Shown: positions 1 to 36,618 of the stretch, piece by piece
How positions within the stretch are numbered: position 1 is the stretch's first letter
Layout of the letters: every line of letters begins with the position of its first letter
From: a bacterium
Lineage (GTDB): Bacteria; UBA4055
NCBI GenBank assembly: GCA_029559475.1
Contig: JAKQBN010000036.1
Location: forward strand, 1-36,618
Length of the DNA: 36,618 bases
Direction of reading: 5' to 3'
Translations under genes and position numbers: made by a program
The notes under the pieces: model-generated
Databases searched by the model: none
Told to the model about the DNA's origin: nothing
What the model saw: only the letters and a program-made list of their open reading frames with translations

Positions 1-168
1 TTATTTTAAGAGATATAACAGTGAAAAAGGGCATATGTCACTTGATTATAGAACTCCTGATGAAGTATATTACGGGATGATTGAAATAGGAAAAGAAAAA
101 GTTTTCGCTTAGAAGGATGTTAACACATACTTCTAAAAAAAGCTGTATTAAGAATGGGAGCCATTACA
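1..168 (+). mobile_element. Right end of an IS3-family insertion sequence
   Basis: The window opens inside an insertion sequence. Bases 2-112 encode the tail of an IS3-type transposase, followed by about 56 non-coding bases that end ...CCATTACA at 168. Read inward, the terminus is TGTAATGGCTCCCATTCT, a plausible inverted repeat beginning TGT, as expected for this family. Beyond 168 the HerA-like gene runs in frame, and inside 168 its frame becomes nonsense and soon stops, so the element has inserted into that gene. The left end, target duplication and rest of the element lie outside the window. The exact boundary (168 or a base or two either side) is inferred from the reading-frame break and the terminal CA. 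Confidence 0.75.
2..112 (+). CDS. IS3-family transposase OrfB, C-terminal 36 residues (cut by window edge)
   Basis: The frame starting at base 2 encodes 36 residues up to TAG at 110-112. It contains the signature tail of IS3/IS150 integrase-type transposases: YFKRYNSEKGHMSLDYRTP then DEVYY. This matches the family pattern 'YN..R.H..L.Y.TP.e.y' that follows the catalytic glutamate of the DDE core. The rest of the gene is upstream of the window. It catalyses copy-out/paste-in transposition of its own element. The family assignment is strong; the subgroup cannot be told from so short a piece. Confidence 0.85.
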   Translation, partial: YFKRYNSEKGHMSLDYRTPDEVYYGMIEIGKEKVFA

Positions 169-942
169 ATTTTTTTCTTTTATAGTAGTCTCAATTAAAC
201 TTTGAATTATCAATTTAACTACATTACTTTTACCCAATCTTGTTTTGCCAAACATAGCAGTTCTTGTACCCTTAAAATCGTTAGTAGAAAGAAATATGTC
301 TACATTAGGTAGAGGTTTATTTGGCAAAGGTAATCTGCATTCTGTAAGGCGCAATTTACCTATTTGAAATCGGTTATCTTCGGGTACCATAATATTATCT
401 ACAAGATCAAGTAATTTTTCATCAGGTGAATAGATTAAATATTTGTGAGCACTTAAATAATTATTCAAGTCACCCGAAAATTCTACTGTATTCATTTTTT
501 TAGGGTCAGGATAAAACATACCCAAAACGCTAGTTTTTAAAGCGCCCCATTGCAACTCACTTTGAGTAAACACGTCTAGCTCAGGCATTGATTTTTTTTG
601 TAATTCAAAATAGGTATGTTGCACATCAGAAGACAAGGGCGTCGGAGCACTATCTAATACTCTTAATAATGTGAAATGCGGAGGGATATTTTCACCATTT
701 GATTTGAATGTAGAAGGCACCATTATAAGCAATGAATTCCTTGGGATTCCACCTACAGCTACTTTGAATGGATCGCAGGTTATTATAGTTATTTCACCAT
801 AACCTATTTCGAGTACATATCCAACAAATCTTTGTTTGTCATATTCCTTTGCTTTTTCATAAGATATTTCTTTGTCGAGAAAATCTTTTAAAACCCTTAA
901 AGGATGATTCTGATTAGCTGCATCTTCAAGAAATTTTTTCAT
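148..942 (-). pseudogene. HerA-like DUF87 ATPase, truncated by IS insertion
   Basis: The 264-codon frame starts at ATG 942 with an AGGAA ribosome site. Residues about 35-100 look like the beta-rich HAS-barrel found at the N terminus of HerA translocases, and residues 232-239 (GKTRLGKS) are a full Walker A. The family usually has 500-600 residues, with Walker B, arginine finger and sensor motifs downstream. Here the frame reaches only residue 258 before entering the IS; the last six residues (CNGSHS) are read from IS DNA. The product cannot be an active ATPase. It is the last visible gene of the minus-strand operon with the methyltransferase and type IIG enzyme (9-nt gap), so the intact form was probably a motor subunit of the defence locus. 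Further operon genes, such as a nuclease, may lie beyond the IS. HerA assignment is by motif and fold pattern only. Confidence 0.7.
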
Positions 943-951
943 AGTTTATTC

Positions 952-1752
952 CTATATGTTTGTAATTATAACTTCCTGTGATTCCTTTGTATGAATTCCG
1001 ATTTTTTTTCCTGTGCCTTTCATAAGTTTTTTGATTTTAAATCCTTTATACAATTTACAGATATCAGTATGATTAGAATTTGTCATGACCCATCTGATTT
1101 TATGTAATTTACTGATCTGTTTAATTCTTTTAGAAAGCCTAACCTGATCATCGTAAGTAAACCTGCTATATGCATAGTGAGATTCAATTAACTCTTTCTC
1201 GCCAGGCTTATATGGCGGATCAAAAAATATAAAATCCCCATCTTTTACATTGTCTAGAATTTTATTAAAATCAGCTACATGGAATTTTGCGTTCTTTAGT
1301 ATTCTTGACAATTCAACTAAATCACTATGAGTTACTACCCATCTTCTTTCTTCACCACCATAGCCTACACTAAAATTGCCGTTTGGACTGTGTCTCCACA
1401 TTCCTTTAAAACAAGTTCTATTAAGATATAATGTGCGCGCGGCTCTATAGGTAATTGGCTTATTTAAGTATTCTGAATCTCTAATTAAATAATAAGCTTC
1501 TTTACCTTCAGGAAAGGAAGAAAATATTTCCCAAACTTTATGAGGACAATTTCGTATTCCTTTATATAAGTCAATTAATTCTTTATTCATATCTGATAGA
1601 ATTGATTTTGATGGCTGTATATATAAAAAAACTGATCCACCTCCTAAAAAAGGTTCAATATAATTGCCTTTAATGTATTTACTGTTTGGCAAATAATCGT
1701 CTAAGTAATCAATAAGTTTTGATTTACCACCAGGATATCTTAAAAAACGCAT
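952..1752 (-). CDS. Dam-like DNA adenine (N6) methyltransferase
   Basis: This 266-residue protein has the layout of class alpha (Dam/DpnM) adenine methyltransferases, which transfer methyl from S-adenosylmethionine to adenine N6. It shows RYPGGK near the N terminus (residues 6-11), the AdoMet-binding motif PFLGGGS at 34-40, and catalytic DPPY at 178-181, followed by YSRFTYDDQ typical of the family. The length is normal for Dam. Its start overlaps the stop of the type IIG gene by one base (TAATG), pointing to translational coupling and a joint role in protecting host DNA or adding a second specificity. The gene is AT-rich like the 3' part of the IIG gene. The recognition site cannot be read from the sequence. 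Confidence 0.9.
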   Translation of the reverse strand: MRFLRYPGGKSKLIDYLDDYLPNSKYIKGNYIEPFLGGGSVFLYIQPSKSILSDMNKELIDLYKGIRNCPHKVWEIFSSFPEGKEAYYLIRDSEYLNKPITYRAARTLYLNRTCFKGMWRHSPNGNFSVGYGGEERRWVVTHSDLVELSRILKNAKFHVADFNKILDNVKDGDFIFFDPPYKPGEKELIESHYAYSRFTYDDQVRLSKRIKQISKLHKIRWVMTNSNHTDICKLYKGFKIKKLMKGTGKKIGIHTKESQEVIITNI

Positions 1753-4700
1753 TAAATCCTCCCAACTATTTCTATATCCTCGTCTGTCAGCTCGTAAAGC
1801 TGATAGACGAGTTTATCAACTTCTACTTCGGATTCTGATACATCAATATAAGCATCAGTGTTTCTTTTTTCAAGAATCTCTCTGACTAATTTAGCTATTT
1901 CGTGTTTTTCTTTTTCTTTACCCTTAACAACAGGAATCTGCTCTAAATACTGCCTGATAAAGCGCAAATAACCGCCTCTTATCGAAGGTGTAATGCTTTT
2001 ATAAAAAAAGTGTATGAGCTTTGAGTTTAATAATCCGAGTAAATACATATCATCTGTAGGTATGATATAAGCTGTATTTGCGCATACAGCTCCGCAGCTA
2101 TCATACATACATTCAGCTTTGAGTGCAATATCAGGTAGCATTATCTTTTCTTTATAAAATTGTTCATAATAGTCACAGGCTCTAAGCTCCCACCAATATT
2201 CCCCTTTGTCATATCTCGCTTTAGCCTTGTCTTTGAACTGTTCCAGATGATCCATGATTTGAGGAAATTCATTTCTCATTTTTTTGATAGCTGTTTCTTC
2301 ATCTATCGTGCCAAATCGGTTACTTGTAAATCCGTTCCTGAATAGAATCAGATAATTTGTCAAAGAAGGTTTCGAATATCTTTTTATATCTCTACCTGAT
2401 AAAAACGGTTTTAATATTTCTTTATATTTAGGCTGTTTTTCGATCATACTCATAGCAAATTCTTTAGGAATAATAAAAGCTTCGTTAAGTCCGGTTTTTA
2501 TCCCGTAATATATACCTTTTTTAACAGTGGTCCCAAGAGGAATACTTATCTTGTTTAATTTATTGATGATTCTCTGCGTATCAATATCAGCAAAGTTCCA
2601 CCCATTCTCATTTAGAGTTGATTTTGTTATTACAATTGAATTCTCTTTCTCATACTCTTCAATTCCGTTAGGAAAATCAAGCGAGTCGAATGTAGTAGCA
2701 AGGAAATCTTTTAATGAGTATTCTTTTTGTATTTGCAGTATGCTCGGATATGTTGTAGCCTCTTCAAAAACCGGTAAATCGCCAAAATCAAGAAATCTGA
2801 TTATTTTATGCTTCTTTACAAATTCCCTGATATTCTTTCCATAAGTTGCTTTCAGCCACTTATTAGGCATAATAAATATAAATATTCCGTTATCTTTAAG
2901 TATTGTAAAACCACGCTCGATAAAATACACATATATATCTGCGGTACTTTTAAATGTTGTGTATCGTGAGGCTAAATAATCTTTGATCGGTTTTAATTCT
3001 TCCTGCCTGATATACGGCGGATTGCCGATGACTACATCGAAGCCGGTGTAGTTGCCTTTTTCGTCCAAAACTTCGGGGAATTCGAACCTCCATTCGAATG
3101 CGTTGCGGTAGATGGCGCTTTCCTTTATTTCTTTGATCTCTGCGCTGAGCCTGTTTATTTGTTCTTCAAGGTTTTTTCTTTCTTTCTGCTCTTTTGCTTT
3201 TTCTTTTTCGCTTAATTCGATGTCTAAAAGCTTTCCTGTTGAGTATTTTTCATAGAGTTCGTTTTCGAGGCTGTCGAGCCTTTTTTGTTTGGGGTCGTTT
3301 ACGCTTATTTCTGATCTGAAGTTGTTCTTGATTTCATTTATGAGTTTTTCGAGCTGTCTTTTTTCATCCTTGGTCTTTGCGTTCTGATACGACTGTACCG
3401 CGAGCCTGTAGGATGTGATTGTCCATTTGCTTTTTCTGAGGGCTGAGGAGAGGTCTGCGTCGAGGCTGAATCTGCTTACGAGGGAGTTCCCGCATTTGAT
3501 GTTTATGTCTATGTTGGGCAGGGTTTCGAGCTGTTTGTAGTCCGATCCTTTTGTGTAGTATGCGTTCTTTAAGAGTTCGATCCAGAGCCTGAGCCTGCAT
3601 ATTTTTACGGAATTGTGGTTGATGTCCACGCCGAACAGGCAGTTCTCGATTATGGTCTGCTTTTCATGGAAGAGTAATTCCTGTACTTTCTGGCTTTCCC
3701 TGCTGCCGGGTATGTATTCGAAAGGGTCTTCTGCCGCTTTGTTGTAGAGCATGAGTTCGTCGTTCTCAACAAATGCCGAATATCCGCTGAGGATGTTGCC
3801 TTCCGCGTCCGAGAGTATTCCGAGCTCTGATTTTACTGCAATGATCTCGTTTAAGGCCGATACGAGAAAGTGGCCCGAGCCTACGGCGGGATCGCATATT
3901 TTAAGCGAGTTTATGACCGAATTGTACTCTTTTACTTCCTCTTTTTTATAAGGCGAACCGATGAAGTTCTTTAATTCGCCTATGTCTTTTATGTCTTTTT
4001 TATATCTGTCGTTGAACTTCTGAATGACCGCTCTTCTGACCGTTTCCCTGCACATGTACATCGTGATAAATCCGGGCGTGAAGAAGGAGCCGTCTTTGTA
4101 GCCGTTGATCTTCTCGAATATCAGCCCGAGCACCGATGCGTTTATGAGCGTTTTTCTCTCTTCCTGGATCTCCTCCGAGCCTTCCGAGCTGAAGTCGTAA
4201 GCGTCGAGAAATCCGAAAAGGTATTCTATTGTGTTCATCGCGCCGGCCGTTTTCCTGCCGTCCTTATCCCTGAGCACCGTTTTTGAATATGTGGGAAGTT
4301 CGATCCCGTTGTCGAGGTTGGATATTACAATAAGGTCGTCTTCGAGCCCGGATCTTTCGAAAAGCGAGCTGTTCAGGTAGGGGACTTTTGAGAACTTTTT
4401 CCTTACGGATTCCGCGCGGTCTTCATGCCTGATGGCAAGCACCTGAAAGAACAGCTTGTTCAGTTCGTCGAAATTACTGATGTTCTCGTATGTCAGGAAT
4501 TTGTAATCCCTGTCGCCTTTAAAGTATTTTAACAGCTGAGCCTCGAGAAGCTTGAGGAAAAGTATCCTGTTTATCCAGGTTATGCATAATTCAAGAGCCA
4601 CGCCGAAATACTGTTCGTCCTTACTGCTTCCGAACGATTCGGGGTTGGTGACCTTGTACAGCCTGTCTTCGGACCTTAGAATGTTTATTGCGTTCTCGAG

Positions 4701-5549
4701 CAGAGAGCCCGCATCGGGTTTTTCTTTCCTCCGGATGATCTTTTTTCCGCCGTCTTTGACCTCCTCAAGCCCGATAATGTGCAGAAGCTCAAAGTAAAAA
4801 TTCTTGTCGAGGCTGTTGCTGTCGTTGGGGAATCCGAGATTTAAAAGATGCGCCGGCGAAAGAACTTTGTACAGCAGGATAAGATTTTTGTCGTCCGTTC
4901 TGTCTGAATTACGCAGGAACTTTTCATAGTCTTTGATATTGAAATAAGTATATGCGAGATCGCTTTTAGCTTCATCGATGTACTTTGCCGCGATGTCCTT
5001 ATAGAACATATCGGTGGAAGAGCTGTCCTTTCTGCCCGAATTCCACAGTCCGTATTCTTTCACAAGAGCTTTATTATCGTAAAAACTCTTATAAAAACCC
5101 GCGCTGTCGAAAATGAACCATTCGTATCCGTTCGTAGCAATAAGGCTCTTTATGTCCGCATTCGAATTATCGATCCTCTCCCTCAGATAATAAAGCACAA
5201 GCTCTCGGACAGCTTTTACATTCAGATTGTCATGCTTCGGAAAATCGTATTTCTCCGATGGCCTTTTCGCCTCGATAATCACGCACACCGGGGATGTCGA
5301 GGTCTTATCGGAATGGATGACCAGATCGTTCCTGTTCTTAACGTTGATCTCGTATAGACCCTTATAATAAGTTTCACGTAGAAAGTCGCGCACAAGGTTC
5401 TTCGCGTGCTCTTCACCTTCCTTTTCGTCAATATCTGAAAGAAGAGCGATCAGATTAGATTTGAACCTTTCGATCTCGTCCCTGGTCGGTTTAAGCTTTC
5501 TGTATGCCTGTTTTAATGCCTGCTTCGGGGTTTTATACTGAACTGACAC
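1752..5549 (-). CDS. Type IIG (Eco57I-like) restriction-modification enzyme
   Basis: A 1265-residue single-chain nuclease-methyltransferase. N-terminal residues 70-95 hold a PD-(D/E)xK nuclease core: D75, then E93-A-K95. A helical connector follows, then the N6-adenine methyltransferase domain with motif I DPAVGSGHF at 553-561 and motif IV NPPY at 843-846. The remaining ~400 residues match TaqI-C-like target-recognition regions. Such enzymes methylate one strand and cut at a distance from the site. A coiled-coil insertion (about 730-820) between motif I and NPPY is charge-rich. The gene follows an AraC-like gene by 51 bp and couples to the Dam-like gene. Composition changes inside it: 28 of 60 bases are G/C at 4321-4380 but 20 of 60 at 2521-2580. 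All key motifs are present, so I expect an active enzyme. Confidence 0.9.
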   Translation of the reverse strand: MSVQYKTPKQALKQAYRKLKPTRDEIERFKSNLIALLSDIDEKEGEEHAKNLVRDFLRETYYKGLYEINVKNRNDLVIHSDKTSTSPVCVIIEAKRPSEKYDFPKHDNLNVKAVRELVLYYLRERIDNSNADIKSLIATNGYEWFIFDSAGFYKSFYDNKALVKEYGLWNSGRKDSSSTDMFYKDIAAKYIDEAKSDLAYTYFNIKDYEKFLRNSDRTDDKNLILLYKVLSPAHLLNLGFPNDSNSLDKNFYFELLHIIGLEEVKDGGKKIIRRKEKPDAGSLLENAINILRSEDRLYKVTNPESFGSSKDEQYFGVALELCITWINRILFLKLLEAQLLKYFKGDRDYKFLTYENISNFDELNKLFFQVLAIRHEDRAESVRKKFSKVPYLNSSLFERSGLEDDLIVISNLDNGIELPTYSKTVLRDKDGRKTAGAMNTIEYLFGFLDAYDFSSEGSEEIQEERKTLINASVLGLIFEKINGYKDGSFFTPGFITMYMCRETVRRAVIQKFNDRYKKDIKDIGELKNFIGSPYKKEEVKEYNSVINSLKICDPAVGSGHFLVSALNEIIAVKSELGILSDAEGNILSGYSAFVENDELMLYNKAAEDPFEYIPGSRESQKVQELLFHEKQTIIENCLFGVDINHNSVKICRLRLWIELLKNAYYTKGSDYKQLETLPNIDINIKCGNSLVSRFSLDADLSSALRKSKWTITSYRLAVQSYQNAKTKDEKRQLEKLINEIKNNFRSEISVNDPKQKRLDSLENELYEKYSTGKLLDIELSEKEKAKEQKERKNLEEQINRLSAEIKEIKESAIYRNAFEWRFEFPEVLDEKGNYTGFDVVIGNPPYIRQEELKPIKDYLASRYTTFKSTADIYVYFIERGFTILKDNGIFIFIMPNKWLKATYGKNIREFVKKHKIIRFLDFGDLPVFEEATTYPSILQIQKEYSLKDFLATTFDSLDFPNGIEEYEKENSIVITKSTLNENGWNFADIDTQRIINKLNKISIPLGTTVKKGIYYGIKTGLNEAFIIPKEFAMSMIEKQPKYKEILKPFLSGRDIKRYSKPSLTNYLILFRNGFTSNRFGTIDEETAIKKMRNEFPQIMDHLEQFKDKAKARYDKGEYWWELRACDYYEQFYKEKIMLPDIALKAECMYDSCGAVCANTAYIIPTDDMYLLGLLNSKLIHFFYKSITPSIRGGYLRFIRQYLEQIPVVKGKEKEKHEIAKLVREILEKRNTDAYIDVSESEVEVDKLVYQLYELTDEDIEIVGRI

Positions 5550-5600
5550 TTTCGCCTCTGTTATATGTTGTGTAAAATATATTCCATTAAGGCTTTTAAA

Positions 5601-5933
5601 TCAATTGAATTGTTTATAGACGTACGGGTTTGTACCCGTGTGCTTTCTGAACCATACGGCGAAATAGGATTCGCACCTGAATCCGAGATCGTAAACCACT
5701 TCCTGACATTTTTTCTTTCTGAGCATTGCTTTTGCATTCTCGACGATCACCCTGTCGTGCGCGGCGAAAATCGTTTCTCTCGCACAGCGCATATACCTTT
5801 TGCAGATCAGCGAAAAGCTTCTTTTAAACTTGTATTCCAGCGCTTTCTTAATGTCGGCGTGCTTGATACCGTGCCTGGAAAGCACCTTCATTACGATCTC
5901 AAGAAATTCGTCGTCGGTTATTGAAGTGAACAT
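5601..5933 (-). CDS. AraC-type HTH single-domain protein
   Basis: This 110-residue protein consists almost only of the AraC DNA-binding fold. A degenerate first helix-turn-helix occupies about residues 20-55, and the second, more canonical one is DLGFRCESYFAVWFRKHTG, then NPYVYKQ near the C terminus, matching the family's 'GF.s.syF.r.Fkk..G.tP..yr'. No ligand-binding or sensor domain is present. The start at 5933 is supported by GAGG 4 nt upstream of ATG. It lies 51 bp upstream of the type IIG gene on the same strand, where small controller proteins of restriction-modification systems often sit, although classical C proteins are Xre-like rather than AraC-like. A role in timing restriction expression is inference from position. 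Confidence 0.75.
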   Translation of the reverse strand: MFTSITDDEFLEIVMKVLSRHGIKHADIKKALEYKFKRSFSLICKRYMRCARETIFAAHDRVIVENAKAMLRKKKCQEVVYDLGFRCESYFAVWFRKHTGTNPYVYKQFN

Positions 5934-6077
5934 TTTACCTCACCTTCTCGAATATGATTTCATAGTGCTATTTCTGATTCCTCTTTCTTTGTTTAAAAAC
6001 AATTTATGAATTTTCTCTGTATTAAAACAGGTGGACATTACAGTAATTATTGATAATAAAATTTTAACACTTCTTAG

Positions 6078-6860
6078 CTATTTATCCTTCTTTTTAAAAG
6101 TATACTGCATAAAATTGACCATATGATCAGATGATTTATCAAAAAACTGAGAACGCAAAGATCCGAAAATTATTCCTGAATACGTATATGTAAACTGCAG
6201 GCTTGTTCTGCCGTCGTCATTCGAGTTAAACAAATTCTCATATCCTAGAGTGACTTGTAATTTATCTGTAATAAAATATGATGATAACCCGACATTGTAG
6301 GAACTGTCATCAAATTCAAAATCATTAAAGTTTAATGCTGAAATTATGAAAATATTTTTTGAAACAAGCGGTTTATAAGAAAATCCTGTATCTAAACAGA
6401 TCGGTTCTGAATTATTATTCAAACTATGGCTGAAATTTGAACTTATAGTCAGTTTAGTATTTGGCTTATAAGTAAGTGAAAATTGCTCTTTTAAAATATT
6501 ATTTTCATTGTACCATCTATTTGAATACCCTATAAAGAAATTATTATACAATTCATAACCATACGATGCAGAAAAAATGTTCAGCGTATCAAAATCCGTA
6601 TGATAGAAGAATCCAAAATTATAAATTGTGAAGAATACCCCTCCTTCCCGTATTTTTTCTTCTGATGAATTTTCCTTTGTAAAAATGTAAGGCATTATTG
6701 AAATTGACGGCTGATAATCTAAAAGTGAAGGATTTATTATTGTCTTGTAGGCTAAACTATCGCATGTAACCGAAGATTTATAGTCGAATACATCTTGCGG
6801 GAAACTACTTATGACAAATAAAAAAAATGCTATCAGAAAAAAAATAGATTTTGAATTCAT
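6078..6860 (-). CDS. Probable outer-membrane beta-barrel protein, unknown function
   Basis: I do not recognise a named family. The 260-residue product begins with a clear signal peptide (hydrophobic residues 5-20, cleavage near SFPQD). The rest is built of short alternating polar/aromatic strands separated by N/D/S-rich turns (for example FFIGYSNRWYNEN, LQVTLGYENLF, LQFTYTYSGIIFG), the pattern of a small outer-membrane barrel. It resembles PorP/SprF-like barrel proteins in style only. A strong ribosome site AGGAGG precedes ATG 6860. The gene is AT-rich and follows the lipoprotein gene on the same strand, with a long perfect hairpin between them, so the two may be expressed together at different levels. 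Confidence 0.6.
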   Translation of the reverse strand: MNSKSIFFLIAFFLFVISSFPQDVFDYKSSVTCDSLAYKTIINPSLLDYQPSISIMPYIFTKENSSEEKIREGGVFFTIYNFGFFYHTDFDTLNIFSASYGYELYNNFFIGYSNRWYNENNILKEQFSLTYKPNTKLTISSNFSHSLNNNSEPICLDTGFSYKPLVSKNIFIISALNFNDFEFDDSSYNVGLSSYFITDKLQVTLGYENLFNSNDDGRTSLQFTYTYSGIIFGSLRSQFFDKSSDHMVNFMQYTFKKKDK

Positions 6861-6882
6861 TTCACCCTCCTGTTTAATCAGA

Positions 6883-6911
6883 AGATGATGCGTTACTTGT
6901 ACGCATCATCT
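6883..6911 (-). terminator. Perfect 11-bp hairpin between lipoprotein and barrel genes
   Basis: AGATGATGCGT and ACGCATCATCT form an 11-bp perfect stem around a 7-base loop. On the minus strand it stands 15 nt after the lipoprotein stop and 22 nt before the next ATG. The bases after it on that strand (TCTGATT) are not a good U-tract, so it may be a weak terminator, an attenuator or an mRNA-stabilising/processing hairpin. On the plus strand it is followed by TTCTTTT, but no plus-strand gene reads into it. Confidence 0.5.
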
Positions 6912-6925
6912 TTCTTTTGAGTTCG

Positions 6926-7768
6926 TTATCTGCTATTTACGCTATCTTTTTTATCGATGTATGTTAAAGCTGAAGCAGCAAGAGCAGCACCGCCTATCGC
7001 ATATGGATCAGTATTTCCTGATACTAAAACAGATAAACCACCTATTAAATCACCCAAAAATATATCTCCCCAAAATGAAAAGCATAGTGATTGGTCATCG
7101 ATCTCAACATTAAAAAGAATATTCCAGTTTTCTAGATTATCTTTCCAGTATTTTGCTGAAGATAAACCTACATCAATTATATTCATAAAAGTAATAAGTT
7201 CTTCACCTGTAAGTTCTTTTCTTGCCTTATTTCTTATATCCATTAGAGAAGAAACCACTGTACCATAATTCTTTTTATCAATATTAATAATTTCCATTGA
7301 GTATTGTTTGACAGCTGGATTCAAACCTGAACTATTAATAGCTTCTGTTAAATCTTGAACAGAAATGTTTAAAGATGATTGCCCTGCCTCAAACATACTT
7401 TGTATCTCGCCGGAGTTAATTTGCCCGTTAGTCTCATCTATGAAGTAGTTTGTCAAAAGAATCTTGGATTGCTCTTCTAATTCTTCGTTTGTACCCCACC
7501 AGTTGTTTTTTGTTAGTTTTGTGCCGTTGTAACTGTTTTTCAGGTCTTCTAGACCTCCATAGAGATATTTCAGCCCATTGTTATGAAATTCACCCGAAAA
7601 AGATTCTTCAGAGCCAACCGATTTTGCTCCAGAATAGATGCTTTTTTGCTGAGCGTCATTGTTACTGACACTCGTATCTGCAGATGCTAAAGTGTTTGTT
7701 CTTTCGCATCCAACGAATAGAATTACAGCCAATACTGTTGTAACCAGAATGTACCCGACTTTCTTCAT
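6926..7768 (-). CDS. Putative lipoprotein, unknown function
   Basis: A 280-residue protein with a lipoprotein signal: positive start MKKVGY, hydrophobic stretch to residue 19, and Cys21 after FVG. A Ser/Asn/Asp-rich linker follows (about 22-60), then a mostly helical body. Near the C terminus a glycine/alanine-rich hydrophobic segment (GGLSVLVSG ... IGGAALAASALTYI, about 240-270) could be a membrane or packing helix. GAGGAAAC upstream supports ATG 7768. It sits between the small secreted-peptide gene and the barrel gene, all on the minus strand and all predicted to be exported, suggesting an envelope-associated group. No family is recognised. Confidence 0.6.
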   Translation of the reverse strand: MKKVGYILVTTVLAVILFVGCERTNTLASADTSVSNNDAQQKSIYSGAKSVGSEESFSGEFHNNGLKYLYGGLEDLKNSYNGTKLTKNNWWGTNEELEEQSKILLTNYFIDETNGQINSGEIQSMFEAGQSSLNISVQDLTEAINSSGLNPAVKQYSMEIINIDKKNYGTVVSSLMDIRNKARKELTGEELITFMNIIDVGLSSAKYWKDNLENWNILFNVEIDDQSLCFSFWGDIFLGDLIGGLSVLVSGNTDPYAIGGAALAASALTYIDKKDSVNSR

Positions 7769-7815
7769 TTTGTTTCCTCACTTTTTTGTTTTTGTTTTGA
7801 CTGACTTGTTTAAAA

Positions 7816-7983
7816 TTACTTTTTTACAGGTGGAATTGGTTGTGGATCATTTGGGTCTCCATCAATGCATACCCATCCTGTCCCAATCCAAACCCATCCG
7901 GGATAATCAGGATCCTCTGCTTTCATTTCTTGAGAAAGAAGCAATGTCAACACTGTGATTGAAATTAGCAGCCATCTTTTCAT
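7816..7983 (-). CDS. Small secreted peptide precursor (55 residues)
   Basis: A short frame running from ATG (7981-7983) to TAA (7816-7818). It has a near-ideal ribosome site, GGAGAG five bases before ATG. The first ~22 residues form a signal peptide (MKRWLLISITVLTLLL, cleavage probably after KA). The mature ~33-residue peptide is striking: acidic, rich in Trp, Gly and Pro, with a single Cys (DYPGWVWIGTGW, then VCIDGD) and ending in a proline-rich basic tail, PQPIPPVKK. It begins 107 bp downstream of the HTH-TPR gene and 47 bp upstream of the lipoprotein gene, same strand. Unlike shadow frames it has start, ribosome site, signal and tail in register. I know no family for it; a signalling or surface-bound peptide is a hypothesis. 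Confidence 0.6.
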   Translation of the reverse strand: MKRWLLISITVLTLLLSQEMKAEDPDYPGWVWIGTGWVCIDGDPNDPQPIPPVKK

Positions 7984-8090
7984 AGAACTCTCCATGTTAT
8001 TTGGCTGTTAATTTTAATCAATTATTTAAAAAAGAAAACGTGCCGCGTTATTTTAACACTTATTTTATGGTAATATTTTACTTGTTAGCT

Positions 8091-10250
8091 TTATTTACAC
8101 ATTTCTGTGATGCATAGTTTGTTTCGTACAAAATCAACATCTTCCGATATATCTGTTTTATTCGTTAATGAAAATTCAGTAAAATATTTTAAAGCTTTCT
8201 TATAATATTTATTTGCTATTCTAATCTTGGATCTGTTTTCATAAACAATTCCGAGAGCTTTACAAATATATCCTGCTATGTGGAATTGTTTAAGCCTAAG
8301 CGCTTTTCTAAATATAATTTTTGATACTGGCATTATTTTTTTTAAGTTAGATTTTTCTACATATATTTTAAGAATACTATAGTTCGCTAGTAGCGTGTAC
8401 AGACTATTATTTGACTTTATAGATTCGAGTAAAAGGATTTTCATTGTTTTAACTGCTTTGTCAAAATCACGATTCTCGAAATATGCTCTTCCTAAATAGA
8501 ATAAATTCGAGATATAAAGTAGTTTATGCGAAAAAATTTTGTTTCCTTTTGCAGAGAAGTTAAGCAGTTTTGCAGCTAATGCATATTTATTTTTCTTATA
8601 ATAAAAAATACCCATTCGATATTCCGCATCAAATTGCATATGCTTTAACCCTGCTTTCTCAGAATATATTTTTAATTTTGCAAGATACTCATCGATTTCG
8701 TTATCGTTAACTGCTACACCCATTGTAAAAGTTGAAATAATACCTAATAAATTATCGCATACATCAAATATATTTTTGTTCGCGATATTATAATCTATAG
8801 ATGTTTTATAGTATGTTAACGATTTTTTATAATTACCTTCAGCATAGAAAATTAATCCTCTTTGCGTTAAACTATTCCCGATTAGCTCGGTTAATCCACA
8901 ATTTTGTGCATATTTTATGTAATTTTTTGATGCTAATCGTGCTTTATTAAACATTTTCGTTATAAGATACAGTTTTGTGTATGATCTGTATAACAGGCAC
9001 TTCTCTAACATTCCGTTCTCATTACTTAAATATTTAATAGAGCGTTTAAAATATTTAACAGCTCCTTTTCGGTTATTATAGATGTTATATATCATACCTA
9101 GATTATAGTAAACTGCTCCTAAACCCTTACTACTTTCTATTTTTTTGTATAATTCGGCACAATCTTTTAGAAGCATTAATGAGGATTGATACTCTTCCTC
9201 ATTATATAACAGTTCAGCTCTTCGTAACAGCAGCTCGGCTTGTAAATTATTTTCTTTTATGCCTGAATATATAAGAGCTGAATATGCATTATTGTATTCA
9301 GTTTCAGCTTTTTGAAAATTGTAATCCATACAAGAGCTGTCACCGTCTCGTTTGATTTCATCGAGAACTTTCTTCAGCGTTAACTGGGTAGATGATGGAA
9401 AAATATGCGTATCAGCTTCATTTGCGGTTGTACAATCGTATTTATCAATGTTTACTAATGGAACAATCAAAGCATTTTTATAATCTGAGTTTAGATTTTT
9501 ATTAAGTATTATTTCCTTGTACTTATAATATATAACTTTTTCAGTTAGATCGGATTTTTTCAGACCGATATCTGTAAATGTGTCTTTAGGTTTCTTAATC
9601 TGACCTTTTATTAATGTGATGTTTTTATATTTATTCTGTACAATCACCTTAAATTCCGAAGGATTGATGTAAGATATCTTTGTTAATATTTTTATTGTTT
9701 TATCGTTTATCTTTTGAGATTTTAAAGCTAAGAGAATAAAAAGACACAAATTTCTTGAGTTTCTGGTTTGCGTAAAACCGCAAAATATGATCTTACCCTT
9801 AGAATTATGCATTGAAATCTGATATAAAGATTTTATTTCATCTCTAAATTTAGTATGATACACTGTTCGTAGAGTTAGTAAGTAGGTGTTTTTATCAATA
9901 TCGTGATTATTTAATCCATTACCTTTTTGTTTTAAGTGCCTCCATATTAAAGTAAGGCTGCAATCAAGAGTGAAATTTGCTTTAATATCTGAAAGAGTTG
10001 CATCAGGATTAGCATTTTTGTATTCCAGTATTTTTTTTAGAAGGTTTCTATCTATCTTTTTCTTTTGTGAATCTTTTCTTTTTGTTATTAGTCCTTCCTT
10101 TCCGTCTATCTTGAATTTCTTATACCACCTGCCGACAGTTGCTTCATTCAAACCGTAGATTATCGCAGCGCTCCTGATATTTTCTTTTCCGGCTATTTCG
10201 CACACTTCAGCCTTGAACTCGGGTGGATATTTCAGCTGTTTGACTGCCAA
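8091..10250 (-). CDS. Transposase-type HTH protein fused to TPR repeats
   Basis: The 719-residue frame has three parts. Residues 1-110 are two helix-turn-helix units of the kind heading IS3/IS481/IS630 transposases (PPEFKAEVCEIA, then NEATVGRWYKKF, then a second unit ending LIWRHLKQKG). Residues about 120-285 look by eye like a dead integrase core: YLLTLRTVY where transposases have 'YLTDI', and INPSEF where they have 'TDNGSEF', so the catalytic aspartates are gone. Residues about 315-700 are TPR repeats. The likely start is TTG at 10250, four bases after the upstream CHAT-protein stop and without a clear ribosome site, suggesting translational coupling. The 5' end has host-like composition and the rest is AT-rich (18 of 60 G/C at 8101-8160). 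Likely a DNA-binding regulator with a TPR sensor; target unknown. Confidence 0.7.
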   Translation of the reverse strand: MAVKQLKYPPEFKAEVCEIAGKENIRSAAIIYGLNEATVGRWYKKFKIDGKEGLITKRKDSQKKKIDRNLLKKILEYKNANPDATLSDIKANFTLDCSLTLIWRHLKQKGNGLNNHDIDKNTYLLTLRTVYHTKFRDEIKSLYQISMHNSKGKIIFCGFTQTRNSRNLCLFILLALKSQKINDKTIKILTKISYINPSEFKVIVQNKYKNITLIKGQIKKPKDTFTDIGLKKSDLTEKVIYYKYKEIILNKNLNSDYKNALIVPLVNIDKYDCTTANEADTHIFPSSTQLTLKKVLDEIKRDGDSSCMDYNFQKAETEYNNAYSALIYSGIKENNLQAELLLRRAELLYNEEEYQSSLMLLKDCAELYKKIESSKGLGAVYYNLGMIYNIYNNRKGAVKYFKRSIKYLSNENGMLEKCLLYRSYTKLYLITKMFNKARLASKNYIKYAQNCGLTELIGNSLTQRGLIFYAEGNYKKSLTYYKTSIDYNIANKNIFDVCDNLLGIISTFTMGVAVNDNEIDEYLAKLKIYSEKAGLKHMQFDAEYRMGIFYYKKNKYALAAKLLNFSAKGNKIFSHKLLYISNLFYLGRAYFENRDFDKAVKTMKILLLESIKSNNSLYTLLANYSILKIYVEKSNLKKIMPVSKIIFRKALRLKQFHIAGYICKALGIVYENRSKIRIANKYYKKALKYFTEFSLTNKTDISEDVDFVRNKLCITEMCK

Positions 10251-10254
10251 TTTT

Positions 10255-13200
10255 TTATCTGTTTATCTTGAAATTAGCCCAGTAGTACGGGTGGGTATTG
10301 AAATAGTTTCTGATGTCGCGTTTGGCTTTGGAAAGAGCACTTATCTTGTCATCTCCCGCAGCGGAATATCTGAAATATCTTTTCATAAGAACTGAAGCTG
10401 CAAGATCGTCCGTTCTCCATTTGCTGGAGATCACCGTGCCTGCGCCTGAAAGTCTGAACGCACTTGAGAGATCGAAATTCTCAAAATATGCGCTTCCTGT
10501 TCTTCCGCCTGTGTCGCATCCCGAAAGGATTATTTCTTTGTTCTTTACATCAAGGCCGATAATCTCGCCCCATTCGAGTTTTCCGTCATTGGATTCGTCT
10601 GCTGACAGCTGGATATAGCTCGATCTGCCGGATGTTCTTACGGAATCTTTATTTAGTATGAAGCTGTGGACGGGAAGGTGTAGCATCCCATACTGTTTTG
10701 CGCCTTCGTTCTTTAAAAGCGTTTCGGTGGCTTTCTGGCCGCTGGTGACGGTCGAGTTCTTATTGCTTCGCGACAGAGCTGAATATTCCCTTTCCGCATA
10801 AACAAGTTCGCTTTCGGCAGTGAAGGGATTAACGAATGACAGGCTTTTGCTTACTGCTGCTCCGTTTACTTTAGGATCGATGACCGGGAGTTCTGCAGCT
10901 TCCGAGATGTTGAATTTGTCGATAAGATAATTCTGACCGTCTGACAGCACTTCGAACGGATAGTTCTTCATATCACCGTCAGAGTAGATGATAAGATCAT
11001 TTATGCCTTCAAGATATGCCGCAGCATCTTTTGTAAATACTGTCTGATACGATTTTACCGCATCGGAAATGAAATCACCTTTTGATTCTATCTTTTCCGG
11101 CAGGCCTTTCAGCTCTTTAGTTACCGGGAATGAAAATAATTTATGATCATCGGCTTTAACGGCAATTAGATATGAATTCTGACCGTTGGGTAAAAATATA
11201 AGCATTGCATTATTTGCGGCGAGTTTCTTCTTTATGCTCTCAAGTGTACCTGTTGCAGGCTTATCGGACGTCTGACTTCTTATGCCGAAATACTTGAGAT
11301 CGTTCCGTGCGAAAAGGTAATCGCGTTCCCTGACAATATCCAGCGCGTCATCTGTCCTTGAGCTTTTCAAAAGAAGGTCGATACGTCTTGAATATGCGGG
11401 CCGGATGATGTTCTCCTGCTCCTCTGAGAACTGATTTTCATTCTCTGCAGATAATTTTTCGGCTTTTACGCACAACTGCTCTAGAATTTCAATAGCTTTG
11501 GCAGACTGATCCTTTTCGTAAAGTCCCGACAGCAGATAGGACGATTCGAGATATATGTCGGAAAAACCGTAAAGCTCTGCGTTCTCGGTGCTTTTTTTCA
11601 GATAATACCCGCAGCTGTCGGGATTATTCAGTCCGAGAAAAGCGCTTCCCGTTCCCAGAAGTGCCTTCGACCGGAAGAATTCATCGCCGGATGATACTGC
11701 GAGGCCGAGGCTGTTTTTGTAATGGAAAAGAGCGCTGTCCGGTTTTTTCAGATTTTTTAAGTATAATTCACCTTTATAGAACTCTGCTGAGATCATGGCT
11801 TTAACGTTCTTTGTTTCCAGGGCGAGCAGCATGCTTAATTCAAGATTTTTTTCAGCTCCTGCAATGTCGTCCGAGAGGATGAGTATTTTCGCAAGGTTCA
11901 CTCTTGCCGTGCTTTCTTCGGACCTGTCGTTCAGCCCTATCGTTTTTTCGAGGGTCTTGTATGAATATGTCCTTGCCGCTCCAAGATCGTCCATCTTTAC
12001 TTCGACAAGGCTGCGCGTGTTGTAGATCCTCATCAGTTCGGCATCGGATACTGCCTCTTTTTCTGCCATGCCCAGATATTTAAGCGCTAATGAAAGTTTG
12101 TCGGTATAATAATACAGATCGCTCAGATTGATATAAACCGAAACTCTTTCCGGCCCTTCCTTAAAATACTCGAGAGCTTCTATGTAAAGCTCTTCGGCTT
12201 TGGAATACAGCGATTTTTTAAAATAGCAAAGCCCGGCAGATTCTGTAAGTTCACCGAAAGAAGCTCCGTCAACATCCTCGAACTCATCGAGATTTTTAAT
12301 GATAGTGTCATACACGAACAGAGCTGAATCGGTCTCGCCGTTCTTATAATAACTGACCATAATGTTCCTGAGCGAATTGAACAGGATCTCCGTCGAGCTT
12401 TCGTTAAGCCCGGTTTTGATCGATGTTATTTCAGGCTCGGACAGCAGCCCTGAACTTACAAGATATTCCTTTTTATAGCTGATGCTTTTTTTAAGATCGC
12501 CTTTGTAAGAATAGATCACCGAAAGCATATTATAAGCCGAGACTCTGTCTTTCAGCGTGCTTTTTTCATCCGAAAGTATCTTTTCCTGCCAGATGATGCT
12601 CTCATCATACTGCTTATTCAGAATGTAATTTCTGGAAATTTCATCGTAAGCTGAAAGCCTTTCCTTATCTGGACCGTTCTTCTCCGTATAATCTATGAGT
12701 TGCTGTGAATATATCACCGCACGCTTGTGATCTTTGATGTTCCGCAGCGATGAGACAAGTGTTTTTAAAATGTTCAGTTCCTGCTTGTCCCCGATGTTCC
12801 TTGCCATAGCCAGCGCCTGAATAAAATATACAGCGGCTTTTTCATAGACTTTACTGTTGTAATACCTGACCCCGTTCATCAGAGAGCTTTTGAGATTAGC
12901 CTCCGCGAATTCCTTCTGACCCTGCCTGTTCATCCCTGTCAGGCCGATTAGCGTATATGAAACGTTTGAATCTTTCAATACAGTCAGAATATCCTGCTCA
13001 GAAGCTTTTTCATATAGCTTTGCGCTCAATAACGTATCTTTTTTATTTTCATTCTGAATTATGACCGACTGGGCTCCCGAGAAGATCAGGCTGTTCGCTG
13101 TTATCAGCTTGTCTTCAGGCCTGACAGCACCTTCAAAACCGTTTATCACGACCGCGTACGCAGGCATTTTGAACTTAAGAAAATCGCCGAGCCTGACCTC

Positions 13201-16200
13201 GTTCGAACCGAAAACGAACACGTTCTCAAGAGAATTTGAAGGATCTGTCTTAATAGGTTCATCTATGTTTATGATCCCGCCGTTCTCGAAATATGCCGGA
13301 AGGTCTTTTTCCGCGATATCTGTTTTTGAACTGATCTTATGCTCGGAATAGTTGATGTTCGCGTTCTCAACGGCCATCATCAAAGACGACAGAGAAGGAA
13401 GTATCGAAACTCCCGTATCCGTATATCCTTTTTCCCGCATAACTGAAACGAAATCAGCGTTCACGCTGCCGTTGAAATCAGGCACTATGAAAATGTGTTC
13501 CTTTTCTTTTATATCAGAGTCAAATCCGTCAAATATCCTGCTGAAATCCCCGGCCGGAGATTCCACCGCTTTATATTCCGAGCCGTCAAAGTAGAAATAA
13601 AGTTCCTTCCCGGGCATTGAATATACGCTTATTACCGCCCTGTATTCTCCGAGATCTTCAGCGGTCTTTTCTTCGTTCATATCCTCTATGCTCACGAACT
13701 GCAGCAGCCTTTCGTCATTCGATCTTTTGATCTGATCATAAATATCAGAAAGCTCTTTTTCATAAAAATCCGCTTTTGTTTCATATTCTGCAATCATTGA
13801 TGCGTATTTTTCAGGATTTTTATTCTTTAACAGGTCGGCTTTCTGCCTGTACCTGACTATCTCTTCGTTGTTGTACCTGATCTTTTTTATATGGATCTTA
13901 TGAAGCTGTTCTTTGTAATCTAAATACCTGCTGGAATAATAATTAAGAAGCATCCTGTTCTTATATCTTTCGGCGTAATTCATTGCGGATGAAATATCGT
14001 TCCTGTTCAGACATCCCGCGATCAGCCTGTCGTAAAGAGGTTTTATGTCGTCACGCCATCCCGAGATCAGCTCGTAATCGTCTGTCTGAGGAAGATACTC
14101 AGAAAGCATTTTTTCCGCCCGGATATAGAGATCCTGTTTTCTGTCGGTATCAGCATCAAGATCGCCCTTTTTCATCAGATAGCGCCATTTTAAAAGCTTA
14201 TCGTAGGTAAGTTCCGCAGCTTCATATCCTCTTTCGAAAAACGATCCTGCTCTTTCAGTGTCATCAGCTTCGATACAGATCGTTGCAAGATTGTATAGAA
14301 CTGAGGCTGACAATCTGTTTACTTCCTCGGTTTTTCGTTTGAGCGAGTTTAAAAGAGTATCCGCCTCAATAAAGAATCTTTCCGCGCCTATAAGGTCCCT
14401 TATCGCGGAATATCTGTCCGCAGGCGTACCGGCAGCTTTCTTTTTGTAGGACTCAAAGCTTAAAAGTCCTCTCAAATTCCTGTTCACTGCTCTGTCGTAA
14501 AGCTCGCCGTTCTCTTTTGAACCCGACCATACGGCAGTATCTGCCAGAGCTTTAGCGGTTTCATTATCATGTACCGATGTAAAATCCGAAGCCATTGCTT
14601 TGAGGATGTTGTTCTCGTTCACGAGGGCTATGTTATAAAGTCCGAGTCCGATGCAAAGTTCATTAGATGCTCTGAACCTTTTTATGCTCTCGACACGGTC
14701 GCTGCGGAAATATTCAAGAATCCCCAGCCTGTTCTCGATCAGGCTCAAAGCAAGGTCGTTGCCTTTTTTTCTGAATATTTCCGCTTTCTTATTCAAAAGC
14801 TCTTTTACGGCATTGAATTCCTTGAGGCTGCTGTAGCTTGAAGCTTCGATCGAATACAAAAGCGCGAGTTCGTCTTTGCCTTCGAACCCTTCCGCGTACT
14901 GCGATCCGAGAACGATGTCCAGCTTCCATACGGGAATGTCTATCCCTAATAGAGACATTATGATCATATTATCGTAATTCTTCCTGTCCCTATAATCGTT
15001 CTCTTCCGCTATGATCTGGCCTGTCAGCTCTGATGCGTACTGATACTCTTCATCAACGAACCTCGCGAAAGCGCTGTTCCTTTTTATCAGATCGACGGCT
15101 TTTTTATTATCCTCGCTCTTCAGCTTTATGATTATGTCGGAATATTTCTGATATGCGTCATCACCGCCTATCAGATCACCCTCTTTGTCCTCACGGGTAA
15201 GATAGAGTAGAGCCGTTCTCATAGAGACCCTAAGCTCGCTTTTTCTGTCGTTAAGCTCTTTATAGATCTCCAAAGCTTTTGAATAATATTCGTCGGCCGA
15301 TTCATCGTCTAATGTGAAAAGGCAGTGACCTGTTCTCTCATAAACTATCGCTTCCTGCGCCTTCGAGCTGAATTTATATCCTCCGTCTATTATCTGCCTG
15401 TAAAGATCCAGAGCCTGCTTTCTGGCATATTCACCCATATTATAATAATTGTTGGCCATGTTCAGCTTCATTTTCAGAATAAGTTCCTTATCAGCTTCCG
15501 CATCACATAAAGCTATGCCCTTTCCCAGTACCGAAATGGCCATATCGGTATAATCTTTATCCGTATCTTCGATTATATTTACTGTCCGCAAAAGGAATTT
15601 GACCGGTCCGAAGATAATATCGAGGCTTTTTCTGAGAATGTTCTTTTTCTTTTCGAGCTCAGTTTCTTTCTGTGTTATGTGGTACAGCGCTTCATAGCAG
15701 TAAGCCAGGGTCAGATACGAATATTTAAGACCGCTGTCAATTTCTATCGATCTGCCTATTAGTTCAGCGGCTCTTGTCATATCCGCTTTATCAGCATCCT
15801 TTCCTGAACTACCCCTAACCGAATACGCATATCCTAAAGCGTAATTGTAAAATGCGTTATTCTGATCTTTTGTATATTCTTCAGAAAAAAATGCTACAGC
15901 CTCGTTCATTTTCTTTAGACCGGCGTATGAATCGACCATACCTCTTATGACCTCAGCATTAGTCCTGTTCAGCTCATATGCCTTTGAATACACAAGTAGT
16001 GCATTATCGAACATCTTTTTTTCATAAAACGCCCCGGCTTTCTTAAGATATATGTCCGACAGTCGTTTTGAAGCCAGAGTAGAATACAGGTCGTAATTTA
16101 TACCGCCGTAGTTATCCGTCATGTATTCATAAATGCTTTCGACAGCTTCATCGGGGCCTGTCTGAGTATATATTTCAGCGAGCCTGATGTCTGCCTGAGC

Positions 16201-18000
16201 TGAATATTTTTTTAAAAGAACGTTCTGAGGGTCCGAAACATAGAACTGTTTCACTTCGTTAAAATATCTGATCCTGCTTTCATCGTTCGATATTATCTCG
16301 CCGAGGATCAGACAGGCGTAAGATCTTAGTTCGGGGGAAAACTCTTCATTAAGCTTGATCTCTGTTATCAGTGCCGCTGCATCTTCATTTATGCCTTCAG
16401 TGAACTGTCCGAAATAACCCCGTATATAATTTTCCTTTTCATCGTCAGATGTCGAAAATTCTAGGGCTTTTTCTATCATAATACCGGATGACTGGCTGTT
16501 ACCCGATCTTGATGCTGATGCTGCCATGAGATAATAACTTTCCGCGTTCTCGCTTTTGTCTTTCTTATATCTTGCTTTTACGAACCTGCTGTTGGCTTCG
16601 GGATATCTTCCGAGATCGTAATATATCCCTCCTATCCTGAGCTGGATCAGATTTTGTACGTCAGCATCATTATATTTTTCAGCCATTGTGTTCAGATACC
16701 TTAAATGATCGTCGAGTTCGTATCCGAATTCTTTCGTCGATATCTCTCTTCTTGATAATTCGGCGGTCACTCTTTTTAATTCTGCGGTACCGGAAATAAG
16801 TTCGTTCGCCTGGAATCTGTTCTGCACGATCCTGTATATCGATTCCGCCATTCTGAATTTTTTCTGGATGGAATAGATCTCCGCGATCCTGAAATACGCA
16901 TCTGCTCTTGCTGCGTCAGGCTGACTCGGGATCGATACCGCCCGGTAATATGATAAAAGCGCATTCGACAGAAGTTCTTCCGTTTCGGCCGATACATTTT
17001 CGTTCATCGCATCAGCCAGTAGTACCTGCGCCTTATAATTCTCAAAAAGATAGTCGGCGAGTTTTTTCTGCTCGGAAGGATCGTTTGTATAAGGAGCTAC
17101 ACCGTCCGGCCCGCAGTACCAGATATCCGGATTACCCTTCCTGTCGGACACGAAAAATATCCTTCCGTCCGGAGCTATCTTCGGCTCTGTCGACGAATAC
17201 GATTCAGATGTAAGCTGAAAGGCATCCGAATATCCTTCATCGCTGCCCTTGATCCTGTACAAAATTGAATTGTCGGTGATATCGGTTCTTCCGTCTCCGT
17301 TCGTGTCTGTAGTTACAGCCGAATAAACGATCGTCTTTTCATCCTTCGAAACATCGAATCCCGTAATGATCTTCTGCCCGAAAGTGATCTGCATCGGTTC
17401 TGATATTCCGCTGCTGTCGTCCGCGGTCATATAGGAAATAAAAAGATTGCTGAATCCCGAAGCGTCCGGATACGACTGATACATAAGGTCGTTCTTACCC
17501 AGAATGTAAGCCCTTTCGCCTATACCGTCCCTGACCTGCTTCGGTTTTTTCCGTTTTTTAAGATCGAAACTCTTCAGGTAATATCCGTCTTTCTTTTTTT
17601 CCGAAAAATAGATCATTCGTCCGCTCAGGCACGGATGGTATTCTTCACCTATGGCTGAGAACAAAAGCTCCTGTTCTCCTGATTCTTTCAGATAATAGAG
17701 ATTTCCGAAAACGTCAGTTTCGTCCGATCTCATTATTATCCTGCCGTCGTAAAGAACGGGATATTCGTTGTTCGGAAGTGAAGTGATCTGAGTTTCCACT
17801 TCTTTTTCAAGGTCTTTTTTGTAAATGTTGAAACTGCCTGACCTGTCAGACGCGAAAAAAATGATGTTACCGTCTTTTATAACAATGTTCGATTCTTCTG
17901 ATGATGAGGTTGTTATCTGGACAGGCTCATACTTCCTGATGTCATACGCGCCATTTAATGCCGTAAGCGCCAGCAGAAGTATTAACAGCATTTTATCCAT
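10255..18000 (-). CDS. Giant exported TolB-propeller/TPR protein with two CHAT-like domains
   Basis: A 2581-residue protein. Residues 1-18 are a signal peptide; about 25-305 form a TolB/PD40-like propeller with repeated 'FFASDRSGSFNIY'-type blades and an EF-hand-like calcium loop at 232-243 (DTNGDGRTDITD). TPR repeats fill most of 315-1350, a coiled coil lies at about 1360-1430, a CHAT-like domain without catalytic residues at about 1455-1700, and more TPRs to about 2230. The C-terminal CHAT domain (about 2235-2581) has His2445 (LHLPVHS) and Cys2495 (LSGCDTGG) and ends HPYYWANFKINR, all typical. CHAT domains are caspase-like cysteine proteases. Export would place the protease in the periplasm or outside. 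It starts 9 nt after valS and is coupled to the HTH-TPR gene. The substrate is unknown. Confidence 0.85.
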   Translation of the reverse strand: MDKMLLILLLALTALNGAYDIRKYEPVQITTSSSEESNIVIKDGNIIFFASDRSGSFNIYKKDLEKEVETQITSLPNNEYPVLYDGRIIMRSDETDVFGNLYYLKESGEQELLFSAIGEEYHPCLSGRMIYFSEKKKDGYYLKSFDLKKRKKPKQVRDGIGERAYILGKNDLMYQSYPDASGFSNLFISYMTADDSSGISEPMQITFGQKIITGFDVSKDEKTIVYSAVTTDTNGDGRTDITDNSILYRIKGSDEGYSDAFQLTSESYSSTEPKIAPDGRIFFVSDRKGNPDIWYCGPDGVAPYTNDPSEQKKLADYLFENYKAQVLLADAMNENVSAETEELLSNALLSYYRAVSIPSQPDAARADAYFRIAEIYSIQKKFRMAESIYRIVQNRFQANELISGTAELKRVTAELSRREISTKEFGYELDDHLRYLNTMAEKYNDADVQNLIQLRIGGIYYDLGRYPEANSRFVKARYKKDKSENAESYYLMAASASRSGNSQSSGIMIEKALEFSTSDDEKENYIRGYFGQFTEGINEDAAALITEIKLNEEFSPELRSYACLILGEIISNDESRIRYFNEVKQFYVSDPQNVLLKKYSAQADIRLAEIYTQTGPDEAVESIYEYMTDNYGGINYDLYSTLASKRLSDIYLKKAGAFYEKKMFDNALLVYSKAYELNRTNAEVIRGMVDSYAGLKKMNEAVAFFSEEYTKDQNNAFYNYALGYAYSVRGSSGKDADKADMTRAAELIGRSIEIDSGLKYSYLTLAYCYEALYHITQKETELEKKKNILRKSLDIIFGPVKFLLRTVNIIEDTDKDYTDMAISVLGKGIALCDAEADKELILKMKLNMANNYYNMGEYARKQALDLYRQIIDGGYKFSSKAQEAIVYERTGHCLFTLDDESADEYYSKALEIYKELNDRKSELRVSMRTALLYLTREDKEGDLIGGDDAYQKYSDIIIKLKSEDNKKAVDLIKRNSAFARFVDEEYQYASELTGQIIAEENDYRDRKNYDNMIIMSLLGIDIPVWKLDIVLGSQYAEGFEGKDELALLYSIEASSYSSLKEFNAVKELLNKKAEIFRKKGNDLALSLIENRLGILEYFRSDRVESIKRFRASNELCIGLGLYNIALVNENNILKAMASDFTSVHDNETAKALADTAVWSGSKENGELYDRAVNRNLRGLLSFESYKKKAAGTPADRYSAIRDLIGAERFFIEADTLLNSLKRKTEEVNRLSASVLYNLATICIEADDTERAGSFFERGYEAAELTYDKLLKWRYLMKKGDLDADTDRKQDLYIRAEKMLSEYLPQTDDYELISGWRDDIKPLYDRLIAGCLNRNDISSAMNYAERYKNRMLLNYYSSRYLDYKEQLHKIHIKKIRYNNEEIVRYRQKADLLKNKNPEKYASMIAEYETKADFYEKELSDIYDQIKRSNDERLLQFVSIEDMNEEKTAEDLGEYRAVISVYSMPGKELYFYFDGSEYKAVESPAGDFSRIFDGFDSDIKEKEHIFIVPDFNGSVNADFVSVMREKGYTDTGVSILPSLSSLMMAVENANINYSEHKISSKTDIAEKDLPAYFENGGIINIDEPIKTDPSNSLENVFVFGSNEVRLGDFLKFKMPAYAVVINGFEGAVRPEDKLITANSLIFSGAQSVIIQNENKKDTLLSAKLYEKASEQDILTVLKDSNVSYTLIGLTGMNRQGQKEFAEANLKSSLMNGVRYYNSKVYEKAAVYFIQALAMARNIGDKQELNILKTLVSSLRNIKDHKRAVIYSQQLIDYTEKNGPDKERLSAYDEISRNYILNKQYDESIIWQEKILSDEKSTLKDRVSAYNMLSVIYSYKGDLKKSISYKKEYLVSSGLLSEPEITSIKTGLNESSTEILFNSLRNIMVSYYKNGETDSALFVYDTIIKNLDEFEDVDGASFGELTESAGLCYFKKSLYSKAEELYIEALEYFKEGPERVSVYINLSDLYYYTDKLSLALKYLGMAEKEAVSDAELMRIYNTRSLVEVKMDDLGAARTYSYKTLEKTIGLNDRSEESTARVNLAKILILSDDIAGAEKNLELSMLLALETKNVKAMISAEFYKGELYLKNLKKPDSALFHYKNSLGLAVSSGDEFFRSKALLGTGSAFLGLNNPDSCGYYLKKSTENAELYGFSDIYLESSYLLSGLYEKDQSAKAIEILEQLCVKAEKLSAENENQFSEEQENIIRPAYSRRIDLLLKSSRTDDALDIVRERDYLFARNDLKYFGIRSQTSDKPATGTLESIKKKLAANNAMLIFLPNGQNSYLIAVKADDHKLFSFPVTKELKGLPEKIESKGDFISDAVKSYQTVFTKDAAAYLEGINDLIIYSDGDMKNYPFEVLSDGQNYLIDKFNISEAAELPVIDPKVNGAAVSKSLSFVNPFTAESELVYAEREYSALSRSNKNSTVTSGQKATETLLKNEGAKQYGMLHLPVHSFILNKDSVRTSGRSSYIQLSADESNDGKLEWGEIIGLDVKNKEIILSGCDTGGRTGSAYFENFDLSSAFRLSGAGTVISSKWRTDDLAASVLMKRYFRYSAAGDDKISALSKAKRDIRNYFNTHPYYWANFKINR

Positions 18001-18009
18001 CAGACATCT

Positions 18010-20643
18010 TCAGATGAAATTTTCTATATTCGACTTAAGTTTCGCTATCGATTCAATATTATTCGAAAGTTTTTCTCTTTCCTTGGCAAGTACAGCATCC
18101 GGCGCTCTCGAAACGAACTGCTCGTTTGAAAGTTTCGCGTTTATCCCGGCATTTATTGCCTCAAGCCTTGCGATCTCTTTCTCGATCTTTTCTTTTTCAG
18201 CACTAAGATCAATTATTCCTTCAAGCGGAATATATATCTCAAGCCCGTTTATGATCGAAGTAGCTGATAATTTGGGCTTAACAGCATCGGTATCAAATGT
18301 GATGTCTTCTATTTTGGCCAGGAACTTAACTACCGAAGCGAACTGTTTCAGCTTTTCGTCACTGCTTTTTATAATCATATCAACCGTCTTTGACGGAATA
18401 ATGTTATTTTCAGCCCTGATATTCCTGACTCTGCCGATTATGTCCTTAACGGTTTCCATGATCTCTTCCGATTCAACGTCGATCAGGCTTCTGTCAGGAT
18501 CAGGTATCGATGAAAGCATTATCGAATCGCCTTCTTTTCTTTCATCAAGGTTCAGCCACAATTCTTCTGTGATGAACGGCATGAACGGGTGAAGCACCCT
18601 TAGAGCTATATCGAAATTATATAAAGCGTTCTCGAGCACTGACCGTCTTTCTGCTTCATTTTCTGACTGGAATCTTGACTTCGCCATTTCGATATACCAG
18701 TCGCAGAGATCGTTCCATAAAAATTCATAGACAGCTTTGAGCGCATCGTTAAGCTGGAATGTTTTGAATTTTTCTTCTACGGTCTCTATCGTATGATTCA
18801 GCCTTGAGTTGATCCATTTGTCCTCGATGAATTCAGTATGACAAACCTGTTTGATGCCGGGATTTTTCTCTTTGTTCATCATCAAGAATCTGGCGGCATT
18901 CCACAACTTGTTGGCGAAATTTTTTCCAAGATCGCATTTATTTTCTGAGAAGAAAATATCGTTACCTACCGGAGTAAGCCTGATCATGGTGAATCTGAGC
19001 GCATCTGCACCGTATGTTCTGATAACATCTAACGGGTCGGGTGAATTTCCGAGTGATTTGGACATCTTCCTGCCCTGCTCATCCCTTACCATCCCGTTGA
19101 AATAAACATCTTTGAAGGGAATTTCATTCTTGTAATGCATTCCCGCAATTATCATTCTGGCTACCCAGAAGAAAATAATGTCGGGTCCGGTTATTAAAAT
19201 GTCCGTAGGATAGAAATAATCCTGCTCCTCTTTCGTTCTGAAAACCGCATAAGGCCAGATCCAGCTTGATGACCATGTATCGAGAACATCTTCATCCTGA
19301 CGGATATGATCGGACGATCCGCATTTCTCACATTTTGAAGGTCTTGAAGATTCTACCATTCTTACGGTTTCGCAGCCCGGATTTGAACAATAGTAAACAG
19401 GTATCCTGTGTCCCCACCAAAGCTGTCTTGAAAGACACCAGTCCTGAACGTTATCAAGCCAGTGATTATATGTTTTGATCCATTTTTCGGGATGTATCTT
19501 TATTCTTCCGTTGTTAACAACTTCTATTGCCGGCTTTACAAGCTCGGACATCTTAAGATACCACTGTTCCGACATCAGATACTCGATAGGCTCTTTTCCT
19601 CTCTGACTTATGCTCAGCTGATGAACATGGTCCTCGATCTTTTCGATAAGCCCGAGTTCCTGAAGTTCAGCAACGACCTTTTTTCGCGCTACGAATCTGT
19701 CCAGTCCTCTGAACCTTTCGGGTACATTGTCATTTAAGGTCGCGTTCGGGTTCATGACATTGATGACCTGAAGCCCGTGCCTCTGGCCTACGAGATTATC
19801 GTTGGGATCATGCCCGGGTGTGATCTTTACCGCACCTGTTCCTTTTTCGGGATCGGCGTGAGTATCCGCTATGATCGGGATCTCCCTGCCTACAAGCGGA
19901 AGTATTGCAGTTTTACCAATAAGATGCTTCAGCTTTTCGTTTTCGGGATGAATAGCCACAGCTGTATCACCGAACATCGTCTCCGGCCTGGTCGTTGCGA
20001 CAGTTACGAATTCATTTGAATCTTTTATCGGATATTTGAAATACCATAAATGGCCTTTTCTCTCTACGAATTCAACTTCCTCGTCAGAGATTACCGACAT
20101 TGAACCGGGGCACCAGTTTACGAGCCTGTATCCTTTATAGATAAGTCCTTTTTTATATAGATCGACAAAAGTGTCTATAACGGCTTTATAATAGTCATCA
20201 TCCATCGTGAATCTTTCCCTGTCCCAGTCGCAGGCGCATCCGAGTTTTTTCAGCTGCTGAATTATGATCCCGCCGTATTTATCCTTCCATTCCTTAGCCT
20301 TAAGAAGAAATTCTTCCCTGCCCAGATCCTTTTTATCTATTCCCTGGTCTTTGAGCATGGCAGTGACTTTCGCTTCTGTAGCGATTGAAGCGTGATCCGT
20401 TCCCGGCACCCAGCAGGTTTCAAATCCTTTCAGCTTGTAGTATCTGATGAACACATCCTGAAGAGTATTATTAAGCACATGGCCTATTGTCAGCATTCCC
20501 GTCACGTTCGGCGGAGGTATAACTATCGTATAAGGTTTTTTGTTCTTGTTTACTTTGGCTTTGAAATAGCCTTTTTTGAGCCAGTCCGAATATATACGCT
20601 CTTCTATCAGCGTCGGATCGTAGGTTTTCGAGATTTCGTTCAT
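18010..20643 (-). CDS. valS: Valyl-tRNA synthetase
   Basis: The 877-residue length is normal for bacterial ValRS, which charges tRNA-Val with valine in the cytoplasm. The N terminus carries PPPNVTGMLTIGHVLNNTLQ (43-62), the class I nucleotide-binding signature, and KMSKS is at 526-530 (GRKMSKSLGN). The CP1 editing domain (TTRPETMFGDTAVAIHP) and the zinc-binding CxxC pairs (YYCSNPGCE and KCEKCG) are present, and the last ~65 residues are the ValRS-specific coiled coil. The first His of the HIGH motif is Thr (TIGH), a tolerated but less common variant in class I enzymes. Start ATG 20643. It heads the minus-strand run into the CHAT gene, with only 9 nt between. Confidence 0.97.
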   Translation of the reverse strand: MNEISKTYDPTLIEERIYSDWLKKGYFKAKVNKNKKPYTIVIPPPNVTGMLTIGHVLNNTLQDVFIRYYKLKGFETCWVPGTDHASIATEAKVTAMLKDQGIDKKDLGREEFLLKAKEWKDKYGGIIIQQLKKLGCACDWDRERFTMDDDYYKAVIDTFVDLYKKGLIYKGYRLVNWCPGSMSVISDEEVEFVERKGHLWYFKYPIKDSNEFVTVATTRPETMFGDTAVAIHPENEKLKHLIGKTAILPLVGREIPIIADTHADPEKGTGAVKITPGHDPNDNLVGQRHGLQVINVMNPNATLNDNVPERFRGLDRFVARKKVVAELQELGLIEKIEDHVHQLSISQRGKEPIEYLMSEQWYLKMSELVKPAIEVVNNGRIKIHPEKWIKTYNHWLDNVQDWCLSRQLWWGHRIPVYYCSNPGCETVRMVESSRPSKCEKCGSSDHIRQDEDVLDTWSSSWIWPYAVFRTKEEQDYFYPTDILITGPDIIFFWVARMIIAGMHYKNEIPFKDVYFNGMVRDEQGRKMSKSLGNSPDPLDVIRTYGADALRFTMIRLTPVGNDIFFSENKCDLGKNFANKLWNAARFLMMNKEKNPGIKQVCHTEFIEDKWINSRLNHTIETVEEKFKTFQLNDALKAVYEFLWNDLCDWYIEMAKSRFQSENEAERRSVLENALYNFDIALRVLHPFMPFITEELWLNLDERKEGDSIMLSSIPDPDRSLIDVESEEIMETVKDIIGRVRNIRAENNIIPSKTVDMIIKSSDEKLKQFASVVKFLAKIEDITFDTDAVKPKLSATSIINGLEIYIPLEGIIDLSAEKEKIEKEIARLEAINAGINAKLSNEQFVSRAPDAVLAKEREKLSNNIESIAKLKSNIENFI

Positions 20644-20738
20644 TTTACCGTTTCCGTTTAATTTACTTTTACATCTTATCTATGTGTAAGAGTATTGAAT
20701 ATAATCAAAAAAATATGTTTTAGTCAAGAAATTATAAA

Positions 20739-20767
20739 TTGAATTTCGGTGTTCGATTTGTTAAATT
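20739..20767 (+). promoter_or_regulatory. Possible sigma70-type promoter for yjbQ
   Basis: TTGAAT at 20739-20744 and TAAATT at 20762-20767 are separated by 17 bases, and the yjbQ ATG follows 23 bases after the second box. The boxes are fair matches to TTGACA/TATAAT, but the region between valS and yjbQ is very AT-rich, so chance matches are likely. Confidence 0.35.
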
Positions 20768-20790
20768 TAAAGATATTAATTGGAGCTTGT

Positions 20791-21207
20791 ATGAAATCAT
20801 TCAGGAAAGAATTGTTCTTTAACACGACGCAGAGAAGGCAGTTTATAAATATTACCCGCGATGTTCAGAAATCTATTGATGAAAGCGGAATTAAGGAAGG
20901 TCTCGTTCTCGTTAATGCGATGCATATTACCGCTTCGGTATTCATTAATGACGATGAATCGGGGCTGCATCAGGATTATGAAGTCTGGCTTGAAAAGCTC
21001 GCTCCTGAAAAACCCCATTCACAGTATAAGCACAATGGCTTTGAAGATAATGCGGATGCCCACATGAAAAGACAGATCATGGGTCGTGAGGTCATCTGCG
21101 CGGTCACCAATGGTCAATTGGATTTCGGACCGTGGGAGCAGATCTTCTACGGTGAATTTGATGGTAAAAGGAAAAAGCGGGTATTAGTTAAGGTGATTGG
21201 TGAATGA
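20791..21207 (+). CDS. yjbQ: YjbQ/UPF0047 family protein
   Basis: A 138-residue protein of the YjbQ family, members of which have weak thiamin-phosphate-synthase-like activity. The conserved features are visible: [14 protein letters not shown], then [19 protein letters not shown] (His and acidic residues of the trimer active site), then [18 protein letters not shown], then [17 protein letters not shown] at the C terminus. I chose ATG 20791 rather than an upstream in-frame start because GGAG lies six bases before it and the resulting length is exactly the family norm. It is divergent from valS and monocistronic as far as seen. Confidence 0.93.
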
Positions 21208-21354
21208 AAACTCAGGAAATCTTTTAAGAATAAATTCTGCCTGATCTTTATCGCAGGTACGCGTTATCTCCAAATCATTATATAATTAATTGCCTTCATA
21301 ATTTATGATGAAACGATTTCCGGAATTTAGTATTTTATTTGTTTGTATTTCGAT

Positions 21355-21450
21355 CATAGTCGAACATAATCATTATTTTTTACAATAATTCTTGTATAGT
21401 CGAAATATATTAGTTATATTAATAATAGTTCTATTATAATCGAAGGATAT
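21355..21450 (+). promoter_or_regulatory. Three direct repeats at 40-bp spacing upstream of the AAA ATPase
   Basis: ATAGTCGAA occurs at 21356 and 21396, and ATAATCGAA at 21436, exactly 40 bp between each; the longer shared core is yATArTCGAAnnATAwT. The last copy overlaps the ribosome site (AAGGAT) of the ATPase gene. The first copy also forms an inverted pair with the preceding TTCGA (TTCGATCATAGTCGAA). Regular spacing close to four helical turns suggests cooperative binding by a regulator, perhaps the gene product itself; no regulator is identified. Confidence 0.5.
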
Positions 21451-21454
21451 TAAA

Positions 21455-22663
21455 ATGATTAAAAGAGATTTGTACCTGTCGAGACTGATGAAATATATTG
21501 ATAAACCTATCATTAAGGTGCTTACAGGTATCAGAAGAAGCGGTAAAAGCACGATATTGAAGCTGCTTTATAATGAACTTATCGGTAAAGGCGTAAAGAA
21601 AGAAAACATCGTATTTATCAATCATGAGTCTCTGGAGTTCAGCTTTATAAAAAACTATGAAGATCTTTTTACATTCGTGAAAAAGTCGTTACGGAACAGT
21701 TCCGGAAAGAAATATATCCTTCTTGACGAGGTGCAGGAAGTAGATAAATGGGAAAAAGCTGTCTCGTCTTTTCTTGCTGATGATATGGGCGACATAGTTA
21801 TAACAGGATCAAATGCCCGTCTTTTATCTTCGGAGCTTGCTACATTGTTAAGCGGAAGATATGTTGAACTGCCTGTTCTGCCTTTGAGCTTTCAGGAATT
21901 TCTTCTGTTCAGAAATGTAACTGAGAAAAAAGAAATTGACGGAGAATTTCAATTATACCTTAGATACGGAGGTTTTCCGGGGATACATGCCCTGGAATTT
22001 GACGACGAAATGATAATTACTTACCTCAATTCTATATTGAACACGGTAATATTAAAGGATGTTATTGAAAGAAATAATATCAGAGAATCCGTTTTAATTG
22101 AACATATCACAAAATATCTGACGGACAACTGCGGAAATATCAGTTCGGCAAAAGGCATTTCCGATTACTTTAAATCACAGAAGATCAAAACTTCGATAGA
22201 TACTGTGATCAATTATATCGGCTACCTGGAAAAATCATTCATGTTTTTCAAAGCTAACAGGTATGATCTTAAAGGTAAAAAATGGCTTGAAGTCAATAAC
22301 AAATATTATCTCGGTGATATAGGTCTCAGAAACGGACTGATCGGATACAGAGAGAATGATATTTCAGGTGTGCTTGAAAATCTTATATATCTAGAGTTGA
22401 TCAGGAGAGGGTACAAAGTCGGCATCGGTGTTATGAATGGCGGCGAAATCGATTTTATAGCTGAAAAGCAAAATGAAAAGATATATTTACAGGTTTGTTA
22501 TATGCTTTCAAGTGATACCGTCGTTCAAAGAGAGTTCGGCAGCCTTGAGTCAATAAATGATAATTACAGGAAGATCGTGTTGACGCTTGATAAATTTTTT
22601 CCTTTAGACCGGAATGGAATCGAAAGAATGTATATCCCTGATTTTCTATTGCATAAAACATAA
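21455..22663 (+). CDS. AAA_14/DUF4143 family ATPase
   Basis: This 402-residue protein is a typical member of the AAA_14-DUF4143 family common in anaerobes and archaea, often multicopy. The Walker A is GIRRSGKS at 25-32, and the Walker B is YILLDEVQEV with D91-E92. Sensor ITGSNARLLSSE and the family signature LPLSFQEFLLF follow. The C-terminal DUF4143 half ends in a restriction-endonuclease-like patch (GEIDFIAEKQNEKIYLQV, where D and the E..K/Q pair occupy nuclease-core positions). ATG 21455 has AAGGAT seven bases upstream. The cellular role of the family is unknown. Three 40-bp-spaced repeats upstream suggest tight control. It converges with the next gene, with a 27-bp gap. Confidence 0.92.
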   Translation: MIKRDLYLSRLMKYIDKPIIKVLTGIRRSGKSTILKLLYNELIGKGVKKENIVFINHESLEFSFIKNYEDLFTFVKKSLRNSSGKKYILLDEVQEVDKWEKAVSSFLADDMGDIVITGSNARLLSSELATLLSGRYVELPVLPLSFQEFLLFRNVTEKKEIDGEFQLYLRYGGFPGIHALEFDDEMIITYLNSILNTVILKDVIERNNIRESVLIEHITKYLTDNCGNISSAKGISDYFKSQKIKTSIDTVINYIGYLEKSFMFFKANRYDLKGKKWLEVNNKYYLGDIGLRNGLIGYRENDISGVLENLIYLELIRRGYKVGIGVMNGGEIDFIAEKQNEKIYLQVCYMLSSDTVVQREFGSLESINDNYRKIVLTLDKFFPLDRNGIERMYIPDFLLHKT

Positions 22664-22690
22664 ACCGATCGAATTACTTATTTTTGTAGG

Positions 22691-23890
22691 CTATTCTTTT
22701 GTTTGAATGATTTTATCAGAATTGTTCAAGCTAAATTGCCAAGCGATAAAAGCATCAGCTATGGGTAATTTTCCGAAAAAATATTCTTTACCTGAATCTT
22801 TATTGTTTTCGAATGAAAATATATTTAACAGCTTTACAAGATCGTTAGCTGTTTCATAATCGTTATTTTTCAAAGCCGCTCCTATACCTAACCCAGATGC
22901 TGCTACTCCGGCACCCCAGATTATTGGACCGGAATCAACATCTGCGGGATTGTCAACTCCTTTTGGATATTCTCTGAACATTTTGATACCGAGTCTTTCA
23001 ATTAAGAAGTATTGCTTATACTTTAGATAAAGCTCTTTTGAATATTCTGAATCCATTTCAGCCAACAAAGAAATTATCCATGAATTAGCACAACCTCTGG
23101 AAGTTTGTAATAACTCACCTGTTGTATTATTTAATTGGCCTGCCGGTAAACCTGTTTGAGGATCAGGGTTGTTTATTGTCCATACTTTCCATTCCTCGTA
23201 AGCCTTCATGTAAGTGGTTTTATATAATTTATCATGGATTGAAAGGGACAAGAGCGCAGTTACATTATCTGCCGGCCAACATAAGTTTTTATAGCTATTT
23301 AGGTGCCGTGTCGGATTCTTCATAAATTGATCAAAAAGCATATTTGAGTTTTCATGAAATTCATTTACTATGTCTGGGTATTTATTTTCACAATTAGTTG
23401 TTTCAATTACTATGTCTGGGTATTTATTTTCACAATTAGTTGTTTCAATAAATTTTCCTAATAAAAGATTTTTCTGCCCGAGCCAGAAAACACCATTTCT
23501 TACTTCAGTATCTTCAAAATATTGAACCACATATTTTTCATCATATTGTTTAATAGTCCATAATATCTCAATCAATGCGTTTTCCTTGATTTCATCGCCG
23601 ATGTCGGATAATACAGCTAAATTCGCCCACGACAATCCGTAAAGAGTCAAAGTAAAACAAGCTCCTTCAGGAAATATTTCCTGCATTTTATCTGCCGCAT
23701 TTTCATTTCTGATAGACTGCTTTAATGAAGTCAATATTTTTATAGATATCATATTTCGGGTTTCAGGAGCTCTTGGTAATTTATGGTTTAGTTTTATGGC
23801 TACAAATAAAACAATAATCGCTGTTAACAATAATATTATTATGATAGCTGCTTTTTTGATTGAAATTTTTAACAACTTTTTATCTCTCAT
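22691..23890 (-). CDS. Membrane-anchored protein with helical (alpha/alpha-barrel-like) domain, unknown function
   Basis: A 399-residue protein with a short basic N terminus, one transmembrane helix (14-34) and a large extracytoplasmic domain. The domain has pairs of helices with Trp-rich turns (NLCWPADNVTALL, RGCANSWIISLLAEMD, GPIIWGAGVAASGLGIGAA), which recall alpha/alpha-toroid enzymes such as glycosidase or linalool-dehydratase-like folds. I cannot assign a family. Residues about 148-175 are an exact 14-residue tandem duplication. ATG 23890 directly follows the toxin stop codon (TAGATG) with no visible ribosome site, so translation is probably coupled to the toxin-antitoxin operon. It may be a passenger gene or a third component. 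Confidence 0.65.
   Translation of the reverse strand: MRDKKLLKISIKKAAIIIILLLTAIIVLFVAIKLNHKLPRAPETRNMISIKILTSLKQSIRNENAADKMQEIFPEGACFTLTLYGLSWANLAVLSDIGDEIKENALIEILWTIKQYDEKYVVQYFEDTEVRNGVFWLGQKNLLLGKFIETTNCENKYPDIVIETTNCENKYPDIVNEFHENSNMLFDQFMKNPTRHLNSYKNLCWPADNVTALLSLSIHDKLYKTTYMKAYEEWKVWTINNPDPQTGLPAGQLNNTTGELLQTSRGCANSWIISLLAEMDSEYSKELYLKYKQYFLIERLGIKMFREYPKGVDNPADVDSGPIIWGAGVAASGLGIGAALKNNDYETANDLVKLLNIFSFENNKDSGKEYFFGKLPIADAFIAWQFSLNNSDKIIQTKE
23365..23448. repeat. Perfect 42-bp tandem duplication inside a coding region
   Basis: Bases 23365-23406 and 23407-23448 are identical (each begins TTACTATGTCTGGG). Forty-two bases equals 14 codons, so the frame is kept and the residues ETTNCENKYPDIV occur twice. 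No differences between copies means a recent event or, less likely, an assembly artefact. Confidence 0.95.
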
Positions 23891-24166
23891 CTAGTTATAT
23901 GCGTCTTTGCGATCGTTTATGTCTAATATTATAACAAGAACTTTCTCGTTCTCGATTATGTAGAACAGCCTGTAATTTCCGATCCTGTACCTGTAAACAC
24001 CGGCGAAAGTGCCTTTGAGCTTCTTGATGTTGGCTCCAAAAAAGGGATTAGTCCTAAGCTGCGGATATACAAAATCACGGATCTTTTTGTAGATCTTTCT
24101 GTATTTCACATCGTAAATTTTCGATGTAAACTGATCCGTTTCAGCGATCTGAAATTTATTCAACAA
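23891..24166 (-). CDS. RelE/ParE-type toxin
   Basis: This 91-residue protein has the RelE/ParE fold pattern: N-terminal helices, then IKKLKGTFAGVYRYRIGNYR, then LFYIIENEKVLVIILDINDRKDAY. The RYRIGNYR beta segment and the C-terminal ILDINDRKDAY are the usual active-site region (Arg, Arg, Tyr/Lys). Members are ribosome-dependent mRNA interferases (RelE) or gyrase poisons (ParE); which applies here is not clear. Its start overlaps the antitoxin gene by 11 nt, and its stop abuts the start of the next gene. Confidence 0.9.
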   Translation of the reverse strand: MLNKFQIAETDQFTSKIYDVKYRKIYKKIRDFVYPQLRTNPFFGANIKKLKGTFAGVYRYRIGNYRLFYIIENEKVLVIILDINDRKDAYN

Positions 24167-24395
24167 TTCTATACTTTCCTTTTTTTGCGTCCTCTATACC
24201 TTTGTAAAGACCTTCTGTGAGCGTTTTATCGTTCAGGATGGAATTCATTTCCGAATCTGAAATATAAAGTTCGCTTGACAGATATTGAAGTGAAGCATTT
24301 TCAAGAAAGTTTGAAATCGTTCTCCGTTCACCGTCCGCTGCTTTTTTCAGAATGTCATAGACATTGTCATCTATTCTCATTGTAACTGTTTTCAT
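24156..24395 (-). CDS. Ribbon-helix-helix antitoxin
   Basis: A 79-residue protein beginning MKTVTMRIDDNVYDILKKAA, the beta strand and helix of a ribbon-helix-helix (CopG/RelB/DinJ-like) DNA-binding domain, followed by RTISNFLENAS. The C-terminal half (SEMNSILNDKTLTEGLYKG) would wrap the toxin. GGAGGTA six bases before ATG 24395 is a good ribosome site. It precedes and overlaps the toxin gene, the usual order. Autorepression at its own promoter is expected for the family; no operator was resolved. Confidence 0.9.
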   Translation of the reverse strand: MKTVTMRIDDNVYDILKKAADGERRTISNFLENASLQYLSSELYISDSEMNSILNDKTLTEGLYKGIEDAKKGKYRIVE

Positions 24396-24480
24396 AAATT
24401 ACCTCCATATACAAATATATTCAAAAGTATTCACTTTGTCAATATTTTATTCTCGGCAACTATGTTCGTCTTTTATTCCG

Positions 24481-24600
24481 CCTAAAATCAGTTCAGAAAA
24501 CAGCGGAATTATTAGATATTGCTCAGATCATTTTTGCTATAGGCAGGCCTGACTCTGTGAAAATCAAAATGACAAGTAGCTCTGAACTGGACATTTTAGG
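24481..24600. repeat. 120-bp element bounded by imperfect inverted repeats (MITE-like)
   Basis: CCTAAAATCAGTTCAGA at 24481 is matched in inverted orientation at 24581-24600 (TCTGAACTGGACATTTTAGG), identical except for three extra bases. The 83-base interior has no frame of interest. The layout, inside a gene-free stretch beside a toxin-antitoxin locus, suits a small non-autonomous transposable element or a remnant, but I see no convincing target duplication. Confidence 0.45.
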
Positions 24601-24716
24601 CTGTCTTTTTCTTTGTTACTTTCATTTTGGACAAGCAAAAGAAAGTAAGAAATAACTTTCATATACTCCAAATCTATAATCATGGTCAAGGCGGAACGCT
24701 TATTGATTATTTTTGG
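24601..24716. repeat. Gene-free segment with TTACTTTC/GAAAGTAA hairpin
   Basis: Together with 24396-24600 this makes a 321-bp stretch without a gene. It holds an 8-bp inverted repeat (24616-24623 and 24641-24648) flanking TTTGGACAAGCAAAA. From general memory this kind of sequence is dispersed in many bacterial genomes, so it may be a repeat family copy. A further GAAAGT/ACTTTC pair overlaps it. No terminator with a clear U-tract and no RNA gene were seen. Confidence 0.35.
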
Positions 24717-24941
24717 CTACTGATACTTGTCTTTCTTCTCCCTCGTCATGATGACAAGCGCAAGACCTAAAATAAAAATTACGATGTGGATGCCCAGAAG
24801 ATGCCAGACGGGATACTCGCCCATAGCCTGAACATCCGGGATCTGCTCAGTAACACTCTTATTAACAAAAGCCATCAGACCGCCGTAAAAAGCCGAAGCC
24901 ATCAGCGCATAGCCAAAATACTTAATGAGTTTTTTAAACAA
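24717..24941 (-). CDS. Small two-helix membrane protein
   Basis: A 74-residue protein with two predicted membrane helices (about 9-26 and 46-65) joined by a loop containing YPVWHLLGIH, and a charged C-terminal tail REKKDKYQ. It begins 8 nt after the BatA-like gene and is the last gene of the moxR-bat operon. No family is recognised. The spacing and clear topology make it a likely real gene. Confidence 0.7.
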   Translation of the reverse strand: MFKKLIKYFGYALMASAFYGGLMAFVNKSVTEQIPDVQAMGEYPVWHLLGIHIVIFILGLALVIMTREKKDKYQ

Positions 24942-24949
24942 GATAACTC

Positions 24950-25936
24950 CTACGGATTTTTTGACAATATAGTGTTTTCCAACACCAATGCCAACAATAA
25001 AATCAATAACCCGGGAAGCAGGAACAAATAATATTTTTCGTGAAATCTTCTATATGACTTAATATCTATCTTCGTTTTCTCAAGCTTATCAATTTCTGCG
25101 TAAATACTTTCAAGTTTCTCTTTATCGGTAGCGCGGTAAAATTTTCCGCCGGTGACAGAGGCTACTTTGGTCATCATCTCTTCATCGATTTTGAACTCAA
25201 CCTCTCTTAAGACCGTCTGACCGAAAGGTGTCTGGAACGGATACGGAGCTCGGCTCTTACCAATACCGATAATATAAATCCTGATCTCCATAGCCGAAGC
25301 CACATCAGCTGCAGTTTCCGGACTGACCTCACCCCTGTTGTTATCGCCGTCAGTAAGAAGTATGATCACCTTGCTTTTAGCCTCGCTGTTCTTTAAACGG
25401 TTAACAGCTGTAATAATTCCTGAGCCGATAGCTGTACCGTCCTCAATGACGCCCATCTTGATATTTCTCGTAAGATCGTTCAAGATGTTATAGTCCATCG
25501 TCAGCGGGCACTGTGTATATGCCTCGCCTGCGAAAAGCACAAGCCCGATCCTGTCGTTCTTCCTTCCGTTTATGAACTCCCGGGCTACCTCAAGCGAAGC
25601 TTCGAATCTGTTCGGTGTAAAATCCTGAGCAAGCATTGATGTTGAAATATCCGATGCAATAACGATGTCAATACCTTCGGTAGTGGTCTCTGATGAATCC
25701 GTCGTTGACTGCGGTCTTGCAAGCGCTAGGATTATAAAAACGACTGCCGCGATCTTCAGAACGAACGGCAGCTCGATCAGCCTGACTCTAAGAGTTTTTT
25801 TCACGCCTTTAAAAGTTTCCGAAGCCGGAAATCTGATATACGCTCTTTTCCGCTTTGCAAAATGCCAGATCAGCGCGATCAGAGGAACAAATAGAAAATA
25901 TAGATATTGGGGGTCATTAAATTTGAACATGATCAT
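24950..25936 (-). CDS. batA: BatA-like VWA-domain membrane protein
   Basis: A 328-residue protein with an N-terminal aerotolerance-type segment (FKFNDPQYLYFLFVPLI, helix about 10-26), a second helix at about 58-73, a VWA domain with MIDAS D96-I-S98-T-S100 (SDISTSM) and LLTDGDNNRG, and a final helix at about 305-323. This is the BatA layout. Bat proteins act at the inner membrane with MoxR ATPases, probably in metal-dependent assembly or envelope stress; the exact function is unsettled. The start overlaps the preceding gene's stop (ATGA). A C-terminal TPR protein (BatC/E) is absent here. Confidence 0.9.
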   Translation of the reverse strand: MIMFKFNDPQYLYFLFVPLIALIWHFAKRKRAYIRFPASETFKGVKKTLRVRLIELPFVLKIAAVVFIILALARPQSTTDSSETTTEGIDIVIASDISTSMLAQDFTPNRFEASLEVAREFINGRKNDRIGLVLFAGEAYTQCPLTMDYNILNDLTRNIKMGVIEDGTAIGSGIITAVNRLKNSEAKSKVIILLTDGDNNRGEVSPETAADVASAMEIRIYIIGIGKSRAPYPFQTPFGQTVLREVEFKIDEEMMTKVASVTGGKFYRATDKEKLESIYAEIDKLEKTKIDIKSYRRFHEKYYLFLLPGLLILLLALVLENTILSKNP

Positions 25937-26904
25937 TTCTTACCGTTTGATTCATCTTTAAGTTTGTCAACCGCCTTGTAAGCGAATTCTAAAAACTGCT
26001 TTAATTCGGCTTCAAGCGGCATGAATTTCGCGTATTTAACGAAATCGGTCACTTCGAGCAGCTTATCGGAATTATCCAGAGTTTCTGCATCCGTCACCCT
26101 TGCTTTGATCTCTTTTTTAAGATCATCGGTCGGAAGCTCAGCACCGGGAAAATCGAACCTGTCCTCCAGAAAATTTCTGAATATGAGAGACAATTCAGCC
26201 GCGAATTCTTTAAAATCGCCCTTTTCAAGATACTTCTTCTCTTTCAGCTTATCGAGCATCTGAATAGCTATGATATGCGCGGGAATTTTCTTTTCTACGA
26301 TAATGACAGGGCCGTTCGCTTTCATCCTTTTGCGTTTAAGCATGAAATAAATGATCAGGATTATAATTACGATAAGCGCAAAAAATGTCCCGATATAAAT
26401 TTTCTCTCTTTTTGACATTTTGTAGATCGAAATGTCCTTGATCGGCAGCACCATGCCTAGCGAATCGAGCGAAACCGTCTTCTGATTTCCAAGTGAATCA
26501 ACTACGGTGACTTTCGCATCCTTCAGAATAGATTTTACATTGATCTTTATCGAATCGCTCTTGAAACTGAACACTTCCTCGCCTTTGACATAAGAGTATT
26601 CAAGCGGCCCGAAATGATCCTCGCCCGGCTTTGAAAATACCGCGTAATCATTCGCGAAAGTTTCCTTTATTATTCCGTCAGCTTTGCTCTGAGAGACTAC
26701 CTTTGATTCAACAAGGTCGAAATCCTCGCTAAAAGTATTCTGGATATTTGTAAGATCAACGCTCGAACCTTCGGGATGATCCAGTTCGACCGTGATCCTG
26801 ATCCTTTCGCCGGTATAGACTTCGGTCTTGTTTGTAAAGATCTTTATTTCAGCCTGGATCAGCGCGGCCAGTATCAGTATTATGTAAATTACTTTTTTCA
26901 TCAT
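25933..26904 (-). CDS. BatD/DUF4381-like membrane protein of the bat operon
   Basis: A 323-residue protein with a signal peptide (1-18), a beta-rich extracytoplasmic domain with TNKTEVYTGERIRITVELDH, as in the repeats of BatD, a transmembrane helix at about 170-190 (IYIGTFFALIVIIILIIYFM) and a helical cytoplasmic part (LEKGDFKEFAAELSLIFRNF ... FVKYAKFMP) like DUF4381 proteins that sit between DUF58 and BatA genes. Both flanking genes overlap it (by 1 and 4 nt). Its usual partner role is with MoxR and the VWA proteins. The assignment rests on layout and context. Confidence 0.75.
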   Translation of the reverse strand: MMKKVIYIILILAALIQAEIKIFTNKTEVYTGERIRITVELDHPEGSSVDLTNIQNTFSEDFDLVESKVVSQSKADGIIKETFANDYAVFSKPGEDHFGPLEYSYVKGEEVFSFKSDSIKINVKSILKDAKVTVVDSLGNQKTVSLDSLGMVLPIKDISIYKMSKREKIYIGTFFALIVIIILIIYFMLKRKRMKANGPVIIVEKKIPAHIIAIQMLDKLKEKKYLEKGDFKEFAAELSLIFRNFLEDRFDFPGAELPTDDLKKEIKARVTDAETLDNSDKLLEVTDFVKYAKFMPLEAELKQFLEFAYKAVDKLKDESNGKK

Positions 26905-27791
26905 TATCTTTTCGTTTTCCGTTTTCTGAAAAATCCTATCAGAGGTTCGATATAAGGTTTGTTTATGTCCATACTTATATTCTCCACCTTGTTCTTTCTG
27001 AACAGCTTAGTTCTCGCGGCGATCCTGTTCTTTACGTTCTCTTTGATCGCTTCCCTGTTCGATCTGCTGCTCAGGTCAATAAGCATTCTCTTTCCCGACT
27101 CGTTGTCGTAAAATTCATAAACGCCTTTTTCGGGAAGCTCATGCTCTCTTTTATCGAAAATATCAATGGCGATAAGGTCATGCTTCTTAGCCACGATCTG
27201 AAGGCCTTTTTCATAATTGCTGTCGAGAAAATCAGAGATCACGAACGAGATCGCTTTCTTTTTCTGAATATTATTCAAAAACTCAAGCGCGGATTCTATT
27301 GAGGTTCCTTTTGATTCGGCTTTAAAAAATAAAAGTTCCCTAATGATCCTGAAAACATGGCTCCTGCCCTTTTTCGGCGGTATGAATTTCTCGATCTTGT
27401 CCGAAAAAAGTATCAGCCCGACCTTATCGTTATTTTTCACCGCGCTGAATGCCAGAAGCGCAGCTATCTCGGCTGAAATTTCTCTTTTGAGGTTATCAAC
27501 GGAACCGAACATCCCGCTCGCCGAAATATCCACAATGAGCATCAGGATAAGCTCCCTTTCCTCTTCAAATATTTTCACAAAAGGTTTTCTCATCCTCGCG
27601 GTCACGTTCCAGTCTATCGCTCTGATATCGTCGCCGTAAGAGTATTCCCTGACCTGGGAAAAGTTCATCCCGCGGCCTTTGAACACAGAATGGTATTCGC
27701 CGCCGAAAAGCTCGTTCACCGCTTTTCTGGTCTTAAGGTCAATGAACCTGACTTTCTTGAGTATTTCTTTCTGTTTTTCTTTTTCTTCCAT
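26904..27791 (-). CDS. DUF58 domain protein
   Basis: The 295-residue protein has the DUF58 signature GDDIRAIDWNVTARM (53-67) then KPFVKIFEEERE, followed by a VWA-like domain with MIDAS D88-I-S90-A-S92 and FVISDFLDSNYEKG. DUF58 proteins are almost always next to MoxR ATPases, as here (5-nt gap), and are thought to be their clients or adaptors. It is soluble and cytoplasmic by sequence. Start ATG 27791. Confidence 0.93.
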   Translation of the reverse strand: MEEKEKQKEILKKVRFIDLKTRKAVNELFGGEYHSVFKGRGMNFSQVREYSYGDDIRAIDWNVTARMRKPFVKIFEEERELILMLIVDISASGMFGSVDNLKREISAEIAALLAFSAVKNNDKVGLILFSDKIEKFIPPKKGRSHVFRIIRELLFFKAESKGTSIESALEFLNNIQKKKAISFVISDFLDSNYEKGLQIVAKKHDLIAIDIFDKREHELPEKGVYEFYDNESGKRMLIDLSSRSNREAIKENVKNRIAARTKLFRKNKVENISMDINKPYIEPLIGFFRKRKTKR

Positions 27792-27796
27792 GATGT

Positions 27797-28786
27797 CTAT
27801 GGGATCTCTACTTTATCAAATATTTTCTTAACGATATCTTCCGAAGTGATCTCTTCAGCCTCAGCTTCGTAAGTCACGCCTATCCTGTGCCTTAGAACAT
27901 CCATTCCGATAGTCCTGATATCTTCCGGAGTCACAAAACCTCTTCTCTTCATGAATGCCTGAGCTTTAGCAGCAAGCACAAGGTATATTGAAGCTCTCGG
28001 CGAAGCCGGGAAAGCTATCAGCGATTCGATCTCTTTAAGCCCGTACTTTTCAGGCGTCCTTGTCGCATTGACGATATCTATGATATATTTTTCGACTTTT
28101 TCATCAATATATATCTCTCTTACTATGCCTCTGATCCTCTTAATCTCTTCGGCAGTTATCACCGGCTTTATCTCTGCTTTGTCCTGTGAAGTCACTCTTC
28201 TCATGATCTCAAGCTCTTCTGACGGAGTGGGGTAAGTGATCTTTAATTTAAGCATGAACCTGTCAACCTGAGCTTCAGGCAGCGGATATGTACCCTCCTG
28301 CTCTATCGGGTTCTGGGTAGCGAGCACCAAAAAGGGTTCTTCGAGATAAAAAGTATTTTCGCCTATCGTCACATGTTTTTCCTGCATAGCTTCAAGCAGA
28401 GCTGACTGAACTTTTGCCGGCGACCTGTTGATCTCATCCGCGAGAATTATATTGGCGAATATCGGCCCTTTTTTCGTTTCGAATTTATTCGTATTCTGAT
28501 TATAGATCATGGTACCGATAAGATCGGCAGGCAGCAGATCGGGCGTGAACTGTATCCTCTGATACTTAACATCCACAGCCTTGGCCAAAGTTTTTACCGT
28601 TTCGGTCTTCGCAAGCCCGGGTACACCCTCTAAAAGAACGTGCCCGCCGGTGAACAAACTCGTAAGAAGCCTGTCGACCATGTATTTCTGACCGACTATC
28701 ACCTTCCCTATCTCCATAGACAGAATATCAAGGAATTTACTTTCCCTTTCCACCTTTTCGGTGATCTCCCTGATGTCTGAATTCAT
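27797..28786 (-). CDS. MoxR-family AAA+ ATPase
   Basis: About 329 residues. I place the start at ATG 28786 because AAGGAG lies five bases upstream; an in-frame GTG at 28792 overlaps that ribosome site. Motifs, numbered from the ATG: Walker A GVPGLAKT (55-62), Walker B ILADEINRSPAK, and ATQNPIEQEGTYPLPEAQVDRF, the hallmark of MoxR proteins. The C-terminal lid contains IAFPASPRASIYL. MoxR ATPases act as chaperones maturing metal or membrane complexes with VWA partners. It is first in the five-gene operon moxR-DUF58-batD-like-batA-small membrane protein. Confidence 0.95.
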   Translation of the reverse strand: MNSDIREITEKVERESKFLDILSMEIGKVIVGQKYMVDRLLTSLFTGGHVLLEGVPGLAKTETVKTLAKAVDVKYQRIQFTPDLLPADLIGTMIYNQNTNKFETKKGPIFANIILADEINRSPAKVQSALLEAMQEKHVTIGENTFYLEEPFLVLATQNPIEQEGTYPLPEAQVDRFMLKLKITYPTPSEELEIMRRVTSQDKAEIKPVITAEEIKRIRGIVREIYIDEKVEKYIIDIVNATRTPEKYGLKEIESLIAFPASPRASIYLVLAAKAQAFMKRRGFVTPEDIRTIGMDVLRHRIGVTYEAEAEEITSEDIVKKIFDKVEIP

Positions 28787-28908
28787 AGTCACTCCTTATA
28801 CTTAAATTATTTTTTTTCGTGCCTTATACTCACGACAGTATTATTTTGTTCTCGCGAACGCGGAAAAATATTAAATTGAAAATTCGTTGTCAAGGACAAA
28901 TAAAAAAA

Positions 28909-29005
28909 CGGGCGAGTGTGGGAATCGAACCCACCCGGGACGCTATTAACGCCCTGCAGAACGGATTTGAAGTCCGCGAGAGCCACCAGGTCTCCATCCA
29001 AGCCC
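28909..29005 (-). tRNA. selC: tRNA-Sec (anticodon TCA)
   Basis: The minus strand gives a 97-nt tRNA with loop CTTCAAA (anticodon TCA) on stem CGGA/TCCG, a long variable arm GGGCGTTAATAGCGTCCC with a bulged U as in E. coli selC, T-arm GTGGG-TTCGATT-CCCAC and an extended D-arm. These are selenocysteine tRNA features (8+5 geometry), so the host probably decodes UGA as selenocysteine. Anomaly: the expected 8-bp acceptor pairs poorly (GGGCTTGG with ACTCGCCC; positions 5, 6 and 8 mismatch). CCA is not encoded, and TTTTTTT follows directly, a likely stop signal for transcription. No selA, selB, selD or UGA-containing gene is in the window. Confidence 0.85.
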
Positions 29006-29436
29006 GAGAAACAGTAATATATTGATTTCTATATGTATTGTCAATCAAATTTGGGCGCAGTTAGGAGAAACAAGCCAATAATATGCTCGATATAAGTTCA
29101 TATAAAAACGGACCCTGCCTCATCAGACCGATCGCTATTTTTAGGTTGATTTCGTACCGGCAGGTAAAGAGGTGTAACGGGATCCGTTTATCTATGAATT
29201 ATGTCTCGCTCCAAGGCCGGCAGAGGTTAAAAGACGAGTCATATATCAATACCTAATATAATTCATGAAGGATCGACATCCGTTACGTATTTGATCCCGC
29301 TGGTACGTGTTGTTTCCAAATTATTCTGTAATTAATGCCGATATTTTTTTGGAAGATATCATGGCGAGTGATATTAAAAATTCCTTGCATAATCTGAGCA
29401 TTTAATTTAATTTTAGAAGAAAAATGAGCGCAAATT
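29006..29436. other. 431-bp gene-free region with possible RNA structure
   Basis: No convincing gene. Bases 29108-29187 contain nested inverted repeats: ACGGA with TCCGT outside and CCTGCC (29114) with GGCAGG (29159) inside, which could form a structured RNA on either strand. A related CCGGCAG..TTAAA motif recurs about 60 bp later. A 57-codon frame at 29083-29256 lacks a ribosome site at a proper distance and looks accidental. Promoters for the tRNA-Sec (minus) and the lamin-tail gene (plus) must lie here but were not resolved. Confidence 0.35.
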
Positions 29437-31083
29437 ATGAAATATCTGCCACTGATACTTATAATATTTTCCTTATTACATCCGAAAGTGATACTGACCG
29501 AAATCATGTTCAACACTGCTTCGGACGAGAATCAGGATGAATTCATCGAGATATACAACAATTCGGACAGCATAGTTGACCTAACAGGCTGGGCAATAGC
29601 TGACAATGCCGAAACCGATCTGCTGATCAAATATCACGGCTTTACTGATATGCTTCTCAAACCGTACTCATACTGCGTGATAATGGACTCATCTTACTAC
29701 CTGAACAGCACCGAATATGAAGATCTGATCCCAGATTCAGTTTTGAGAGTAATGATCAATGACGGCTCAATGGGGCAATACGGGCTTAGCAACTCATATA
29801 GCGAAACCATAAAGCTGTTCGATCCCGATTCTGTTCTTACGGATTCAGTCACTTACGATTATACGATCGCAGAAGGATATACATGGGAACGAAGCTCATA
29901 CACAGAACAGCTATGGCAGAAATCGAATGTGTTACGCGGAACTCCGGGATTTAAGAACTCAGTGATGCCATTAGATACCGACCTTGAATTGTATTCGATA
30001 GTTAAACCGGCTATAATTGATCCTGCCGGAAATAACATTTTTACCGTAAAAGTGCGCAATAAAGGTTTGAGCACAATTTCAGGATTAAGAATAAATTTAA
30101 GCGTCAACGAGACATTCTACAACTTCGTTGACTACGCCGGAAGCCTTGCATCCAACGATTCCGCTTTCGTTGACTTTACTGTATTTTTTGATAATTCGGG
30201 AACGCAGGAACTCGTTTTTGAAGCCGAAACAGAGAATGACAGCGGGCTGAATAATAATTCGCTGACTTTTTCAGTATTCGTTCCGTATATTGGCAGACCT
30301 TTTGTGCTCAATGAATTCATGAAGAACCCTGCCGCCGGACAGTGTGAGTATATTGAAATTTATAATATTTCGGGCGAACCGGTAAATATCGGCGATTTCG
30401 GATTGACCGATGAAATAAAATCATCGGCAGTATTCTTCCCGGACAGCCTGATCGCTCCTGAAAGCTTTATCGTGATGGCAAAAGATACAACCATTTTCAC
30501 CTTCCCCGATGTGATCCGGCAAAATGTCTTTATAGCCTCAAATCTGCCCGCTTTGAATAATACCTATGATAAAATATTTTTGCTGTCAAAAGACGGGTTG
30601 ACTGCAGACAGCATTTATTACGATGATATGGATGATGATGCAGGACGCAGCATAGAAAAGATCAATCCGGAATTCAGCTCGAACGACATCAGCAACTGGC
30701 ATTACTGCGTAGATGCCGGAACTCCTACTCTACCGAACACTGTTTATCAGGAGCCGGAAGATATCGGGAATTCGGCTCATTTTAAGATCAGCCCCAGAAC
30801 GGCAACCCCGAACGGAGACGGCGAGAACGATAATCTCCTCATTTCTTACCAGTTCGATTCAAGCTACATATATCTTACAATGAAGATCTATAACATCAAA
30901 GGTCAGCTGATCTCAAAACCTCTCAATGGAGACTACAGGTCGTCCAAAGACACATTCGCATGGAACTGCAAAGACGACAACGGTATGACAGCCGATACAG
31001 GAGCGTACATCTGCCTTTTAAAAGCAAAAGACGACAAAGGTAAAGCAGTTGAACTCAAAGAAGCTTTCTATATAGCGAAATAA
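29437..31083 (+). CDS. Secreted lamin-tail-domain protein with FlgD-like C-terminal Ig domain
   Basis: A 548-residue exported protein: signal peptide about 1-18, a lamin-tail domain at about 20-140 (DEFIEIYNNSDSIVDLTGWA), a CARDB-like Ig domain at about 160-280, a second lamin-tail domain at about 290-400 (YIEIYNISGEPVNIGDFGL), and a C-terminal FlgD/gliding-type Ig domain at about 460-548 starting SPRTATPNGDGENDNLLISY and containing DTGAYICLLKAKD. In FCB bacteria such C-terminal domains often accompany secretion to the cell surface. No enzyme domain is present, so an adhesion or envelope role is likely. It ends two bases before the convergent lipoprotein gene. Confidence 0.85.
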   Translation: MKYLPLILIIFSLLHPKVILTEIMFNTASDENQDEFIEIYNNSDSIVDLTGWAIADNAETDLLIKYHGFTDMLLKPYSYCVIMDSSYYLNSTEYEDLIPDSVLRVMINDGSMGQYGLSNSYSETIKLFDPDSVLTDSVTYDYTIAEGYTWERSSYTEQLWQKSNVLRGTPGFKNSVMPLDTDLELYSIVKPAIIDPAGNNIFTVKVRNKGLSTISGLRINLSVNETFYNFVDYAGSLASNDSAFVDFTVFFDNSGTQELVFEAETENDSGLNNNSLTFSVFVPYIGRPFVLNEFMKNPAAGQCEYIEIYNISGEPVNIGDFGLTDEIKSSAVFFPDSLIAPESFIVMAKDTTIFTFPDVIRQNVFIASNLPALNNTYDKIFLLSKDGLTADSIYYDDMDDDAGRSIEKINPEFSSNDISNWHYCVDAGTPTLPNTVYQEPEDIGNSAHFKISPRTATPNGDGENDNLLISYQFDSSYIYLTMKIYNIKGQLISKPLNGDYRSSKDTFAWNCKDDNGMTADTGAYICLLKAKDDKGKAVELKEAFYIAK

Positions 31084-31085
31084 AC

Positions 31086-32150
31086 TTATTCCTCTTCTTT
31101 CACAAAAACCATCCCCTGAGGTCCGTTCCCCGTCGTAAGAACCGTATCCACAGTATCATTTTCCATAATGACCAGCTCGTTTTTATCGAACAGCGGCGCA
31201 TAAACTTTACCGTAGCCGTCCATGCATATATCCAATATTCCGCTTCCTGCAGAAGAATAGATCAGGCTGTCAGAACCGTTTATGATCTCATTGTTTACAG
31301 AATTATATTTCATGATCCCGCCGAAACCGGTCCAGTCAGGATTGAAACCCGATACGGCCACATAGACCATACCGTCTTCCCGTAAAATGAAAGATCCTGG
31401 CTGCGAGCCTATGTCAACCTGAGAGAAATTGTTAAAATCTATTGCACTGAGATCGAAAACTCTCACGAAACCTGCAATGTCAGCTCTGTTGCCTGTGCTC
31501 AGCACATGAAGTTCGTTCTCCTCATTGATCAGCATATCCGCTATATTGATCCCTGCCTGAAAAGAAGTGATGACTGTATCTGCCGCCGCGTCTATTACTG
31601 CTATATACTCATCGCCGTAAACGGCATTCCAGTTTACATCATAGGTTATATTTCTCACTCCCGCATAGACCCTGTTCGCTTTGGAAATGATCGCGTCTGT
31701 TCCGCCGTTCATCGTTACACCGGTAAGCGGTATCGTATAAAGCGAATCGCTGCCGAGATCATAAACATCAATGCCGCTACCGAACGTGTTTGTCGCATAA
31801 AGCTTTCCGTTCGCAACCGCTGCTCTCATAGGATTGGAAAAAGCGCTTAGTTCGACCGAGCCTGTATTTTCATTCGTTTCCGCATCGATCATCTGAACGT
31901 TGTTATTTCCCGAATTGACTACGAATATCGTCCCGCCCGATTCGATAATATGATTTGGCCATTTACCGACACTCAGAATATCGTTGGAGATCATCCCTTC
32001 GTCGGAGATTACGGATAAAGTTCCGACATCACCTTTTCCGTTGAATAAAAAGACATTCCCGTCTTTACTTACAGGCTTTACAGTTCCTTCGTAATCCGTA
32101 CATCCGAGCATCAGCATCATCGCACCGAAGATCACAACCATTTTTTTCAT
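31086..32150 (-). CDS. Beta-propeller (YncE-like) lipoprotein linked to a B12 receptor
   Basis: A 354-residue protein with a lipoprotein signal (Cys17 in MLGC). The body consists of repeated YncE/WD40-like blades: KWPNHIIESGGTIFVVNSGN then NNVQMIDAETNENTG, NPMRAAVANGKLYATNTFGS then GIDVYDL. The gene lies 15 nt downstream of the TonB receptor under the cobalamin riboswitch, an arrangement common in Bacteroidetes-like genomes where a surface lipoprotein assists the receptor. A substrate-capture role in corrinoid uptake is inferred from this operon. Confidence 0.8.
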   Translation of the reverse strand: MKKMVVIFGAMMLMLGCTDYEGTVKPVSKDGNVFLFNGKGDVGTLSVISDEGMISNDILSVGKWPNHIIESGGTIFVVNSGNNNVQMIDAETNENTGSVELSAFSNPMRAAVANGKLYATNTFGSGIDVYDLGSDSLYTIPLTGVTMNGGTDAIISKANRVYAGVRNITYDVNWNAVYGDEYIAVIDAAADTVITSFQAGINIADMLINEENELHVLSTGNRADIAGFVRVFDLSAIDFNNFSQVDIGSQPGSFILREDGMVYVAVSGFNPDWTGFGGIMKYNSVNNEIINGSDSLIYSSAGSGILDICMDGYGKVYAPLFDKNELVIMENDTVDTVLTTGNGPQGMVFVKEEE

Positions 32151-32165
32151 TTCATTTCTCCATAT

Positions 32166-34409
32166 TTAGAATTTAATTTCAATCGCAGTTCCTATTCTTT
32201 TCCCCGGCATCGGATACCCGTAGATCACCTGATACTGCTCGTCGCTCATATTATCGCAGTACGCAGAAATTTTTAATTCTGCTCCTGCTGATTTAAAGAT
32301 CTTTGACACTGAAGCGTCGTACAGCCAGAACGGATATATATCTATCGAATTCGTTTCGTTGAGATACATTTTTCCGTTATATTTCGCATGAAAAGAAGCA
32401 GAGCAGCCGTTATATTCAGCATTTATGCCTGTAGAAAATGCTTCAAGAGGTTTGTATATAACATATTTACCGTCCGTAACAGGATCATCAGTAAACTGCT
32501 TCGGGTAGGTTCTTGAATATGCCGCTTCAAGGCTGACCATATTGTCGAAAATACCGATCGCAGCAGAGATCTCATGACCTTTTATTCTTCCCTTCTTATA
32601 GTTCTCGGGAGTATATTTTCCGCTTGTACGTTTAATCCAAACTATAAGGCCATCCAGCTTTTTGTCATAGAAGGTATATCCGGTTCTCAGGTCGTGATTT
32701 GCGAATATATATGTGGATTTTAGAGAAAATTCATGCTGTTCCGCATATTCCGGCTTAAGATCAGGGTTGCCCGCGCTGTAAAGGTTATCAGCCCAGAACA
32801 GGTCGGAGAAAGAAGGCATATTGTAGCTTTGAGAGTAGCTGTAACCTGGTATCAGCTTGAGATCTTTCACGGTATATACGATAGAATTGTCTGCAGCGAA
32901 CAGGATCCTGTCGAATTCTGTGCCTGAGATAAAATCTTTGCGTAAAGCCCCGGAAGCGTGATAATCAAATTTTCCGCTGAATATTTTCTTTCCGTATTCA
33001 GCTTTGGAATACAGGGATTTTATCTCCCGTGTTCTTTTTCCGCCGGCGACCGATGATGAGCTTACGGATTCTGACCTGTACTCGGAACCCGCCCTGATAA
33101 TTACGGATCCGGATGAATACTTTGCATCGGCTTTTATATTAATGTTATTAAAATCATCGTCCGTATCCGCAAAGAACAGCTCATCTATCTCATTTATTTT
33201 CACGCGGTCGTTCCTGTAGTTGTATGAACTGCCTAAGCCGAACGAATACTTTTCACCTTTATTAAGATCGGTTCGTACGTTCGCCGAAAAATCCTTTTTT
33301 TCTGAATATGCCGAATAATACGGCTGATCATACCAGCCCGGAAGCCCGTTCCTGTTTTCAGAATAATTCAGACCGATACTGTAATCCGAGCCTGATTTTG
33401 AATATTTACATGAAGCGAATATATTGTCGGAATATGAATAAGCATTTGTCTGAGTTCTAGGAACATTGGGATGATTTATGTATCTGTACTCATCGGCTTT
33501 AGCGGCATTAATATATGACCATTCATTCTCATTTCGCGACCCGGAATATGAAACAAATACTCCAGCTTCATCTCCTAAAGGATATTTCGTGCTGATACCG
33601 TAGCTGTGATTGTTCAGCCTTTCCAAATTAAATTCATCCCTGTCGCTCAAAAACAGACCGGAGTTATATGATATTTTTGTTTCTCTCTCGGATCCGGTCT
33701 TTTTCGTTTTTATACTGATGATCCCGCCTATCGAAATGCCTGTCTGCATAAGATCGCCTGCTTTGTAGATCTCGACGGTATCGATGATCTCGGAAGGAAT
33801 CGATTTCAGGTCAAAGGATCCATCAAGAGTTGAATTCAACAGCACACCGTCCAGATAGACCGATGTGTGCTTCGGATCGGTTCCCCTTATATTCACCCTT
33901 GATCTCGTACCATCCGTATTTTCAATATTGATTTCTGGAACGCTTTTCAGAATATCTTCGGCGTTCCTGTTTCCTGTCCGGTCGATCTGTCTTGACTCCA
34001 GAATTGCTGACGGGCTGAAATCAGAACTGATCTCAACGGACAGCGGATCCATTTCAATTACGTTTCGTTCAAGTACAATATCGATACGCTGCTCATTTTC
34101 AGCTGTCGAATTCACGTATAATTCTCCGGTTTTAAATGATATGTGCTCAAAGATAATACGGTATCTGCCGTCCGGCACCCTTGGAAAAATGAAATTTCCC
34201 TTATCATCGCTTACTGCTCCGAATGATGACGGCTGAAGCGTAATATTCACATCGGCAACCGGCCTGCCGTTAGTTTCTGTTACTGTTCCGCTAATTATAC
34301 TTCCCGAGAACAGCTCTGACGCAGTGAAGCTGCAAATTACTATGAATGTCTTTAAATTAAAAATCCTGCCGAAATGAGCAGGAATGTATTTGAAGCAAAC
34401 TGATTTCAA
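32166..34409 (-). CDS. TonB-dependent receptor, BtuB-like (cobalamin uptake)
   Basis: The 747-residue outer-membrane receptor has a signal region (about 15-36), a carboxypeptidase-regulatory-like domain (about 38-113, GTVTETNGRPVADVNITLQP), a plug domain (about 128-238, RVNIRGTDPKHTSVYLDGVL) and a 22-strand-type barrel ending in aromatic F747 (GTAIEIKF). The upstream cobalamin riboswitch makes vitamin B12 or a related corrinoid the likely ligand. Start: TTG 34409, six bases after GGGGAG; an ATG three bases closer to the ribosome site is followed at once by TAG and cannot start this protein. Second gene of the operon is the propeller lipoprotein. TonB/ExbB are not in the window. Confidence 0.88.
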   Translation of the reverse strand: MKSVCFKYIPAHFGRIFNLKTFIVICSFTASELFSGSIISGTVTETNGRPVADVNITLQPSSFGAVSDDKGNFIFPRVPDGRYRIIFEHISFKTGELYVNSTAENEQRIDIVLERNVIEMDPLSVEISSDFSPSAILESRQIDRTGNRNAEDILKSVPEINIENTDGTRSRVNIRGTDPKHTSVYLDGVLLNSTLDGSFDLKSIPSEIIDTVEIYKAGDLMQTGISIGGIISIKTKKTGSERETKISYNSGLFLSDRDEFNLERLNNHSYGISTKYPLGDEAGVFVSYSGSRNENEWSYINAAKADEYRYINHPNVPRTQTNAYSYSDNIFASCKYSKSGSDYSIGLNYSENRNGLPGWYDQPYYSAYSEKKDFSANVRTDLNKGEKYSFGLGSSYNYRNDRVKINEIDELFFADTDDDFNNINIKADAKYSSGSVIIRAGSEYRSESVSSSSVAGGKRTREIKSLYSKAEYGKKIFSGKFDYHASGALRKDFISGTEFDRILFAADNSIVYTVKDLKLIPGYSYSQSYNMPSFSDLFWADNLYSAGNPDLKPEYAEQHEFSLKSTYIFANHDLRTGYTFYDKKLDGLIVWIKRTSGKYTPENYKKGRIKGHEISAAIGIFDNMVSLEAAYSRTYPKQFTDDPVTDGKYVIYKPLEAFSTGINAEYNGCSASFHAKYNGKMYLNETNSIDIYPFWLYDASVSKIFKSAGAELKISAYCDNMSDEQYQVIYGYPMPGKRIGTAIEIKF

Positions 34410-34415
34410 CTACAT

Positions 34416-34530
34416 CTCCCCTCGAAGAACCCGCATTATTGCGGAGGCGTTCCGGTAAAGATCCGACTGTAACGGTTGCGGGGCAGTTTCTGACTTTCAC
34501 AGAATTCCATGGCCGGACGCCAATATCAGT
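34416..34530 (-). promoter_or_regulatory. Cobalamin riboswitch
   Basis: On the minus strand P3 forms between GGCGTCCGG (34521-34513) and CCGGAACGCC (34455-34446 region). Inside lie the P4 hairpin TTCTG-TGAAAG-TCAGAA with the conserved GTGAAA, and P5, ACTG-CCCCGCAACCGTTA-CAGT, carrying the hallmark CCCCGCAAC. A P13-like hairpin CCGCA-ATAA-TGCGG (34444-34431) follows. CCTCC at 34447-34443 can pair with the GGAG of the ribosome site (GAGGGGAG, 34423-34416), so control is probably at translation: cobalamin bound, receptor off. The compact form lacks the longer peripheral arms of btuB-type examples. Confidence 0.85.
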
Positions 34531-34662
34531 TTGAAATTTAAACAGAAACTTAGGTAAAATCAATAGTAATCTGTGAAAAATCGATCAATAAAAAAATCAA
34601 TATTTTTGCTTGATTTGTTAAATAAAGATTAGGATATTCTAAGTTTATTATTATTATCAAAG

Positions 34663-35403
34663 GTGCCGCTGTTGGGGGACAGGATCAGGATAATACAGCT
34701 TTCCGATATGCATATTAGTTCTGATGATATCGAAAGGAACGGATCGAATATCAGGAATAATTTTATAAAAGCGCTGAACACTGTAAAAAAGATCGGCCAT
34801 GATTTTATTGTTCTTTCGGGGGACCTTGGTCATGATCTCGATGATAATGGCTACGATTGGCTCAAAAATAAGCTTAACGGACTTAAATATTACGTTATAC
34901 CCGGAAATCACGATGTAAGCGAAATAATGGCAGACAGTTTCGGGTTGAAAGATAAGATCCATAGCGGAAAGATATTCTATAAAATCAGATTTAAGGGTAA
35001 GGATTTCATTTTCGCCGACACTTCTATCGAATGGTTGGATATAAGTATGCTCGACCCGTTAATAAACAGAAAACTTAAGAAAAACAGCACTCTCCTGTTT
35101 ATGCATCATCCGCCTTCACTCTGCAACGCAAAACACATGGACACATATTATCCGCTTTCAAATCATATCGAAGCGGAGAAATTCCTTAACGGTTGTGATC
35201 AGATCTGTCATGTATTCTGCGGACATTATCATACAGCCCATCATATTAAAAAAGAGAATTTCACCATTCACATAGCCCCGTCCACCTGGTATCAGATCGG
35301 CAGAAAGCTGAAAAAATTCAATATCCTTCACTCAAGGCCGGGCTATACGATAATCGATATCGAAGATGATAAAATTCACGTGAAAAATCATTTCCTTAAA
35401 TAA
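34663..35403 (+). CDS. Calcineurin-like metallophosphoesterase
   Basis: A 246-residue protein with all five metallophosphoesterase motifs (numbered from GTG 34663): D15-x-H17 (LSDMHIS), GD at 53-54, GNHD at 81-84, HHPP at 148-151 and GHYH at 187-190. This is the CpdA/3',5'-cAMP phosphodiesterase-like class of two-metal phosphoesterases; the substrate is uncertain. The start is ambiguous: GTG 34663 or TTG 34672, the latter with AAAGGTG upstream; no in-frame ATG is suitable. It is transcribed alone, divergent from the riboswitch operon and convergent with def. Confidence 0.88.
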   Translation: MPLLGDRIRIIQLSDMHISSDDIERNGSNIRNNFIKALNTVKKIGHDFIVLSGDLGHDLDDNGYDWLKNKLNGLKYYVIPGNHDVSEIMADSFGLKDKIHSGKIFYKIRFKGKDFIFADTSIEWLDISMLDPLINRKLKKNSTLLFMHHPPSLCNAKHMDTYYPLSNHIEAEKFLNGCDQICHVFCGHYHTAHHIKKENFTIHIAPSTWYQIGRKLKKFNILHSRPGYTIIDIEDDKIHVKNHFLK

Positions 35404-35429
35404 AAAAGGAACTTTAATAGTTCCTTTTT
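35402..35429. terminator. Bidirectional intrinsic terminator between metallophosphoesterase and def
   Basis: An A6 tract, GGAACT, a 5-base loop TTAAT, AGTTCC and T5 form a stem with A/T tracts on both sides, working in both directions. On the minus strand the def stop codon lies within the loop, so terminator and gene end are shared. Confidence 0.75.
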
Positions 35430-35938
35430 CTTGCTTTAAGAGCATTAAGTCTTTTCTTTAGAAGTTCCTGTTTCAGCCTTGGAAGTTTTGAAACGAACAG
35501 AATTCCGTCAAGATGGTCGTTTTCGTGCTGGATGACTCTTGCCAAAAGACCCTCGAAACGTCCTGACAATCTTTTTCCTTCGATATCAGTATATTCCACT
35601 TCGATAATCTCCGGTCTTTCAACATATTCCCATATACCGGGAACGGAAAGACATCCTTCTTCCATTTTGCATTTGCCTTCAGGATTGGAAAGTGCGGGAT
35701 TAATAAATACCTGCTTAGTACCTTTAATGACATTTCCGTCATCGTCTTCGCTGTCCGGAACAACTACGACAAAAAATCTTTTTGATACGCCTACTTGAGG
35801 TGCGGCAAGACCTATTCCGTTTGCTTCAGGACATTTTTGGTACATGGCATCAATTAGCTCTTTGAGCTCGACATCTATCTGAGTGACTTCTTCAGCTCTC
35901 TGATTGAGTACCTCATCACCGTATATCCTGATCTCCAT
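35414..35938 (-). CDS. def: Peptide deformylase
   Basis: The 174-residue enzyme removes the formyl group from the N-terminal methionine of new proteins. All three motifs are present: GIGLAAPQ (41-48), EGCLS (94-98, metal ligand Cys96) and HENDH (138-142, ligands His138 and His142 with catalytic Glu139). A small acidic insertion SEDDDGN (63-69) precedes the second motif. The gene begins 5 nt after yajC, so the two form an operon. Confidence 0.97.
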   Translation of the reverse strand: MEIRIYGDEVLNQRAEEVTQIDVELKELIDAMYQKCPEANGIGLAAPQVGVSKRFFVVVVPDSEDDDGNVIKGTKQVFINPALSNPEGKCKMEEGCLSVPGIWEYVERPEIIEVEYTDIEGKRLSGRFEGLLARVIQHENDHLDGILFVSKLPRLKQELLKKRLNALKARKRNY

Positions 35939-35943
35939 GCTGT

Positions 35944-36273
35944 CTAAGCCTGATTAGTTTCAGTTTCCACTACCACATCAGCAACGCTTGATTTTAATAC
36001 TTCTATATCAGTATTGGCCGAGATTTTCACAATGAAAGTCTTATCCTTAACCTGAACTATGCTACCGTAAACCCCGCCTATAGTCACTACTTTGTCGCCT
36101 TTTTTTAATTCAATAAGCATCTTCTGATGCTCTTTCGCTTTTTTGCTCTGAGGCCTGATCATAAGAAAGTAAATTACCAGAATGATAAGGATAAAGGGGA
36201 TCATTCCGACCCAGCCTCCGCCTCCCTGAGTTTCAGGTGACTGCGACATCGCTATTATTGTTGTGTTCAGCAT
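35944..36273 (-). CDS. yajC: Preprotein translocase subunit YajC
   Basis: A 109-residue single-pass inner-membrane protein of the SecDF-YajC complex. After a glycine-rich stretch (GGGGWVG) comes the membrane helix (about 24-39) and the signature FLMIRPQSKKAKEHQKML, then LKKGDKVVTIGGVYGSI and the usual KISANTDIEVLKSSV C terminus. ATG 36273 is followed by def after 5 nt. The upstream tRNA pair is separated from it by a terminator. Confidence 0.96.
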   Translation of the reverse strand: MLNTTIIAMSQSPETQGGGGWVGMIPFILIILVIYFLMIRPQSKKAKEHQKMLIELKKGDKVVTIGGVYGSIVQVKDKTFIVKISANTDIEVLKSSVADVVVETETNQA

Positions 36274-36340
36274 TTTTTCTCCGTTTTTACAAATATAATT
36301 ATAAATTTCTGTTTCTGCAATGAACTGTTTTAAATAAAAA

Positions 36341-36361
36341 AAGGCGCATTTTCTGCGCCTT
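36341..36361 (-). terminator. Intrinsic terminator after the tRNA pair
   Basis: On the minus strand AAGGCGCA-GAAAA-TGCGCCTT is followed by TTTTTATTT: an 8-bp stem with a U-tract, just 3' of tRNA-Asp. It ends the tRNA-Val/tRNA-Asp transcript before yajC. Confidence 0.85.
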
Positions 36362-36364
36362 AAG

Positions 36365-36439
36365 CGGTCCGGACGAGGCTCGAACTCGCAACTTCCTGCG
36401 TGACAGGCAGGTGCTCTAACCAGATTGAACTACCGGACC
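36365..36439 (-). tRNA. tRNA-Asp (anticodon GTC)
   Basis: The acceptor stem is GGTCCGG/CCGGACC with discriminator G. The anticodon loop is CTGTCAC on stem CCTGC/GCAGG, reading GTC. The T-loop is GTTCGAG. CCA is not encoded. It shares a transcript with tRNA-Val immediately upstream (15 bases apart) and both end at the hairpin at 36341. Confidence 0.95.
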
Positions 36440-36454
36440 ATTTTCTATTTTAAG

Positions 36455-36529
36455 TGGGAACTACAAGAATCGAACTTGTGACCCCCTGCTTGTAAGGCAG
36501 GTGCTCTAAACCAACTGAGCTAAGCTCCC
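36455..36529 (-). tRNA. tRNA-Val (anticodon TAC)
   Basis: The acceptor is GGGAGCT/AGTTCCC (one G-U pair) with discriminator A. The anticodon loop CTTACAA on CCTGC/GCAGG reads TAC. The D-arm has AGCTCAGTTGG and the T-loop has GTTCGAT. CCA is not encoded. It is the first gene of the Val-Asp pair; the window's last 89 bases beyond it are AT-rich, with no gene seen. Confidence 0.95.
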
Positions 36530-36618
36530 AAACAGAGCGCAAATATACAATTATATTGCTGCCTTGTCAAGTAATTTCTCTAATAAAATTTCATTTTCTG
36601 AAATTCAATAGAATTCCT

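Follow-up and report, generated by a model that had tools for sequence, protein, structure and literature searches.

Sequence comparison points to a mobile gene pair encoding an HTH-TPR protein and a small exported peptide with a predicted tryptophan hairpin

Two minus-strand genes as a candidate regulatory module

Within the window (the whole 36,618-nucleotide stretch analysed, contig C52 of a genome of 83 contigs and 2.28 Mb), a gene for an HTH-TPR protein and a gene for a small exported peptide directly 3' of it appear to form a mobile, paralogous and conserved module, often present in several copies per genome in this family of uncultivated Gram-negative bacteria. The two genes are almost certainly a functional pair, and the best explanation of the data as a whole, held with middling confidence, is a mobile two-gene regulatory module in which the TPR protein controls and recognises the peptide. 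A first-pass annotation had described three adjoining minus-strand genes (CHAT, HTH-TPR and peptide), all of which were confirmed in place; judged from sequence, the unit nonetheless comprises two genes (HTH-TPR and peptide), not three. The features of the locus are as follows:

7816..7983, minus strand: exported peptide gene, 55 aa (GGAG ribosome site, family of 17, dN/dS)
7819..7860, minus strand: proline-rich tail ending PPVKK, residues 42-55 (family alignment)
7864..7899, minus strand: predicted tryptophan hairpin GWVWIGTGWVCI, residues 29-40 (family alignment and AF2 strands)
7918..7983, minus strand: signal peptide, residues 1-22, predicted to be cut after KA (family alignment, by eye)
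7984..8090, minus strand: region between the two genes; a weakly conserved element ~55-70 bp 5' of the peptide start is a candidate promoter/operator (motif score)
8091..10250, minus strand: HTH-TPR protein, 719 aa, TTG start (homologue directly upstream of each testable peptide copy)
8097..9395, minus strand: TPR superhelix of ~13 TPR-like helix pairs, residues 286-718 (Pfam TPR_12, AF2 pLDDT ~90, structural comparison)
9504..9887, minus strand: middle domain, residues 122-249, with the strand/helix order of an RNase H / DDE integrase core in the AF2 secondary structure; candidate homology
9921..10223, minus strand: N-terminal HTH region of transposase type, residues 10-110 (HTH_28 E 2.3e-6, IS481/IS630 HTH matches; helices in model)
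10255..18000, minus strand: CHAT protein, 2581 aa, a neighbour of the module and not a specific part of it

The peptide family and its selection

The peptide gene starts at 7983 behind a GGAG ribosome site, and its product is MKRWLLISITVLTLLLSQEMKA-EDPDYPGWVWIGTGWVCIDGDPNDPQPIPPVKK; an alternative 59-aa ORF from 7995 is without a ribosome site. A paralogue of the 59-aa ORF was identified in the same genome (contig C60, 50% identity), directly 3' of a paralogue of the TPR gene. When a profile built from 17 sequences was run on the 13 genomes of the family, it recovered exactly 17 copies with E-values of 1e-15 or better, distributed over 10 of the 13 genomes, and the next match stood at E 0.008. 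The earlier claim of a 55-residue secreted-peptide precursor was thereby borne out, for the reading from the ATG behind GGAG. This distribution, together with a TPR homologue located 5' in all 15 testable copies and the signs of purifying selection given below, places the peptide gene far beyond chance.

A wider survey of 386 genomes yielded no convincing further copy outside the family, and no peptide-like gene was evident in viral contigs scanned with the motif pattern TGGNNNTGGNNNGGNNNNNNNTGGNTNTAYNNNGG, where the longest-ORF matches resemble repeat-rich proteins. The W-x-W-N-G motif also occurs in long viral proteins rich in repeats, and so does not by itself identify the family.

The peptide genes of loci L040 and L042 differ by 10 synonymous and 4 non-synonymous changes, corresponding to a dN/dS of 0.10 in this one small comparison; their mature parts differ by 5 synonymous changes and 1 non-synonymous change, and the tails of the neighbouring TPR genes give a dN/dS of 0.11. 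A ratio near 1 would have counted against the peptide, and the value of about 0.1 instead suggests that it is under purifying selection, neutrality being unlikely, though the numbers are small. The family thus appears to be a conserved small-protein gene without an entry in the searched Pfam and NCBIfam libraries, and would be a small-protein family new to these libraries even if the peptide were an effector only.

Pairing of the peptide with the TPR gene

A TPR homologue lies directly upstream of the peptide, on the same strand, in 15 of 15 testable copies, that is, those with enough upstream sequence; for the other two of the 17, the contig ends ~200 bp away. Peptide and TPR gene are separated by 28-222 bp, while the remaining neighbours vary between loci. 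Conversely, six TPR homologues with downstream sequence possess no intact peptide (C44, L079, L083, L085, L088 and L089), including one in which the peptide has decayed to its proline tail, in a region holding two N (L083), and one in which it has been deleted (L085). No peptide was detected with the distant HTH-middle-TPR proteins of genomes G004 and G006, and none was found in G001, a member of the same genus, where contig ends truncate the close TPR homologues and make the absence a weak one. To the earlier question of whether relatives may lose the peptide and keep its partner, the answer is mixed: some TPR homologues are indeed without it, and no testable peptide is without a TPR gene (0/15). 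The peptide therefore follows the TPR protein, which is the more widespread of the two, and not the other way round.

Distance matrices of peptide and TPR proteins are weakly correlated (r 0.27, p 0.013), which may reflect shared descent. The peptide genes also have a weak upstream element in common (motif score 139; the highest shuffled score was 126). PADLOC returned no defence match, and none of the open-licence papers listed described a system of this kind in FCB bacteria. Separately, Por_Secre_tail domains in neighbouring proteins suggest that the lineage has type IX secretion, in keeping with the FCB group.

The CHAT gene as a local neighbour

The description of the large gene as an exported caspase-like CHAT protein is supported by its CHAT domain at the C-terminus (Pfam E 1.2e-35) and, by eye, a signal peptide. 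The protein also contains PD40 propeller repeats and many TPRs; the H and C motifs (HLPVHS, LSGCDTG) are intact by eye. Its proposed role as the trimming enzyme fared less well, there being no linkage to the module and no trimming site evident in the peptide alignment. Orthologues of CHAT were identified in 13 of 13 family genomes, three of these without a detected peptide, and CHAT adjoins 1 of the 15 testable pairs; as a specific partner it was rejected on these grounds. Of the co-occurrence suggested for the three genes, only the part concerning the TPR/peptide pair (15/15) was retained.

The upstream neighbour of CHAT is valS wherever this is in view (closer relatives), and CHAT is followed by an acetate/butyrate-kinase-type gene (by eye) in G005 and G011. 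An HTH-TPR gene was found 3' of CHAT only in the window, where it opens with TTG 4 bp past the CHAT stop, and in G003, where the copy (L200) begins 8 bp behind CHAT and is cut by the contig end; several other genomes' contigs end at this point. Because CHAT occurs elsewhere without the module, and the module elsewhere without CHAT, the link between them is local. CHAT could conceivably still play a role in trans.

A predicted tryptophan-zipper-like hairpin

Across the 17-copy alignment, the peptides show by eye the signs of a signal peptide, namely a K/R start, a hydrophobic core and an A-x-A-like end. The mature part (~33 aa) is conserved along its whole length, and consists of the hairpin region followed by a proline-rich tail. 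The former is defined by the pattern W-x-W-x4-W-x-Y, in which W30 and W37 are invariant and W32 is found in 16 of 17 copies; the fourth aromatic position is Y in most copies, the Cys of the window copy being unusual. In several copies the turn reads N-G (WMNGVW, WLNGSW, WYNGAW). An AlphaFold2 model of the peptide comprises a signal helix and strands at residues 30-32 and 37-39 (pLDDT ~80), for which Foldseek gave no match.

The designed tryptophan zipper trpzip2, SWTWENGKWTWK, folds into a hairpin that turns at Asn-Gly (PMC2705519). A tryptophan zipper is marked by W-x-W-x4-W-x-W, its aromatic residues pairing across the strands of the hairpin. Designed zippers and the peptide family have the spacing W-x-W-x4-W-x-aromatic in common, as well as N-G at the turn in several natural copies. 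They differ in that the peptide is natural and exported, with a signal peptide before the hairpin and a proline-rich tail after it, and in that its fourth aromatic is usually Tyr. The mature peptide is accordingly modelled, and so predicted, as a tryptophan-zipper-like hairpin; if the TPR protein senses it, it would be a tryptophan-zipper hairpin that is encoded by natural genes and serves a biological role. No report of a bacterial secreted tryptophan zipper was found among open-licence papers.

Domain organization of the HTH-TPR protein

Pfam searches of the HTH-TPR protein identified HTH_28 (E 2.3e-6) and TPR_12 (E 1.4e-14), and its AlphaFold2 model (mean pLDDT 86) resolves an HTH region, a middle domain and ~13 TPR-like helix pairs. 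Matches to HTH_28, HTH_32 or HTH_29 were obtained for 18-21 of 29 TPR-family members and to IS630-type HTH for 7, with no Xre-type model among the matches listed for the 29; the HTH is thus transposase-like and not Xre-like, as first described. The HTH is missing from at least three paired TPR proteins (L010, L040 and L048), and DNA binding is therefore not universal. Complete paired proteins range from 616 to 742 aa, the shortest complete family member having 547 aa.

The middle domain follows the order beta-beta-beta-alpha-beta-alpha-beta-alpha in the model, an arrangement shared with RNase H and DDE integrases. In profile comparisons with rve transposases of the same genomes only the HTH aligns, an rve_2 match is weak and confined to one distant member (L090, E 0.018), and no conserved DDE triad was seen by eye. 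The protein consequently resembles IS-type transposases (IS630/IS481/IS3 HTH) in its N-terminal HTH repeat and in the RNase-H-like order of the middle-domain strands, and departs from them in lacking a recognised catalytic core, in its fusion to a TPR superhelix and in its pairing with a peptide gene. The HTH head is likely a domesticated transposase; the middle domain, with its modelled RNase-H-like order, might be a domesticated transposase core.

Structural comparison of the TPR part gave VIA Z-scores of 28 for LGN, 24 for Rap and 23.8 for NprR. Similarity between TPR folds is common and says nothing on function, as such folds bind many things.

Comparison with RRNPP systems

The pair is reminiscent of RRNPP systems (Rap-Phr, NprR-NprX, PlcR-PapR, Rgg-SHP), with which it has in common an adjacent TPR-fold receptor, with or without an HTH, and a small exported peptide. 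An RRNPP-like quorum-sensing scheme, in which the peptide would leave the cell, be trimmed (perhaps by CHAT), be taken up again and bind to the TPR domain, was accordingly considered. The published signature consists of a gap of -60 to 400 bp, a propeptide of 10-100 aa and a receptor of 250-500 aa, validated receptors having 285-473 aa (PMC10075063). Gap and propeptide lie within these ranges in all 15 testable copies (28-222 bp, 53-59 aa), the TPR fold is similar to Rap and NprR, and the HTH is present in some copies and missing in others, as in NprR and Rap. However, the paired TPR proteins exceed the receptor range, their HTH is of transposase rather than Xre type, an extra middle domain is present, and the mature peptide is conserved throughout, with a predicted fold, instead of ending in a short variable tail. 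The absence of CHAT linkage likewise argues against this scheme.

RRNPP signalling further requires peptide uptake, usually through Opp (PMC10569065). OppA-type SBP_bac_5 proteins were detected in none of the 10 peptide-bearing genomes (drafts), nor in G001; within the family they are confined to G004 (3) and G006 (11), a total of 14 copies in two genomes that both lack the peptide, whereas 11 of 14 control genomes were positive. Draft gaps are an unlikely cause of all ten absences. This split between several copies in G004/G006 and none in peptide bearers may be a matter of phylogeny rather than function. The earlier view of the locus as a hallmark RRNPP layout hence holds for the adjacent TPR protein and exported peptide, and fails for HTH type, receptor length and OppA, while the conservation of the whole mature peptide sits poorly with it. 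By the features tested, this module of a Gram-negative host is not an RRNPP member, and RRNPP-like quorum sensing is improbable.

A possible mode of action

In the regulatory module that we favour, the product of the first gene would act in the cytoplasm and join a DNA-binding head of transposase type, which some copies have lost, to a long TPR superhelix. The second gene would encode a small Sec-exported peptide, in whose mature part of ~33 aa a Trp-zipper-like hairpin is followed by a proline-rich tail. The TPR protein would most likely control the peptide gene, and its superhelix would recognise the peptide; the activity of the regulator might then be set by the peptide made, or by peptide still inside the cell. 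That the TPR protein regulates or recognises the peptide is somewhat more likely than not, and direct recognition is plausible, the nearness of the TPR fold to the peptide-binding proteins LGN, Rap and NprR being counted in its favour. Cell-to-cell signalling by re-import is very improbable; since the usual importer is missing, sensing of the unexported precursor would fit better. More tentatively, the pair may represent a new peptide-regulator system with parts unrelated to RRNPP: a domesticated-transposase TPR regulator and a natural trpzip ligand, in a Gram-negative organism without Opp, with the precursor possibly being sensed.

Among Gram-negative bacteria, the type III secretion chaperone-regulators SycD, IpgC and SicA are TPR proteins tying a secreted partner to transcription. 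The module differs from these in using Sec export and a built-in HTH, and is likened to them by role alone. If the TPR protein does sense its peptide, peptide-TPR regulation would reach beyond Gram-positive bacteria from a different DNA-binding scaffold, and the diversified paralogous pairs would offer a set for studying specificity.

Alternatively, the peptide might be a secreted product (antimicrobial, adhesive or inhibitor), with the TPR protein only controlling its gene in response to another cue. The short distance between the genes and their common upstream element are compatible with such an effector, as are the location of several copies near T9SS-secreted proteins and the strict conservation of the Trp hairpin across paralogues, expected of a folded effector. 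Yet the pairing is fixed in 15/15 cases despite strongly diverged TPR proteins, suggesting specific matching, and the surroundings hold no constant gene for immunity or export. We regard this alternative as somewhat unlikely.

Genomic contexts of module copies

Module copies lie behind unrelated genes, including ABC-F, recG, alcohol dehydrogenase and others (by eye). In five paired loci, an unrelated gene stops at a distance of -4 to +5 bp from the TPR start. In G011 the module is present after an ABC-F gene, and it is absent beside the orthologous ABC-F genes of G000, G001, G002 and G005, two or three of these four module-free loci bearing terminator-like repeats by eye. These placements at unrelated sites, the one 8 bp behind CHAT in G003 and the transposase-type HTH could also indicate a selfish element, with a transposase-derived gene and a peptide hitch-hiking at the ends of host operons. 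Against this, no active transposase domain was recognised and the middle domain shows no DDE triad, and a purely selfish element is highly improbable.

Several other gene families recur near the module. A ~110-aa protein (SCGAVAVFF...) is often found 3' of the peptide or its lost place (L040, L042, L048, L010, L044, L079, L083, L085), and is possibly concanavalin-like from a weak Laminin_G_2/GH16 match in one member. A conserved ~85-aa protein (LEVxPxKLDGDFLVCYD...), WYL-like by eye and with no Pfam match, lies 3' of the peptide in L040, L042, L048, L037 and L038. Secreted peptidase-like proteins are encoded near modules at L010 9403-13266, L036 1-2298, L042 1-1968, L047 1-3555 and L009 5875-9273; one is of C25 gingipain type with a T9SS tail, and the others, caspase/legumain-like by eye, accompany BNR-repeat T9SS proteins. 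LanC-like proteins are located 3' of two peptide copies (L049 2090-3334, Pfam LANC_like E 1.4e-40; L039 4411-5148, E 8.9e-13, fused to HTH_18), which could hint at peptide modification.

In the window itself, the peptide gene is followed by two genes of no recognised family (6078-7768), one for a 280-aa lipoprotein-like protein that has no paralogue elsewhere in the genome, the other for an exported protein of 260 aa. Positions 148-5549 hold a restriction-modification cluster by eye, made up of a HerA-like ATPase fragment, a Dam-like methylase and a 1265-aa methylase-type enzyme. Finally, the module is followed in L039, L044, L045 and L079 by small response regulators that, by eye, belong to one family.
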